From Gemmatimonadaceae bacterium (GTDB lineage: Bacteria; Gemmatimonadota; Gemmatimonadetes; Gemmatimonadales; Gemmatimonadaceae), in NCBI GenBank assembly GCA_025934775.1, contig JAICWO010000001.1, forward strand, positions 124,001 to 188,000: a stretch of DNA of 64,000 bases, written 5' to 3'. Positions 1 to 64,000 of this stretch are shown here, one piece after another. The translations under genes and the position numbers were made by a program. How positions within the stretch are numbered: position 1 is the stretch's first letter; each line of letters starts with the position of its first letter. The notes below the pieces were generated by a model. The model was not told the origin of the DNA and ran no database searches. It saw nothing but the letters and a program-made list of their open reading frames with translations.

Positions 1-943
1 CGAGCGCCGCGCAGAGGCCGCAGCCGATGCACCGGTCGCGATCGACTTCGATCTCGAACCGGCGGCGCGGGTACACGCCGCCCGGCTGGTCGTAGAAGGC
101 GTCGATGTCCTCGAGCGCCTTGTGTGCGGCGCGATGGCCCTCCTGGATCGTGGCCGCGATGTTCGTGAAGCTGAGCCAATCCTCGGAGCAGCGCGGGCGA
201 ATCAGCACCATCGGCGGCCCTTGCCAGTTCGTCAGCGGGAACTGCTGCAGCGCGTGCATCATCGTCGTCGCCGCGCGCATGTAGATGTTCGCGAAGCCGA
301 GCGAGGCGGCGTCCTGGATCGGGCGCAGGTCGGTGCTGCCGACGTCGACGGCGATGACGAGATCGGCGTCGAGGGCGCCGATCGCGACCGGGAGGTTGTC
401 GATCACCCCGCCGTCGACGCACACGCGCTCGCCCACCTTCCCCGGCGGGAAATAGCCCGGCAGCGCGCACGACGCGTACACCGCGTCCTGCACGTAGACG
501 TTCTGCAACCCCGGCGAGCCCCAGATCACGGGCGAGCCGCGCTCCAGATCCACGGTGTTCACGAGCAGCGGCAGCGGCAGATCCGCGAACGTGCCCGCCG
601 GCACCACGGCGCGGCACAGGTCGCGCAGCGGCTCCTCGAGATAGATCGAGGGTGACCGCATGCGCTCCATGATCATTCCGAAATGATTGATTCTGAATAA
701 GTCGCGCCGCTTGAGCGACTCGGCGCGCGCGGCGAGTTGGTCGGGCGTGTACCCGCCGAGCCGCGCCGCGGCGAGGAGCGCCCCGATACTCGTGCCGGCG
801 TAGCGCGTCGGCACGATGCCGCGCTCCTCGAGCGCCTTCATGACGCCGATGTGCGCAAACCCCTTCATCCCGCCGCCGCCCAGGACGAGCGCGATGCGGC
901 GGTGAGAGGGGGGGGCGGAGGATGCCAAGCCGGAACGGGTCAT
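1..943 (-). CDS. Patatin-like phospholipase with C-terminal ferredoxin-type Cys motif (truncated by window edge)
   Basis: Absent from ORF track because the stop lies outside the window. Minus-strand reading gives MTRSG..RIALVLGGGG.KGFAHIGVMKALEERGIVPTRYAGTSIGALLAA (GGGxxG, GxSxG) and CVDGGVIDNLP (DGG), ending ..RRRFEIEVDRDRCIGCGLCAAL. Confidence 0.85.
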   Translation of the reverse strand, partial: MTRSGLASSAPPSHRRIALVLGGGGMKGFAHIGVMKALEERGIVPTRYAGTSIGALLAAARLGGYTPDQLAARAESLKRRDLFRINHFGMIMERMRSPSIYLEEPLRDLCRAVVPAGTFADLPLPLLVNTVDLERGSPVIWGSPGLQNVYVQDAVYASCALPGYFPPGKVGERVCVDGGVIDNLPVAIGALDADLVIAVDVGSTDLRPIQDAASLGFANIYMRAATTMMHALQQFPLTNWQGPPMVLIRPRCSEDWLSFTNIAATIQEGHRAAHKALEDIDAFYDQPGGVYPRRRFEIEVDRDRCIGCGLCAAL

Positions 944-1001
944 GTCACACGGAGTATCGGTACGCTGATCGCTTGTTCATACACCATGGAGTGGGCCGCG
1001 G

Positions 1002-1415
1002 TCACTGGAGATAGTCGTACAATCCGAGCAGGCCGACCACCGCCCCGCCGACCATGATCACCGTGCCGGGCGTGCCGCCGATGATCGCTCCGGCGATGAG
1101 AGCCGCGACGCCGACCACCATCATCGCCCGCGCCTGCCCGAGATTGGCGCGCGTCGCCATCGCCGGATGGGCCGTCTTGGCCGCGGTACGCGCGTGCACG
1201 CCCGCTTGCATCCCGGTGATCGTCGCGCCCGACAGGGCGGACGGCGCGGGTGTGCGCTCGATCACCATCGACGGAGCCGCCGGAGCGTCAGGCGCGCTGC
1301 CGCGGCTGATCGCGGCGCTCGTATCGAGTGTCGCCGTCGCCGAGAGCTGCGCGTGGACGGGGGCCGCGACGGCCATGGAAAGGCACACCGCGAGCAAACG
1401 AACTGGTAGACGCAT
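1002..1415 (-). CDS. Hypothetical secreted/membrane protein (signal peptide plus C-terminal hydrophobic segments)
   Basis: MRLPVRLLAVCLSMAVAAPVHAQ signal peptide; C-terminal VGVAALIAGAIIGGTPGTVIMVGGAVVGLLGLYDYLQ. Confidence 0.6.
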   Translation of the reverse strand: MRLPVRLLAVCLSMAVAAPVHAQLSATATLDTSAAISRGSAPDAPAAPSMVIERTPAPSALSGATITGMQAGVHARTAAKTAHPAMATRANLGQARAMMVVGVAALIAGAIIGGTPGTVIMVGGAVVGLLGLYDYLQ

Positions 1416-1589
1416 CACTGCTCCTCGTATGGGGGTGCCAACGCCTGCGAAAGAAACGCGCCAGAAAAATGCGCCGCCCCCCTCGCACTGAGTCAATGGT
1501 GGCGGACACACATCGTGCCGCCTAGTGTTACGCGTCGCTCTCACCCCTCACCTTCCGCTTCCGCACATGCTCCCGTCTCCCGCGCTCCG

Positions 1590-2909
1590 ATGACGCGCGA
1601 GCGCACCGACGGCTCGCTCGTTCGCGCGCTCGGCGTGTGGGGACTCGCCGCGAACATCGTCAACATCACGGTGGGCGGCGGGATCTTTCGCTTGCCGACC
1701 GCGGCGTACGAAGCGCTGGGCGGATCGGCGCCGATCGCGTACGTGGTCTGCGCGGTCGCGATGGGGCTCATCGTCATCTGCTTTGCCGAGGCCGGCAGCC
1801 GCGTGTCGCTCACCGGAGGGCTGTACGCGTACGTCGAAGTCGCGTTCGGCCCGTTCGTGGGCTTTCTCGCCGGGGTGATGCTCTGGGCGGGGATCACGGC
1901 CGCCACGGCCGCCGTCTCGTCGTTCTTCGCCGATGCACTCGTCGCGCTCGTGCCATCGCTCGCGGCAAGCGGCGCGCGGTCGGGATTGCTCATCGTGATT
2001 CTCGTCGCGTTGGCGCTGCTCAACATCGCCGGCGTGCGGGGCGCGAATCGGTTCAACGTCGTGATGACCGTCGCCAAGCTGCTGCCGCTGGTGCTGCTGA
2101 TCGTCGTCGGTGCATTCGCGGTGCACGGCGCGAATCTCTCGATCGGGCGCGCGCCGTCGGGCGGACAGCTCGCCCGCGCGTCCGCGGTGTTGATCTTCGC
2201 CTTTCTCGGCGTCGAATCGGCGCTGGTGCCGAGCGGGGAAGTGCGCGAGCCGTCTCGAACCGTGCCGCGCGCGATCTTCATCGCGATGCTCGCGGTGACG
2301 GTGCTCTACCTCGCCGTGCAGATCGTGACGCAAGGCGTGCTCGGGGGCGCGCTCGCCGGCCAGAAGACACCGCTCGCCGAGGCGGCGGCCGTCGTGATGG
2401 GCGGACCGGGGCGCACGCTCATTCTGGTCGGTTCCGTGGTGTCGATGTTCGGTTACGTGAGCGGGATGACGCTCGCGGTGCCGCGGATGCTGTTCGCGTT
2501 CGGGCGCGACGGATTCCTTCCGTCGACACTCGCCGCCGTCCACACGCGATTCAGGACGCCATGGATCGCGATCGCCGTCCAAACGGTGATCGTGATCGTG
2601 CTCGCCGTGTCCGGAAGCTTCGAGAAGCTCGCGATCATCGCGAACGGATCCATCCTGCTCGTCTACGCCGCCTGCTGCGCGGCGGTGCTGCAGCTCCGGC
2701 GCCGCGGCGTCAGCGAGAGCGGCGCGCCGTTCCGCGCGCCGATGGCGGGCGCGGTTCCGATTCTCGCGCTCGCGATCATCGCATGGTTGCTCACGAGCCT
2801 CTCGTTGGGTGAATGGAAGGCGTTGCTGGTGGTGCTCGTCATCGCCATCGCCGTGTACTTGGGGAGTATGCCGTCGCGCCGCGCGACGCGAGCCGCGGTG
2901 GGCGCATGA
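1590..2909 (+). CDS. APC-family amino acid permease
   Basis: Polytopic protein; GIFRLPTAAYEALGG near N-terminus and APC-like TM pattern. Confidence 0.85.
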   Translation: MTRERTDGSLVRALGVWGLAANIVNITVGGGIFRLPTAAYEALGGSAPIAYVVCAVAMGLIVICFAEAGSRVSLTGGLYAYVEVAFGPFVGFLAGVMLWAGITAATAAVSSFFADALVALVPSLAASGARSGLLIVILVALALLNIAGVRGANRFNVVMTVAKLLPLVLLIVVGAFAVHGANLSIGRAPSGGQLARASAVLIFAFLGVESALVPSGEVREPSRTVPRAIFIAMLAVTVLYLAVQIVTQGVLGGALAGQKTPLAEAAAVVMGGPGRTLILVGSVVSMFGYVSGMTLAVPRMLFAFGRDGFLPSTLAAVHTRFRTPWIAIAVQTVIVIVLAVSGSFEKLAIIANGSILLVYAACCAAVLQLRRRGVSESGAPFRAPMAGAVPILALAIIAWLLTSLSLGEWKALLVVLVIAIAVYLGSMPSRRATRAAVGA

Positions 2910-4114
2910 CCGAGCACGCCACGCGGAACGACCCGCTCCTCACGTTCCGATCCGAGTTTCCAATCCTCGAACGATCGACGTATCTCGTCTCGAACTCGCT
3001 CGGCGCGATGCCGCGCGGCGTCCCCGACCGGCTCGCCGAGTACGTGGATCAGTGGGCGGAGCTCGGGGTGCGCGCGTGGGCGAATGGCTGGTGGGAAATG
3101 CCCGTTCGCGTCGGCGACGAGATCGCGCCGTTGATCGGCGCGGCGGCCGGCGAGATCGCGATGCTGCCCAACGTCACGATCGCGCAGACGTCGGTGTTGT
3201 CGGCGCTCGATTATTCGGCCGGCCGCGATACCATCGTCATGACGGAGCTGGATTTTCCGTCGGTGCGGTACGTGTACGACGGACTTGCGACGCGGCTCGG
3301 CGCGCGCGTCGTGGTCGTGTCGAGCGAGGACGGCATCGGCATCGATACGCAGCGCGTGCTCGACGCGATCGACGAGCGCACGCGCCTCGTCGCGATCTCG
3401 CACGTGCTCTTCCAATCGGCGTACATCATGGACGCCGCCGCGATCTGCGCGCGCGCGAAGGAGGTTGGCGCGCTCGTCTCGCTCGATGCGTTCCACTCGG
3501 TGGGCGTGATCCCCGTGGACGTGAAGGCGCTCGGGGTGGACTTTCTGAGCGGCGGCGTGTTGAAGTGGCTGTGCGGTGGACCCGGCGGCGCGTTTCTCTA
3601 TGTGTCGCCCGAGGCGAGCCGCGCGCTCGCACCGTCGTTCACCGGATGGCAGGCGCACGCGCACCCCTTTGCGTTCGCGCCGGAGATGGAGTACGCGGAG
3701 CACGCGTGGCGATGGCTCAACGGCACGCCGCCGATTCCGGCGCTGTTCGCGGCGATCGAGGGGCCGCGCATCGTGCGGCGCGCGGGCATCGACGCGATCC
3801 GCGCGAAGAGCATCCGCCAGACGACGCGCTTGATCGAGCTCGCCGACGCGCGCGGGCATCGCGTCACGGCGCCGCGCGACGCACGCGTCCGCGGCGGGAC
3901 GGTGGCGTTCGACGTTCCGCACGCGTATGGTGTCGCGCAGGCGCTGTTGGCAAACGGCGTGATCGTGGACTACCGGCCGAACGCCGGCATCCGGATCGGG
4001 CCGCACTTCTACACGACGGACGACGAGATCGAGCGTGCGGTCGGGTCGATCGACGACATTCTTCGGGACGAGACATGGCGCGCGTACGAGCACACGAGGA
4101 GCACGGTTACGTGA
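2906..4114 (+). CDS. Aminotransferase class V / kynureninase-like PLP enzyme
   Basis: Kynureninase-like layout: YLVSNSLGAMPRGV, LVSLDAFHSVGVIPVDV, VDFLSGGVLKWLCGGPGGAFLYV (PLP Lys). ATGA overlap with upstream gene. Confidence 0.75.
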   Translation: MTEHATRNDPLLTFRSEFPILERSTYLVSNSLGAMPRGVPDRLAEYVDQWAELGVRAWANGWWEMPVRVGDEIAPLIGAAAGEIAMLPNVTIAQTSVLSALDYSAGRDTIVMTELDFPSVRYVYDGLATRLGARVVVVSSEDGIGIDTQRVLDAIDERTRLVAISHVLFQSAYIMDAAAICARAKEVGALVSLDAFHSVGVIPVDVKALGVDFLSGGVLKWLCGGPGGAFLYVSPEASRALAPSFTGWQAHAHPFAFAPEMEYAEHAWRWLNGTPPIPALFAAIEGPRIVRRAGIDAIRAKSIRQTTRLIELADARGHRVTAPRDARVRGGTVAFDVPHAYGVAQALLANGVIVDYRPNAGIRIGPHFYTTDDEIERAVGSIDDILRDETWRAYEHTRSTVT

Positions 4115-4130
4115 ATATGAATAATAATAT

Positions 4131-4241
4131 CGTCATTCCGAGCGAGCGCAGCGAGTCGAGGAACCTGGGTTCGTCGACCAATGAACCGCCACGCGCCCGG
4201 ATTCCTCGACTCCCTCGCTGCGCTCGGTCGCTCGGAATGAC
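4131..4241. repeat. REP/BIME-like inverted repeat with ATTCCGAGCGAGCGCAGCGAGTCGAGGA-type arms
   Basis: GTCATTCCGAGCGAGCGCAGCGAGTCGAGGAACC ... GGATTCCTCGACTCCCTCGCTGCGCTCGGTCGCTCGGAATGAC; near-complementary arms. Confidence 0.85.
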
Positions 4242-5124
4242 AGCCGCGTGTCTGCTCGGCTTGACGCTGCCGCTCGCGCGACCCGCCCGCGCCCAGACGT
4301 TCACCCGCGCCGATACCGCGGCGCTGCACAAAACCCTCGACGCCATCGCCGCCGCCCATCACGGGGTGCTCGGCTACTCGGTGCTCAACCTCGATACCGG
4401 CGAGCGCATGTCGCTGCGCGGCGACGAGACGTTCCCGACCGCGAGCCTGATCAAGGTCCCGATCCTCGTCACGCTCTACGATCTCGCGCAGAAAAACATG
4501 CTCTCGCTCGACGATCCGCTGACCGTGCTCAAGATCGATCAGGTGCCCGGGAGCGGCGTACTCCAGTTCATGCATCCCGGCATGTCGTTGAGCGTGCACG
4601 ATGCCGCCGCGCTGATGATCATCCTCAGCGACAACACCGCGACGAACCTGCTGCTCGACCGGATCATCATCCGCCGCGTGTGGGAGAAAATGGAAGCGCT
4701 CGGTCTGCCGCACACCAAGGTGCACTCGAAGACCTTTCTCCGAATCTCGAGCGTCGCCATGGACAGCTCGGCGAAGTACGGGCTCGGCGTGAGCACGCCG
4801 AACGAGATGGCGCACCTCTTCGCGCTGCTCGCCGGCGGGCAAGCCGTGAATCCCGCGGCGGACTCGGCCATGCTCGCCATTCTCGCGGACAACGCCGACA
4901 TGGACTCGATGCAGCGCACGATCGATGGCATGAGCGTGCCGCACAAGACCGGCGCCACCGATTCGGTGCGCACGGAATGCGCGCTGTTCCGCTTGCAATC
5001 GCGCGTCGTGGCGTGCGGATTCACGAAGGCCAATCAGGACACGCGCTGGGTGGTCGACAACGAGGCGCAAGTCTCGCTCGGAAAAATCGGCGCCGCGGTC
5101 GTCGCCGCGTGGCCGAAGAAGTAG
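4237..5124 (+). CDS. Class A beta-lactamase-like serine hydrolase (secreted)
   Basis: Signal peptide; SxxK in TASLIKVP, SDN in LSDNTATNLLL, KTG in VPHKTGAT. Start ATG lies inside the right arm of the preceding repeat. Confidence 0.8.
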   Translation: MTAACLLGLTLPLARPARAQTFTRADTAALHKTLDAIAAAHHGVLGYSVLNLDTGERMSLRGDETFPTASLIKVPILVTLYDLAQKNMLSLDDPLTVLKIDQVPGSGVLQFMHPGMSLSVHDAAALMIILSDNTATNLLLDRIIIRRVWEKMEALGLPHTKVHSKTFLRISSVAMDSSAKYGLGVSTPNEMAHLFALLAGGQAVNPAADSAMLAILADNADMDSMQRTIDGMSVPHKTGATDSVRTECALFRLQSRVVACGFTKANQDTRWVVDNEAQVSLGKIGAAVVAAWPKK

Positions 5125-5175
5125 CGCGTCGGTGGTACAGGCTATGCCCTTCCTCCGCGCAGGAGGGGACTTATC

Positions 5176-5583
5176 GTGTCGCTACGTTGCTTGCTCGTGC
5201 TCGCGCTGGTCGCGAGCCTGCCGGGTACCGCCGCCGCGCAATTCACCACTTTCATTCCGCCGCAGACCAAAGTCGCTGATTCGGTGAAGGCGGCCGTCGC
5301 GACGCAGCAGAAGGTGCAGCAGGACAGCATTGCGCAGGCGCAGCTCACGAACATGAAGACGTGGGTCGACTCGGCCGCCGGCGTGACGCCGCCGACCACG
5401 GCCGATTCCGTCGCGAACGCGATCGCCGCGACGAACAGCGCCGACACGGGCGCGTTCCGAAACGGCATGCGCGCGCCCGAGACCGCGAGCGATCTGCCGC
5501 TGCTGGTCGTGATCGGCATCGCCGCGCTCGGACTCGGGACGCTCCTGCTCGGCGGCAGCCGTGCGCCGCGCACACGTGCGTAG
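5176..5583 (+). CDS. Secreted protein with C-terminal sortase-type sorting signal (candidate sortase substrate)
   Basis: Signal peptide MSLRCLLVLALVASLPGTAAAQ; C-terminus RAPETASDLPLLVVIGIAALGLGTLLLGGSRAPRTRA (xPETA, hydrophobic helix, basic tail). Purine-rich AGGAGGGGA upstream of GTG start. Confidence 0.65.
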   Translation: MSLRCLLVLALVASLPGTAAAQFTTFIPPQTKVADSVKAAVATQQKVQQDSIAQAQLTNMKTWVDSAAGVTPPTTADSVANAIAATNSADTGAFRNGMRAPETASDLPLLVVIGIAALGLGTLLLGGSRAPRTRA

Positions 5584-6178
5584 AGCCGTCGGCCTCGCGC
5601 TCTACGTGGGCGGCGGGTTGATGCTCTCGTTCGCCGTCGGGCGGTACGGCGTGGGCGTCGTGCGCGCCGACGAGGCGCGCGCGGCATGGAACGATGCTGA
5701 AGCGCAGGAAGCTGTCGCGCTCGCGCGTTCGGTCGCGCTGCCCCGCGACCGGCGCGAGCCGCTCGTGGACGGCGCACCCGTCGCGCGCCTCGTGATCCCG
5801 AAGCTCGACTTCGACGCGATCGTGCTCGAGGGCGTGGACGGCGACGACCTGAACGCCGGCCCGGGGCACCTGCCCGGCAGCGCATTCCCCGGCGAGCCGG
5901 GCAACGCGATCATCTCCGCGCATCGCGATCGCCACTTCAATCATCTCGATGCGCTCGAGGTCGGCGACACGCTGTTCACGGAATCCGGCGCGCGGCGAAA
6001 CGCGTGGGTCGTGGTGTCGACGCGCGTGCTCGACAAGAACGCGCCGGCGCTGTTCCACATGAAGGACGCGACGCTCACGCTGACGACGTGCTGGCCGATA
6101 CGGTACCTCGGGCCGGCGCCGGATCGGTTGATCGTGACGGCGAAACCGATCGGCGGCCGGTCGACGCCGCGGGCGTAG
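5561..6178 (+). CDS. Sortase family protein (class D-like)
   Basis: N-terminal TM; PVARLVIPKLDFDAIVLEG; IISAHRDRHF (His); LTLTTCWPIRYLGPAPDRLIV (Cys..Arg). Overlaps 3' end of preceding ORF. Confidence 0.85.
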   Translation: MRRAHVRRAVGLALYVGGGLMLSFAVGRYGVGVVRADEARAAWNDAEAQEAVALARSVALPRDRREPLVDGAPVARLVIPKLDFDAIVLEGVDGDDLNAGPGHLPGSAFPGEPGNAIISAHRDRHFNHLDALEVGDTLFTESGARRNAWVVVSTRVLDKNAPALFHMKDATLTLTTCWPIRYLGPAPDRLIVTAKPIGGRSTPRA

Positions 6179-6182
6179 CGTC

Positions 6183-6252
6183 GTCTCGCTTCTCGCTTCT
6201 CGCTTCTCGCTTCTCGCTTCTCGCTTCTCGCGTCTCGAGAGCCGAGACCTGG
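6183..6252. repeat. Heptamer tandem repeat (TTCTCGC, six exact copies plus degenerate flanks)
   Basis: 6190-6231 reads TTCTCGC x6, flanked by GTCTCGC and GTCTCGA/GAGCCGA/GACCTGG in phase. Confidence 0.95.
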
Positions 6253-6270
6253 TCCGGTACATTTCCATTC

Positions 6271-7182
6271 GTGCCCCCCATCCGCCTCCTCCCCGCCCTC
6301 GAATCCGCTGTTCGCGACCACCGGCCCGTTGTCGCGCTCGAGAGCTCGGTGCTCGCGCAGGGACTTCCGATTCCGCAGAACCGCGAAGCCGCGATTGGCA
6401 TGACGAACGCGGTCGCGCGGGCTGGCGCACTGCCGGCGATCACCGCGGTCGTGGCGGGGACGCCGGCGGTCGGGCTCACCGACGACGAGCTGGAGCGATT
6501 CCTTCGGCGTGAGGGCGTGCGCAAAGTCTCGGCGCGCGATCTTCCGGCGGCGGTGCTGAAGCGCGCGGACGGCGCGACGACCGTGGCCGCTTCAATCGCG
6601 CTCGCGTCGGCCGTCGGTATCACAGTCTTCGCGACCGGCGGCATTGGCGGCGTACACCGCGACGCTCCGTACGACGAGTCGGCGGATCTCGCCGAGCTCG
6701 CGCGCACGCCGATGATCGTGGTGTGCGCGGGCGCGAAGTCGATCCTCGATCTCCGCGCCACGTGGGAGCGGCTCGAGAGCATGGGCGTGCCGGTCGTCGG
6801 CTACCGGACCGACGAGCTGCCGGGATTTTTCTCGGCCGAAACGGGCATCAAGCTCGATTGCCGAGTGGACGACGTAGCGGAGATCGTTGGGCTGTACCGG
6901 GCTCACCGCGCGCTCGGCCGAATGCAGTCGATCGTGGTGGTGCAAGCACCGCCGGCGGAGCACGCGCTCGCGCGCGAGCGGGTCGAGTCGGCGGTGGCGC
7001 GGGCCCAAATGGATGCGCGGCGCGACGGCATTACGGGCGCCGCGGTGACCCCGTATTTGCTCGCCGCCGTAACTCGTTTGACGGACGGAAGTTCGCTCGC
7101 GGCAAACCTGGCGCTGCTGGAGCGGAACGCGGCGCTCGCGGGAGAGATTGCAACAATGTATTCCCGCGCGGAAACGCGCTAG
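6271..7182 (+). CDS. psuG: Pseudouridine-5'-phosphate glycosidase
   Basis: PVVALESSVLAQGLPIPQN, VFATGGIGGVHR, VVCAGAKSILDL, ELPGFFSAETGIKL are typical of PsuG. Confidence 0.9.
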   Translation: MPPIRLLPALESAVRDHRPVVALESSVLAQGLPIPQNREAAIGMTNAVARAGALPAITAVVAGTPAVGLTDDELERFLRREGVRKVSARDLPAAVLKRADGATTVAASIALASAVGITVFATGGIGGVHRDAPYDESADLAELARTPMIVVCAGAKSILDLRATWERLESMGVPVVGYRTDELPGFFSAETGIKLDCRVDDVAEIVGLYRAHRALGRMQSIVVVQAPPAEHALARERVESAVARAQMDARRDGITGAAVTPYLLAAVTRLTDGSSLAANLALLERNAALAGEIATMYSRAETR

Positions 7183-7234
7183 CGCGGCGGCGCGATACTA
7201 CCCGGTGAGATCACAGAACAACAACAATTCGGCA

Positions 7235-7264
7235 TTGAACTTCGCCGTGTCGTGATGGTATCAT
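7235..7264 (+). promoter_or_regulatory. Candidate sigma70-type promoter TTGAAC-N18-TATCAT
   Basis: TTGAAC at 7235-7240 and TATCAT at 7259-7264 upstream of the TPR gene. Confidence 0.45.
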
Positions 7265-7298
7265 AGGCATACCCTCATGAGCTGGAGGCTTGCTGACG

Positions 7299-8447
7299 AT
7301 GGCCACCCCGTTCCTGAGTTCTGAAGAGTACGACGAGCGTGCGCATCAGCTCTACAACGAAGGGCAGTTCGATGAGGCGCTCGACGTACTCCGCGAAGGA
7401 CTCACGCTCTATCCGAATTCGGTGGAGTTGCATGTAGGGGTAGGGTACGCCCAGCTTGCGCGCGAAGAGTTCGCTTGGGCTCGCCGCAGCTTCGAGCAGG
7501 CGCTGGTGCTCGAGCCCGAGCACGAAGACGGGCTCGCCGGTCTCGGTGAAACGCTCCTCAAACTCGGCCAGGACGAAGCGGCGCTGCGCTGCTTTCGGCG
7601 CACGTTGGAGCTCGGCTACGCCGATGACATCGATCTCATGCTCCAGATCGGCCGCTCGCTCTTCCGCGAGGGTTCGCTCCGCGAGCGCACCGAGATGTTC
7701 GAGGAAGCGAAAGGTTTCTTCGAGACCGCCGCACAGCAGGTTCCCGATTCGGCGGAAGCGATGGCCTGCATCGGCTACGCGCAGCACCGGCTCGGCGACG
7801 ACGACACGGCGATCGGCTCGCTGCGGCGCGCGCTGCAGCTCGACGGCGACCATGCGGAAGCACGCATCTATCTCGCGAATATTTTGTACGACCAGAGCGA
7901 GTTCGAGGCGGCGCTCTATCATTTCGAGCGCACGAACCCGGACGATCACTGGGACGAGCTGGGCATCTGGCGTCTGATCGAGTTGAAACGCTCGCTCTAT
8001 CGTCTCGAGGAGAACGACCCGGAGCTCAAGCCGTGGGACGACCGCCTCGCGGAGCTTGCCGGCGATCTCGACGATGTGGACACGATTCTCATGGAGCTCG
8101 AGCCGCGCTCCGGCGCGGATACTGCACCGGCCGCTGAAACGGCTCGGGGCCAGCTCGAGCTCTTCGGCTCACTCCTCAGCTCGCTCGTGCAGGAGCGGCA
8201 GGACGACGGCGTGACGCCGGAGCACCAGATCATCGTGTCCGACGGGGCCGAGTTTCAGGGGTCCTGGGAGGAGATCGTGCGCCGCATGCGAGACCAGACG
8301 GGGAATCCCTCGCACTCGATGCAGGAATTCATGAACGGAATGTCGCAGCACGGCTTCCGTCAGACCGGGGTTCGCATCCCGACTCACGACGCGGAGAGCT
8401 TCCTCCGCGGTAGCGCCGTCGCGGGGTTGCTCCGGATCGTCCGGTGA
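7299..8447 (+). CDS. TPR-repeat protein
   Basis: Repeated TPR helices (YNEGQFDEALDVLREGLTLYPNSVELHVGVGYAQLA..); TGGAGG upstream of ATG. Confidence 0.85.
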   Translation: MATPFLSSEEYDERAHQLYNEGQFDEALDVLREGLTLYPNSVELHVGVGYAQLAREEFAWARRSFEQALVLEPEHEDGLAGLGETLLKLGQDEAALRCFRRTLELGYADDIDLMLQIGRSLFREGSLRERTEMFEEAKGFFETAAQQVPDSAEAMACIGYAQHRLGDDDTAIGSLRRALQLDGDHAEARIYLANILYDQSEFEAALYHFERTNPDDHWDELGIWRLIELKRSLYRLEENDPELKPWDDRLAELAGDLDDVDTILMELEPRSGADTAPAAETARGQLELFGSLLSSLVQERQDDGVTPEHQIIVSDGAEFQGSWEEIVRRMRDQTGNPSHSMQEFMNGMSQHGFRQTGVRIPTHDAESFLRGSAVAGLLRIVR

Positions 8448-9517
8448 GCACACTCGCGCAGCGAAGCGCGCGCGCCGCACTCGATGCGGCGCGGCCCGCG
8501 GTGGCGCGCCTCGACGTCAATCGCGGCACCGAGGATCTCGCCGCCGATTTGATCGAGACGTGGGGCGCCGTCGAGGACGCCCTCCGTTCCCTCGTCGGCA
8601 GCTCCGTCCTCAGCGGGCAGGCGCTGATCCGAGAGGCCAGGCAGCGGCAGCTCATTGACTTCGAGCAGGCGAATTCGCTCGCCGAGTTGCTGGCCGTGCA
8701 CGATCGCGTGCACAACACGTCGTATGGTCCGACGGCCGCTGACATCAACGCGACGCGCACCGCGTTTCTCAGGCTCGACAGCGCGCTGATGGGCGACGCC
8801 GGGATCGACTCGCCTCACGGCGCGCCGATCGCTCCGGGGACGGCGGCAACGGCAACGGCTCCGGTAGCGCCCGCACCCGTCGTTCCGGAGCCGCCGCCTC
8901 CCGCCGCCGGCACGCGACCGCACATGCCGGTCTGGGCGTGGGTCGCCATCGCGATCGTGCTCGTCGTGATCCTCGGCGCAATCGGCTATTACGTCTTCGG
9001 GACTCACGGGAGCGATTCCTTGCAAGCGGGCGTCACCGCGTACGGCGCTGGTCAACGCGAGGTTGCGGTGAGCGACTTCAATAAGGCGGCGCGCGAGGAT
9101 CCCAAGAATCCTGTTCCGCACATTTACCTCGGTCGCATGGCGCGCGAGGTGGGCAACTATCCGCTCGCGACGCAGGAGTTGACGGCGGCGATTCAGGATG
9201 ACCCGAACAACGCGCTCGCGCTGCGCGAGATGGGCGCCAATCTGCTGACGCAGGGCAATTACGATCTCGCGCGCGATTTCTACGTGAAGGCGGTGCGCGC
9301 GAATCCGTCGGACAAAGTCTCGCTCGGCTATCTGGGCTGTACGCTCACACGCCTCAACCGCGCGAGCGAAGCGGCGACGTTCCTCACCCGCGCGGGCCCG
9401 GGCCCATGGAGCAATTGCACGCCGGCCGCGCCGTCGTCGCAGACGGGAACCAGCCCCGGTACGCCGGTGCCTGGCGGCACGTTGACGAATCCGCCGGGAG
9501 TCGTGCCGCGGCCGTAG
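8444..9517 (+). CDS. Membrane-anchored TPR-repeat protein
   Basis: GTG start overlapping previous stop; one TM (VWAWVAIAIVLVVILGAIGYYVFG) followed by TPR units. Confidence 0.75.
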   Translation: MSTLAQRSARAALDAARPAVARLDVNRGTEDLAADLIETWGAVEDALRSLVGSSVLSGQALIREARQRQLIDFEQANSLAELLAVHDRVHNTSYGPTAADINATRTAFLRLDSALMGDAGIDSPHGAPIAPGTAATATAPVAPAPVVPEPPPPAAGTRPHMPVWAWVAIAIVLVVILGAIGYYVFGTHGSDSLQAGVTAYGAGQREVAVSDFNKAAREDPKNPVPHIYLGRMAREVGNYPLATQELTAAIQDDPNNALALREMGANLLTQGNYDLARDFYVKAVRANPSDKVSLGYLGCTLTRLNRASEAATFLTRAGPGPWSNCTPAAPSSQTGTSPGTPVPGGTLTNPPGVVPRP

Positions 9518-9521
9518 GCAC

Positions 9522-9647
9522 GAGGGTCGAGGCTGGAGGTTCGCTGCAGCGCGATTCGAGTTTTGGCATTACTATATTCGCGCCACCCCGTAGGACGCGC
9601 CTTCCGCGCTTGCCAGCCTCTATCCTCCGGCCTCCAACCTCTCCCTC
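9522..9647. repeat. Heptamer-phased fold-back element (GAGGNNN units / complementary NNNCCTC units)
   Basis: Left GAGGGTC|GAGGCTG|GAGGTTC (9522-9542); right CAGCCTC|TATCCTC|CGGCCTC|CAACCTC|TCCCTC (9614-9647), reverse-complementary in phase. Confidence 0.8.
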
Positions 9648-10553
9648 TTGATCTCCTTCTCCGCCGTCAGCAAGACCTATCGCAGTCTGCTCGGCCGGCC
9701 GGTCAACGCGGTGATCGACTTCACCCTCGAGATTCGCGAGGGCGAGGTGCTGGGGCTCGCGGGGCCGAACGGCGCGGGGAAGAGCACGCTCATCGGGCTC
9801 CTGCTTGGCTATCTGCCGCCCACGTCGGGGACGGTGTCGATCTACGGCATGCGGCCGCGCGCGTTCATCGAGCGGCACGGCATCGGCTACCTCTCCGAGC
9901 TGATCGCGATCCCGCCGTCGTGGCGCGCCGAGAAGGCGCTGCGGCGGTACGCGCTCCTCGCCGGTGTCGCGCCGGCCGACGTCCAGGCGCGCGTCGATGC
10001 CGCCATCGAGCTGCTCGGACTCGGCGAGCATCGTAGAAAACTCATTAAACAACTATCAAAAGGCAACCTCCAGCGCGTCGGCCTCGCCCAGGCGCTGCTC
10101 TGCGAGGAGCGGATCCTCATTCTCGACGAGCCCACCCACGGCCTCGACCCGATGTGGACGCAGCGCTTCCGCGAGCTGATGCAGGCGCTGCGCCGCCCGG
10201 AGCGGGTGATCTTCATCGCGTCGCACAACCTCGACGAGCTCCAACGCCTCTCGGACCGTGTCGCGATCATCGATCACGGGCGCCTGCAGCGCGTCGTCGA
10301 TCTGCGCCAGGCGTCGGCCGCCGCGGTATCGGCGCCGTACCGGCTCGTCGTCGGCGGCGGCGCCGAGCACGTGACCGCCGTCTTCCCGGACGCCGTCGCG
10401 GTGAGTGCCACCGAATGGGATCTGCCGGAGCGGCCGCTCCCGGCCCTCAACGCGCAGCTATCCGATCTCATGGCCCGCGGCGCCCTCGTCGCGTCGCTCA
10501 CGCCCGTGCACAGCGCGCTCGAACAACAATTCCGCGAGGCCGTGGCCCAATGA
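9648..10553 (+). CDS. ABC transporter ATP-binding protein
   Basis: Walker A GPNGAGKST, signature LSKGNLQR, Walker B ILILDEPTHGLDP. TTG start. Confidence 0.9.
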   Translation: MISFSAVSKTYRSLLGRPVNAVIDFTLEIREGEVLGLAGPNGAGKSTLIGLLLGYLPPTSGTVSIYGMRPRAFIERHGIGYLSELIAIPPSWRAEKALRRYALLAGVAPADVQARVDAAIELLGLGEHRRKLIKQLSKGNLQRVGLAQALLCEERILILDEPTHGLDPMWTQRFRELMQALRRPERVIFIASHNLDELQRLSDRVAIIDHGRLQRVVDLRQASAAAVSAPYRLVVGGGAEHVTAVFPDAVAVSATEWDLPERPLPALNAQLSDLMARGALVASLTPVHSALEQQFREAVAQ

Positions 10554-11347
10554 CCGCGCCGTCCATTCCGCTCCCGCGCCGCCGCGCGCGCCTCGGGCGC
10601 TATTCGCTCTGGCAGATTCGCGATTTCACGATCAACACTGCGATCGTCACCATCGTTCTGTTCGGGCTCCTCGGCGCGCTCTTCATTGCGCAGATCCACG
10701 CGCAGACCGAGATGTTCGCGGCGACGCACCGGCCGCTGCCGCCCACGCTGGCACTCCACACCTACAACGAGCTGCTCTCGATGTTCTCGTTCACCGCGCC
10801 CATTCTCGCGATGAACGGCATCCTCGCGACGGACCGGGTCTCGGGCTACACGCGATTTCTGTTCGCCAAGCCGCTGTCGGTGCCCGCGTATTACGCGCAG
10901 TCGCTCGTCGTGCGGCTCGTCGGCTTCATCGCCGTCGCGTGCGTCATGCAGGCGCTCTGGGGACGGTTCGAATCACCGGCGCTGTCGTGGAAGTTCGTCG
11001 TCGACATGACGGCGTTCGTCGTCACGATCGGCGGCATCATCTTCGCGCTCTCCGCGCTCACGAAGTACGATGGATTGATCGCCGTCATGCTCATGCTCCT
11101 CACGGCCCTGCTGCGAGAGCGGTGGATGGGCTCGACCGGCGTGCTGCACGCCGCGGCGTACGTTTTTCCGCCCCTCGGACGACTCAACGACGTGCAGAGC
11201 TGGTTCATCGGTCTCGATCCGCTCAGCGACGCGGCGACGGGCGTGCCGTTCCCGACGAAATGGTTCTGGTGGAACGTCGGCTACGGTCTCGCGGCGTTCG
11301 CGATCGGCTTCGCGATTCTGCGGAAGCGCTCGCTCACCAAGGCCTGA
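10550..11347 (+). CDS. ABC-2 type permease subunit
   Basis: Polytopic; coupled by overlap to the ATPase. Confidence 0.75.
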   Translation: MTAPSIPLPRRRARLGRYSLWQIRDFTINTAIVTIVLFGLLGALFIAQIHAQTEMFAATHRPLPPTLALHTYNELLSMFSFTAPILAMNGILATDRVSGYTRFLFAKPLSVPAYYAQSLVVRLVGFIAVACVMQALWGRFESPALSWKFVVDMTAFVVTIGGIIFALSALTKYDGLIAVMLMLLTALLRERWMGSTGVLHAAAYVFPPLGRLNDVQSWFIGLDPLSDAATGVPFPTKWFWWNVGYGLAAFAIGFAILRKRSLTKA

Positions 11348-11385
11348 GCTCGGCGCCGGTCGGGTAGCATCGCCCGCCGGGTTCG

Positions 11386-14082
11386 GTGAGATTGCACGAC
11401 GGGGGCGTCGCGACCGCGGGCTCCCGCCGTGAATCTCCGATCTCCATACCCGACGTGAGCACTTCCGCACAGGCTTTCGCGCTCGATCCCGCGACCGTCG
11501 TTCGCACCCGGCTCGCCAACGGCCTCACCGTTCTCATTCGCCGCGACCGATCGGCGCCCGTCGTCGCCATCGTCACGTACGTGAACGCGGGCTACTTCGA
11601 CGAGACCGACGAGATGGTGGGGATCGCGCACGTGCTCGAGCACATGTACTTCAAGGGCACGCCGTCGCGCGGCGTCGGCGAGATCGCGAAGCAGACCAAG
11701 GCCGTGGGCGGCTATCTCAACGCCGCCACGATCTACGATCACACGAGCTATTACACGGTCCTGCCGGCGTCGGGGTTCGCGCACGGCCTCGACGTGCAGG
11801 CCGACGCCTATGCGCGATCGCTCATCGACGCCGACGAGCTGGCGCGCGAGCTCGAGGTGATCATCCAGGAAGCCAAGCGCAAGGCCGACAGCCCGGGCGC
11901 GGTCGCCAACGAGACGCTGTACGAGCTGCTGCACGACCGGCACCGCATCCGGCGCTGGCGCATCGGCCGCGAGACGGGTCTCCGCGAGCTGACGCGCGAC
12001 CAGCTCGTCTACTTCTATCGAAATTTTTATCATCCTGGAAATACAGTTCTCTCAATAGCCGGCGACGTCGACCCCGACGAGGCGCTGGCGGAGGTTCAGC
12101 GGCTGTACGGCTCGCTGCCCTCGGGCGAGCCGATGCGCCATCCCGGGCCGATCGAGGAGGGCGTCTCCGGCTTCCGATACCGCGAGTGGACCGGCGACAT
12201 CGGGCAGACGCAGCTCGCGATCGGCTGGCGGACGCCGGGCACCACGCACCCGGATACGCCGTCGCTCGACCTGCTCTCCGCGATCCTCGGCAGCGGCCGC
12301 GCCTCGCGGCTGTACCGCTCGGTGCGCGAGCGCCGGCTCGCGTCGTCGATCACCGCGTACAACTACACGCCGACCGAGATCGGCGTCTTCGTGATCCAGG
12401 CCGAGACGCCGCCCGCGTCCACCGCGGACGCGGCGCGCGCGGTGTGGGACCAGGTGCGCGCGATGCGCGACGGCGACATCGGCGATCTCGAAATCGAGCG
12501 CGCGAAGCGTGTGTACGAATCGCAGTGGGTTCGCCGGCTCGAGGACATGGAAGGCCAGGCCAACTACCTCGCTGAGTGGGAAGCGCTCGGCGACTGGCGA
12601 ATGGGCGATCGGTATCTCGAGCGTTTGCTCACGACGACACGCGACGATCTGGTGGCGGTCGCGAATCGATATCTCGGCGCGGACAACACGGGCGTCATCG
12701 TGTACCGTCCCGAGTCGAGCGCGGAAGTGGCCGCCGATGCCGACGCGATGCGCGCGCTGCTCGACACCGAGCCGGGCCCGGAGCCGCTGCCGGCCGCGGT
12801 GCCATACGCGGCGCACGCGCCGCCGGCGGGACAGGGCGCGACCTTTGAGCGCGAGGAGGCGGGCGTTCGCGTCTACCGGACCGCGAACGACGTCCCCGTG
12901 CTCGTGCGCATCAAACCCGAGGCGCCGCTGCTGCACGCGGGCGTGTACATGATCGGCGGCGCGAGCCAGGAAGCTCCCGATCTCGCCGGACTCACCATGC
13001 TCATGGCGCGCACGTCGGTCAAAGGCACCGCGTCGCGCACCGCGCTTCAGATCGCCGAGGAAGGGGAGATGCTCGGCGGCAGCGTGTCGGCCTCCGCGGG
13101 CTCGGAGAGTCTCGGCTGGTCGATCTCCGTGCCGCGCCAGTTCGCGACGTCGGCGATCGAGCTGCTCGCCGACGTCGTGCAGCATCCCACGTTCGATGCG
13201 CGGGCGCTCGAGACCGAGCGCTCCATCGCCATCGCCGACGTCATCGCGCTGCGCGACGACATGTATCGATTCCCGATGCGTCTCGCGAACAAAGCCGCGT
13301 TCGATGGACATCCGTACGGCATTCCCGCGGCCGGCGCCGAGGAGTCGCTCGCGCGCATCGGCGCCGACGACGTGAAGCGCTGGCACCGCGAGCACGCGCT
13401 CGTCTCGCCGGCGATGATCGCGCTCGTCGGCGACGGCGATCCCGACGAGCTCGCGGATCTCGCGGCACGCGCGTTCGGCGATCTTCGGCCGCGCGCGCCG
13501 CAACCACTCGCCGAGCCCGTGTGGCCGCGGAGCGTCACGACGCTGGTGGAGACGCGCGAACGCGCGCAGACGGCGCTCGTCCTCATGTTCCCGGGTCCCG
13601 CGCGCGGCGACGACGAGCGCTATGCGGCGGCGATGATCTCGAGCGTCGCGAGCGGGTTGGGCGGCCGCTTCTTCGACGAGCTCCGCGACAAGCGCTCGCT
13701 CTGCTACACCGTGCACGCGTTCGCGTCGGATCGCCGGCTCGCGGGCACGTTCGCGGCGTACATCGCGACGTCGCCGGCGCAGGAAGATGCGGCGCGCGAA
13801 GGATTGCTCGCCGAATTCCGGCGGCTGCGCGACGAGCCCGTGACCGCGGAGGAGCTGCGGCGGGCGCAGACGTACGCGATCGGCTCGCACGCGATCCGGC
13901 AGCAGAGCGGCGGCGCCGTGCTCGGCGACATCATCGACGCCTATCTCTTCGGGACGCTGCACGAGCTGGTCGAGTACGAGGCGCGCGTGTCAGACGTCAC
14001 GGCGGAGGCGATGCAGCGCGTGGCGAACGAGTACTTCGATCAGAGCCGGCGGGTGGAAGGGATCGTGCGGGGGAGCAAGTAG
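11386..14082 (+). CDS. M16 family metallopeptidase (two-domain); start could be GTG 11455
   Basis: HVLEHMYFKGT (HxxEH) with downstream Glu region; second pitrilysin-like half without HxxEH. Confidence 0.9.
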   Translation: MRLHDGGVATAGSRRESPISIPDVSTSAQAFALDPATVVRTRLANGLTVLIRRDRSAPVVAIVTYVNAGYFDETDEMVGIAHVLEHMYFKGTPSRGVGEIAKQTKAVGGYLNAATIYDHTSYYTVLPASGFAHGLDVQADAYARSLIDADELARELEVIIQEAKRKADSPGAVANETLYELLHDRHRIRRWRIGRETGLRELTRDQLVYFYRNFYHPGNTVLSIAGDVDPDEALAEVQRLYGSLPSGEPMRHPGPIEEGVSGFRYREWTGDIGQTQLAIGWRTPGTTHPDTPSLDLLSAILGSGRASRLYRSVRERRLASSITAYNYTPTEIGVFVIQAETPPASTADAARAVWDQVRAMRDGDIGDLEIERAKRVYESQWVRRLEDMEGQANYLAEWEALGDWRMGDRYLERLLTTTRDDLVAVANRYLGADNTGVIVYRPESSAEVAADADAMRALLDTEPGPEPLPAAVPYAAHAPPAGQGATFEREEAGVRVYRTANDVPVLVRIKPEAPLLHAGVYMIGGASQEAPDLAGLTMLMARTSVKGTASRTALQIAEEGEMLGGSVSASAGSESLGWSISVPRQFATSAIELLADVVQHPTFDARALETERSIAIADVIALRDDMYRFPMRLANKAAFDGHPYGIPAAGAEESLARIGADDVKRWHREHALVSPAMIALVGDGDPDELADLAARAFGDLRPRAPQPLAEPVWPRSVTTLVETRERAQTALVLMFPGPARGDDERYAAAMISSVASGLGGRFFDELRDKRSLCYTVHAFASDRRLAGTFAAYIATSPAQEDAAREGLLAEFRRLRDEPVTAEELRRAQTYAIGSHAIRQQSGGAVLGDIIDAYLFGTLHELVEYEARVSDVTAEAMQRVANEYFDQSRRVEGIVRGSK

Positions 14083-14089
14083 CGCCGAG

Positions 14090-15610
14090 CTACTGCGCCG
14101 ACTCCCGAATCGCGCGGAGCGCACGCATCACCGCGCCCGCGGCGGGACGCAGCCGCCCGTTCGGCGCGCGGAGTCCGCGCGATAGTCCGTAGTCTCCGGC
14201 CTCGTACACGACGACGCCTTTGATCTTGGGGTGATCCGTGCCCCACGCGATCACTTCCCAGATCGCGTCCTCCTGGCTCTGTTCGCCGTAGGAGAGCGGG
14301 AACCCTCCGGTCGCGAAGATCCAGTGATCCTTGCGCGGCGGGGTCGCGCGCATCCACCGGTCGGCGGTTCGCGTGTCGGCCTGGATGCCGCCGCCGATGT
14401 ACGGCGACGGGAAGAATGAGAATCCTAGAATATCAATTGGTGAATCCGGCCGCGCCGCCCACGCGTAGAGCGTGCTGTCGGCCGGCCGGTACGACGAGGC
14501 GGCGAGTCCCACGCGCACGCGCCGGTTCACGCCCTTGGCGACCCGGGCGGCGTCGGTGAGGTACCGTTCCCACCGCTCGGGCGGGAGCGTGCCCACCGCG
14601 CGGTCGCCGCTCCCGTACGGATCTTCGGCCGGCAAGATGATGTCGGGCCGCAGGCGCCGCATCACCCGGTCGAGCGTGGCGAGGCGCGTCGTCTCGTCGA
14701 GCGGGGCGCGTCGCAGACCCGGCAGCACCGCGCCCCGGTAGCCGATCGCGACGATGACCGTCATGCTGTCGCTGCGCGTCGGCTCGAGCACGCGGGCGAC
14801 GGAGTCGATCGCCGTCGGGCTCGCGCCCGGATCGATCACGACCTCCACGGCGTCCACGTCCATCGTGTCGACCAGCGCGGAGTCGCTGCGGATCGCGGCC
14901 GGCGACGGCGGGCTCGAGACATCGGGCAGGATCTTGAGCCCGATCGCGAAGTCCGCGTTCGGCCGCTCGCGCAGTTGATCGTGCCGGTGCAGGTCGTAGT
15001 TGCGGAGCTGCGTCACCGCGCGCGGGCCGCCGATGACGAGGATCGCCACGACCCAGAAGATCGAGAGCAGCGTCATGAAGAGCCGGAACGAGACCGTCAG
15101 CTTGCGGAGCGCGGGAAACGCCGGCGAGACCATCGGCACGTTGAGATAGAGCGGCGTCGCGAGGACGTTCGGCGTCCCGGTCGCGAACACCATCCCGAGC
15201 CCCGACGCGGCGAGCAGCGCGACGAGCGGGCGCGCCGGCGTCACGCCGTGCGCCACCATGTAGCGCGTGATGCCGATGATCGCAATGAGAATATCATAAA
15301 TCAGGATCGGCACGCCCCAGAGCGGATTCACGAGCCCGCGCGCGAACGCGAACGTCGCCTGCGCCGCGAAGAGCACGAGCACCGCCGGCCAGATCCAGTC
15401 CATCGTCGCCACCGCGCGGCCGGTGATCACGGTCGACGTGGCGAGCGTGAGCAGCAGCCCCGGAATCGCGAGGAGCGCGATCAATCCGGAGATGGCCTGA
15501 AAGGCGCGCGGCGAATGGCGGTTCTGCGCGATGCGCCCCGCCAACACCACGTCCCAGAGTACGATGATGACCGTCAGCGCGAACTGCGCCGGCGCCAGCC
15601 AATTTCTCAT
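14090..15610 (-). CDS. Polytopic membrane protein with C-terminal TIM-barrel/glycosidase-like domain
   Basis: N-terminal half has several TM segments; C-terminal half: DIILPAEDPYGSGD.., IDILGFSFFPSPYIGGG, KGVVVYEAGDYGLSRG. Confidence 0.6.
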   Translation of the reverse strand: MRNWLAPAQFALTVIIVLWDVVLAGRIAQNRHSPRAFQAISGLIALLAIPGLLLTLATSTVITGRAVATMDWIWPAVLVLFAAQATFAFARGLVNPLWGVPILIYDILIAIIGITRYMVAHGVTPARPLVALLAASGLGMVFATGTPNVLATPLYLNVPMVSPAFPALRKLTVSFRLFMTLLSIFWVVAILVIGGPRAVTQLRNYDLHRHDQLRERPNADFAIGLKILPDVSSPPSPAAIRSDSALVDTMDVDAVEVVIDPGASPTAIDSVARVLEPTRSDSMTVIVAIGYRGAVLPGLRRAPLDETTRLATLDRVMRRLRPDIILPAEDPYGSGDRAVGTLPPERWERYLTDAARVAKGVNRRVRVGLAASSYRPADSTLYAWAARPDSPIDILGFSFFPSPYIGGGIQADTRTADRWMRATPPRKDHWIFATGGFPLSYGEQSQEDAIWEVIAWGTDHPKIKGVVVYEAGDYGLSRGLRAPNGRLRPAAGAVMRALRAIRESAQ

Positions 15611-15948
15611 CCGCGTCCGCGCGAATCGCTCTTGATGTCGCGCGCCGTGAGTCGGCGCGAGAAGACCTCGAGTGCTTTGCGAAAGTCGTGCGAAGCTGGC
15701 GCAACGGCGTCGAACAGCAGAGTCTGGCGATCGGGGATCGCATGAACCGCCAGGTGCGCATGCTCGAGGAGCAGCACCGCCGACACGCCGCCGCCGACGT
15801 AATGCCGCACGACCGGCACGCCGAGCGGGCTGAAGCTTGCCGCGCTCGCCGCCGCGATCAACAAACCGCCGAGCAGCGTCGCGTCGTCGAGCTGCTCGGC
15901 GGGAACGCCGGTGAATTCGGCGGTCAGATGCGTGTACGGTCGATCCAA
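15607..15948 (-). CDS. SpeD-like (S-adenosylmethionine decarboxylase fold) protein lacking the pyruvoyl Ser
   Basis: HLTAEFTGV..LDDATLL..GGVSAVLLLEHAHLAVHAIPD..LLFDAVAP..KALEVFSRRL aligns by eye with SpeD [33 protein letters not shown]. ATGA overlap with 14090-15610. Confidence 0.75.
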   Translation of the reverse strand: MDRPYTHLTAEFTGVPAEQLDDATLLGGLLIAAASAASFSPLGVPVVRHYVGGGVSAVLLLEHAHLAVHAIPDRQTLLFDAVAPASHDFRKALEVFSRRLTARDIKSDSRGRG

Positions 15949-15976
15949 GCGCTCGCGCCGAAAATCGGAATCGGGA

Positions 15977-17479
15977 TCACGCGCCGCACGTTGGCGGAGG
16001 TGCTGACGGTGCGGAGCGCGGTGTTCGCGGCGGTGCCGGCGCAGCCGGAGCTCCCGTGGCGGGCGGCCGATTGATCAGACGCGGCGGATTCGGCGCCGGC
16101 ATCGAGGCCGCCATCGAGCGTGCCCCGTGCGCGCCGACCGCGCGCACGCCGGCCCATTCGTCGTCGAGCTGCCGCTCGAGCGTGCAGCTCGTGGCGCCGC
16201 CAACCGGAATCACCTGCTCCCACGTCGGCGATGTGGTGCTGCGCACGAGCACCTCGTACGAGGTCGCGCCGGGTGAGGCCTCCCAGCTCAGCGTCCAATC
16301 CTGGCCGCCGGAGTTGGTCGGTTCCGCGTTGCTCGTGGCCGTCGCGCCGGCGCGCCCCTGGCGCGTCGCGCGCGCATTGGCCGGCGTGACGGGTGCGGCC
16401 GCGAGCGACGCCACGGTCATGGCGTTCACGCGCGCGACGTTGGCGAGATAGCCGAAGTTGACGTGGGCAAAGTCGTCGGTCGGCAGGTGCTGGCGATTGT
16501 AGTTCTCCACGCGTTCCGAGAAGCGGAGGCCCGCGTCGCCGAGGTTGATGTACGGCTCGTGATCGCCGCCGCGCTGGATGCGGTCCAGGCGCCAGACCGG
16601 GAGCACCTCGAACGACGGCAGGTACACCGCGTCGAGGGCCCACACGTAGCGTCCGAGCTCGCGGCTCGGCGAGTTATCGGGATCGGCGGCGAAGATGCGC
16701 ATGCTGGTCGAGTCCGTGCGTCCGCCGCCGCTCACGTTGCCGTCCATGTCGTCGGCCATCCCGGCGATCACGTGATAGCCGGCGTCGTGCAGGTGTTTGG
16801 CCAGGATCTCGGAGCCGAGCAGCCCCTGCTCCTCGGCGGCATAGGCGACAAATAGTATGCTTGAATTCAATCCTTTAGGATAGTGTTTCCCAAACACGCG
16901 CGCGAGCTCCATCACCGCCGAGGTGCCGGATCCGTCGTCGTTGGCGCCCGGGGCGTCGGCGGTGGAGTCGTTGCCGCCGCCGCGGATGCTGCAGATGCAC
17001 GAGTCGTAGTGTCCGCCGATGACGACGACGTGCGTCGTGTCGCGCCCCGGCAGCCAGGCGAGCACGTCGACGACGTTGACCGCGCGTCCGCCGGCGCGCT
17101 GCACCGGGACGACCTCGCCGTAGTACTCGACCTCGAGGCAGCCGCCGCAGGCCTTGCCGTCCTGCTCGAGCTGCCCGTGGATCCACCGCCGAGCGGCGCC
17201 GATCCCGCGCGTGTTCGACAGGGTGTCGGAGAACGTGTTCCGCGTGCCGAAGGCGACGAGCGTGGAGTCGGTGCGGCGAAGATTCGCCGCGCTGATGTCC
17301 GCGAGCACGTGCGTGACGCTCGTGTCGCGCCGGAGGCCCAGCGTGCGGTCCACCGCCTCGAGGGCGTAGGTATAGGTCTCGGTTTGCGGCGCCGGGCCGG
17401 CGCGCACGGCCGTCGTGGTCCGCGCGCCGCAGCCGGCGAGCGCCGCCGCGGCAATGATGAGGAAAGTCTTATTATTCAT
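15977..17479 (-). CDS. M28 family peptidase (lipoprotein) with C-terminal FN3-like region
   Basis: Lipobox AALAGC; VVIGGHYDS, GANDDGSGT, AYAAEEQGLLGS typical M28 metal ligands. Confidence 0.88.
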   Translation of the reverse strand: MNNKTFLIIAAAALAGCGARTTTAVRAGPAPQTETYTYALEAVDRTLGLRRDTSVTHVLADISAANLRRTDSTLVAFGTRNTFSDTLSNTRGIGAARRWIHGQLEQDGKACGGCLEVEYYGEVVPVQRAGGRAVNVVDVLAWLPGRDTTHVVVIGGHYDSCICSIRGGGNDSTADAPGANDDGSGTSAVMELARVFGKHYPKGLNSSILFVAYAAEEQGLLGSEILAKHLHDAGYHVIAGMADDMDGNVSGGGRTDSTSMRIFAADPDNSPSRELGRYVWALDAVYLPSFEVLPVWRLDRIQRGGDHEPYINLGDAGLRFSERVENYNRQHLPTDDFAHVNFGYLANVARVNAMTVASLAAAPVTPANARATRQGRAGATATSNAEPTNSGGQDWTLSWEASPGATSYEVLVRSTTSPTWEQVIPVGGATSCTLERQLDDEWAGVRAVGAHGARSMAASMPAPNPPRLINRPPATGAPAAPAPPRTPRSAPSAPPPTCGA

Positions 17480-17497
17480 TGGCAACGTCTCTCGTGT

Positions 17498-17962
17498 TCA
17501 GAACATCGACATCGCGAGGAACGACCGGAGCGAGTCGTTCGTGGATCGGAGCCGCATCGACAGCAGCCGCACGCACGCCCACAGGACCTTGTACGCCAGC
17601 TCGCGATTGAAGTCGAGCAGCATCTCGAAATCGGGACGCGTGATCGAGAGCAGCGTGCAGCCGCCGTTCGAGATGGCGTGCGTGGAGCGCTCGCTCCGAT
17701 CGAACACCGCCATCTCGCCGAACAGCGCCCCCGGCTTGAGCACCGCCAACGCTTCCTCCCCGCTCCCGGGCACGTCGCGGCTGATGCGGACTTCTCCCTC
17801 GACGATCAGATAGAGCCGGTTCCCGTGCTCGCCTTCGCGGAAGATGAACTCGCCCGAGACGAACTTCTCGTCCTTGCACACGTCGGCCACCTGAGCGATC
17901 TCCTCGGCGTCCAGATTCTTGAAGATCGCCACGTTCTTCAGCAGCTCGGTGACCTCGGCCAT
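17498..17962 (-). CDS. Cyclic nucleotide-binding domain protein
   Basis: FIFREGEHGNRLYLIVEGEVRI..ALAVLKPGALFGEMAVFDRSERSTHA. Confidence 0.9.
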   Translation of the reverse strand: MAEVTELLKNVAIFKNLDAEEIAQVADVCKDEKFVSGEFIFREGEHGNRLYLIVEGEVRISRDVPGSGEEALAVLKPGALFGEMAVFDRSERSTHAISNGGCTLLSITRPDFEMLLDFNRELAYKVLWACVRLLSMRLRSTNDSLRSFLAMSMF

Positions 17963-18049
17963 TCCATGCCTCGCCATGGGGGAGACTGGCGAAAGTACGA
18001 GTGGCATTCCGCGCTGGCAAGCGCTCCACAGCCGACTAGGTTTGGCGTC

Positions 18050-18601
18050 ATGGCCCCCTCGACGCCGCTCAGGGCAGGCGCGCGGACGAGATGGCGCGCG
18101 GTCCCCAATCTCGTATCGCTGTCGCGAGTCGCGCTCGCGGTCGCGTTCGTGTTGGCGCGCACGACCGACGTGCGGCTCGTGGTGGTTGGACTGGCGGCCG
18201 TCACCGATTTTCTCGACGGGTGGCTCGCGCGCCGCGCGAACTGGGCGACGCGCTCCGGCGCGCTCGTCGATCCGTTCGCCGACCGCGTCTTCGCGCTCGT
18301 GGCGGTCTCCGCGTTTCTCTTCCGCGGCGAGCTGTCGACGATGGGCTACTTCGTCATGATCTCGCGCGACCTCATGACCGCCGTCGGATTCCTGGTCGCG
18401 CGCATCATCCCGTGGCTTCGCCCGGTAGAATTCAAGGCGCGGCTGTCGGGCAAGCTGGTGACGGTCGCTCAGCTCGCGACCTTCTTCGTGCTGCTGAGCG
18501 CACCGCGCTGGACGACGCCGTTCTTGTGGGCCGTCGGGCTGACGTCCCTGTACTCGATCATCGACTACACCCACGCGCTCTGGCGGGCGCGGGCGCAATG
18601 A
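18050..18601 (+). CDS. CDP-alcohol phosphatidyltransferase family protein
   Basis: DGWLARRANWATRSGALVDPFADR = DGxxAR(x8)GxxxDxxxD. Confidence 0.92.
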   Translation: MAPSTPLRAGARTRWRAVPNLVSLSRVALAVAFVLARTTDVRLVVVGLAAVTDFLDGWLARRANWATRSGALVDPFADRVFALVAVSAFLFRGELSTMGYFVMISRDLMTAVGFLVARIIPWLRPVEFKARLSGKLVTVAQLATFFVLLSAPRWTTPFLWAVGLTSLYSIIDYTHALWRARAQ

Positions 18602-19089
18602 ATCATTCGAGATTGCTCATGTGCGTCGGCCTGGCGGCCGCGATCGGCGGCCCGCGCGTGGGGCACGCGCAGGGCGCGCTGGTGCCCGGACCGTATCCCG
18701 AGTACCGGGCCGACGGACTGTTCGCGCGCCATTGGGCCGCCGAGGCGGGCGCGGGCGTCGTGGTGCCGATGGGGATCTACGTGCGCACGGGATTCGACCT
18801 CGCCGCGGGCGCGCAGTGGCAGGACGGCACGGCGCGCGGCGCCGGCCGTCTGGACGTGATCTCGCGCTTTCTCCTCGATCCATTCCGCGAAGTGCCGCTC
18901 GGCCTCTCACTTGGCGGAGGCTTGAGTCTCGCCTACGTCGATCGCGACCGGGTGCGACCGTACCTCGTCGGCGTGCTCGACGTGGAAGGCAGGGCGCACG
19001 GCGGGTTCACGCCGGCACTCGAGATCGGGCTCGGCGGAGGGGGGAGGGTAGGGGTCGTGGTCAGACGGTCGGCGGGGAGGTACCGCTAA
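18598..19089 (+). CDS. Hypothetical secreted protein (possible outer-membrane beta-barrel)
   Basis: Signal peptide MNHSRLLMCVGLAAAIGGPRVGHAQ; ATGA overlap with upstream gene; alternating amphipathic strands. Confidence 0.55.
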   Translation: MNHSRLLMCVGLAAAIGGPRVGHAQGALVPGPYPEYRADGLFARHWAAEAGAGVVVPMGIYVRTGFDLAAGAQWQDGTARGAGRLDVISRFLLDPFREVPLGLSLGGGLSLAYVDRDRVRPYLVGVLDVEGRAHGGFTPALEIGLGGGGRVGVVVRRSAGRYR

Positions 19090-19107
19090 CGGCGAGATTG
19101 GGTCAGC

Positions 19108-19232
19108 CGCCGGTCGCTGTCGTTATGCGTCGTGCGTTCTCTGTCGTCCGTTCGGCAGTCGCATCTTTGCGGGTTTCGCCGACGCAACAACGGAAAACGG
19201 ATTACGGATCACGCATAACCACAGCGACCGGC
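19108..19232. repeat. Heptamer-phased fold-back element with 23-bp terminal inverted repeat
   Basis: 19108-19130 CGCCGGTCGCTGTCGTTATGCGT is the reverse complement of 19210/19211-19233 with one mismatch; inner units CAACGGA|AAACGGA|TTACGGA|TCACGCA|TAACCAC at 19188-19222. Confidence 0.85.
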
Positions 19233-19266
19233 GCGATGTACCACCGCGCCCTCAGCACTAAACGAA

Positions 19267-19290
19267 AACGCCCCCAATCTCGAGGGCGTT
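19267..19290 (-). terminator. Hairpin terminator downstream of 19294-19560 gene
   Basis: AACGCCC..GGGCGTT stem; on the minus strand followed by TTTTCGTTT. Confidence 0.6.
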
Positions 19291-19293
19291 CAT

Positions 19294-19560
19294 CTAGGCG
19301 GCTGCGGTATCGTCGCGCTTTTTCGGAGGCTGGGCGAACCGCTCACCGAGCTTGCGCAACTCGTCGATCTGCTCGCCGCTCAGCTCCGGGTAGCGTTCCG
19401 TCATGTAGGCCATCGTCTCGTTGAACCAGTCCGAGACGTGATCCGGATCGGCTCCCACTACGCCGCACCGCATGATATGCTGGAACAACTCGTCGCGCGC
19501 TTCCTCGAAAGGCGAGGGCGTCGCAGGCGCCTTCATCGAACGTTTCTGCTGTTTGGCCAT
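19294..19560 (-). CDS. Small hypothetical protein (88 aa)
   Basis: MAKQQKRSMKAPATPSPFEEARDELFQHIMRCG..; normal codon use; terminator downstream. Confidence 0.65.
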   Translation of the reverse strand: MAKQQKRSMKAPATPSPFEEARDELFQHIMRCGVVGADPDHVSDWFNETMAYMTERYPELSGEQIDELRKLGERFAQPPKKRDDTAAA

Positions 19561-19671
19561 GTACAGGGATTTGGGTGAAAGACAAATAAATCTAACGAGT
19601 CGGGCGCTGTTGACCCAGGCGTTTTCAACTTTTTTTCAGGCATTTGTCGTTCCGACGGAGTCGCCGGGGCA

Positions 19672-20673
19672 TCATTCGCTGCGGACGACCGCCGCGGCGC
19701 CCACGAACTCGAGAATCATGTTCGCGAGCGTGTCCGGCGCCTCCTCGGGGACGAGGCGGCCAGTCCCCGGCAACCGCACGAGCCGGCTCCCTGGGACCGT
19801 GTCGGCGAGATGATCGGCGAGGCGAGGACTGACGAAGGGATCCTGATCGCCCCAGACGATGAGCGTCGGGCAGTCGATCTGGGTCAGGTCGACCTCGGTC
19901 ATGTCCTCCTCATCCACGGCGCGCGCGAGCGCGAGCAGATGATTCACGCCCTCCGCGCCCACGTACGGCGCGAGGTAGCGCGCGATGAGATTGTCGGGCA
20001 TGTGGCTCGCGTCGGCGACGCTGCGCTCGAGCAGCTCGCGCATCAGCGGGGCCGCGCCGAGCACGCCGCGCGAGATGCGGAACGCGAAGCGCGCCGTGTT
20101 CCGCTGCATCGTCTTGATGTCGTCGGCCGGCACGTCGTCGAACGCGATCGGATTGACGAGCACCAGCCGCTCGACGCGATCGGGACGATTGTACGCGAGG
20201 TGCATCGCGACCGCACCTCCGAGATCGATCCCGACGATCGTGGCGCGCGACAGGCGCAGCGCGGTCAGCGCGCGGTCGAGGTAGTCGGATTGCGCCTCGA
20301 TGCCGAACTGCGCGTCGAAGGGACGATCCGATTCGCCGTAGCCGAACAGATCGATCGCGAACGCGGTGCGGTTCGCGCTGGCGAGCGTCGGACCGACGCC
20401 GCGCCAGAGGAAACTACACGTGCCGAAGCCGTGTACGAGTAGAATGGGCGCTCCCCCGTGCCCGTACCGCTCCACGTGCATGGAGCCCGGGCCGACCGGA
20501 ATGCGCAGCAGATCCGCGTCGATGGAATCCTCCTGGTGACGGCTCCTTCCTTGCGCAACCTGGGTACCATCATAGCATCTTTTTCTTACCGTCGAGATGG
20601 CCAGGCGCGCTGTCGGAGGCGTGAAACACATGTCGGAGCAGGAACAGACATACGACGAAGGCCGCGCGCGCAA
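19672..20673 (-). CDS. Alpha/beta hydrolase (start codon uncertain; real start probably near 20480-20560)
   Basis: ILLVHGFGTCSFLWR, ATIVGIDLGGAVAMHLA (GxDxG nucleophile elbow), TLIVWGDQDPFV. Confidence 0.75.
   Translation of the reverse strand: MRARPSSYVCSCSDMCFTPPTARLAISTVRKRCYDGTQVAQGRSRHQEDSIDADLLRIPVGPGSMHVERYGHGGAPILLVHGFGTCSFLWRGVGPTLASANRTAFAIDLFGYGESDRPFDAQFGIEAQSDYLDRALTALRLSRATIVGIDLGGAVAMHLAYNRPDRVERLVLVNPIAFDDVPADDIKTMQRNTARFAFRISRGVLGAAPLMRELLERSVADASHMPDNLIARYLAPYVGAEGVNHLLALARAVDEEDMTEVDLTQIDCPTLIVWGDQDPFVSPRLADHLADTVPGSRLVRLPGTGRLVPEEAPDTLANMILEFVGAAAVVRSE
20551..20578 (+). promoter_or_regulatory. Candidate promoter TTGCGC-N16-TAGCAT in divergent intergenic region
   Basis: TTGCGC 20551-20556, TAGCAT 20573-20578; opposite-strand TATGAT also present. 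Confidence 0.4.
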
Positions 20674-20935
20674 TCTCGAGCAGTTGCTGCGGGCATTCGC
20701 GAACCGTATTCAAGAGCTGGATGGGCAGGGCCGCCTGCTCGACCAGGCGGGCGAGCTCATGCGCCTGATCGGCGATATCCGCAGTGAGTTGTTCCACTAC
20801 GAAGTCCGCATCACCTACGATACACCGGAGATCGCCGACAATCGGCGGATCGTCCGTGACGCCCAACAACACGACGAACTGAAATGGCAAAGAAGCGAGT
20901 GGACACCGGACGAGGACGAAAAACCGGAGTGGTGA
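20597..20935 (+). CDS. Hypothetical protein (112 aa; start may be ATG 20630)
   Basis: MSEQEQTYDEGRARNLEQLLRAFANRIQELDGQGRLLDQAGELMRLIGDIRSELFHYEVRITYDTPEIADNRRIV.. Confidence 0.65.
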   Translation: MARRAVGGVKHMSEQEQTYDEGRARNLEQLLRAFANRIQELDGQGRLLDQAGELMRLIGDIRSELFHYEVRITYDTPEIADNRRIVRDAQQHDELKWQRSEWTPDEDEKPEW

Positions 20936-21708
20936 AGACCGCCGGCTCGGTGAAGTCGGCACGGAAGTCAGCTTCGAACCGAGTGTTTTATCTGCTCATC
21001 GCGGTGGTCGCGGTTGGTGCGATCACCGCGCTCACGTATGCCTCCACGCGCCAGCGCGGCGGGACCGTGACGAGCCCGATCGATACCACCCTGCCCAAGG
21101 TCAACTCGCAGGGCTACGTGATGGGCAGTCCCGGTGCCCCGCTGGAGGTCGTGGAGTTCGGCGATTTCGAATGCCCGCAGTGCGGCCGGTTCACGACCCT
21201 TACCGAGCCCGACGTGCGCACGCATCTCATCAATACCGGTCAGATTCGCTACCGCTTCATCGACTTCCCGCTCGACATGCACCGCAACACCTGGAACGCG
21301 TCGCGCGCGGCCGCGTGCGCCGATCAACAGGGGAAGTTCTGGGAGGCGCACGACGCGCTCTTCGACAACCAGGACAAGTGGAACAGCGAGGCGACGAGCA
21401 ATCCCGACAAGGTGATCAAGCCGCTGCTCGAGCCGCTCGTCCCGGACAAAGCCAAATTCGACAAGTGCGTCGACGACAAGGCGACACAGGCCAAGATTCA
21501 GGCCCACTGGCAGATCGCCATGGCGCGCCAGGTTCAGGCGACACCGACCTTCGAGTTCGGCGACAAAAAAGTCGAGGGCTTCGTCACGTACGATCAGTTC
21601 AAGGAGCTCGTCGACGAACAGCTCGCGAAATCGGGCAAGGGCGCGCCCTCCGTAGGTGGTGACACGGCGAAGAAGGGCGTTGTCCTCCCTGTGAAGCCCG
21701 GCGCATGA
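20884..21708 (+). CDS. DsbA-family thioredoxin-domain protein, membrane anchored
   Basis: TM near N-terminus; EFGDFECPQCGRF (CxxC). Confidence 0.88.
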   Translation: MAKKRVDTGRGRKTGVVKTAGSVKSARKSASNRVFYLLIAVVAVGAITALTYASTRQRGGTVTSPIDTTLPKVNSQGYVMGSPGAPLEVVEFGDFECPQCGRFTTLTEPDVRTHLINTGQIRYRFIDFPLDMHRNTWNASRAAACADQQGKFWEAHDALFDNQDKWNSEATSNPDKVIKPLLEPLVPDKAKFDKCVDDKATQAKIQAHWQIAMARQVQATPTFEFGDKKVEGFVTYDQFKELVDEQLAKSGKGAPSVGGDTAKKGVVLPVKPGA

Positions 21709-22154
21709 CGAAGCGGATGTGGATGGCCGTGATCAGCCTGCTCGGGCTGTTCCTCGGCCTCTATCTCACGCTCTTCCACTATGGCTACATCGGCTCGCTC
21801 GCCTGCGGCGTCGGCTCGTGCGAGCGCGTGCAGACGAGCACGTGGTCCGTGCTGCTCGGCATTCCGCTCTCGCTCTGGGGCATGGGTTTCTACGCGCTCA
21901 TGTTCATACTCGCCATCGCCGGGATCCAGCCGCAGTACGCCGACTCGCGCGGACTCTCGCTCGCGATGTTCCTGCTTTCCGGCTGGGGCGTGCTCTTCAC
22001 CGCGTGGCTCGACTATCTGCAAGGATGGGTCATCCACGGGTGGTGCGAGTATTGTCTCACGTCGGGCGTATTCGTGCTCATCCTGTTCGTGCTGAGCGGG
22101 GTGGAGTGGCGACAGATGAAATCGCTCGAGACCGAAGAGCTGACGGCGGGATAG
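21705..22154 (+). CDS. Vitamin K epoxide reductase (VKOR) family protein
   Basis: Four-helix polytopic protein; GVGSCERVQTS and HGWCEYCLTSG (CxxC); ATGA overlap with DsbA-like gene. Confidence 0.9.
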   Translation: MTKRMWMAVISLLGLFLGLYLTLFHYGYIGSLACGVGSCERVQTSTWSVLLGIPLSLWGMGFYALMFILAIAGIQPQYADSRGLSLAMFLLSGWGVLFTAWLDYLQGWVIHGWCEYCLTSGVFVLILFVLSGVEWRQMKSLETEELTAG

Positions 22155-22162
22155 GGAGTGTT

Positions 22163-22266
22163 CGCGCCGGTCGCTTTTGTGGCGAGTCGTGGGTTGCGGG
22201 TGCCGCGTGATGAGTGTTCAAACACATAACCCGCAACCCAACACCCGCAACCATTGCGACCGCGGG
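22163..22266. repeat. Heptamer-phased fold-back element
   Basis: Left GGCGAGT|CGTGGGT|TGCGGGT|GCCGCGT|GATGAGT (22181-22215); right ACCCGCA|ACCCAAC|ACCCGCA|ACCATTG (22229-22256); outer GCCGGTCGC/GCGACCGCG. Confidence 0.8.
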
Positions 22267-22285
22267 TAGTGGCGCACCAAACGAA

Positions 22286-22309
22286 GAAGGCCGGCGAATG
22301 CCGGCCTTC
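22286..22309. terminator. Perfect 10-bp hairpin, likely terminator
   Basis: GAAGGCCGGC-GAAT-GCCGGCCTTC between convergent genes. Confidence 0.65.
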
Positions 22310-22314
22310 CGTCC

Positions 22315-22719
22315 TCACGCCCGCTTGATCGTTCGCTGCCCCCCTCTCGTCTGAGAGGCGTCGTTGATCCGGAGCCGGGGTCGATCCTCCGGTGCGCCGG
22401 TCCCTTCACCGGCTTCCACCGCCCGGCGCCGGTACGGCACCAGATCCTGCCCGAGGACCACGAGCGTGCGCGTCGCGACCGTGCTGGCGAGCGGCTCCGG
22501 GATCGCCATCTCGCGGATGTAGGCGTCGATCGCCCGGTCGAAGGTCATGTCCTCGGCCAACGTATCGACGAACATGAGCCCGTTGTCGACGTGCGCTCGA
22601 ATGATCGCTTCCTCGGCGCGCGCCTGCGCCAGCCGCAACCGCCGCTCCGCGGCGGGCTCGAGCTTCCGGCGGAAGATCCGTTCGGGAAAGAGTCGGCGGA
22701 GGAATGCAGGCATGCTCAT
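22315..22719 (-). CDS. Hypothetical protein (134 aa)
   Basis: MSMPAFLRRLFPERIFRRKLEPAAERRLRLAQARAEEAIIRAHVDNGLMFVDTLAEDMTFDRAIDAYIREM.. Confidence 0.6.
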   Translation of the reverse strand: MSMPAFLRRLFPERIFRRKLEPAAERRLRLAQARAEEAIIRAHVDNGLMFVDTLAEDMTFDRAIDAYIREMAIPEPLASTVATRTLVVLGQDLVPYRRRAVEAGEGTGAPEDRPRLRINDASQTRGGQRTIKRA

Positions 22720-22773
22720 GAATTTAGGGGTATGAGATACCTGGGATAGGGGCAGGAGGTGTGCCGGAACGGC

Positions 22774-22955
22774 GGAGAGTGGAGAGTGGAGAGTGGAGAG
22801 TGGAGAGTGGAGAGTGGAGAGTGGAGAGTGGAGAGTGGAGAGTAAAGCGTCGGGGAGAGGGCTGGCCGGCTAAGCCGTTGCCAATCTCTAACTCCGACCT
22901 CGCGCTTCAGCCGTTTCCGCTCTCCACTCTCTCCTCTCCACTCTCAGCTTTCCTG
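22774..22955. repeat. Heptamer array (GGAGAGT)x10 with complementary TCTCCAC-type heptamers on the far side
   Basis: 22774-22843 GGAGAGT x10; 22921-22955 TCTCCAC|TCTCTCC|TCTCCAC|TCTCAGC|TTTCCTG, overlapping the acsA stop codon. Confidence 0.95.
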
Positions 22956-24908
22956 CCCCTCATACTGCTCCTTCAACGACGCCACCACGTTCGGATCCGC
23001 GAGCGTCGTCGTGTCGCCCAGTGCGCGGCCTTCGGCGATGTCGCGCAGCAGCCGGCGCATGATCTTCCCTGAGCGCGTCTTGGGCAGATCGGCGCTGAAC
23101 AGGATGTCGTCCGGCTTCGCGATCGCGCCGATCTTCTCGGCGACGAAGTCCCGGAGCTCCTCGCGAAGATCCTGACTCTGTTGAAAACCTTCGCGCAGCG
23201 TGACGAATGCGGCGAGCGCTTGCCCTTTGATTTCGTGCGTTCGGCCTACGACCGCCGCTTCCGCCACCGCGGGATGCTCGACGAGCGCGGATTCCACTTC
23301 CATCGTGCCGATGCGATGTCCGGCCACGTTCAGGACGTCGTCGACGCGGCCGAGGATCCAGTAGTAGCCGTCGTCGTCGCGCTTCGCACCGTCGCCGGGG
23401 AAATAAAGATCGGGACGACCGGGCCATTTGCTGAAGTACGTCTGCACGTACCGGTCGTCGTCGCCCCAGATCGTGCGCAGCATCGACGGCCAAGGCTTGG
23501 TGAGCGCGAGCAGCCCGCCGCCGATTTTGATCTCGTTGGCCTTGGCATCGAGCAGCGCGGCGCTGTAGCCAGGGAGCGGAGTCGTCGCGCTGCCCGGCTT
23601 CGTCTCGGTGACGCCGGGCAGCGGCGAAATGACGATCGCGCCAGTTTCCGTCTGCCACCACGTGTCGACGATCGGGCACCGGCCGCCGCCGATCTTCTGT
23701 TGATACCAGATCCAGGCTTCCGGATTGATCGGTTCACCAACGGAGCCGAGGAGGCGGAGTTGCGAGAGATCGTGCATCGCGGGCCACTGATCGCCCCACT
23801 TCATGAACGCGCGAATCGCCGTCGGCGCCGTATAGAGAATCGTCACGCCGTGCGTCTCGCAGATTTTCCAGAAGCGATCCTTCTCCGGCCAATCGGGCGC
23901 TCCCTCGTACATCACGCACGTCGCGCCGTTCGCGAGTGGCCCGTACACGAGATACGAGTGTCCCGTTACCCACCCCACGTCGGCGGTGCACCAGAAGACG
24001 TCGTCTTCCTTGAGATCGAATACCAGTTTCGTCGTCGTCGTGACGCCGACGAGATAGCCGCCGGTCGTGTGGACGATGCCCTTGGGCTTACCCGTCGTCC
24101 CGGACGTGTACAGGATGTACAACACGTCCTCGGCGTCCATCTGCTCCGGCTCGCAGTCGGCGGCCGCTTCGGCCATCAACCCGTGCCACCAATGGTCGCG
24201 CCCTTCCTTCATGTCGGCGAACGCCTCGTCGCCGCCGGCTCCGGGCCGGCGCTGCACGACGACCACGTGCTCGATCGAGGGACATTCCTCGAGCGCCTTG
24301 TCCGAGTTGCGCTTGAGCGGCACGATGCCGCCACGGCGATATCCGCCGTCGGCTGTGATGAGCAGCTTCGCGTTCGCGTCGTTGATGCGATCGCGAAGCG
24401 ACTCCGGCGAGAAGCCGCCGAACACCACCGAGTGAATCGCGCCGATGCGCGTGCAGGCGAGCATGGCGACCGCCACCTCGGGCACGAGCGGCATGTAGAT
24501 CGCCACGCGATCGCCCCGTCCGACGCCGAGCTTCTTCAGCACGTTCGCGAACTTCTGCACCTCGACGTAGAGATCCCAGTACGTGAGCGTGCGCCGGTCG
24601 CCAGGCTCGCCTTCCCAGATCAGCGCCGCCTTGTTGCGCCGCGCGGTCTTCACGTGCCGGTCGACGCAGTTCACCGAGATGTTGATCTTGCCGCCGAGGA
24701 ACCACTTCGCGTGCGGCGCCTTCCACTCGAGGACCTTGTCCCACTTCTTGAACCATTCGAGCTCGTTCGCCTGCGATTCCCAGAACGCTTCAGGGTTCTG
24801 TGATGCGGCGCGGTACAGCGCGTCATCGGAGACGTGCGCGCCGCGGCGGAACGCCTCGGGCGGCGCGAACTTCCGATGTTCCTGGAGAAGGGCGTCGATT
24901 TCTGTCAT
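22944..24908 (-). CDS. acsA: Acetyl-CoA synthetase
   Basis: [59 protein letters not shown]. Confidence 0.96.
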
Positions 24909-25067
24909 GTTCGGCATTATACCAGCGCCGGTTTCGGCTGGTAAGATTGCGGCGGCGGAGTGCGTTCGATCGCGCCGGACCACGGGAAAATGATCACGCG
25001 CCGCGGTCCCGCTCGCCAAGATTACATCCGTGCGCACTTGTTCTTTTCGCCGAGCGCCGAGCAGACT

Positions 25068-25658
25068 ATGGGTATGCCAGCAACCGCGAAGCGATGGACG
25101 GGCGCCGAGGTGCGAGCGCTCATCGAGGCGAATCCGCTGCACACACCGCGGTACGAGCTCATCGACGGCGAGCTGCTCGTGACGCCCGGACCCAGTTTGG
25201 ACCACCAGGCGGCGGCACGGGAGCTGGTGCTGCTGCTCGCCCCGTGCGTCGAGCGAGAGGCGATCGGCGAACTACTGATGGCGCCGTTCGACGTGGAGCT
25301 CGAGCCGGAGTCGCTCGTTCAACCCGACGTTTTCGTCGTGCCGGCGCTGCCGCACCCGCGCCCGCGCGGGCTGAGACAACTTCAGGAATTATTGCTCGCG
25401 ATCGAGGTGCTCTCGCCGTCCAGTGCGCGTGGCGATCGCGTGAAGAAGCGCGACTATTTCGCGCGAAACGGCGTACCGGAATACTGGATCGTCGATCTCG
25501 ATGCTCGCGCGATCGAGCGCTCGACGCCTCTCGGTCCTCGCGTGGAGCTCCTCGCAGAGCGGCTGACTTGGCACCCGTCCGGAGCGGCGAGCGCGCTGGA
25601 GATCGACGTGCCAACGTTGTTCCGCCGCGTGTTCGGAGAACCCGTCCCCGACATCTGA
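25068..25658 (+). CDS. Uma2 family (DUF820) putative endonuclease-fold protein
   Basis: [66 protein letters not shown]. Confidence 0.9.
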
Positions 25659-25687
25659 GCGCGTCGGGCATGGCTTATCTTTGAGCC

Positions 25688-26431
25688 ATGGCTCCGACCC
25701 CAGTGGCGGTCGAAGTGTCCGGCCTCAGCCGGAGCTTTGGCCGCCGCCGCGCCGTGGACGGCGTGGATCTCTCCCTCCGCTCCGGCGATTGTCTCGCGCT
25801 CTTCGGCCCGAACGGGGCGGGGAAGACGACGCTGCTGCGAGTCATCGCCGGGCTGCTCAAACCGACCGCCGGCGCCGTGCACGTGGGCGGACGCGCGCTG
25901 CGGGACGACGCCCGGGCGCGCGCGCAGGTCGGGCTCATCTCTCATCAGAGCATGCTCTACCGGGCGCTCACCGCGCGCGAGAACGTGGAGTTCGCGGCGC
26001 GGCTCTACGGACTCGCCGATCCGGCTTCCGCCGCCACGCGTGCGCTCGAGCACATGCGGATTCTCGATCGCGCCGACGCGCCGGTGCGCGCGCTCAGCCG
26101 CGGTCTCCAGCAGCGCGTGTCGATCGCGCGCGCGATCGTCCACGAGCCCACGGTCGTGCTGCTCGACGAGCCGTACACCGGCCTCGACGCGGTCGGCAGC
26201 GCCGCGCTTTCCGATATGCTCATGCTCCTGCGCTCGACCGGCGCGGCGCTGCTCCTCGTCACGCACAGCGTGGACGAAGGGCTCGCGCTGGCGTCCCGCG
26301 CCGCGATCATGATCCGCGGGCGCATCGTGCGCCACGACGCCATCGGCGCGATCGACGCGAACACCTATGGCGCCGAGTACCGGGCACTCGTGATTGGCGA
26401 CGGGGCACGCGCGGCGGCGAGCGTCGCGTGA
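25688..26431 (+). CDS. ccmA: Heme exporter ATP-binding protein
   Basis: GPNGAGKTTLLRVIAGLLKP, LSRGLQQRVSIARAI, VLLDEPYTGLD; followed by ccmB/ccmC-like genes. Confidence 0.88.
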   Translation: MAPTPVAVEVSGLSRSFGRRRAVDGVDLSLRSGDCLALFGPNGAGKTTLLRVIAGLLKPTAGAVHVGGRALRDDARARAQVGLISHQSMLYRALTARENVEFAARLYGLADPASAATRALEHMRILDRADAPVRALSRGLQQRVSIARAIVHEPTVVLLDEPYTGLDAVGSAALSDMLMLLRSTGAALLLVTHSVDEGLALASRAAIMIRGRIVRHDAIGAIDANTYGAEYRALVIGDGARAAASVA

Positions 26432-27126
26432 ACGGCGCCACGCGCGTACCCGGCACGCTCACGTCCGCGTGGCTCATCGCGCGCAAGGACCTCGCGATCG
26501 AGTTTCGCACGCGCACCGCGTTTCTCTCCGCGCTCGTCTTCGCGGTGCTCGCCCTCTGCATCTTCTACTTCACGTGGGACGAGTCGATCATCACCGCGGC
26601 CGACCGAGCGCCCGGAGTCCTCTGGGTGGTGCTCGCCTTCTCGGCGCTGCTCGGTCTCCAGCGGTCGTTTGCCATCGAGGACCACGATCGGGGCATCGAC
26701 GCGCTGCTCGTGTCGCCGATCAGCCGCGAGGCGCTCTACATCGGCAAGGCGATCGGGAACGTGATCTTCCTCGGCGCGATCGAGCTCGTCGCGATCCCGG
26801 CGCTCGCACTGTTCTACAACCTGCATTTCGGACGCGCGATGCTCATCGTCTGTCTGATCGTGCTGCTGGCGATGATCGGCATCGTCGCCATCGGTACGCT
26901 CTTCAGCGCGATGGCGGTGAATACGCGCCTCGCGGAGCTGCTGCTGCCGATGCTCAGCCTGCCCTTCTTCGTGCCGGTGTTGATGGATGCGGCCCAGGCC
27001 TCGGTGCGCGTGCTCGCCGGCGCGCCGATGTCGACCGTGTGGCCGTGGTTGAAGATCCTCATCGCGTTCGACATTGTGTTCATCGTCGCCTGCACGCTCG
27101 CCTTTCCTTTCACGCTCGAAGAATGA
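26428..27126 (+). CDS. ccmB: Heme exporter protein CcmB
   Basis: Polytopic; LLGLQRSFAIEDHDRGIDALLVSPISREALYIGKAIGN..; GTG start overlaps ccmA stop. Confidence 0.88.
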   Translation: MNGATRVPGTLTSAWLIARKDLAIEFRTRTAFLSALVFAVLALCIFYFTWDESIITAADRAPGVLWVVLAFSALLGLQRSFAIEDHDRGIDALLVSPISREALYIGKAIGNVIFLGAIELVAIPALALFYNLHFGRAMLIVCLIVLLAMIGIVAIGTLFSAMAVNTRLAELLLPMLSLPFFVPVLMDAAQASVRVLAGAPMSTVWPWLKILIAFDIVFIVACTLAFPFTLEE

Positions 27127-27884
27127 CGACCGCTCCGTTGCGCGGCGCCGAGCAGTCCGCGCCGCCGCACTTCCAGCCCACGAGCGCGCGCCAGGTCAAG
27201 CCGGCGCTCGACTGGCTGTTCGCCGTCGCGGTGCTCGCCGTGGCCGGCCTCTACGTCCGCGCGCTCGCCTTCACGCCGCCTGACGCGCTGCAAGGCATGG
27301 CGCAGAAGATCTACTATATCCACATCGCCGCCTGGCTCAGCGCGTACCTCGCGGTCGCCATCACGGCGCTGATGTCGATCGTCTACTTGTGGCTGCACGA
27401 CGACCGCGCGGACCGGCTTGCCGAAGCCTGCGCCGAGGTCGCGCTGATCTTCCTCACCGTCGGCCTGTGCACGGGCTCGATCTGGGGGCATCGCATCTGG
27501 GGCGCTTGGTGGGTGTGGTGGGACATGCGCCTGACGCTCACGCTCTTTCTGTGGTTCGTCGTCGCGGCGTATCTGGTGCTCCGCGGCGCGATCGAGGAAC
27601 CGGCGATGCGCGCGCGCTACTCCGCGGTCCTCGGCATCCTTGCCGCGCTGCTGATTCCGTTCATTCACTTGAGCGTCTACATGTTCAGCGCCCGGCTGCA
27701 CCCCATGCCGGTGGCGCTGCAGCCCGGCGCGCCGAAGATGTCGCCGCAAATGCTCGTCACGTTTCTCTCGAGTTTCGTGGTGTTCATGCTGCTCGACATC
27801 GCGTTCATCCGCGCGCGCTATCGCATCGGCGTGCTGCGTGAGCTCGCCGCCGCCGCCGAAGCCGATGGAGGAGAAGGCCGATGA
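27123..27884 (+). CDS. ccmC: Cytochrome c biogenesis protein CcmC
   Basis: AQKIYYIHIAAW and GSIWGHRIWGAWWVWWDMRLTLTLFLW tryptophan-rich motif. Confidence 0.94.
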   Translation: MTTAPLRGAEQSAPPHFQPTSARQVKPALDWLFAVAVLAVAGLYVRALAFTPPDALQGMAQKIYYIHIAAWLSAYLAVAITALMSIVYLWLHDDRADRLAEACAEVALIFLTVGLCTGSIWGHRIWGAWWVWWDMRLTLTLFLWFVVAAYLVLRGAIEEPAMRARYSAVLGILAALLIPFIHLSVYMFSARLHPMPVALQPGAPKMSPQMLVTFLSSFVVFMLLDIAFIRARYRIGVLRELAAAAEADGGEGR

Positions 27885-28024
27885 TGATCGACACCCGACG
27901 CGACATGATCGCGGCGTACATCGTCGCGACGACCATCTACGTCGTGTACAGCATCTCGCTCTGGCTGCGCGACCGCCGGCTGCGCGCTCGGCTCGAGTCG
28001 ACGCGCGAGATGGATCGCCGCTGA
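27881..28024 (+). CDS. CcmD-like small membrane protein (47 aa; absent from ORF track)
   Basis: MMIDTRRDMIAAYIVATTIYVVYSISLWLRDRRLRARLESTREMDRR; one TM plus basic tail; ATGA overlap with ccmC. Confidence 0.75.
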   Translation: MMIDTRRDMIAAYIVATTIYVVYSISLWLRDRRLRARLESTREMDRR

Positions 28025-28031
28025 GCAGCGC

Positions 28032-29573
28032 GTGAGCGATTCCGGAATCGTGTACCTCGTCGGCGCGGGGCCTGGTGATCCCGGTCTCCTCACGCTGCGC
28101 GGCGGCGAGCTGCTCGTCACGTGCGATGCGATCGTCCACGACACGCACGTGAGTCCGTCGATGCTCGCGCTGGCCGCCGTCGCCGAACGCGAGCCGCCGG
28201 TCGAGATACACGACGTCGGCCGCCGCGACGAGCAGGATGCCGCGAGGCACGACGAGATCGTCGCGCTGCTCATTCGCCTGGCGCGCGACGGTAAGCGCGT
28301 CGTGCGTTTGCGCGTCGGCGATCCGTTCGTGTTCGGGCGCGGCAGCCACGAAGCCGAAGCGCTCGCCGAAGCGGGCGTCGCGTTCGAGATCGTTCCGGGT
28401 GTGAGCGCGGGTGTGGCCGCGCCGGCGTACGCCGGAATTCCGCTCACGCATCGCGGCACTGCGCGGGCGGTCACGTTCGTGAGCGGCCACGCCGATCCGT
28501 CGCGCGGCGAGAGTGAAGTCGACTGGCGCGCGCTCGCGCGCGTCGGCGGAACGATCGTCGTGTTCATGGGGACGAAGATGATCGCGCGCATCGCCGCGGC
28601 GTTGATCGACGGCGGCCTCTCACCCTCGACGCCGGCCGCGGCGATCCAGTCCGCGACGTATCCGCATCAGCGTACCATTACGGCGCCGCTGAGGTTACTC
28701 GCCGAGGCTATCGAGCGCGCGGCGCTCGCGTCGCCGGTCCTCATCGTCATCGGCGACGTGGTGGCGCTTCGCGACAAGCTCGCCTGGTTCGACACGCGAC
28801 CGCTGTTCGGCAAACGCATCGTGGTCACACGCGCGCGCGCGCAGTCCGGGGCGTTGATCGCGCAGCTCACCGCCGCCGGCGCAGACGTGCTCGAGATGCC
28901 CGCCACGCGCATCGAGCCGCTCGATGCCGCGCCGCTGCGTGACGCGATCGCGCGGCTCGCGGAGTACGGCTGGGTGATTTTCACGAGCCAGAACGCCGTT
29001 CGAATTTTCTGGGACGCGCTGCGCGCCGAGTCGCGCGACGCGCGCGCGCTCGCCGGCGTGAAGGTCGCCGCGATCGGCTCGGCGACGGCCGACGCGCTGC
29101 TCGACTGCGGGATCGCGGTCGACGTCGCGCCGGATCGCTATGTCGCGGAAGGTTTGCTCGAGGCACTGCGCGACCGACGTGATGTGCGTGGCGTGCGCGT
29201 GTTATACGCCGCCGCGGCGGGTGCGCGCGAGACGCTGCAGGATGGTCTCGCGGAGCTCGGCGCCATGGTCGATCGCGTCCCGGTGTACCGCTCGGTGCCG
29301 GACGGCACGGGCGCCGCAGATCTGCGCGAGCGTCTGCTGCGCGGCGAGGTGGATCTGGTGACGTTCACCGCGACGTCGGCCGTGAACGCGTTCGTGCAAG
29401 CGGTGGGCGCGGACGCGGCGAGCCGTGCGCCGGCGGCCTCGATCGGGCCGATCACGTCGGCCGCCGCGCGCGCGGCGGGGCTCGACGTCGTGGTCGAGGC
29501 AGGCGAGTCCACGATTCCCGGGCTGCTGCAAGCGATTCGCGACCACGCGGCCACCGCTCCGTCGACCACCTAA
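28032..29573 (+). CDS. cobA/hemD: Uroporphyrinogen-III C-methyltransferase / uroporphyrinogen-III synthase fusion
   Basis: N-terminal VGAGPGDPGLLTLRG.., VVRLRVGDPFVFGRG, PGVSAG..PLTHR; C-terminal HemD-like VVTRARAQSGALIAQL..WVIFTSQNAVRIF. Confidence 0.9.
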   Translation: MSDSGIVYLVGAGPGDPGLLTLRGGELLVTCDAIVHDTHVSPSMLALAAVAEREPPVEIHDVGRRDEQDAARHDEIVALLIRLARDGKRVVRLRVGDPFVFGRGSHEAEALAEAGVAFEIVPGVSAGVAAPAYAGIPLTHRGTARAVTFVSGHADPSRGESEVDWRALARVGGTIVVFMGTKMIARIAAALIDGGLSPSTPAAAIQSATYPHQRTITAPLRLLAEAIERAALASPVLIVIGDVVALRDKLAWFDTRPLFGKRIVVTRARAQSGALIAQLTAAGADVLEMPATRIEPLDAAPLRDAIARLAEYGWVIFTSQNAVRIFWDALRAESRDARALAGVKVAAIGSATADALLDCGIAVDVAPDRYVAEGLLEALRDRRDVRGVRVLYAAAAGARETLQDGLAELGAMVDRVPVYRSVPDGTGAADLRERLLRGEVDLVTFTATSAVNAFVQAVGADAASRAPAASIGPITSAAARAAGLDVVVEAGESTIPGLLQAIRDHAATAPSTT

Positions 29574-29585
29574 CTCTTGCGCGCC

Positions 29586-30551
29586 ATGCCGGCTAATCAG
29601 AAAATGCTCATCATCGGCACGCGGTCCTCCGAGCTGGCGCTGCGCCAGGCGCACCAGGTCCAGGCGGCGCTCGAGGCGCGCGGGATCTCGTCCGAGCTCA
29701 AGACGTACAAGACGGTCGGCGACAAGCGGCTCGACGAACCCCTCAGCGCGATCGGCGCCAAGGGGCTGTTCACGAAAGAGCTGGAGTCCGATCTCGCCGA
29801 CGGCATCGTGCAGCTGTGCGTGCACTCGTTCAAGGATCTCCCAACAGAGAATCCTCGAGGGCTCGAGGTGGTGGCGCTGCTCCGGCGCGAGGATCCGCGC
29901 GACGTGCTCATCGTGAATCCCATCGTCGGCGCGGCGACGCTCGACGAGCTGCCGCCGGGGACGCGCGTGGGCACGTCGAGCTTGCGCCGCCGCGCGCAGC
30001 TCCTCGCTGCCCGGCCCGACGTGGAGGTGATCGAGCTTCGCGGCAACGTCCCGACGCGCGTTCGCAAAGTGGACGAGGGCCTCGCGCACGCGGCGATTCT
30101 CGCGGCCGCCGGTCTGCACCGGCTCGGGATCGCGCAGCGCATCACCGCGTATCTCGACGCGCCGGCGTGGCTTCCGGCCGCGGGGCAGGGCGCGATCGCG
30201 ATCCAGATTCGCGCCGACGACGATGAGACGCGAGCACTCGTCGCGCCGCTCGGTGATCCCGACACGATGATCGACGCGACCGCGGAGCGCGCGTTCCTCG
30301 CCGCGCTCGAGGGCGGTTGTCAGGTGCCGATCGGCGCGCTCACCGTTCGCGAGGGGAGTGGACGCGTGCTCCACGGCTTCATCGCTGATGTGAAGGGCAC
30401 GCGCGCGCTCCGCGGCCAGGCCGAGATCGATCCAGCCGCGCCGGCGCGCGGCGGCGCTCGCCTCGCCGACGAGCTGCGTCGCCGGGGGGCGACGGAAATT
30501 CTCGAGTCGCTGCGCGCCGCGAGCTCGCTGCCGGCGCCGCAGCCGGAGTGA
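29586..30551 (+). CDS. hemC: Porphobilinogen deaminase
   Basis: IIGTRSSELALRQAHQV, VHSFKDLPTENPRGL, GTSSLRRRAQLLAARPD, LRGNVPTRVRKVDEG, FLAALEGGCQVPIGA. Confidence 0.96.
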   Translation: MPANQKMLIIGTRSSELALRQAHQVQAALEARGISSELKTYKTVGDKRLDEPLSAIGAKGLFTKELESDLADGIVQLCVHSFKDLPTENPRGLEVVALLRREDPRDVLIVNPIVGAATLDELPPGTRVGTSSLRRRAQLLAARPDVEVIELRGNVPTRVRKVDEGLAHAAILAAAGLHRLGIAQRITAYLDAPAWLPAAGQGAIAIQIRADDDETRALVAPLGDPDTMIDATAERAFLAALEGGCQVPIGALTVREGSGRVLHGFIADVKGTRALRGQAEIDPAAPARGGARLADELRRRGATEILESLRAASSLPAPQPE

Positions 30552-30580
30552 GTCGACGGGCGCGGCCAGCGGCCGCGGGC

Positions 30581-30586
30581 TAGCAT
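30581..30586 (+). promoter_or_regulatory. Candidate -10 box TAGCAT upstream of TetR gene
   Basis: Same GCTAGC(A/T)T context recurs upstream of other genes in the window. Confidence 0.3.
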
Positions 30587-30653
30587 CGCCACCCTTGCGC
30601 CAATTTCCAGAGCGGACTAATTCTCAGTGCGATTAACCATTCGGTCAAAACAA

Positions 30654-31307
30654 ATGGCTAAACCGTCTGGAGAACGACACGCTCGCGATGGCGACACCGA
30701 GCAGCGCATTCTCGACGCCGCGCACCGGGTCTTCATCCGGCGCGGCACGGCGGGCGCGCGGATGCAGGAAATCGCCGACGAGGCCGGCGTGAACAAGGCG
30801 CTCCTGCACTACTACTTCCGCACCAAGAGCCGGCTCGCCACGGCCGTCTTCCAGCGCACGGCATCCACGCTCTTCGCGCGCGTGCTCGAGGTCTTCGCCG
30901 GCGGCAGCGATCTCGATGAAACCGTGCCGCGCGTGATGCAGATCTACATGGATCAGCTGTCGCGCACGCCGTACGTGCCCGGCTACATCCTGAGCGAGCT
31001 GAATCAGCACCCCGAACGCGCGCAGCAGTTCGTCGAAGCACTCCACGACTTTCGGCGCAAGATTGGCGCGACGGATCTGCTCACGATCGTCCAGCAACAG
31101 ATCCAGGCGCGCGTGAGCGCGGGCACCATGCGCCCGATCACGGCCGATCAATTCATCGTCAACCTCGCGTCGCTGTGCATCTTCCCGTTCGCCGCGCGCC
31201 CGATGCTCATGTCGATACTCGGGATCGACGACGCCGGCTTTGCGCGCTTCATCAAGAAGCGCCGCGCGACGCTGCCGCAATTCTTCCTCCACGCGCTACG
31301 CCCATGA
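30654..31307 (+). CDS. TetR/AcrR family transcriptional regulator
   Basis: ILDAAHRVFIRRGTAGARMQEIADEAGVNKALLHYYFRTKSRL. Confidence 0.93.
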   Translation: MAKPSGERHARDGDTEQRILDAAHRVFIRRGTAGARMQEIADEAGVNKALLHYYFRTKSRLATAVFQRTASTLFARVLEVFAGGSDLDETVPRVMQIYMDQLSRTPYVPGYILSELNQHPERAQQFVEALHDFRRKIGATDLLTIVQQQIQARVSAGTMRPITADQFIVNLASLCIFPFAARPMLMSILGIDDAGFARFIKKRRATLPQFFLHALRP

Positions 31308-32641
31308 GCACGGCCGCTCGCTCGAGCGCGCGCGCCGCTCTCGCGCTGATCGCGATCGCGGCTCCGATCGCGGCTCCGATCGCGGCGCAGCAGCCGGCTG
31401 CCGCGCACGATTCACTGACTCTCGCGGCGCTCCAAGCGGACGCGCTGCGTGCGGACCCGCGCAGGGCGCAGCTTCGGCTGCAGGCGGACATCACCGCGCT
31501 CCATCTGCGAAACATTGCCGCCGAGGAATACCCGGCGCTCGCCGGCACGGGGCAGGCGCAGTATCAATCGGCCGTCACCAAGATCGCGGTGCCGCTCCCC
31601 GGCGTGTCGATTCCCACGCCGCCGCACGACACATACAACGCGTACGTGAACGCGCAGGAGTCGCTGCTCGATCCGTCGCGCGCGCCGCGGCGAGCCGTGG
31701 AGCGCGCACAGCTCTCGGAATCGCAGGCACAGGTGCGGGTCGCGCTGTACGGACTGCGGCAGGACGTCAACGATGCATTCTTCGCCGCACTGACCGATCA
31801 GGAACGCGAAGCAGCCACCCAGACGGCGATCGACGACTTGAACGCGCGCCTCCGCGAAACGGCGACGCGCTTCGCGAACGGCGCCGCGCTCCCCGCCGAC
31901 ACGGCGTCGATCGCCGCGTCCATTCTCGCGCGACGGCAGGATCTGCTGCAGATCCACGCCGATCGCGCGGCCGCGCTGGCGCGCCTGTCCGATCTCGTCG
32001 GGCACCCGATCGGCGATCGTGCGCCCCTCTCCGCATCGGACGCGGAGCTTGGCGCCGCGACGAATCGCATTCTCGACTCGCTGCTGCAGCTTCGCGCGCG
32101 GCCGGAGTACGCGCAGTTCGCGGCGACGCGCGACCGGCTCGCGGAACAGGAAGCCGCGAACGCGGCGCAGGCCAAGCCGCGCGTGTCGGCGTTCGGCCGC
32201 GTCGGCTACGGCCGGCCGGGGCTCAACATGCTGAGCACCAACTTTCAATCGTATTGGCTCGCCGGATTGCAGGTGGACTGGGCGCCGTGGACGTGGGGCA
32301 CGCTCGATCGCGAGCGGCGCGAGCTCGAGCTCCAGCGGGACATCGTCGCCACGAACGAAGCGTCGTTCACCGAGACGCTGCGCCGCGCGATCCGGCAGCC
32401 GGTCGCGACGATCGCGCAGCTCGACAGCGCGATCGCCCTCGACGACCGCATCATTGGCCTGCGCGAGACGGTCGAGACCGAAACGCGCGCGCAGCTGCGC
32501 GAGGGCGTCGTCACCGCGGCGGAGTACGTGGACCGCTACACCGATCTGCTCTCGGCGCGGCTGACCCGCGCGCAGCACGGCGTCGCGCGCGCGCAGGCGC
32601 GCGCCACACTTCTGACCACGCTCGGCGTGGAGGTCCCATGA
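31304..32641 (+). CDS. TolC-family outer membrane efflux protein
   Basis: Signal peptide; paired coiled-coil repeats; operonic overlaps. Confidence 0.85.
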   Translation: MSTAARSSARAALALIAIAAPIAAPIAAQQPAAAHDSLTLAALQADALRADPRRAQLRLQADITALHLRNIAAEEYPALAGTGQAQYQSAVTKIAVPLPGVSIPTPPHDTYNAYVNAQESLLDPSRAPRRAVERAQLSESQAQVRVALYGLRQDVNDAFFAALTDQEREAATQTAIDDLNARLRETATRFANGAALPADTASIAASILARRQDLLQIHADRAAALARLSDLVGHPIGDRAPLSASDAELGAATNRILDSLLQLRARPEYAQFAATRDRLAEQEAANAAQAKPRVSAFGRVGYGRPGLNMLSTNFQSYWLAGLQVDWAPWTWGTLDRERRELELQRDIVATNEASFTETLRRAIRQPVATIAQLDSAIALDDRIIGLRETVETETRAQLREGVVTAAEYVDRYTDLLSARLTRAQHGVARAQARATLLTTLGVEVP

Positions 32642-33552
32642 GCGCCGGTGATTCGAGATTACTAATTGCCGCCGCGGCGCTCGCGTGCGTCGGCATCGGC
32701 TGCACCCGCGAGCGCGCGCCCGACGCCTATGGCAACGTGGAAGCGACCGAGGTCGTGGTCGGCAGCCAGGCGACCGGCCAGCTCATCACCTACGCGCCCG
32801 CCGAGGGGAATCAGATTCCCGCCGGCGCGGTCGTGGCGACGGTCGACACGACCGACGTCGCGCTGCAAGTCAGCCAGGCGGCGGCCGAGCAGTCGGCGAA
32901 CGCGTCGCGCGTGACCGAGGTCGCCCGGCAGATCGGCGTGCTCGAGGCGCAGCGTCCGATCGCCGAACGCGACTACGCGCGCACGCGGCGCCTCGCGGCG
33001 GCGCAGGCCGCGACCGCACAGCAGCTCGATCAGAGCGAGCGTGACTATAAAACGCTCATGGCGCAGATCGCCGCGACCGAGGCGCAGCAGCGCACCGCGG
33101 CGCGCAACGCGGCGTCGTCCGCGGCGCGCGTGGCGCAGCTCCGGGACCAACTGCGCAAGAGCCACGTGCTCAACCCCGTCGGGGGCACGGTGTTGGCCAC
33201 GTACGCCAAGGCGGGCGAGTTCGTCCAGACGGGGCAGCCGTTGTACAAGATCGCGAATCTCGACACGATGGAGCTCCGCGCGTACGTCTCCGAGCCGCAG
33301 CTCGCGCAGATCCGGCTCGGGCAGCGCGTGCAGGTGACGGTGGACGCGGGCGGCGCGAAGCGGCCGCTCGGGGGCACCGTGGACTGGATGTCGTCGGAAG
33401 CCGAGTTCACGCCGACCCCGATCGAGTCGCGCGACGAGCGCACGAATCTGGTGTACGCGATCAAGATCCGGCTGCCGAACGAGAACGGGCTCCTCAAGAT
33501 CGGCATGCCCGCCGACGTCGAGCTTCCGCCGCTCACCACCGCGGCGCGATGA
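32638..33552 (+). CDS. HlyD-family membrane fusion protein (YbhG-like)
   Basis: Lipobox-like ACVGIGC; GNVEATEVVVGSQATGQL, lipoyl-like half motifs, SHVLNPVGGTVLATYAKAGEFVQTGQPLYKIANLD. Confidence 0.9.
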   Translation: MSAGDSRLLIAAAALACVGIGCTRERAPDAYGNVEATEVVVGSQATGQLITYAPAEGNQIPAGAVVATVDTTDVALQVSQAAAEQSANASRVTEVARQIGVLEAQRPIAERDYARTRRLAAAQAATAQQLDQSERDYKTLMAQIAATEAQQRTAARNAASSAARVAQLRDQLRKSHVLNPVGGTVLATYAKAGEFVQTGQPLYKIANLDTMELRAYVSEPQLAQIRLGQRVQVTVDAGGAKRPLGGTVDWMSSEAEFTPTPIESRDERTNLVYAIKIRLPNENGLLKIGMPADVELPPLTTAAR

Positions 33553-34526
33553 CCACCGGGCCAGCCGCCGGCGCGCCCGTCGTGCAGGCGCAGGGGCTCG
33601 TGAAGCGCTTCGAGACCACGACCGCGCTCGACGGCATGACGTTCGAGATCGGCGCCGGCGAGCTGTTCGGCTTCATTGGTCCCGACGGCGGCGGAAAGAC
33701 GACGCTCTTTCGCATTCTCGTAACGCTGCTCGTGCCCGACGCGGGCTCCGCGCGAGTGCTCGGCTGCGACGTGGTGCGCGACCTCTGGGCGCTGCGGCCG
33801 CGCCTCGGCTACATGCCCGGGCGATTTTCGCTCTATCCCGATCTCAGCGTCGAGGAGAATCTCGGCTTCTTCGCGTCGGTGTTCGGCACCACGATCGCGC
33901 GCGAGTACGATCGGATCGCGCCCATCTACTCGCAGCTCGAGCCGTTCAAGGCGCGCCGGGCGGGCGCGCTCTCGGGCGGCATGAAGCAGAAGCTCGCGCT
34001 CTGCTGCGCGCTCGTGCACCGGCCGGAGATTCTGTTCCTGGACGAGCCCACGACCGGCGTCGACGCGCTGTCGCGGCGCGAATTCTGGGAGCTGCTCGGC
34101 AGGCTCCGGTCGACCGGGCTCACGATCGTCGTCTCGACGCCGTACATGGACGAAGCGCGGCGCTGCGATCGCGTCGCGCTCGTGCAGCGCGGGCGTCTCA
34201 TGGCGATCGACACTCCGGAGGCGATCGCCGCCGCCTTCGACCGGCCGCTGCTCGCGCTGCGCGTCGGCGAGCGGTATCGCGCCATCCGCGCCCTGCGCGA
34301 TTATGAGAATACGAACACCGTCTATCCGTTCGGCGACGTGCTGCACTTCACGGACCGACGGACGGACGCTTCGCCCGAGACGATCGCGCGCGACGCCGAG
34401 GCGTATCTTCGCGGCGCGGGCATCGAGGCCGTGACCGCCAAGCCGATACCCGCCACGATCGAAGACGCGTTCATGGCACGCATGGGCGCGGACGACGACG
34501 CTCCGGGCGAGCGGGGCGCCGCATGA
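33549..34526 (+). CDS. ABC transporter ATP-binding protein (YbhF N-half-like)
   Basis: IGPDGGGKTTLFRIL, LSGGMKQKLALCCALVHRPEILFLDEPTTGVD. Confidence 0.92.
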   Translation: MTTGPAAGAPVVQAQGLVKRFETTTALDGMTFEIGAGELFGFIGPDGGGKTTLFRILVTLLVPDAGSARVLGCDVVRDLWALRPRLGYMPGRFSLYPDLSVEENLGFFASVFGTTIAREYDRIAPIYSQLEPFKARRAGALSGGMKQKLALCCALVHRPEILFLDEPTTGVDALSRREFWELLGRLRSTGLTIVVSTPYMDEARRCDRVALVQRGRLMAIDTPEAIAAAFDRPLLALRVGERYRAIRALRDYENTNTVYPFGDVLHFTDRRTDASPETIARDAEAYLRGAGIEAVTAKPIPATIEDAFMARMGADDDAPGERGAA

Positions 34527-35296
34527 GCGACGAGGTCGCGATCCATGCGTCGGGGCTCACGCGCACCTTCGGCGCGTTCACGGCGGTCGACCACATCAGC
34601 TTCGACGTCGGCGCCGGCGAGGTCTTCGGCTTCCTTGGCGCGAACGGGGCGGGAAAGACGACGGCGATTCGCATGCTCACCGGCCTGCTCGCGCCAAGCG
34701 CCGGCGAGGCGACGGTCGCCGGCCACGACGTGTATCGCGAAACGGAAGCGATCAAGCGAGACATCGGCTACATGAGCCAGCGCTTCTCGCTCTACGACGA
34801 TCTCACCGTCCGCGAGAACATCCGGCTCTACGGCGGGATCTATGATCTCACCGACGCGACGATTCGCGAACGCACGCAACGCATCCTGTCGCGTCTGGGA
34901 TTGCAACACGTCGAGAACACGCTGGTGCACGCGATTCCGCTCGGGTGGAAGCAGAAGCTCGCGCTCTCGGTGGCGCTGCTGCACGAGCCCCGGATCGTGT
35001 TTCTCGACGAGCCCACGAGCGGTGTGGACCCGATCACGCGCCGCCAATTCTGGGAGCTGATCTACGAGGCGTCGCACGGCGGCACGACGGTGCTCGTCAC
35101 CACGCACTACATGGACGAGGCCGAGTACTGCGATCGTGTCTCCATCATGGTGGCGGGGCGCATCGCGGCGATCGGAACGCCGGCGGAGCTCGAGCGCACG
35201 CACGGCGTGGAGTCGATCGACGAGCTGTTCGTGCAGCTCGCGCGGAACGACCCCAACGCGCGAGGCGCGGCGGGCGGAGGAGGCGCCGCGGCATGA
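34523..35296 (+). CDS. ABC transporter ATP-binding protein (YbhF C-half-like)
   Basis: GANGAGKTTAIRML, degenerate signature IPLGWKQKLALSVALLHEPRIVFLDEPTSGVDP. Confidence 0.92.
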   Translation: MSDEVAIHASGLTRTFGAFTAVDHISFDVGAGEVFGFLGANGAGKTTAIRMLTGLLAPSAGEATVAGHDVYRETEAIKRDIGYMSQRFSLYDDLTVRENIRLYGGIYDLTDATIRERTQRILSRLGLQHVENTLVHAIPLGWKQKLALSVALLHEPRIVFLDEPTSGVDPITRRQFWELIYEASHGGTTVLVTTHYMDEAEYCDRVSIMVAGRIAAIGTPAELERTHGVESIDELFVQLARNDPNARGAAGGGGAAA

Positions 35297-36396
35297 GCGC
35301 GCTCTGGGGTCTCTTGCGCAAGGAGATGCTGCACATTCTCCGCGACCGGCGCACGCTCGTCGTGCTGATCCTGATGCCGATCGTGGAAGTGCTGCTGTTC
35401 GGCTTCTCGATCCGCACCGACGTCACCGACGTTCGCCTCGCGATCGTGGACCCGGCGCCCGACGCGGCGACGCTCGCGCTGCGCAACCGCTTCGCCGCCG
35501 GCGCGCTCTTTCACACCGTCGCCGTGCTCTCGCGCCACGACGATCTCGAGCCGATGTTCCAGACGGACGCGATTCAGCTCGCGGTCGAATTCCCGCCGAA
35601 CTTCGCGCGCACGCTCGCGCGCGGCGGCGCGGCGCAGGTGCACGTCATCACCGACGCCACGGAGCCGAACAGCGGAACCGCGCGCCAGAACTACGTCGCG
35701 GCGGTGATCGACGCGTACCAGCAGTCGCTGCCGGCGCCCACGGGGAGCGTGCGGATCGTGCCCAGCGTGCGCGCACGGTTCAACCCGACGCTCGCGAGCT
35801 CGAATCTGTTCGTGCCCGGCCTGCTCGCGTTTGTGTTGAACATCATCGCCGCGCTGATGACGGCGCTCTCGCTCACCCGAGAGAAAGAGACCGGCACGAT
35901 GGAGGCGCTGCTCGTCTCGCCGCTCCGGCCGTGGCAGATCATCGTCGGCAAGGTCGCGCCGTACCTCGCGATCGGATTCATCGGCGTGCTCGCGGTGCTC
36001 GTCGAGGCGTCGGTGGTGTTCCACGTGCCGATCCGCGGGAGCGTCACGCTCCTCCTTGCCGAAGGCACACTGTTCATCCTCGTCGCGCTGTCGATCGGCA
36101 TCCTCGTCTCGGCGCGCACGTCGTCGCAGCGCGTCGCGATGATGGGCGCGATGCTCGGCACGATGCTGCCGACGCAGATGCTCTCCGGGTTCATCTTTCC
36201 CATCGAGAGCATGCCGCGCGTGCTCCAGTGGATCACGCTCATCGTGCCGGCGCGGTGGTTCGTCACGATCGCGCGCGGGATCATGCTCAAGGGTGTGGGG
36301 ATCGGCTACCTCGCCACGGAGACGCTCGTCCTCGCGGTCATGGCGCTCGTGCTGCTCGTCGCGAGCACGCGGTCGTTCAGCGTGCGCCTCGAATGA
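35293..36396 (+). CDS. ABC-2 type permease (YbhS/YbhR-like)
   Basis: LRKEMLHILRDRRTLVVLILMPIVEVLLFGF; EKETGTMEALLVSPLRPWQIIVGK. Confidence 0.9.
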   Translation: MSALWGLLRKEMLHILRDRRTLVVLILMPIVEVLLFGFSIRTDVTDVRLAIVDPAPDAATLALRNRFAAGALFHTVAVLSRHDDLEPMFQTDAIQLAVEFPPNFARTLARGGAAQVHVITDATEPNSGTARQNYVAAVIDAYQQSLPAPTGSVRIVPSVRARFNPTLASSNLFVPGLLAFVLNIIAALMTALSLTREKETGTMEALLVSPLRPWQIIVGKVAPYLAIGFIGVLAVLVEASVVFHVPIRGSVTLLLAEGTLFILVALSIGILVSARTSSQRVAMMGAMLGTMLPTQMLSGFIFPIESMPRVLQWITLIVPARWFVTIARGIMLKGVGIGYLATETLVLAVMALVLLVASTRSFSVRLE

Positions 36397-37613
36397 GCGC
36401 GCCCGGGTCGGGATCGGGCGCCGCGCGGCGCGGCGGCATCCGGCGATTCATCCGCCGCACGCTCGTGCTCGCGCACGCCGAGGTGCTGCACGTGACGCGC
36501 GATCGCGCGACGCTGCTGCAGATCATCGTCATGCCGCTCGTGCAGCTGCTCATTCTGTCGAACGTCGCGACGTTCGCCATTCAGCGATCGCCGGTGTACG
36601 TGGTCGACGACGATCGGACGAGCACGTCGCGCGGGCTCGTGTCGCGGCTTGGCGCATCGGGGCTGTTCGACGTCGTCGGCCGGTCGTCGTCGCCCGACTC
36701 GGCGAACGAAGCGATGCTTCGCGGGCGGATCACGCTGGCGTTGACAATCTCGCACGACTTCGAGGCGGACCTGGTGCGCACCGGCCAGGCGCCCGTCGCG
36801 CTGGACGTGAACACGGAGAAGGGCGCCGCGGCGGGCGTGGTGCAGTCGTACGCGACGCAGATCATCGGCGCGTACGCGCGCGAGATCGCCGCCGGCATGC
36901 ACCCGGTGCCGGCGCTGGCGCTGCGCGACGCCCTGCCGGCCGACGAGCCGCCGCCGATCCGGGGCTTCGGCCGCGTCGACGTGCGATTCCAGGATTGGTA
37001 TAATCCAACGCTCAACTACAAGCACTTCATGGTACCCGGCATCCTCGTGGCGCTGGTCACGATGATCGGCACGCTGCTCACCGCGCAGAACATCGCCCGC
37101 GAGAAGGAGATGGGGACGCTCGAGCAGCTCAACGTCACGCCGATCACGAAGGCCGAATTCATCACGGCCAAGCTGCTCCCGTTCTGGGTGCTGGCGCTGA
37201 TCGATCTGGTGCTCGGGTTGATCGTCGGACGGCTCGTCTTCGGCATTCCGATGCGCGGCAGCGTCGTGCTGCTGCTGGCCGCGGCGGCGATCTACCTCGT
37301 CGTCGCGCTGGCGATCGGCCTCTGGATCTCGACGACCGTCGACACGCAGCAGCAGGCGATGTTCGTGACGTTCTTCGTGATGATGGTCTATCTTCTGATG
37401 AGCGGCCTGTTCACGCCCATCGCGAGCATGCCGCACTGGGTCCAACTGCTCTCGGAGCTGAATCCGGTGCGCCACTTCGTGACGATCGCGCGCGCGATTC
37501 TCGTGAAGGGCGCCGGCCTGCGCGAGATCGCGGCGCCGATGCTCATTCTGACGGTGTACGGGATCGTGGTGTTATTGCTCGCGATCCGGCAGTATCGCAA
37601 GCGGACCGCCTGA
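36393..37613 (+). CDS. ABC-2 type permease (YbhS/YbhR-like)
   Basis: AHAEVLHVTRDRATLLQIIVMPLVQLLIL; REKEMGTLEQLNVTPITKAEFITAKLLPF. Confidence 0.9.
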   Translation: MSAPGSGSGAARRGGIRRFIRRTLVLAHAEVLHVTRDRATLLQIIVMPLVQLLILSNVATFAIQRSPVYVVDDDRTSTSRGLVSRLGASGLFDVVGRSSSPDSANEAMLRGRITLALTISHDFEADLVRTGQAPVALDVNTEKGAAAGVVQSYATQIIGAYAREIAAGMHPVPALALRDALPADEPPPIRGFGRVDVRFQDWYNPTLNYKHFMVPGILVALVTMIGTLLTAQNIAREKEMGTLEQLNVTPITKAEFITAKLLPFWVLALIDLVLGLIVGRLVFGIPMRGSVVLLLAAAAIYLVVALAIGLWISTTVDTQQQAMFVTFFVMMVYLLMSGLFTPIASMPHWVQLLSELNPVRHFVTIARAILVKGAGLREIAAPMLILTVYGIVVLLLAIRQYRKRTA

Positions 37614-37637
37614 GCCGGCCGCGATTAGCTTTCGAGC

Positions 37638-38624
37638 ATGCCACAATTCCCTGCGTATCGCCCGCGCCGGCTCCGCCGCACGGCCGCGCTGCGCCGTCTC
37701 GTCCGCGAGACGACGCTCCAGCCGTCGCAGCTCGTGCTGCCGCTCTTCGTGCGGTCAGGGGCGGGGATTCGGCAGCCGGTCGAATCGATGGCGGGCGTGG
37801 CGCAGACCTCCGTTGATGAAATGCTCGAGGACGCGTCCGAGGCCGCGGGTCTGGGCGTCGGCGGCGTGCTGCTCTTCGGCATCCCGGACCGGAAGGATGC
37901 GACGGGTTCCGAAGCGTGGAACGACGAGGCGCCGGTGCAGCAGGCGGTGCGCGCGCTCAAGCGCGAGCTGCCGGAGCTCGTCGTCATCACCGACGTGTGC
38001 CTGTGCGAATACACGGAGCACGGCCACTGCGGCGTGATCAAGAACGGCGACGTCGACAACGACGAGACGCTCGAGCTCCTCGCGCGCGAGGCGGTGTCGC
38101 ACGCGCGCGCCGGCGCGGACATCGTCGCGCCGAGCGACATGATGGACGGCCGCGTGCGTGCGATCCGCGCCGCGCTCGACGGCGACGGCTTCACGAATAC
38201 GCCGATCCTGAGCTACGCCGCGAAGTTCGCCGGCCCGTTCTACGGCCCGTTTCGCGACGCGGCGGAGTCCGTGCCGCGGTTCGGCGACCGCCGCAGCTAT
38301 CAGATGGACTCCGGCAACGCGGATGAAGCGCTGCGCGAGGTGTGGCTCGACATCGAGGAGGGCGCGGACATGGTGATGGTGAAGCCGGCCGGTCCGTTCC
38401 TCGACGTGATTCAGCGCGTGAAGGCCGAGACCGGCTATCCGCTCGCCGCGTACCAGGTGAGCGGTGAGTACGCTATGATTCAGGCGGCCGCCGACCGCGG
38501 GTGGATCGACCGCGAGCGCGTGATGATGGACTCGCTGCTGGGCATCCGGCGCGCCGGCGCGGACGTGGTGATCACGTATTTCGCGCGCGCGGCGGCGCGG
38601 CTGCTCGCGAGCGGCGCGGCCTGA
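37638..38624 (+). CDS. hemB: Delta-aminolevulinic acid dehydratase (porphobilinogen synthase)
   Basis: [83 protein letters not shown]. Confidence 0.97.
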
Positions 38625-38663
38625 TCCGGCGATTCATTCGCGAATTGGTATACTGATAATATA

Positions 38664-39206
38664 ATGATCAATCTCTGGCGCGATCTTCCGCCGGGCCGCC
38701 ACGCGCCGGAAGAAGTCACGGCGGTGGTCGAGATCCCGTTCGGCAGCCGCAACAAGTACGAGCTCGACAAAGCGACTGGGCTGATGAAGCTCGACCGCGT
38801 GTTGTATTCCGCGGTCCACTACCCCGGCGACTACGGCTTCATTCCGCGTACGCTCCACGAGGACGGCGATCCGCTCGACGTGCTCGTGCTCGTGAAGGAG
38901 CAGACGTTCTCCGGCTGCATGATCGACGTGCGGCCCTTGGGCGTGCTGCGCATGCTCGACCGCGGCGAGCCCGACGACAAGATCCTCGCCGTGCCGCTCC
39001 ACGACCCGTACTACGAGGAGTACTTCGACATCGCCGACATTCCGGCCCACCAGCTGCGCGAGGTGGAGTACTTCTTTCTCACGTACAAGGATCTGGAAGG
39101 AAAGCGGGTGCAGATCCGAGGATGGGAGAAGAGCGAAGTGGCGATGCGAGTGATCGTGGAGTCGATCACGCGGTATGACGAGGTATACCTTACCGTTGGG
39201 CCGTGA
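38664..39206 (+). CDS. ppa: Inorganic pyrophosphatase
   Basis: EIPFGSRNKYELDKATGLMKLDRVLYSAVHYPGDYGFIPRTLHEDGDPLDVLVLV. Confidence 0.96.
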   Translation: MINLWRDLPPGRHAPEEVTAVVEIPFGSRNKYELDKATGLMKLDRVLYSAVHYPGDYGFIPRTLHEDGDPLDVLVLVKEQTFSGCMIDVRPLGVLRMLDRGEPDDKILAVPLHDPYYEEYFDIADIPAHQLREVEYFFLTYKDLEGKRVQIRGWEKSEVAMRVIVESITRYDEVYLTVGP

Positions 39207-39511
39207 GCTGAGGGCTGAGAGCAAGCCGACAGCCGCAGTTCTCAGCTCGGCTGTTCGCTATCGGCGACAGCTATCAGAGGGATTTGGAAGGGAGTAATGG
39301 GATCGGTGGTCGGCTTCCGGCGGCGGCGTACGCGAGCGGTGGCACGACGGGATCTCGCCACTCGAGCATTGTTTTCGTGATGCCGGCGAACCGGAGTGGA
39401 ACCAGATCCGCGCTCCCATTCAACGCTTCGTTCCGCATTCCTCGGATCGCTGTCGCTGATAGCGAACAGCCGAGCCGGGAACTGGCAGCTCGCTGTCAGC
39501 TCCCGCCCTAA
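39205..39511. repeat. Large fold-back element between ppa and 39508-40146, heptamer-like at its ends
   Basis: 39245-39275 GCTCGGCTGTTCGCTATCGGCGACAGCTATC is inverted at 39445-39475 with two mismatches; outer arms GAGCTGA|GGGCTGA.. and ..CAGCTCG|CTGTCAG|CTCCCGC. Confidence 0.85.
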
Positions 39512-40146
39512 TCCTCGTCATCGTCGTTGAGGTACTCCCGACGCCGCACCCGTACCCTCACCTCGGCCATCAGCGCCACGCCGGTCAGGCGAACAACGGG
39601 AAATTGTCCTTCGCGCTCGCCCGGCCTCGGCAGCTCGTCGGCTCTGCTGTTCACGCTCGCCATGATCGCGTGCATGTCGTTGATGACGCGCATGCCTTCC
39701 GGCACGGTGATCTTCACGTTGCTCATCACCGCGCTCACGTGAAGCTCGACCACGCCGGCGGGGAGCACCGCCTGCGTGAGGTCGAGCTTCGTGTCGGCCA
39801 TGATCGCGAGCACGCGCATGCGCTGCGGCACGGCCCAGCGGCCCATCCGGCGCGTCTCGCCCATGATCGCGAGGAGACGCGACTCCTCGCGCGGCGCCAT
39901 GCCGGCGGCGGCGGGTGGCGCGCCACCGGCGGTCCGGCGCGCCACGGCCGCGCCCGGCGCCGGCGGGATTGCGCGAAGATCGGCCGTGATCGCCTCGAGA
40001 TCGGCGAGGCTCGTCGCCTTGTACACGCGCTCGATCCGTCGCTCGAGATCGTCGAGCGACAGATCGTCATTCGCGAAGTGAGATGATAGTTCTTCGATCT
40101 TCTGCTCGCGCGCGCGCGCGAGGGCAGGGACGGGGGCGTCGCTCAT
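39508..40146 (-). CDS. DUF1707/LiaF-like domain protein
   Basis: N-terminal SSHFANDDLSLDDLERRIERVYKATSLADLEAITADL; C-terminal LAIMGETRRMGRW..VLAIMADTKLDLTQA..VELHVSAVMSNVKITVPEGM. Confidence 0.85.
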   Translation of the reverse strand: MSDAPVPALARAREQKIEELSSHFANDDLSLDDLERRIERVYKATSLADLEAITADLRAIPPAPGAAVARRTAGGAPPAAAGMAPREESRLLAIMGETRRMGRWAVPQRMRVLAIMADTKLDLTQAVLPAGVVELHVSAVMSNVKITVPEGMRVINDMHAIMASVNSRADELPRPGEREGQFPVVRLTGVALMAEVRVRVRRREYLNDDDED

Positions 40147-40179
40147 ACGTCAAACATACCAGGACGCCCGCGCCTCACG

Positions 40180-40890
40180 TCACGTGATCGGCGCCACGGC
40201 GCCGTGGTCCACCGGTTCCGGCTCGCGCGGCAGGAACAGGCGATCGTAGAGCAGCGCCGCGACGATGCCGCCGAGGAGCGGCCCCACGAAGTACGCCGTC
40301 TGTCCCTCGAAGATGTTCATCGCGAGCGCCGGGCCGAACGAACGCGCCGGATTCATCGAGCCGCCGGTGAGCGGGCCAATGGCGAGAATGCCCGCCGTCA
40401 CCGTGAGGCCGATCGCGAAGCCGCCGACCTTCGGTGCTTTGGGATCGACCGCCGTCCCGAACACCACGAACACGAGGAAGAACGTCGCGATCGCCTCGAG
40501 CGAGATCGCCTGGAGCATGTTGATGTCCGACGAGATCGACTGCCCGCCGAGCCGCGTCGCGGCGACGATGTTCGCGGGATAGAGCACCTTGAGCAGATAG
40601 GCGGCGATGATCGCGCCGCCGAACTGCGCGATCCAGTACACCACCGCCATCATCGGATCGATGCGCCTCGTGACGAGAAAGCCCGCCGTGACGGCGGGAT
40701 TCAGGTGCCCCGAGATCCGCATCGTGGCGGTGACCATGATCGCGAGGATCAATCCGTGCGCGAACGCGATGTTCACCACGGCGACCTGCATCGAGAGCAT
40801 CGGACTCGTGATGATCGTCGCGCCGCCGATGAACACGAGCGCGAACGTGCCGATGAACTCCGCGGCGAAATGGCGCCAGGCGTCTTTCAT
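40180..40890 (-). CDS. MIP family channel (aquaporin/glycerol facilitator)
   Basis: FIGTFALVFIGGA, SGHLNPAVTAGF and GSMNPARSFGPA (two NPA boxes). Confidence 0.95.
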   Translation of the reverse strand: MKDAWRHFAAEFIGTFALVFIGGATIITSPMLSMQVAVVNIAFAHGLILAIMVTATMRISGHLNPAVTAGFLVTRRIDPMMAVVYWIAQFGGAIIAAYLLKVLYPANIVAATRLGGQSISSDINMLQAISLEAIATFFLVFVVFGTAVDPKAPKVGGFAIGLTVTAGILAIGPLTGGSMNPARSFGPALAMNIFEGQTAYFVGPLLGGIVAALLYDRLFLPREPEPVDHGAVAPIT

Positions 40891-40892
40891 TG

Positions 40893-41036
40893 GAGGGAGG
40901 CTGGAGGTTGAAGGCTTGAGGTTGGCGACGGCGCTCGATTGGCGCATTCAAGCTGGCGACTCAGGGCCGGTGCCGCCAGCGGGATTCGATCGTGCACTCG
41001 CCAGCCTCTACTCTCCAACCTCCAACTTCCGCCCCT
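40893..41036. repeat. Heptamer-phased fold-back element (GAGGYTG family)
   Basis: Left GAGGCTG|GAGGTTG|AAGGCTT|GAGGTTG (40897-40924); right CAGCCTC|TACTCTC|CAACCTC|CAACTTC (41002-41029). Confidence 0.85.
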
Positions 41037-42273
41037 ACACGCGCCCCAACACCAACGCCGCGTTGATTCCCCCGAACCCGAACGAGTTCGTGAGGATGTA
41101 GTCCACGTGCGCCGTGCGGCCGCTCCCCGGGATATAATCGAGATCGCAGCCTTCGGCCGCGGTCTCGAGGTTGAGCGTAGGCGGGAGCCAGTCGCGCTCG
41201 AGCGAGAGCGCGCAGATGGCCGCCTCGATCGCGCCCGACGCGCCGAGCGCGTGGCCGTAGTACGCCTTGGTGCTGCTCACTTGCAGCTTCGCCGCGTGCT
41301 CGCCGAACACGTCCTTGATCGCGCGCGTCTCGGTCGGATCGTTGAGCGGCGTGCTGCTGCCGTGCGCGTTCACGTACCCGATTTCGTGCGGCTCGATGTG
41401 CGCATCCTTGAGCGCGCCGCGCATCGCGCGCGCGGCCTGCGATCCGTCGGGCCGCGGCGCCGTCATGTGGTGTGCGTCGTTGCAGAACGCGTAGCCGAGC
41501 ACTTCGCCATAGATGTGCGCGCCGCGTGCCCGTGCGCGATCGTACTCCTCGAGCACGAGAATCGACGCGCCTTCGCCCATGACGAATCCGTCGCGATCGC
41601 GGTCGAACGGCCGCGAGGCGTGCTGCGGGTCGTCGTTGCGTGTCGACATCGCGCGAATGATCGCGAACGCGCCGAAGCAGAGGAGGCTGAGCGGCGCTTC
41701 CACGCCACCGCACAGCATCACGTCGGCGTAGCCGTCGCGAATCTGCCGGAAGCCTTCGCCGACGCCCATCGTCCCGGACGCGCAGCTCATCGCGTTCGTG
41801 CTGTTCGGTCCCTGCACGCCGAACTCGATCGCCACGTTGCAGCTCGCCGCGCCGCCAAAGACGTTGGTCGCGAGCGTCGCCGCCACGGACTTGATGCCTT
41901 GCTCTTTGAAGATGTACAACTGCTCCTCGGCGAATCCGCTGCCGCCGAGCGCCGTGCCCAGTGTCGCGCCGATGCGCTCGCGATCCTCGTGCGCCAGATC
42001 GAGCTCGGCATCCTCGATCGCGAGCCGCGCCGAGGCGACGGTGAAGTGGCCGAAGCGGTCGAGCCGCCGCGCGCGCCGCGCCTCGATGAAATCGGCCACG
42101 TCGAAATCGATCTCCGCGGCGATTCGACTATGGTAGATCGACGGATCGAACCGAGTGACCGCGCGCACCGCGGAGCGCTGGGCCTGAATTCCGTTCCACA
42201 GCGCCTCGCGCCCGATGCCGATCGGCGTGACCGCTCCGATGCCCGTGATCACCACTCGCCGCCGCTCAGTCAC
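41035..42273 (-). CDS. Beta-ketoacyl-ACP synthase (FabF/KS-like)
   Basis: RRVVITGIGAVTPIG, NAMSCASGTMGVG, VNAHGSSTPLND, STKAYYGHALGASGAIEA, NSFGFGGINAALVLGR. Confidence 0.92.
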   Translation of the reverse strand: MTERRRVVITGIGAVTPIGIGREALWNGIQAQRSAVRAVTRFDPSIYHSRIAAEIDFDVADFIEARRARRLDRFGHFTVASARLAIEDAELDLAHEDRERIGATLGTALGGSGFAEEQLYIFKEQGIKSVAATLATNVFGGAASCNVAIEFGVQGPNSTNAMSCASGTMGVGEGFRQIRDGYADVMLCGGVEAPLSLLCFGAFAIIRAMSTRNDDPQHASRPFDRDRDGFVMGEGASILVLEEYDRARARGAHIYGEVLGYAFCNDAHHMTAPRPDGSQAARAMRGALKDAHIEPHEIGYVNAHGSSTPLNDPTETRAIKDVFGEHAAKLQVSSTKAYYGHALGASGAIEAAICALSLERDWLPPTLNLETAAEGCDLDYIPGSGRTAHVDYILTNSFGFGGINAALVLGRV

Positions 42274-42277
42274 TCGC

Positions 42278-42823
42278 TCATGCCTCGGTGGATGCGATCG
42301 TATTGGAGATACGTTCGGCGGCGTGCGCGAGCCCGGCAAGGGTGCGCCAGGCGATTCCGTGCACGAACACCGGCCCGATGATGCCGCGTGCCGCCATCGG
42401 ACCAATCAACGGTACTGGCGGCCCGTTCCACACGTGCACGATTCGGACGAGCGTGTCGGCTCCGTTCTGTGCCCGTTGAAACGTCCACTCGACCTCCATT
42501 CCCGTGGTGACGCCGCGGACGTGCCTGAATCGAATCGCCGGCCGCGCTTCGGTCGAGTCCGTCACGGACATGAGTGACGTCCACCACGTGGGCCACCGCA
42601 GCCAACCAAACGGCCGGTTCGCCGACATCGCCACGAGGCCGCCGCCGTCGGATCGGCGGTCCTCGAAGCGCACGTAACGATAATGCGACAGATGCCGCGG
42701 CCACTGCTCCACATCCGCCGCGAGCCGAAAGATCGTGTCGAGCGGCGCGCGGACCGTGTGCTCGTCCACGGTCGTCATGCGCCAGCCAGTGGGCATTGGC
42801 CCGAGCGCGTGCGGCTCTGTCAT
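42278..42823 (-). CDS. SRPBCC/polyketide cyclase-like protein
   Basis: VRAPLDTIFRLAADVEQWPRHLSHYRYVRFEDRR.. Confidence 0.8.
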   Translation of the reverse strand: MTEPHALGPMPTGWRMTTVDEHTVRAPLDTIFRLAADVEQWPRHLSHYRYVRFEDRRSDGGGLVAMSANRPFGWLRWPTWWTSLMSVTDSTEARPAIRFRHVRGVTTGMEVEWTFQRAQNGADTLVRIVHVWNGPPVPLIGPMAARGIIGPVFVHGIAWRTLAGLAHAAERISNTIASTEA

Positions 42824-43506
42824 GCGCCCGGCGCCCAGCGTGCCGTGAGCCGGTACCCGAGCTTGCGCCGCACGCGCGCCTCCGCGCCGGTCGCGTTGCG
42901 GACGAGTCGCGCGAGCTCCGGCGCGGTGAAGCCCCGGAGGACGGAGACCACGCCGTCGTGCCGCGTCACGCGGTGAAAGCGCAGCGCGACGGCGACGAGC
43001 CAGAAGCCCGCCGCGGCGAACCAGCTTCGCCGCAGGTCGCTCACGATCACCGCCCGTCCGGCCACGCGATTCATCTCGCGCAGCAACTGCTCGGCATGAG
43101 TGTTCTCGAAATGATGGAGGAGCTGCGAGCAGAGGACGATGTCGATGCTCCCGTCGCGGAACGGCAGCGCGAGCGCGCTGGCGCAGACGGCGCCGTCGAG
43201 CCGCTCGCGGGACGCCGCGAGCAGCGTCGGCGCCTCGTCGACACCGAAGATCGTGATCGCCGTCCCCGTACGCGCCGCGGCGTCGCGCACGCCAGCGGGA
43301 ATGTCCGCCAATCCCGTGCCGACGTCGAGGAGGGTGGCGGACGCGAGCCCGCGGGCCGCGCCGCGCACCTCGCCCATCGCGGCGCGGAGTCCGCCCAGCC
43401 ATCGGTTGGAGCTCGCGATGTCGGCGTGCGAGCGCCGGCGCACCGCGGGATCGACCGAGGCGTCATCCAGGATCTCCACGCCGCGGCGCCGCGCCGGCGT
43501 CAACAT
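42820..43506 (-). CDS. Class I SAM-dependent methyltransferase
   Basis: ATLLDVGTGLADIPAGV, ALPFRDGSIDIVLCSQLLHHFENTHAEQLLREMNRVAG. Confidence 0.9.
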   Translation of the reverse strand: MLTPARRRGVEILDDASVDPAVRRRSHADIASSNRWLGGLRAAMGEVRGAARGLASATLLDVGTGLADIPAGVRDAAARTGTAITIFGVDEAPTLLAASRERLDGAVCASALALPFRDGSIDIVLCSQLLHHFENTHAEQLLREMNRVAGRAVIVSDLRRSWFAAAGFWLVAVALRFHRVTRHDGVVSVLRGFTAPELARLVRNATGAEARVRRKLGYRLTARWAPGA

Positions 43507-43512
43507 GCGCCG

Positions 43513-43986
43513 TCAGCGCTCGAGCTGCGCATAGCCGCCGCGATAGTAGAGCAAGGGACGTCCGTCGCGCGGCTCGGCGCGCTCGACGCGAGCCAGGAAC
43601 ACCGTGTGGTCGCCGGCGTCGTGGTGCTCGGTGATGACGCATTCCAGGTGCGCCAGCGCGTCGTCGAGCAGCACGACGCCGCACTCGCCGCGCGTGAACG
43701 CGATCCCGTCAAAGCGCTGGTCCTCGTCGTCGGCGAACCGCCGGGAGTACGCCTCCTGAAGCGATGATAAAATGTTAATACCAATATTGGCATGGCCGAG
43801 CAGCAGGCCGTGCATCGACGCGGCGTGATCGACGCAGACGAGCACGAGCGGCGGCTCGAGGCTCGCCGAACAGAACGCGCTCACCGTCATGCCGTGGTCC
43901 TGGCCGGCGTCGTCGCGGGCGGTCACGATCGTGACGCCGGAGGCGAATCGGCCGAGCACGCTGCGAAACGTGTCGGAATCGATCAT
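43513..43986 (-). CDS. Flavin reductase-domain protein
   Basis: FRSVLGRFASGVTIVTARDDAGQDHGMTVSAFCSASLEPPLVLVCVD. Confidence 0.9.
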   Translation of the reverse strand: MIDSDTFRSVLGRFASGVTIVTARDDAGQDHGMTVSAFCSASLEPPLVLVCVDHAASMHGLLLGHANIGINILSSLQEAYSRRFADDEDQRFDGIAFTRGECGVVLLDDALAHLECVITEHHDAGDHTVFLARVERAEPRDGRPLLYYRGGYAQLER

Positions 43987-44024
43987 CGTGATGGCGGTTG
44001 AGGCGGTGGAGCGCGCGCGCACGC

Positions 44025-45251
44025 TCAGAGGCCGAACACGCTCCAAATGTACCCCGGCCGCACAACCTCGCGCGCGGGAACGAAGTCGCCCGTCACACCG
44101 ATGAGGAGATCCGCGAGATCCTTGCGCGCCGCGAGCCGCCGCGCCGCGCGATTGATCAGCGGCGCCGAGCCCACGACGAGGCCGATCACGCGCTCCACGG
44201 TCCACTTTCCGGAGAACTCCGTGCGACGCGACGCGTCGTAGCGCGCGAGCGCGGCGTCGGCGGCGGTGTCGCTCGCCGCCTGAAGCGCCTCGACAATGGA
44301 CGCCGAGAGCATCTCGCCGCCGCGCAAACCTGCATAGATCCCCTCGCCCGTGAACGGGTCGAAGAAATCCGCTGCGTCGCCCACGAGCGCCGCGCCGGGC
44401 GCCCATGCGCGGCGCGCGTGCGACGCGAACGGCCCCGTGGCGACCACCGGCGAGACGCGCGTCGCGTTCGCGAATCGTGGACGAAGATGCGCGCGCGACG
44501 CGAGCCAGCGATCGAGGAACGCGGCGCGGTCGCCGGCGATCTCGCGCGAGCGCGATGCGGGGACCACGAGCGCGACCGTCGTCACGCCGCTCCCCACGTC
44601 TGCGATGCCGACGTACCCGTCGCGCTCGACGTGCATCTCGCCGTGCTCGCCGATGTCGCCGACACCGGCATAGTGCGTGACGAGCGCGAGCCGCCGCGGC
44701 CAGCGCGCAACACGCGCGAGCCCCAAGCGCCGCGCGACGATCGAACGCAGCCCGTCCGCGCCGACGGTGAAACGCGCGCGCAGCTCCCGGCGAGCGCCGT
44801 CGTCGAGCACATGCACGCCGCGAACGCGGCCGCGCTCGTGGATCAGATCTGTCGCGCGCACGCGCTCCGTCACGCGCGCGCCCGCGGCGCGCGCCGCGTC
44901 GAGCAGCATGGCGTCGAGCACCTCGCGACGAACGGAGAGTCCGCGGTCGCGATACCCTCGGAACCCGTGCGACGCGACGAAGTCGCCCCGAATGATGGAT
45001 CCGTTGGGCGCGCGCACGCGGATTCCGGCGAGCGCCGCGGCGCCCGAGCGCTCCACGCTCTCGAGCACGCCCATCGCCGCCAGGATGCGCGACGCCTCCG
45101 GGCTCAGATATTCGGCGCACGGCTTCGGGCGCGGAAAGCGCGCGCGATCCACGATGTGGACGTCGATGCCGGCCGCCGCCAGCGCGAAGCCGAGCGACGA
45201 GCCCGCCGGGCCGCCGCCGACGATGAGAACTTCTGAATGCTCGTCCGTCAC
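44025..45251 (-). CDS. FAD-dependent oxidoreductase, geranylgeranyl reductase-like
   Basis: VLIVGGGPAGSSLGFALAAAGIDVHIVDRARFPRPKPCAEYLSP; ALVGDAADFFDPFTGEGIYAGLRGGEM. Confidence 0.88.
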   Translation of the reverse strand: MTDEHSEVLIVGGGPAGSSLGFALAAAGIDVHIVDRARFPRPKPCAEYLSPEASRILAAMGVLESVERSGAAALAGIRVRAPNGSIIRGDFVASHGFRGYRDRGLSVRREVLDAMLLDAARAAGARVTERVRATDLIHERGRVRGVHVLDDGARRELRARFTVGADGLRSIVARRLGLARVARWPRRLALVTHYAGVGDIGEHGEMHVERDGYVGIADVGSGVTTVALVVPASRSREIAGDRAAFLDRWLASRAHLRPRFANATRVSPVVATGPFASHARRAWAPGAALVGDAADFFDPFTGEGIYAGLRGGEMLSASIVEALQAASDTAADAALARYDASRRTEFSGKWTVERVIGLVVGSAPLINRAARRLAARKDLADLLIGVTGDFVPAREVVRPGYIWSVFGL

Positions 45252-46042
45252 GCCGCGACCACGCGCGTGAGTCCGGCGGCGACGATCGCGCCGCCGAGTG
45301 TCGCAAGCAGGTTGATGCCGTCGTTGTCGAGCCAGGCGATGCCGCGTGCGTGTCGCGTCGCCGCGCCGCAGTCGTGCGTCATCCGCTCGGTCTCTATGCC
45401 GCACACGTCGCAGTGTCGCCGGGCCTGGAACAACGCGCCGGTCAGCGAGTCCGCGAATGCGCCGGTCACGCCGCCCGCGAGCGCGAACGCCGACGGCCGT
45501 GCTCCCCACCCTAATGCGAGCGCGAGTGCTGCCACGAAGCCTGCTCCGAGAATTGATGACACTGTTCCAACGACGGAGACCCCTCCGGAGGTTCCCGGTG
45601 GCACCGGCCGCAGCGTGAGCAGCGATCTCGGCGTGCCGCCGTACAGCGTGCCGAGCTCCGTGCCCCAGGTGTCGCCGGCTGATGCGGCGAGCGCGCCGGC
45701 GCCGGCCGCGAGCCAGATCGTGTCGTGGTGCACGATGCCGACCAGTGCCGCGAGCGCGAACACGCCGCCGTTCGCGAGCACCTGCACCGCGTCGCGAGCA
45801 CCGGTCTTTTCGATCACGGATTGCGTGTGCGCCAGCTTGGCGTCGCGTCCCACGCGCGAGAGCGCGCTCGACGAGACGAAATACGCGATGAGCAGCGCGC
45901 CCCAGCTCCACCCCGCCGCGACGGCGGCGGTGCCGACCACCGTCGCCGCGATCGCGCCCGACGTGGTGAGCGAACGCGCGGCGCGCGCGACGATCGCGAT
46001 GGCCGCCGCGAGCAACAGTCCCGCGATGATTCGCGCGATCAT
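45248..46042 (-). CDS. DUF92 family membrane protein
   Basis: TTSGAIAATVVGTAAVAAGWSWGALLIAYFVSSS..ASAGDTWGTELGTL, PGTSGGVSVVGTVSSILGAG; DUF92 includes plant VTE6. Confidence 0.85.
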   Translation of the reverse strand: MIARIIAGLLLAAAIAIVARAARSLTTSGAIAATVVGTAAVAAGWSWGALLIAYFVSSSALSRVGRDAKLAHTQSVIEKTGARDAVQVLANGGVFALAALVGIVHHDTIWLAAGAGALAASAGDTWGTELGTLYGGTPRSLLTLRPVPPGTSGGVSVVGTVSSILGAGFVAALALALGWGARPSAFALAGGVTGAFADSLTGALFQARRHCDVCGIETERMTHDCGAATRHARGIAWLDNDGINLLATLGGAIVAAGLTRVVAA

Positions 46043-46114
46043 TCGTTCGCGGCTTGAATGGACCCTCCGCGACGGCTAGCTTCGCTGTCTGCCTCGCCCC
46101 CTCCGCTGACGCTC

Positions 46115-46753
46115 ATGCTCGCCACGGTTGACGCCCTCCTGCCGCTCAGTCTTCTCGAAGCGGTCCGCAACGTCGACACTCCCAACGATCAGTTCGATAC
46201 GGAGTATGTCGACGAGCTGCGCAACAAGCGCCTCGGCCTCAGCGACACGATCTACGCACAGATCAAACGGCACACGGAAGCCGCGCGCCGGGGCCATCGC
46301 ACGGCGTCTGACGAGGCGATCGCGCTTGCCAAGCTGATCGGCCGCCGACCGGACTCCGAAGCCGTCTTTCGCGCGGCCGGTGACTACATGGCTCGGCAGT
46401 CGTACCGCACCATCTCGCCAGTCACGCGCAAGCTGATGCGGCTGATGCCGTCGGCGATGGCGCGGCCGCTCGCGTTCCGCCACGCGCGGAAGATCGCCGC
46501 GCGCTACCTCGGCGGCAACGTGAGGCGGGTGGGTTCGTTCTTGTTGCTCGAGGTGCCCCGATCGATCACGCTCGGCACGGCGCCAGGCGCGATAGGATGT
46601 ACGTATTATGAATCCGCGATCAAGCAGCTCCTCCGCCTTCTGATCGGCAGCATCGGTGCGGTGGAGCACGTCCGCTGTTCGGGGCGCGGAGAAGGATCCT
46701 GTGAATGGCGCGCCGACTGGCGCTCGTTCGATCGCACGGCCGGCCTGGATTGA
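46115..46753 (+). CDS. V4R/DUF2378-like protein
   Basis: YYESAIKQLLRLLIGSIGAVEHVRCSGRGEGSCEWRADW resembles the V4R C-terminal Cys motif; helical N-terminal region. Confidence 0.6.
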   Translation: MLATVDALLPLSLLEAVRNVDTPNDQFDTEYVDELRNKRLGLSDTIYAQIKRHTEAARRGHRTASDEAIALAKLIGRRPDSEAVFRAAGDYMARQSYRTISPVTRKLMRLMPSAMARPLAFRHARKIAARYLGGNVRRVGSFLLLEVPRSITLGTAPGAIGCTYYESAIKQLLRLLIGSIGAVEHVRCSGRGEGSCEWRADWRSFDRTAGLD

Positions 46754-46758
46754 ACCAT

Positions 46759-47940
46759 ATGCTAACTCCTGAAACACTTCCCGATGTGCAGCGTGCGCTC
46801 GCGGATGCGGGCGTCGACGGCTGGCTCCTCTACGATTTCCGCGGCATCAATCCGATCGCGGTCGGCATGATGCGGCTCGACGGCATGGTGACGCGTCGCG
46901 CGTTCGCGTACGTGCCGGCGCGCGGCACGCCCGTGGCGATCAGCCACGTGATCGAGCAGGGGCCGTGGCACCACTGGCCGTCCAGTTGGAAGAACGAGAT
47001 CTACTCGTCGTGGAAGAGCCTCGAGTCGCTCGTCGCGAAGCACGTGCGCGGCAAGCGCATCGCGATGGAATACTCGGCGGGCGACGCGGTGCCGTACGTC
47101 GATCGCGTGCCGGCGGGCGTGATCGACATGGTGCGCGAGGCGGGGGCGACGGTCGTCTCGTCCGGCGAGCTGGTGACGCGCTTCTACGCGACGTGGAACG
47201 CCGGGCACATTGCGTCGCACTTGCGCGCGGCGGAGGAAATCGCGCAGATCGCGCGCGAGGCGATGGCATTGGCCGGCGAACGCGCGCGCGGTTCCGAGCC
47301 GCTCGCCGAACACGAGTTGATGCACTGGATTCGCGACCGGTTCGCGCGCGCCGGACTCACCACCGATCACGGACCGAACGTCTCCGTCGGGCCGAATGCG
47401 GCAAACCCGCACTACGAGCCGTCGGCCGATGCGCCGCGCCTGATTCGGCCCGGCGACATTCTGCTGATCGACCTGTGGGCGTACGAGCAGAACGGCGGCG
47501 TGTGGGCCGATCAGACGTGGATGGCGTCGATCGGCAAGCCGAGCGAGCGTGCGCAGAAGATCTGGGAAGCGATTCGCGACGCGCGCGACGCGGCGATTGC
47601 GTACGTCGTCGACAATACCAAGGCGGGCAAGCCGATTCGCGGCGCCGACGTCGACGACGCGGCGCGGCACGTGATCGAGTCGCGCGGCTTCGGCGAGTAC
47701 TTCACGCACCGCACCGGCCACTCGATCGATTCGCGCGAGCTGCACGGCTCCGGCCCGCATCTCGACAATCTCGAGACGCGCGAGGAGCGGCTGCTCGTCC
47801 CCGGCGTCGCGTTCTCGATCGAGCCCGGGATCTACATTCCCGGCGAGATCGGCATGCGTACGGAAGTGAACGTGTACATCACGCCGGGCGAGGCGGTGGT
47901 GACGCCGAGGGAGTACGAGCGGGAGTTGATGATCGTGTAG
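46759..47940 (+). CDS. M24 family Xaa-Pro peptidase
   Basis: ILLIDLWAYEQNGGVWADQTW, THRTGHSID, FSIEPGIY..MRTEVNV metal ligands. Confidence 0.9.
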   Translation: MLTPETLPDVQRALADAGVDGWLLYDFRGINPIAVGMMRLDGMVTRRAFAYVPARGTPVAISHVIEQGPWHHWPSSWKNEIYSSWKSLESLVAKHVRGKRIAMEYSAGDAVPYVDRVPAGVIDMVREAGATVVSSGELVTRFYATWNAGHIASHLRAAEEIAQIAREAMALAGERARGSEPLAEHELMHWIRDRFARAGLTTDHGPNVSVGPNAANPHYEPSADAPRLIRPGDILLIDLWAYEQNGGVWADQTWMASIGKPSERAQKIWEAIRDARDAAIAYVVDNTKAGKPIRGADVDDAARHVIESRGFGEYFTHRTGHSIDSRELHGSGPHLDNLETREERLLVPGVAFSIEPGIYIPGEIGMRTEVNVYITPGEAVVTPREYERELMIV

Positions 47941-47944
47941 CCCT

Positions 47945-48585
47945 GTCGTCCCGAGCGAGTCGCTCGAGTCGATCCGTGCGGCGGTGCACGCGCGAATCTG
48001 GTTGGATGTTTTTTGAGACGCGGATTCGGCGGACCACTGCACGGACTGCGCGGACTGCTCCGTGTCGCGAGAAAGGGAATCGCGCCGCGGCGCTAGACGA
48101 TGAATTGGGTAACGACGTCGGGAGGCACCTCGTGGCGTCCCGAGCGGGTGTCCCCCAAGAAGGATCTGGGCTCGTGCCGCGGCGGCTCATCTTGCCGCAC
48201 GGAGCGATCCGCTAGCTCCGTCATCGCGAGCGAAGCGTTCGAGTCGAGTCGGGTTCGTGCTACGGTGCGTGGTCCGTGCGGGCGGTATACGCGCGAATCA
48301 GGATGGACGTTTTTTTGGAACGCGGATTCGGCGGACCACTGCTCGGACTACGCGGAGTGCTCCGTGTCGCGAGAGAAGGCGTCGCGCCGCGGCGCTAGAC
48401 GATGAATTGGGTACGACGTCGGGAGGCGTCGCGTGGTTTCCCGAGCGGCTGTCCCCAAGAAGGATCCGGGCTCGTGCCGCGGCGGCTCATCTTGCCGCAT
48501 GGAACGATTCGCTTAGTCCGAGCAGTGGTTCGCGGAGTCCGCGTTCCGAACAACATCCAAGCAGATTCGCGCGTACGCCGCCCGC
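47945..48585. repeat. Duplicated non-coding element (two direct copies plus an inverted partial third arm)
   Basis: CGCGGATTCGGCGGACCACTGC at 48019 and 48321; CGCCGCGGCGCTAGACGATGAATTGGGTA in both; 48517-48583 is an inverted copy of 48280-48347. Confidence 0.9.
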
Positions 48586-48598
48586 TCGGGCTGACACG

Positions 48599-49606
48599 TT
48601 ACCGTGCGAGCACGTTCCACACGCCCGGATCCTCCAGTCCCATCCTCCACAACGCGATCGCGCTCACGCCCATCCCCGTGGCTTCGTCGCGCAGCGCAGC
48701 CAATTGCGTCGCGTCGCTCGTCCACAGCTCCCACGCGCCAGGCTTGACCGCGTGGAGCGAGAGCGATGCCGGGTCGCGCGCGAGCTCCACTCCGGCTTGC
48801 GACGCGGCGCGGCGTGTCTCGTCGAAGCTCACGGGTCGTGCGGGCTCGTTCGATCGCCACTGGTAGCCGTAGACCGGTAGCGCCGCGACCACGCGGTTCG
48901 CGCCGATCTCCGCGACGCGCATGGCGAGTGAGCGGCGGACCCAGTCGGGCGACGCGATCGGACCGGGCGCCGAGGTGGCCCAGTGCTCGTCGTAGAGCAT
49001 CGCGACCAGGACGTCAGCCGGCGGCACGAACGCGTGTGCGGGATACGCCGTGGTGTCCGCCGCGGGAACCGCTATGGCAATCGTTGCCACGCCGTGCGCG
49101 CGAACCGAGTCGCCGAGCGCGCGAAGCACTCGTGTCACGACCGGCACGTCCTGTGGTGTGCCGCCCTCGAGATCGAACACGACACCGCGATATGCGCCGC
49201 GGCGCAGCATCGTCGATAGAGTCGAGGCGGTGCGCGCGAGGAGTGCCCCGTCGGCACCGAGGCGGCGCACCGTCTCGGGGTGAAATCGCTGTCCGTGCCA
49301 GCTCGTCACGAGCGCGAAGCGACGCGTGGTGGGCGGCAGCACCGACCCGTCGTGATAGGGCGCGCTGGGTTGCGCCGTCGCACTGTCGAGTTGAATCCAA
49401 CCCGTCACGGCGGTGTTGATGCGCGCCGCGTTCGCCGCGAGGCTCGAGTCGCTGCGCGCGTCCCACGGCGCCGTGAACGCCCAGACCGCGACCGGCGCGC
49501 GCGCCGGCGTGGGCGCCGGTGCCGCGCTCGCGCATCCGAGAACCAACGCCGCGCCGCTCCGCAGAGCACCGCGCGTCAACGCACTCGCCGCATCCGTGGG
49601 ACGCAT
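48599..49606 (-). CDS. Putative secreted GH18-like TIM-barrel protein
   Basis: Lipobox-like VLGCAS; VAVWAFTAPWDARSDSSLAANAARINTAVTGWIQL; GVVFDLEGG; VAALPVYGYQWRSN. Confidence 0.65.
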   Translation of the reverse strand: MRPTDAASALTRGALRSGAALVLGCASAAPAPTPARAPVAVWAFTAPWDARSDSSLAANAARINTAVTGWIQLDSATAQPSAPYHDGSVLPPTTRRFALVTSWHGQRFHPETVRRLGADGALLARTASTLSTMLRRGAYRGVVFDLEGGTPQDVPVVTRVLRALGDSVRAHGVATIAIAVPAADTTAYPAHAFVPPADVLVAMLYDEHWATSAPGPIASPDWVRRSLAMRVAEIGANRVVAALPVYGYQWRSNEPARPVSFDETRRAASQAGVELARDPASLSLHAVKPGAWELWTSDATQLAALRDEATGMGVSAIALWRMGLEDPGVWNVLAR

Positions 49607-50520
49607 GCTGTACGTTAATGCTTATGCGACTGCTGGCGCTGGCCGCCGAACCATGGCGCGTCGTTTGCCTTGCCTCGGCGACGCCCACCCGCCCAGCATC
49701 AACCAACGACTCGTGATCCCTCATCGGACGCGGCTGACGGCCGCGGCTCTGCTCCTGGCTCTGTTCGTCATCGCCTGCTCGGGCGGAGACCCGCACGGCG
49801 CTGGCACTCGTCGCGGTACCAAGCCGGGCAAGCCGCACTTCACCGAGGATCCATCGGCGGCCGCGATCAAGATCGCGACGATCTCGTACCGGCCGTCCAC
49901 CAGCCTCGGCGCGATCGGATCGTTGAGCGGGACCGTGACGTTGAGTGGCGCCGCGCCCGCCGAGCCGCAGCCCTCGGGGACCGATGCCGGCGCGTGCGGC
50001 ACGCCGGCGGAGCCGCGCGTTCAGGTCGACGGCAAGGGCGATCTATCGAACGCCGTCGTCTGGATCGAGAACGCGAAAACTGGAAAGCCGTTCCCGATCG
50101 AGAAGCGCAGCGAGCTGTCGAGCGACAACTGCGCGCTCGATCCTCGCGTGCAAGCGGTCGTCGAGGGAACGACGGTGAACGTCTTCAATGACGACAAGCT
50201 CATCCACAAGCTGAACTTTCATCTCGTCGGCGAGCCGGACACGCTCACCAAGATGTGGTTCTACACGACGGGGCAGGTGGTCGCGAGCGAGCGCATCGCG
50301 AAAAAGCCGGGCGTGGTGGAAGTGCGATGCGAGCAGCACCCGTGGACACGCGGATACGTGCTCGTGTTCGATCATCCATACTTCGCGGTGACCGACACCG
50401 ACGGCAGCTTCAGCATCGACTCGCTGCCGGCGGGGAGCTACCGCGTGATGGTCTGGCACGAAGGGTTGGCGAAGCCGCTCGAGCAAACGGTGCAGATCGC
50501 GGCGAACGGCACCGCGAAGC

Positions 50521-52349
<1,829 letters not shown>

Positions 52350-52353
<4 letters not shown>

Positions 52354-53243
52354 GCGAGGAGCGCGCGATCGACGACCATCGCGGCGAAGAGCAGAGCGAG
52401 GTAGAGGAGGGAGAACTTGTACAGCCGCCAGGCCGACTTGGTCCACTCCGTGGCGCGCATGACCCGGACCACTTCGATCAGGAACTTGCCGCCGAGCGCG
52501 ACCGCCGCGACGGCGTAGACCGCCCCGAGCGCGTGGAACGCGACGGGCAGGATCGTGAGCGGAATTAGTATCAAGGTGTACCAAAGCATCTGGCGCTTGG
52601 TCTCGCGCTCGCCCCAGACGAGGGGCGCCATCGGCACGCCGGCGCGGTCGTAGTCCTTCTGCTTGAGCAGCGCCAGCGCCCAGAAGTGCGGCGGTGTCCA
52701 GTAAAATATAATAATAAAAAGATAAACGCCGAGGAGGTCGATGCGGTTGGTGACCGCGGCCCAGCCGACGAGCGGCGGGAACGCGCCCGCCGCGCCGCCG
52801 ATCACGATGTTCTGCGGCGTCGACCGCTTGAGCCAGCGCGTGTACACGAACACGTAGAAGTAGAACCCGGCGAGCGCGAGCGCCGCGGTGAGCACGTTCG
52901 CCGCGTGCGCGAACAGCCACGTCGCGGTGGTGGACAGCAGCACGCCGAACGCGAGCACCTCGCGCGGCTGCATCCGCCCGCTCGGGATCGGCCGGAGGCG
53001 CGTCCGCGCCATCCGGTCGTCGATGTCACGGTCCATGTACATGTTCACCGCGTTCGCGCCGCCAGCCATCAGGTAGCCGCCGACGAACACCGCGAGCACG
53101 AGCGTCCAGCTCGGATGCCCGGCGACGAACATTGGCGCGATGGTCGTGACGAGGAGGAGCGAGATGATCCGCGGCTTGGTGAGCGCGACGAGGTCGCGCG
53201 CGAACGCGCGCGCGCGCCGTTCGACGATGACCGCTTCGCTCAC
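52350..53243 (-). CDS. ctaB: Protoheme IX farnesyltransferase
   Basis: GGANAVNMYMDRDIDDRMARTRLRPIPSG; YLFIIIFYWTPPHFWALALLKQKDYDRAGVPM. Confidence 0.95.
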
Positions 53244-54460
53244 AGATCCGCTCCGCGTGCGACGATCACCGCCATGGTGGGCGCGGGCTTGGGTTTGGTC
53301 TCGACGGTGTCATCCCGAGCGACGGAGCGAAGCGACTCTCCCCTCGTGTCATCCCGAGCGACGGAGCGAAGCGACTCTCCCTTTGTATCATCCCGAGCGA
53401 CGGAGCGAAGCGACGGAGTCGAGGGATCTGGGCTCGTTGGGCCTCGTTCCGCAACGAGCCCAGATTCCTCGACTTCGCTCGGAATGACAACGGCAGGGTC
53501 GCTCGGAATGACAACGGCAGGGTCGCTCGGAATGACAACGGCGGGTTCGGGATGACCCGCCACCCGGTGCGCGAGATACGCCAGCGCAAAACACGCGAGC
53601 CAGATCCCCACGCCCGTCGCCTCGTGCAACGACCGCAGCACCGGCGGCAGATGCAGCAGAATCATCGACGACGCCACGACGAGCTGCAGAATCACCATGC
53701 CGAACGCGATGTACGTCGCGCGCACCACGATCGGCGCTTCCTCGCTGCGCCGCTTGCGGACCATCATCACCATGCCGAAGAGGTGCAGCACGAGCAGCAC
53801 CGCCGCGGCACGATGCGTCATTTGGACGTACGTCGCCGTGCGCGAGACGCCCGCCGCCGGCGCGCACATCGGCACGGTCGAGCAGCCGATCGCGCCGTCG
53901 GGGATCTTGGCCGTCACGCCGCCCAGCGCCACCGCGAAGATCGCGAGCCCCGCCGCCGCGCGCGCCGATCGGCGCGCGCGCTGAGTTCCGTGCTGCACCG
54001 CCGCGCTCTTGCCGCCGAGCATGCCGGCGCGGATCGCCGTCGCCGTGACGAGCGCGAGGAGCGTCATCGCGACGAGCCAGTGCGCGACGGTCGCCCACCA
54101 GGCGTTGCCTTCCTTCACCGTGAGCCCGCCGAGCAGCGCGGCCGCGAACACCGCCGCCACCGCGCCGAACGCTGAGCGCATCGGACCGCCGCGGCCGGCA
54201 ACGTCGGGCTCGCGACGGGCGAGCCACGCCGCCGTCGCGAGCGAGAGCACGGTCAACGTGAGGATCGACGCGAGATACCGGTGGCTCACCTCGATCACGA
54301 GATCCGGGCGGCTCAACGGGGGGAACCAGTAGCCGTAGCACTTGGGCCAGTTCTCGCCGCAGCCAAGGCCCGATCCGGAGATGCGCACGATCGCGCCGAA
54401 CACGAGATGCGTGCACGCGACGACGAGCGCCGCGATGGAGAGTCGGCGAACGCTTTTCAT
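53240..54460 (-). CDS. ctaA: Heme A synthase (COX15/CtaA) with repeat-derived C-terminal tail
   Basis: LVFGAIVRISGSGLGCGENWPKC, EVSHRYLASILTL, GCSTVPMCAPAAG, MTHRAAAVLLVLHL, EATGVGIW; tail VVIPSDPAVVIPSDPAVVIPSEVEESG..SLRSVARDDTKGESLRSVARDDTRGE. Confidence 0.93.
   Translation of the reverse strand: MKSVRRLSIAALVVACTHLVFGAIVRISGSGLGCGENWPKCYGYWFPPLSRPDLVIEVSHRYLASILTLTVLSLATAAWLARREPDVAGRGGPMRSAFGAVAAVFAAALLGGLTVKEGNAWWATVAHWLVAMTLLALVTATAIRAGMLGGKSAAVQHGTQRARRSARAAAGLAIFAVALGGVTAKIPDGAIGCSTVPMCAPAAGVSRTATYVQMTHRAAAVLLVLHLFGMVMMVRKRRSEEAPIVVRATYIAFGMVILQLVVASSMILLHLPPVLRSLHEATGVGIWLACFALAYLAHRVAGHPEPAVVIPSDPAVVIPSDPAVVIPSEVEESGLVAERGPTSPDPSTPSLRSVARDDTKGESLRSVARDDTRGESLRSVARDDTVETKPKPAPTMAVIVARGADL
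53308..53545. repeat. REP-like tandem repeats (39-bp x3; 24-bp x3) in inverted orientation, inside ctaA
   Basis: GT(G/A)TCATCCCGAGCGACGGAGCGAAGCGAC.. with 39-bp period; TCGCTCGGAATGACAACGGCAGGG with 24-bp period. Confidence 0.95.
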
Positions 54461-54714
54461 TGGATCACGCTCGTGATCACGGTGCTCACCGCGGCGGGAT
54501 GGATTGCCCGCCACGTGAAGACGAACACCGCCGCGAGCGCAATGGCCGGGACGACGGCCCAGAAGATCTCGACCGCGCGCTGCATGGCCGGAGCGTCACC
54601 CTGGGCCGGCACGCGGGCGGGCGAGACGAATATCGAGTGCAGGATCGCGGCTTGGGCGACCGCACAACTCGCGACGGCGATCCAGAAGATCGCGTCAGCG
54701 AAGGAAACAGGCAT
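54457..54714 (-). CDS. Small 2-TM protein resembling the TM hairpin of cytochrome oxidase subunit II
   Basis: SFADAIFWIAVASCAVAQAAILHSIF..AMQRAVEIFWAVVPAIALAAVFVFTWRAI; no cupredoxin/CuA segment; overlaps ctaA start. Confidence 0.6.
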   Translation of the reverse strand: MPVSFADAIFWIAVASCAVAQAAILHSIFVSPARVPAQGDAPAMQRAVEIFWAVVPAIALAAVFVFTWRAIHPAAVSTVITSVIQ

Positions 54715-54817
54715 CGGAATGATCGGTCGGGGGAACAATGAAAGGTGATTGAGCGGCGGGGCGCAGGGTAGTGCCCGCGCGTCCGCTCTGTCATCTCGGC
54801 CGACCGTGACCGCGCGG

Positions 54818-55558
54818 CTACGGCGCGCGAAACGCCGTCCCGCTCCGCGCCTCGACGTGGCCGTTCATCTCGCGCGTCGACGCAGGAAGGAAGCGCACGA
54901 ACCAGTCGCGCGCCCGCTCAGCGACGGACTCGAGCGTGCCAGGCTCCTCGAAGAGGTGGGTCGCGCCAGGGACGATGTCGAGCTTCACGGAGGCGCGCAT
55001 GTGGTCGCGTGCGCGCTCGTTGAGATCGATCACCACCTCGTCACGGCCGCCGACGATGAGGAGCGTTGGCGCTTCGACCATGGGAAGCGCGTCACCGGCG
55101 AGATCGGGCCGGCCGCCGCGCGACACGACCGCGCGCACGCGGGTCGGGCGTTCCGCGGCGGCGACGAGCGCCGCTCCGCCTCCGGTGCTCGCGCCAAAGG
55201 CGCCCACCGCGAGATTCGCCGTGTCGGCGTTGTCCGCGAGCCAGTCGATCGCCGCGACGAGCCGGCGGCCGAGCATCGCGATGTCGAATCGCAGCTCGCG
55301 CGTGATGTCGTCGATGCGTTCTTCGTCGGGTGACAGCAGATCGAGCAGCAGCGTCGCGAGCCGCGCGTCGCGCAGCACGCGCGCCACGTATCGGTTCCGC
55401 GGACTGAAGCGGCTGCTCCCGCTCCCGTGCGCGAAGAGCACGACGCCCACCACATTCTCCGGAACGCCGATCGTTCCTTCGAGCGAGACGCCGTCGGCGG
55501 TGAGCGAAATCGTGCGCTCGAGCTGGTCTTCGCCGTACGGCAGCCGGTCCTGATTCAT
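54818..55558 (-). CDS. Dienelactone hydrolase-like alpha/beta hydrolase
   Basis: VVLFAHGSGSSRFSPRNRYVARVL; VGAFGASTGGGAALVAAAERP; LLIVGGRDEVVIDLN. Confidence 0.88.
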   Translation of the reverse strand: MNQDRLPYGEDQLERTISLTADGVSLEGTIGVPENVVGVVLFAHGSGSSRFSPRNRYVARVLRDARLATLLLDLLSPDEERIDDITRELRFDIAMLGRRLVAAIDWLADNADTANLAVGAFGASTGGGAALVAAAERPTRVRAVVSRGGRPDLAGDALPMVEAPTLLIVGGRDEVVIDLNERARDHMRASVKLDIVPGATHLFEEPGTLESVAERARDWFVRFLPASTREMNGHVEARSGTAFRAP

Positions 55559-55588
55559 CGAGCTCCTCCTTGCACCGAGCAAATCTGC

Positions 55589-56239
55589 TCAGGCGGCCCG
55601 CGCGCGAGACAGGAGATCCTGTACCTCGGCGTCGGTCGTTTGTGAGAAATCGTGATACCAGAGTCCGACGGCCTCGAACGGATCGGGTGTCATGGCGCAG
55701 ACGACGTCGTCGGCCAGCGACTGCAAACGCTGGCAGGTCTCGGCCGCGGCGACGGGTACCGCGACGATCACGCGCGCCGGTCCTTCGCCGCGGAGCGCCT
55801 CGACCGCGGCGCGCATCGTCGCGCCGGTGGCGAGTCCGTCGTCGACGAGAATGACGGTCTTGCCGTTGACGTCTGGGAACGGACGCTCGCCGCGATACTG
55901 CTCCTCGCGCCGATGCAGCTCGGCTTCTTCGGCGCGGGTCACGCGATCGAGCTGATCGCGCGTGATGCCGGAGATGCGCACGACGTCGTCGTTGAGCACC
56001 ACGCCGCCACCGCTGGCGATCGCGCCCACGGCGAGCTCCTCCTGCCAGGGCAAGCCAATCTTGCGGACGACGAACACGTCGAGCGGAACGTCGAGCGCCC
56101 GAGCTACTTCGTAGCCCACCGGCACGCCGCCGCGCGGGAGCGCGAGCACGAGCACGTCGCCGCGGCCCGCGTAGTTCGTGAGATGGGCGGCCAGTCGCCG
56201 TCCGGCGTCAGCTCTGTCGGCGTAGCGAGTCTCGATCAT
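55589..56239 (-). CDS. Phosphoribosyltransferase-domain protein
   Basis: VLVLALPRGGVPVGYEVARAL; TVILVDDGLATGATMRAAVEAL (PRPP loop). Confidence 0.9.
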   Translation of the reverse strand: MIETRYADRADAGRRLAAHLTNYAGRGDVLVLALPRGGVPVGYEVARALDVPLDVFVVRKIGLPWQEELAVGAIASGGGVVLNDDVVRISGITRDQLDRVTRAEEAELHRREEQYRGERPFPDVNGKTVILVDDGLATGATMRAAVEALRGEGPARVIVAVPVAAAETCQRLQSLADDVVCAMTPDPFEAVGLWYHDFSQTTDAEVQDLLSRARAA

Positions 56240-56344
56240 ACGATGCGCGCTCCTCGGCGCCGCGACGACGATCCGCATTCTGGTGCGTACGGGATCTGTC
56301 GCCGTCCTTCCGGCCCATGCATGAGACGCGCTAGCATTTGCTGC

Positions 56345-57742
56345 ATGGATGAGTCTCCCGCCGCTCCCGCCTCCGCGGCAACGCAACGCACGTCTCTTCC
56401 GAGAGAGCTCGGCCTCTGGAGCGCCGTCGCGGTCGTCATCGGGTCGACGATCGGCTCCGGCATTTTTCGCACGCCGGCGAGCGTCGCCAATCGACTGCCG
56501 GGTCCCGCCGCGCTGAGCGCGGTGTGGGTGGCGGGCGGGCTGCTCGCGCTGTGCGGCGCGCTGACGCTGGCCGAGGTGGCGGGCGCGTTCCCGGACACCG
56601 GCGGCATTTTCGTCTTCATTCAACGCGCATGGGGCCGACTTCCCGCATTTCTGTTCGGATGGTCGGAGCTGACGTTGATTCGAGCCGCATCGCTCGGCGC
56701 CGTGTCGACGACGTTCGCGGAGTATTTCATGCGCGTGCTCGGATTCAATCCGAGTGTTCCGCCGAACGACACCTACGTTCACTATATCGCCGCGGGGGCG
56801 ATCGTGCTCACCGCGACGTTCAACTACGTCGGGTTGAAGACCGGTTCCCTGGTGCAGAATCTGACGACGATCGCGAAGTATTTCGGGCTGTTGTTCATCG
56901 TCGTCCTCGCGCTGGCGATTGGCCTGCCGCGCACCGGCGGCCACTTCACGCCGGTGGCGCCAGCGGGGAGCTTTTCCGTCGCGCCGTTCGGGTTAGCGCT
57001 CGTGTCGGTGCTCTGGGCGTACGACGGGTGGGCCGACCTCACGTTCGTCGCGGGCGAAGTGAAGGATCCGCGGCGGAATCTGCCGCGCGCGCTGATCATC
57101 GGCTCGGTCGCGGTGATCGTGATCTATCTGCTCGCCAACATCGGCTATCTCTCGGTCATGTCGGTCGACGAGGTGCGGAAGTCGCCGCTCGTGGCGGCCG
57201 ACGTGGCGGCGCGACTCGTCGGCGCGGGCGGCGTCGCGTTCGTGTCGATCACGGTGATGCTCTCGACCTTCGGCACGCTCAACGGCACGCTCCTCACGTC
57301 GCCGCGCGTGTTCTTCGCGATGGCGGACGAGGGCTTGCTCTTCAAGAAGCTCGCGGCGGTGCATCCGCGCTTCAAGACGCCGTACGTCTCGATCGTGCTC
57401 GTGGCGGTGCTCGGTGTGCTGTTCGTACTCCTGCGCACCTTCGAGCAGCTCGCCGACACGTTCGTCACGGCCATCCTGCCGTTCTACGCGCTGGGCGTGG
57501 CGGCGATCTTCGTCTTCCGCGCGCGGCGTTCGGCCGAGTACAACCCGGCGTTCCGAACGCCACTGTATCCGCTGACGCCGATCCTGTTCGTGCTCGCGAC
57601 GCTGTATCTGTTGTCGAATTCCGTGATCGATCCGAGCAGCCGCTGGCCGACGGTGGCGGTCTTCGCCGTGATTCTGCTCGGGATTCCGGTGTATTACGCG
57701 ACCGTGGGACGTCCGTCGCAGCGCTCAGCCGTGCGGTCGTAA
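56345..57742 (+). CDS. APC-family amino acid permease
   Basis: VVIGSTIGSGIFRTPASVA; polytopic APC pattern. Confidence 0.9.
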   Translation: MDESPAAPASAATQRTSLPRELGLWSAVAVVIGSTIGSGIFRTPASVANRLPGPAALSAVWVAGGLLALCGALTLAEVAGAFPDTGGIFVFIQRAWGRLPAFLFGWSELTLIRAASLGAVSTTFAEYFMRVLGFNPSVPPNDTYVHYIAAGAIVLTATFNYVGLKTGSLVQNLTTIAKYFGLLFIVVLALAIGLPRTGGHFTPVAPAGSFSVAPFGLALVSVLWAYDGWADLTFVAGEVKDPRRNLPRALIIGSVAVIVIYLLANIGYLSVMSVDEVRKSPLVAADVAARLVGAGGVAFVSITVMLSTFGTLNGTLLTSPRVFFAMADEGLLFKKLAAVHPRFKTPYVSIVLVAVLGVLFVLLRTFEQLADTFVTAILPFYALGVAAIFVFRARRSAEYNPAFRTPLYPLTPILFVLATLYLLSNSVIDPSSRWPTVAVFAVILLGIPVYYATVGRPSQRSAVRS

Positions 57743-57769
57743 TTAGTCTTTGCTCATTCCGATGTGGAT

Positions 57770-59410
57770 ATGAAGCGGTTCGTCGCGGCCTTCGTGCTCG
57801 CGCTCGCGGCGGCATGCGGCGGCGACGCGGCGCCCGACGTCGCGCCCGCGGCCATCATACTCTCCCCCGCCGCGTCGCTCGCCGTGCAGTCGGGAGCCAC
57901 GGTCCTGGTCCATGCCACGGTGACCAACAAGGCTGGCCGCGCCGTGAACGCCGCCGTCACGTGGTCCAGCAGCAGTCCCGCGATCGCCAGCGTGTCCGAC
58001 GGGAGCATCACCGGCATTCGTGTCGGGACCGCGACGATCACGGCGAGCGTCGAGGCGACTGGCGGCCCCGCGATCGCGGCATCGACTGACGTCACCGTGT
58101 CGCCCGGATCGCCGGCCGCGCTCGCGGTGAGTCGTCAGCCTAGCGGCGGGCCAATCGGAATTCCGCTCCGTCAACAGCCGGGGATCGAGGTGCACGATGC
58201 AGCCGGCAATGTCGTGACATCGTCGTCCGCCACGATCGCCGCCGCGATTCAGACCGGAGGCGGTTCGCTCAGCGGACAGACATCGATCGCAGCCGCGGCG
58301 GGGGTCGCGACGTTCAGTGGACTTGCGGTCGATGGTGCAGCGGGCGATCGGACGCTCGCGTTTACCTCTCCCGGCTTGACGCCTGTGACGTCGGCGACGT
58401 TCACGATGACGCCGCCGCCCACGCCGATCCTCGCGCTCGACTCGGCGAGGATCGACGCGCAGGTCGCGCTCGGGTCCAACGCTGCGCCGCGCACGGTGAC
58501 TGTGTCGAATTCGGGCGGCGCGCCGTTCAGCGCCGTGACACTGGACTCGGCGATCTACACGGCCGGCGAACCGACGGGCTGGCTCACGACGAACATCGCG
58601 CAGAGCGGAGCCGGGTACATCGTCACGCTCACGCCAAAGAGCGCCGCGCTCCCTCTCGGTTCGTTTCACGCCGCGGTGAATGTACTGGCTGCGGGCGCGC
58701 CCAACTCACCGCAGACCATTCACGTCACGCTCTCCGTCGTTGCGCCATACACGTTCACGTACGGCGGCTCGACCGACAAAGCACCCATCATCGATATTGG
58801 CGTGTCCGCCGCGCCCGCGATCAGCGTCGTCGACGGCGCCGGCAAGCCGGTCGCGGCAGTCGTCCCGGCGTACATCAGCCGCGCGTCGAGCATTGCCACC
58901 GTTGACGCGAGCGGCAGAGTCACCGGCGTGTCGGCTGGTCAGACGTGGGTCGTCGGCACAACGCCGCTGATGTCCGATTCGGTGTACGTGACCGTGCCGC
59001 GCTCAGCGACCGCACCGGTCGTCCGCGTGCAGCGGGGCAGCTACGTGGCGCGCGCCGGCGACACGATCACCGTCGACGTGCTGCTCGACGTGCGCGGCGC
59101 GCCGGCCGGCGCGGCGTCGATCGCGGTCGGCACACAGACGGTGCCGGAAGTGTTCACGTACTCGGCCTATTCGGTGCCGAGCGAAACGCCGCAGCCGATC
59201 GTCAACGTGACCGCGAATGGCGTGCTGCGCGTCGCCGTTGCCGCGGCAACCGGAATATCCGGCCCATTCACGATGGTGACGCTCGAGCTCCTGTCGCCCG
59301 GCCCCAACGTGGGCTGGCTCACGCTCACGCCGCTCGACGTCGCCGGAACGGACGGCAGCGATCTCACGGCGCTGTCGACGCCGACGCGGTTTCCACTGGT
59401 GTTCCGATGA
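57770..59410 (+). CDS. Secreted Big2-containing protein with C-terminal cohesin-like domain (possible lipoprotein)
   Basis: Big2 AIILSPAASLAVQSGATVLVHATVTNKAGRAVNAAVTWSSSSPAIASVS; C-terminal VRVQRGSYVARAGDTITVDVLLDVRG..GVLRVAVAAATGISGPFTMVTLELL..LTLTPLDVAGTDGSDL. Confidence 0.7.
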   Translation: MKRFVAAFVLALAAACGGDAAPDVAPAAIILSPAASLAVQSGATVLVHATVTNKAGRAVNAAVTWSSSSPAIASVSDGSITGIRVGTATITASVEATGGPAIAASTDVTVSPGSPAALAVSRQPSGGPIGIPLRQQPGIEVHDAAGNVVTSSSATIAAAIQTGGGSLSGQTSIAAAAGVATFSGLAVDGAAGDRTLAFTSPGLTPVTSATFTMTPPPTPILALDSARIDAQVALGSNAAPRTVTVSNSGGAPFSAVTLDSAIYTAGEPTGWLTTNIAQSGAGYIVTLTPKSAALPLGSFHAAVNVLAAGAPNSPQTIHVTLSVVAPYTFTYGGSTDKAPIIDIGVSAAPAISVVDGAGKPVAAVVPAYISRASSIATVDASGRVTGVSAGQTWVVGTTPLMSDSVYVTVPRSATAPVVRVQRGSYVARAGDTITVDVLLDVRGAPAGAASIAVGTQTVPEVFTYSAYSVPSETPQPIVNVTANGVLRVAVAAATGISGPFTMVTLELLSPGPNVGWLTLTPLDVAGTDGSDLTALSTPTRFPLVFR

Positions 59411-61899
59411 TGAGCCGCGTGACCGCCCGTCATTCCACGCGACTGGCTCGCGCCGCGCTCGGCGCCGCCGTGCTGCTGGCGACGGCACGGCGCTTGGTTG
59501 GGGCGCAGGGCGTGCACGAGGATCCGCGCGGCCGCGAGGAATGGTATTGGTCGTCGCTGACGTACCCGTTCGCTGACCGACCGTACGCGCAGCTGCGCGC
59601 CGTGCACATGCGCGCCGCGCAGATTCGGGCGAGTGCCGCACGCACGGTTTCGCCGGCCGCGGCGGAGCTCACGAACGTGTGGCGGCCGCTCGGACCGTTC
59701 GGCGTCTTCGGCGCGGACAACGGCTTCTTCACGTCCGGTCCGCAGCTCGACGCCGGCCGCGTCACCGGCATCGCGCCCGACGGGCGGGGGAACGTCTTCC
59801 TTGCCACCGCGTCTGGGGGCGTCTGGCGATCGAGCACGCTCGGCACCACCTGGACCGCGGCGACCGACGATCAATGTTCTCTAAACATCGGCGCGATCGC
59901 CATCGACCCGGCCGCGCCCAGCGTCCTGTACGCCGGCGCGGGCGAGTACAACACGACCAGCATCGGATGCGGCGTGCTGCGGTCGACCGACGGCGGCGTC
60001 ACGTGGAGCGCCGTCGGCGCGAACACCCTGCTCGCGGGCAGCACCGACGCGGCATTCGCGCACATCCTGATCGATCGCTCCACGGTCGGCGTGCCCTCGA
60101 CGACCACGCTCCTTGCCGCGACGAATGCCGCGCTCTTCCGCTCCACGGACGGCGGCGAGACCTGGTCGTTCGTCATTACGGGCGCGGTGTCGAGCATCGT
60201 GCAGCACCCCACGAATGCGAGCGTGATGTTCGCCGGCGACGCCGATGGCTTCACGCGCGACAAGCGCGGCGTGTATCGCTCCGCCGATCACGGCGCGACG
60301 TGGGTGCAGCTTCCCGCGCTTCCGAACATCGATCCGGGGCGGATGGGGCGGATCGAGCTGGCGATGTCGCCGGCGTCGCCCGACGTGCTGTACGCGCTCG
60401 TCGCCGATCGCTCGACCGGGCACGCGCTCGGATTGTTTCGCTGGGACGATCCAGCCGGAGTCTGGACGCAGCTCGGCGCGAATGGTCTGGTCGAGAGCAA
60501 CGTCCGAACGGACTTCGGGGCCCAGGGCTTTTACGATCTCATATTGAGCGCCGATCCGCGCGACGCGAATCGGATCTACCTTGCCGGCGTGCGCGCGTTG
60601 CGCTCCACGGATGGCGGGGCCAACTTCGCGCCCGTGGCCACCGAGATCCACAGCGATTGGCACGCGCTCGTCTTCGATCCGGTGAATCCGGACGTGGTAT
60701 ACGCCGGCACCGACGGCGGCGTGTTCATCTCGTACGATCGCGGCGACTCCTGGACGAGCCGGAATCAGGGATTACAGATCACGCAATACTATCCTGGAAT
60801 CTCCATGAATCCGTCCGGCAGCGTGGTGCTCGGCGGATCACAGGACAACGGTACGTCGCGATTCTCGGGATCGCTGTTCTGGGACGGCATCGATGGCGGC
60901 GACGGCGGCGCCACGGCGATCGATCCACGCGATCCGAGCGTGTACTGGACGGAGACGCAGTGGGACACGCGGAACGGCGGCGCTGGAATTGTGTGGCACG
61001 ACGCGACCGACGCGGCGCTGCGACGCACCGGCCTCGTCGCAAGTGATCGCGCGCCGTTCATCCCGCCGTTCGTGATGGATCCTGTGACGCCGGCGACGTT
61101 GTATTTCGGAACGGATCGGCTGTATCGCACGACCGACGCCGGCGGCACGTGGACCCCGATCAGCGGCGATCTGTCGAAGGGCGCCGGCACGATCGCGACG
61201 ATCGCAGTCGCTCCCACGGCGACGAGCACGATCTACGTGGGCACGAGCGACGGCAACGTGCAGGTCTCGCGCGATACGGGCGCGACGTTCACGCTGGCGA
61301 CGGCCGGGCTGCCGAATCGTGCCGTGTCCAAGATCGTGATCGCACCGGACAGCGCCTCGCATGCGCTCGTCGTCTTCTCCGGCTTCGGGACGGGCCACGT
61401 GTTCGAGACGCGCGACGCCGGTGCGTCATGGCACGACATCACCGGCAGCCTGCCCGACGCGCCGGCCTACTCGATCGCGTTCGTCGGGCCGACGCTGGTC
61501 GTCGGGACGGAGATCGGCGTCTTCCAGAGCGCCGACGACGGCGCGACGTGGGCCGCGGGTCCGCCGGGCATGCCGAACGCTCCGGTGCGAGACCTGATTT
61601 ATCAGTCGTCGAGCCGCCTGCTCATTGCCGCGACGTACGGTCGCGGCATGTGGCAGTACACGGTCGGCGGTGTGCCGAGCGTGTTGCGCGGCGACGCGAA
61701 CGGCGATGGGAAGATCGATGCGTTCGATGCGCTGCTCATCGAACAGACGCTCGTCTCGAGCGCGCCGCAGACCGCGTCGGTCTTTCCGGGCGGCGACGCG
61801 AACTGCGACGGGAAGCTCGACGCGGCGGACCTCGTGCTGGTCTTGCGCGCCGCGGTCGGTCTTCCCACCGCAGGCGCGTGCGTGGGTACGAAGCGATAG
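59407..61899 (+). CDS. Secreted BNR/VPS10-like beta-propeller protein with C-terminal type I dockerin
   Basis: Repeated RSTDGGxTW motifs; C-terminal RGDANGDGKIDAFDALLIEQTL and GGDANCDGKLDAADLVLVLRAAVG. Confidence 0.9.
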   Translation: MMSRVTARHSTRLARAALGAAVLLATARRLVGAQGVHEDPRGREEWYWSSLTYPFADRPYAQLRAVHMRAAQIRASAARTVSPAAAELTNVWRPLGPFGVFGADNGFFTSGPQLDAGRVTGIAPDGRGNVFLATASGGVWRSSTLGTTWTAATDDQCSLNIGAIAIDPAAPSVLYAGAGEYNTTSIGCGVLRSTDGGVTWSAVGANTLLAGSTDAAFAHILIDRSTVGVPSTTTLLAATNAALFRSTDGGETWSFVITGAVSSIVQHPTNASVMFAGDADGFTRDKRGVYRSADHGATWVQLPALPNIDPGRMGRIELAMSPASPDVLYALVADRSTGHALGLFRWDDPAGVWTQLGANGLVESNVRTDFGAQGFYDLILSADPRDANRIYLAGVRALRSTDGGANFAPVATEIHSDWHALVFDPVNPDVVYAGTDGGVFISYDRGDSWTSRNQGLQITQYYPGISMNPSGSVVLGGSQDNGTSRFSGSLFWDGIDGGDGGATAIDPRDPSVYWTETQWDTRNGGAGIVWHDATDAALRRTGLVASDRAPFIPPFVMDPVTPATLYFGTDRLYRTTDAGGTWTPISGDLSKGAGTIATIAVAPTATSTIYVGTSDGNVQVSRDTGATFTLATAGLPNRAVSKIVIAPDSASHALVVFSGFGTGHVFETRDAGASWHDITGSLPDAPAYSIAFVGPTLVVGTEIGVFQSADDGATWAAGPPGMPNAPVRDLIYQSSSRLLIAATYGRGMWQYTVGGVPSVLRGDANGDGKIDAFDALLIEQTLVSSAPQTASVFPGGDANCDGKLDAADLVLVLRAAVGLPTAGACVGTKR

Positions 61900-61939
61900 C
61901 AGTCGAACGATCTGACATTCACTCGAGGCGAATTTCGAC

Positions 61940-63145
61940 ATGTTCAAGCGCTCGCGGATGCTCGTCCTGCTCGTCACGTTCGGTGCGGCCTGCACCGGCG
62001 ATTCCGCCACGAATCCCGGGGTCGACACGACACCCCACGCGAGCGCCGCCATCGTCGCGGCAACGGACTTCTCGTGTGGCTTGAGCACGAGCGGCGTCGC
62101 GTACTGCTGGGGCGCCAACAACTCAGGTCAGCTCGGCACCGGCGTCGCGCAGAGCGCGATCGTTCCGGCGCCCATCGTGGCAAGCACCAAGTTCGTCGCG
62201 ATCAGCGGCTCGCACCTCGGCGCGTGCGCGCTGTCCACGGGCGCCGCGGTCTGGTGTTGGGGTCAGACGCCGGGAACCGTTCTCGATACCGTGCGAACGC
62301 CGCGGCTCGAGCCGACGTCTCCGCATCCGCTCAAGACGCTCACGGTGGGACGTCTCTATGCGTGCGGGCTCGACGCGAACGGCGCCGCCTACTGCTGGGG
62401 CAACAACATTCGCGGACAGCTCGGGGTGGGCGACACGGTGGCGCGCACCGCGCCCACGCCGGTGCTCGGCGGGTTGACGTTCACGCAGATCTCGGCCGGC
62501 TTCTGGCACACGTGCGCGGTGACGGCCGCGGGCGCGACGTATTGCTGGGGTGACAACAGCTTCTTCGAGGGCGGCTTCGGAAGCGGCGTGGCGCTGGTGA
62601 CCCAGCCGACGCCGGTCACCACGCCGCAGCCGTTCACCTACATCGCAGCGGGTGCGCTGCAGACCTGCGGACTCACCTCCGCTGGGGTGGCGTACTGCTG
62701 GGGGACGAACACCACGGCGCAGCTTGGCGACGGCACGACGACCGATCGGCTCTCACCGACGCCGGTGGCCGGCGGCTTGACGTTCGCGAGCATCCAGATC
62801 GCGCACAACAATCAGCGGCTCGGCCACGCGTGCGGCGTCACGCGCGACGGGCTGGTGTACTGCTGGGGCGAGGACACCAACGGCCAGACCGGCGCGGCCC
62901 CCGACGCGCTGTGCGACGCCGGCATCACGGGGCCGGTGGCGTGCAATCGAAGCCCGGTGCAGGTCAAGGGCGTGTCCGGCGCGGTCGCGGTGCAGCCCGG
63001 GCTGGCGCATACATGCGCAATCTTCAATACTGGAACTCTCATGTGCTGGGGAGAGAACCAGGAAGGCGAGCTGGGCGACGGGACGACGGCCGATCGAACG
63101 ACGCCGGCGGCGATCAGCGGCGGCGTCGCGTTCCCCACCCGCTGA
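61940..63145 (+). CDS. RCC1-repeat lipoprotein
   Basis: Lipobox TFGAAC; repeated CGLxxxGxAYCWGxNxxGQLGxG units. Confidence 0.9.
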   Translation: MFKRSRMLVLLVTFGAACTGDSATNPGVDTTPHASAAIVAATDFSCGLSTSGVAYCWGANNSGQLGTGVAQSAIVPAPIVASTKFVAISGSHLGACALSTGAAVWCWGQTPGTVLDTVRTPRLEPTSPHPLKTLTVGRLYACGLDANGAAYCWGNNIRGQLGVGDTVARTAPTPVLGGLTFTQISAGFWHTCAVTAAGATYCWGDNSFFEGGFGSGVALVTQPTPVTTPQPFTYIAAGALQTCGLTSAGVAYCWGTNTTAQLGDGTTTDRLSPTPVAGGLTFASIQIAHNNQRLGHACGVTRDGLVYCWGEDTNGQTGAAPDALCDAGITGPVACNRSPVQVKGVSGAVAVQPGLAHTCAIFNTGTLMCWGENQEGELGDGTTADRTTPAAISGGVAFPTR

Positions 63146-63153
63146 GGCGCGGT

Positions 63154-64000
63154 CTAGAAGATCTTCAGGTTGATGTACTTCCGCGGATTCGCCTTCATGT
63201 CCGCCAGCAGCGAATCCGCCTGCTGGAGCAGGCGGCGCATGTCGGTGTAGAGCAGCGAATCGGTCATCAGCTTGCCGATTGTGCCGTTCCCGTGCTGCGC
63301 CTGCGCGAGCAGCGCGCGGATGGCGGTGTTCGTCGAATCGAGATTCGCCGAGAGCCGCGCCGCGTTCTCGCTCGTCTGCCGCAGATTCGCCACCGTCGCC
63401 GAGACCTGCACCGAGTCGAGCGAGTTGCTGAGGTGCCCCGCCGCGTCGCGGAACGACGCCAGCGTCTGGGTCATGTTGCGATTCTGCTCAGCGACCACGC
63501 CCTGAAGCTGCGCCGACAGCTTGGCGGTGTTCGCGAGCGTGGTGTTGATCTGCTTGAGCGTGCCCGCTTCGATGACCTGCGTTTGCATCGCGTGGAGCAG
63601 CACCGAGACCTCGGTCCCGATCGAATCCACGCGATCCATGATCTGCGTCACGTCGGCGCTCGGCGGGCCAGGCGGCACCGTGTCGCCCGGTGCGTAGCTC
63701 GCGGTGGGGACGGGAACGGGCGGCGTGAGGCCGACCGCGACGTCGCCGAAGATGCCGACCGCCTTCACGGTCGCCGTGGAACCCTTGGGCACCGTGTACT
63801 GGTCGTCGATCCGCAGCATCACGTCGAGGAAACCGTCGCGGCGCAGGTTCACGTCGCCCACGTAGCCCACGCTCACGCCCGCGAGCAGCACGGGCTGTCC
63901 CTGCTTGAGGTTCTGTCCCCAGGCGAATCGCGTGTAGAGCGGATAGCCGGATTTCAGACCGCCGCGCGCGAGCCACAGCGTCCCGAGGACCAGGACGATG
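63154..64000 (-). CDS. MCE/MlaD family protein (N-terminus beyond window)
   Basis: YPLYTRFAWGQNLKQGQPVLLAGVSVGYVGDVNL; VPKGSTATVKAVGIFGDVAVGL; coiled-coil C-terminus. Confidence 0.85.
   Translation of the reverse strand, partial: IVLVLGTLWLARGGLKSGYPLYTRFAWGQNLKQGQPVLLAGVSVGYVGDVNLRRDGFLDVMLRIDDQYTVPKGSTATVKAVGIFGDVAVGLTPPVPVPTASYAPGDTVPPGPPSADVTQIMDRVDSIGTEVSVLLHAMQTQVIEAGTLKQINTTLANTAKLSAQLQGVVAEQNRNMTQTLASFRDAAGHLSNSLDSVQVSATVANLRQTSENAARLSANLDSTNTAIRALLAQAQHGNGTIGKLMTDSLLYTDMRRLLQQADSLLADMKANPRKYINLKIF

What the first reader, a model, noticed from the sequence alone, without database searches (positions are those of the whole stretch)
5176..6178. Minimal sortase plus dedicated substrate pair in a probable diderm
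A secreted 135-aa protein ends RAPETASDLPLLVVIGIAALGLGTLLLGGSRAPRTRA, an LPXTG-like motif (APETA), hydrophobic span and basic tail. The next, overlapping gene encodes a class D-like sortase (HRD, TLTTCW..R). Sortases are classically Gram-positive; single sortase-substrate pairs in diderms are known but poorly understood. Substrate mature region is Ser/Ala/Gln-rich and lacks a recognised domain.
Basis: partly seen in the sequence, partly recalled or inferred. Interest (0 to 1): 0.7.

Follow-up and report, generated by a model that had tools for sequence, protein, structure and literature searches.

The report
Sortase-substrate pair in an outer-membrane bacterium
This bacterium with an outer membrane (family Gemmatimonadaceae) carries a two-gene cassette, an enzyme that should cut and re-attach proteins (a sortase) plus one tiny exported protein bearing its tag, and the two come, go and decay together across relatives, so they very probably work as a dedicated pair.

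Summary
Window 5176-5583 encodes a secreted 135-aa protein ending APETA, hydrophobic span, basic tail; overlapping 5576-6178 encodes a sortase closest to class D (SrtD). The genome is Gemmatimonadaceae, has outer-membrane Omp85 proteins, and holds exactly one sortase and one such tail. Across 180 family genomes, sortase and tail signal are both present in 26 and both absent in 150; the four exceptions are two contig breaks, one incomplete genome and one decayed pair. In that pair (G315) the sortase lost its catalytic His and Cys and the substrate lost the motif's Pro and Thr and much of its length. The pair sits between a beta-lactamase and a psuG gene; two sortase-less relatives lack exactly that insert. 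Some genera carry a second, unlinked substrate that shares only the C-terminal signal, consensus APxTA[ST]xLP. Most likely mechanism: cleavage between Thr and Ala and transfer to an amine, probably meso-diaminopimelate of peptidoglycan, tethering a short helical peptide in the periplasm. The pairing is well supported; the acceptor and the peptide's role are inferred. Verdict: new variant of a known kind (dedicated Gram-negative sortase system, class-D-like).

The parts
5161..5168 (+). Shine-Dalgarno-like AGGAGGGG of the substrate gene
   Evidence: sequence
5176..5583 (+). sortase substrate gene (135 aa, GTG start)
   Evidence: homologous pairs
5176..5238 (+). signal peptide (aa 1-21, ...GTAAA|QFTTF)
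   Evidence: sequence; A19, A21 and Q22 invariant in A2
5239..5484 (+). predicted mature peptide, 82 aa: QFTTFIPP N-terminus, predicted helix aa 31-67 with conserved MKxWVDSAAG, disordered linker
   Evidence: (low-confidence model)
5473..5487 (+). sorting motif APETA (aa 100-104; predicted cut between Thr103 and Ala104)
5494..5553 (+). C-terminal hydrophobic span (aa 107-126), followed by basic tail SRAPRTRA
   Evidence: sequence; helix in model
5576..6178 (+). class-D-like sortase gene (200 aa; N-terminal TM; alternative GTG start 5561)
5921..5923 (+). catalytic His (SAHRDRHF)
   Evidence: invariant in A1; position
6089..6091 (+). catalytic Cys (LTLTTCW)
   Evidence: invariant in A1; position
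6125..6127 (+). catalytic Arg (APDR), by alignment with 2ln7
4237..5124 (+). flanking gene: class A beta-lactamase-like enzyme (PF13354), also present in sortase-less relatives, so a neighbour rather than part of the system
6274..7182 (+). flanking gene: pseudouridine-5'-phosphate glycosidase-like (PF04227); marks the other edge of the insertion

Best explanation
This is a two-gene dedicated sortase system. The small protein is exported by its signal peptide and held in the inner membrane by its C-terminal hydrophobic span. The neighbouring class-D-like sortase, itself anchored by an N-terminal TM, recognises APxTA[ST]xLP, cuts between Thr and Ala by its Cys/His/Arg site, and transfers the new C-terminal Thr to an amine in the periplasm. 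By analogy with class D SrtC of Bacillus anthracis the acceptor is most likely meso-diaminopimelate of lipid II/peptidoglycan. The product would be an ~82-residue, mostly helical peptide covalently fixed at its C-terminus to the thin wall, with its conserved QFTxxxxPP N-terminus and MKxWVDSAAG helix free to contact another envelope component. Shown by comparative evidence: the two genes behave as a functional unit and the C-terminal signal is the shared element that tracks the sortase. Inferred: the exact cut site, the acceptor, and the role of the anchored peptide.
For: One sortase and one signal in the genome. Co-occurrence over 180 family genomes: 26 both, 150 neither, 2 and 2 exceptions; Fisher P 9e-27, not corrected for phylogeny. 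Only 21 of 399 phylum genomes have any sortase, one each, the same 21 with either profile. Three kinds of mature region (helix type, CxC type, G120 type) share only the C-terminal signal; profile comparison of the first two aligns just the last 40 columns. G315: sortase His->Glu and Cys->Ser, substrate shrunk to 99 aa with the motif's Pro and Thr lost, no other convincing signal in that genome, and a branch of 0.87 against 0.16 for its sister. The cassette is absent between bla and psuG in G025 and G040. NCBIfam best matches of the sortase are class D and LPxTATN-specific SrtD, while the tails independently match the LPxTATN sorting signal in 14 of 20 members. Foldseek top hits are SrtD 4d70 and 2ln7. 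MurE has the DNPR motif of mDAP-type enzymes. B. anthracis class D SrtC cuts LPNTA between Thr and Ala and uses mDAP (PMC3297441). No exosortase in the genome.
Against: No biochemical data. The sortase is below the NCBIfam cut-offs for class D (102.9 vs 165 bits) and SrtD (102.8 vs 140). Position 1 of the motif is Ala, not Leu. The substrate model is of low confidence (pLDDT 61). The acceptor has no direct evidence. In G033 the adjacent substrate has lost its signal, so the mature protein may have a role without anchoring.
Confidence: 0.6

Rival explanations
1. The sortase processes the substrate but the product is not attached to peptidoglycan: Thr is hydrolysed or transferred to another periplasmic or outer-membrane amine, releasing the peptide from the inner membrane as a soluble or surface-delivered factor.
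For: No direct evidence on the acceptor. The CxC-type substrate contains a second hydrophobic stretch (GGGLFAGLIAAV), odd for a simple wall anchor. In G033 the adjacent substrate has lost its anchor and would be soluble.
Against: Sortases with this fold and triad are as a rule transpeptidases; the nearest characterised class D enzyme attaches to mDAP, and MurE here carries the mDAP motif.
Confidence: 0.25
2. The sortase polymerises the substrate into a fibre (pilin-like), joining Thr103 to a Lys of the next subunit, such as the Lys of MKxWVDS.
For: Some substrates have one prominent Lys in the conserved helix motif.
Against: That Lys is Arg in L011 and L018 and the motif is absent in L024-type (g23) and g19 substrates; no pilin domain or second sortase; class C models score far lower than class D.
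Confidence: 0.06
3. The tail is an ordinary tail anchor and adjacency to a sortase is incidental; or the tail is a PEP-CTERM-type signal for an exosortase.
For: The hydrophobic span resembles PEP-CTERM tails; 1 of 20 members gives a weak PEP-CTERM match.
Against: Near-perfect co-occurrence with the sortase, co-decay in G315, same signal on unlinked substrates only in sortase lineages, no exosortase.
Confidence: 0.04
4. Housekeeping sortase with many substrates that the signal model misses.
For: The signal search is tuned to APxTA-type tails.
Against: Even with a threshold of E = 10 the next match in the genome is at E = 0.3 and covers only 17 of 37 positions in a 570-aa frame. The six-frame scan of the 64-kb window found only this tail.
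Confidence: 0.05

Closest known systems
Class D sortase SrtC/SrtD of Bacillus anthracis with BasH and BasI (LPNTA)
   Same: Closest solved relative by sequence (2ln7) and second by fold; motif xPxTA; Thr-Ala cut; few substrates; mDAP wall.
   Different: Monoderm spore former; Leu at motif position 1; substrates unrelated; the sortase here scores below NCBIfam class D cut-offs.
NCBIfam pair NF058671 (SrtD, LPxTATN-specific) and NF058670 (LPxTATN sorting signal)
   Same: The sortase and the tails independently find the two halves of this curated pair as best or joint-best model.
   Different: The window's sortase does not reach the curated cut-off and its own tail is not among the matches listed for NF058670; Ala-Pro replaces Leu-Pro.
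Class GN (marine proteobacterial) dedicated sortase TIGR03784 with adjacent single target protein
   Same: Dedicated sortase with one adjacent LPXTG-type target in a Gram-negative genome (PMC3237569).
   Different: Sortase scores 90.9 against a cut-off of 158 and class D scores higher. The known target has inter-alpha-trypsin-inhibitor/vault homology; this one is an 82-residue peptide with no recognised domain.
Clostridium perfringens SrtD (CpSrtD)
   Same: Best Foldseek hit; sortase in one operon with its putative anchored protein (PMC4498605).
   Different: LPQTGS motif; Gram-positive.
Rhombosortase/GlyGly-CTERM and exosortase/PEP-CTERM
   Same: Tripartite C-terminal signal; single-target rhombosortase genomes tend to place target and enzyme side by side (PMC3237569).
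   Different: Unrelated enzymes; no exosortase in this genome.

Membership tests
Sortase superfamily (PF04203, TIGR01076) | Profile match above curated cut-off | tested here: met
   PF04203 89.8 vs 26.6 bits; TIGR01076 65.3 vs 39.35
Sortase superfamily (PF04203, TIGR01076) | Catalytic His, Cys, Arg | tested here: met
   Invariant in 11 homologues; His and Cys lost only in the decayed G315 copy
Sortase superfamily (PF04203, TIGR01076) | Transpeptidase activity | not testable with these tools
   needs purified enzyme
Class D sortase (NF033746 / NF058671) | Score above class cut-off | tested here: not met
   102.9 vs 165 and 102.8 vs 140 bits; best-scoring class all the same. Hence 'class-D-like', not filed as class D.
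Class D sortase (NF033746 / NF058671) | Nearest fold and sequence neighbours are SrtD | tested here: met
   4d70 and 2ln7 top Foldseek hits; 2ln7 top sequence hit
Class D sortase (NF033746 / NF058671) | Substrate motif LPNTA-type | tested here: inconclusive
   APxTA[ST]: P, T and mostly A kept, Leu replaced by Ala; distant G120 pair has LPSTAS
Class GN dedicated sortase (TIGR03784) | Score above cut-off | tested here: not met
   90.9 vs 158.25 bits
Class GN dedicated sortase (TIGR03784) | Diderm host, single adjacent substrate | tested here: met
LPXTG-type cell wall sorting signal (PF00746, TIGR01167, NF058670) | Motif, TM and basic tail at the C-terminus of a signal-peptide protein | tested here: met
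LPXTG-type cell wall sorting signal (PF00746, TIGR01167, NF058670) | Profile score above cut-off | tested here: inconclusive
   window tail 14.1 vs 15.9 bits for TIGR01167; distant G120 substrate 21.6 vs 20 for PF00746
PEP-CTERM / exosortase | Exosortase in the genome | tested here: not met
   PF09721 none

The most novel reading that the evidence does not exclude
A diderm-specific sortase subclass (APxTA[ST]xLP signal) whose job is to rivet a short helical peptide by its C-terminus to peptidoglycan, with the free conserved N-terminus gripping an outer-membrane partner: a sortase-made counterpart of Braun-lipoprotein-type wall-to-outer-membrane tethering.
Probability: 0.15. Interest if true: 0.8.

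Novelty: new variant of a known kind. Interest (0 to 1): 0.52.

Why it matters
What sortases do in bacteria with an outer membrane is poorly tested. This is a minimal system: one enzyme, one tiny substrate, with natural absence in close relatives and a natural dead copy (G315) already supplied by evolution. It gives a precise motif, cut site and residues to test. No paper found in the searched open-access library that mentions both sortases and Gemmatimonad-type names describes such a system.

Tried and rejected
Exosortase/PEP-CTERM reading: rejected, no exosortase. Housekeeping sortase with many targets: no second signal found in this genome. A functional tie to the neighbouring beta-lactamase: it is also present in sortase-less relatives and missing in g12, which keeps the sortase, so it is only a neighbour. 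LptD Pfam search for an LPS marker was negative, so the diderm claim rests on Omp85 and on the family. Substrate fold: helix plus disorder, too weak for a fold search. Domain searches on the substrate gave only sub-threshold noise. Searches of the literature for Gemmatimonad or diderm sortases found nothing on point.

Full report
What is there. The window lies in a 4.88-Mb, 99% complete genome whose close relatives are Gemmatimonadaceae metagenome assemblies. At 5176-5583 a GTG-started gene behind a strong Shine-Dalgarno sequence encodes a 135-aa protein: signal peptide, 82-residue mature part, APETA, hydrophobic span and basic tail. The sortase gene overlaps it by 8 nt if it starts at GTG 5576. 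The sortase passes PF04203 and TIGR01076 and carries the His, Cys and Arg expected.

More than chance. Of 419 ORF tails in the window, only this one fits a permissive sorting-signal definition, and shuffled tails give about 0.08 expected. Homologous pairs from public genomes and further ones in held genomes keep the order substrate-sortase. The tail consensus is G-x-x-A-P-x-T-A-[ST]-x-L-P then a hydrophobic span and Arg-rich end, with Pro, Thr, the second Pro and three Gly invariant in 20 tails. Pairwise dN/dS in the genus is about 0.16-0.36 for the sortase and 0.26-0.66 for the substrate, excluding the decayed copy.

The two genes are one unit. In 399 Gemmatimonadota genomes only 21 have any sortase, always one, and the same 21 are found with the general Pfam model and with this family's profile. 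In all 180 held genomes of the family, sortase and signal are both present in 26 and both absent in 150, with two sortase-only and two signal-only genomes. These exceptions are explicable. G332 has a 42-aa sortase fragment at a contig start, and the G403 signal lies 47 nt from the contig end where the sortase would follow. G418 is 81% complete. G315 is a decayed pair. Caveat: some rows of the search profiles came from these same genomes, and the Fisher P is not corrected for shared ancestry.

Natural experiments. In two sortase-less relatives, G025 and G040, the genes that flank the pair here (beta-lactamase, then psuG) sit about 25-40 bp apart by alignment ends, so the absence is a clean one. 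In G315 (same genus) the sortase has Glu for the catalytic His and Ser for the Cys, and the adjacent substrate is reduced to 99 aa with KAPTAAAASDLP in place of RAPETASDLP, so Pro and the scissile Thr are gone from their places. The next-best signal in that genome is at E = 0.275, and its sortase branch is five times that of its sister. In G033 the adjacent substrate has lost motif and span by what looks like an in-frame deletion, while the sortase is intact; that genome keeps a second, unlinked substrate. This is a single assembly, so an assembly error is not excluded.

The signal, not the mature part, is the shared element. Genera g12 and g23 have a second, unlinked substrate of another type: CxC motif, a hydrophobic stretch, a Pro/Ala-rich linker, then APKTAT or PPKTAT, span and Arg-rich tail. 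Genus g19 has a related type beside the sortase instead of the window's type. Profile comparison of the two types aligns only the last 40 columns. A distant member of the class (G120) has a third type with LPSTAS, which passes the PF00746 LPXTG anchor cut-off. The unlinked signals were not in the profile that found them.

Which kind of sortase. Best NCBIfam models are class D and the LPxTATN-specific SrtD, both below cut-off. Independently, 14 of 20 tails match the LPxTATN sorting signal, the partner model of that SrtD. The model's best fold matches are SrtD of C. perfringens and B. anthracis. So it is class-D-like; it is not the known Gram-negative class GN.

Mechanism. Supported by comparison: a functional pair, recognition through the C-terminal signal, and loss of the signal together with loss of the catalytic residues. 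From established class D biochemistry: cut between Thr and Ala, acceptor mDAP in a bacillus (PMC3297441). Here MurE carries DNPR, the mDAP-type motif, and Omp85 proteins indicate an outer membrane, so the same acceptor should be available in the periplasm. Inferred: the anchored product is a short peptide with a long helix (low-confidence model) whose conserved N-terminus and MKxWVDSAAG segment suggest a binding partner. A Lys needed for polymerisation is not conserved, which argues against a pilus.

Place among known things. Dedicated single-target sortases next to their targets are known in Gram-negatives (TIGR03784; PMC3237569) and class D enzymes are known in bacilli and clostridia. What is new is the combination: a class-D-like enzyme, an APxTA[ST]xLP signal and an 82-residue substrate, as a cassette kept or lost as a unit in one diderm family. 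No paper found in the searched library describes it.

Noticed in passing
window 6184-6237: Tandem repeat of the heptamer TCTCGCT, 7.7 copies, between the sortase stop and psuG.
   Followed up: no
L066 3217-3780 (+), L065 4163-4714 (-), L064, L067: Second, unlinked sortase substrate type: CxC motif plus internal hydrophobic stretch plus APKTAT/PPKTAT tail; in G033 and G200 it lies near a SET-domain gene and an ABC transporter.
   Followed up: partly
L069/L026 (G315): Sortase with both catalytic His and Cys replaced but the frame still open: dead or repurposed enzyme.
   Followed up: partly
L068/L032 (G120): Distant pair whose substrate has an unrelated N-terminal region (GTGRVLHRSGETLIVDVKEG...), a proline-rich stalk and LPSTAS; passes the PF00746 cut-off.
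   Followed up: partly
window 58945-61899: 984-aa ORF with sortilin/BNR repeats and a C-terminal dockerin type I match.
   Followed up: no
window 4237-5124: Class A beta-lactamase-like enzyme (PF13354) with SxxK, SDN and KTG motifs, conserved across much of the family beside kynureninase and psuG.
   Followed up: partly
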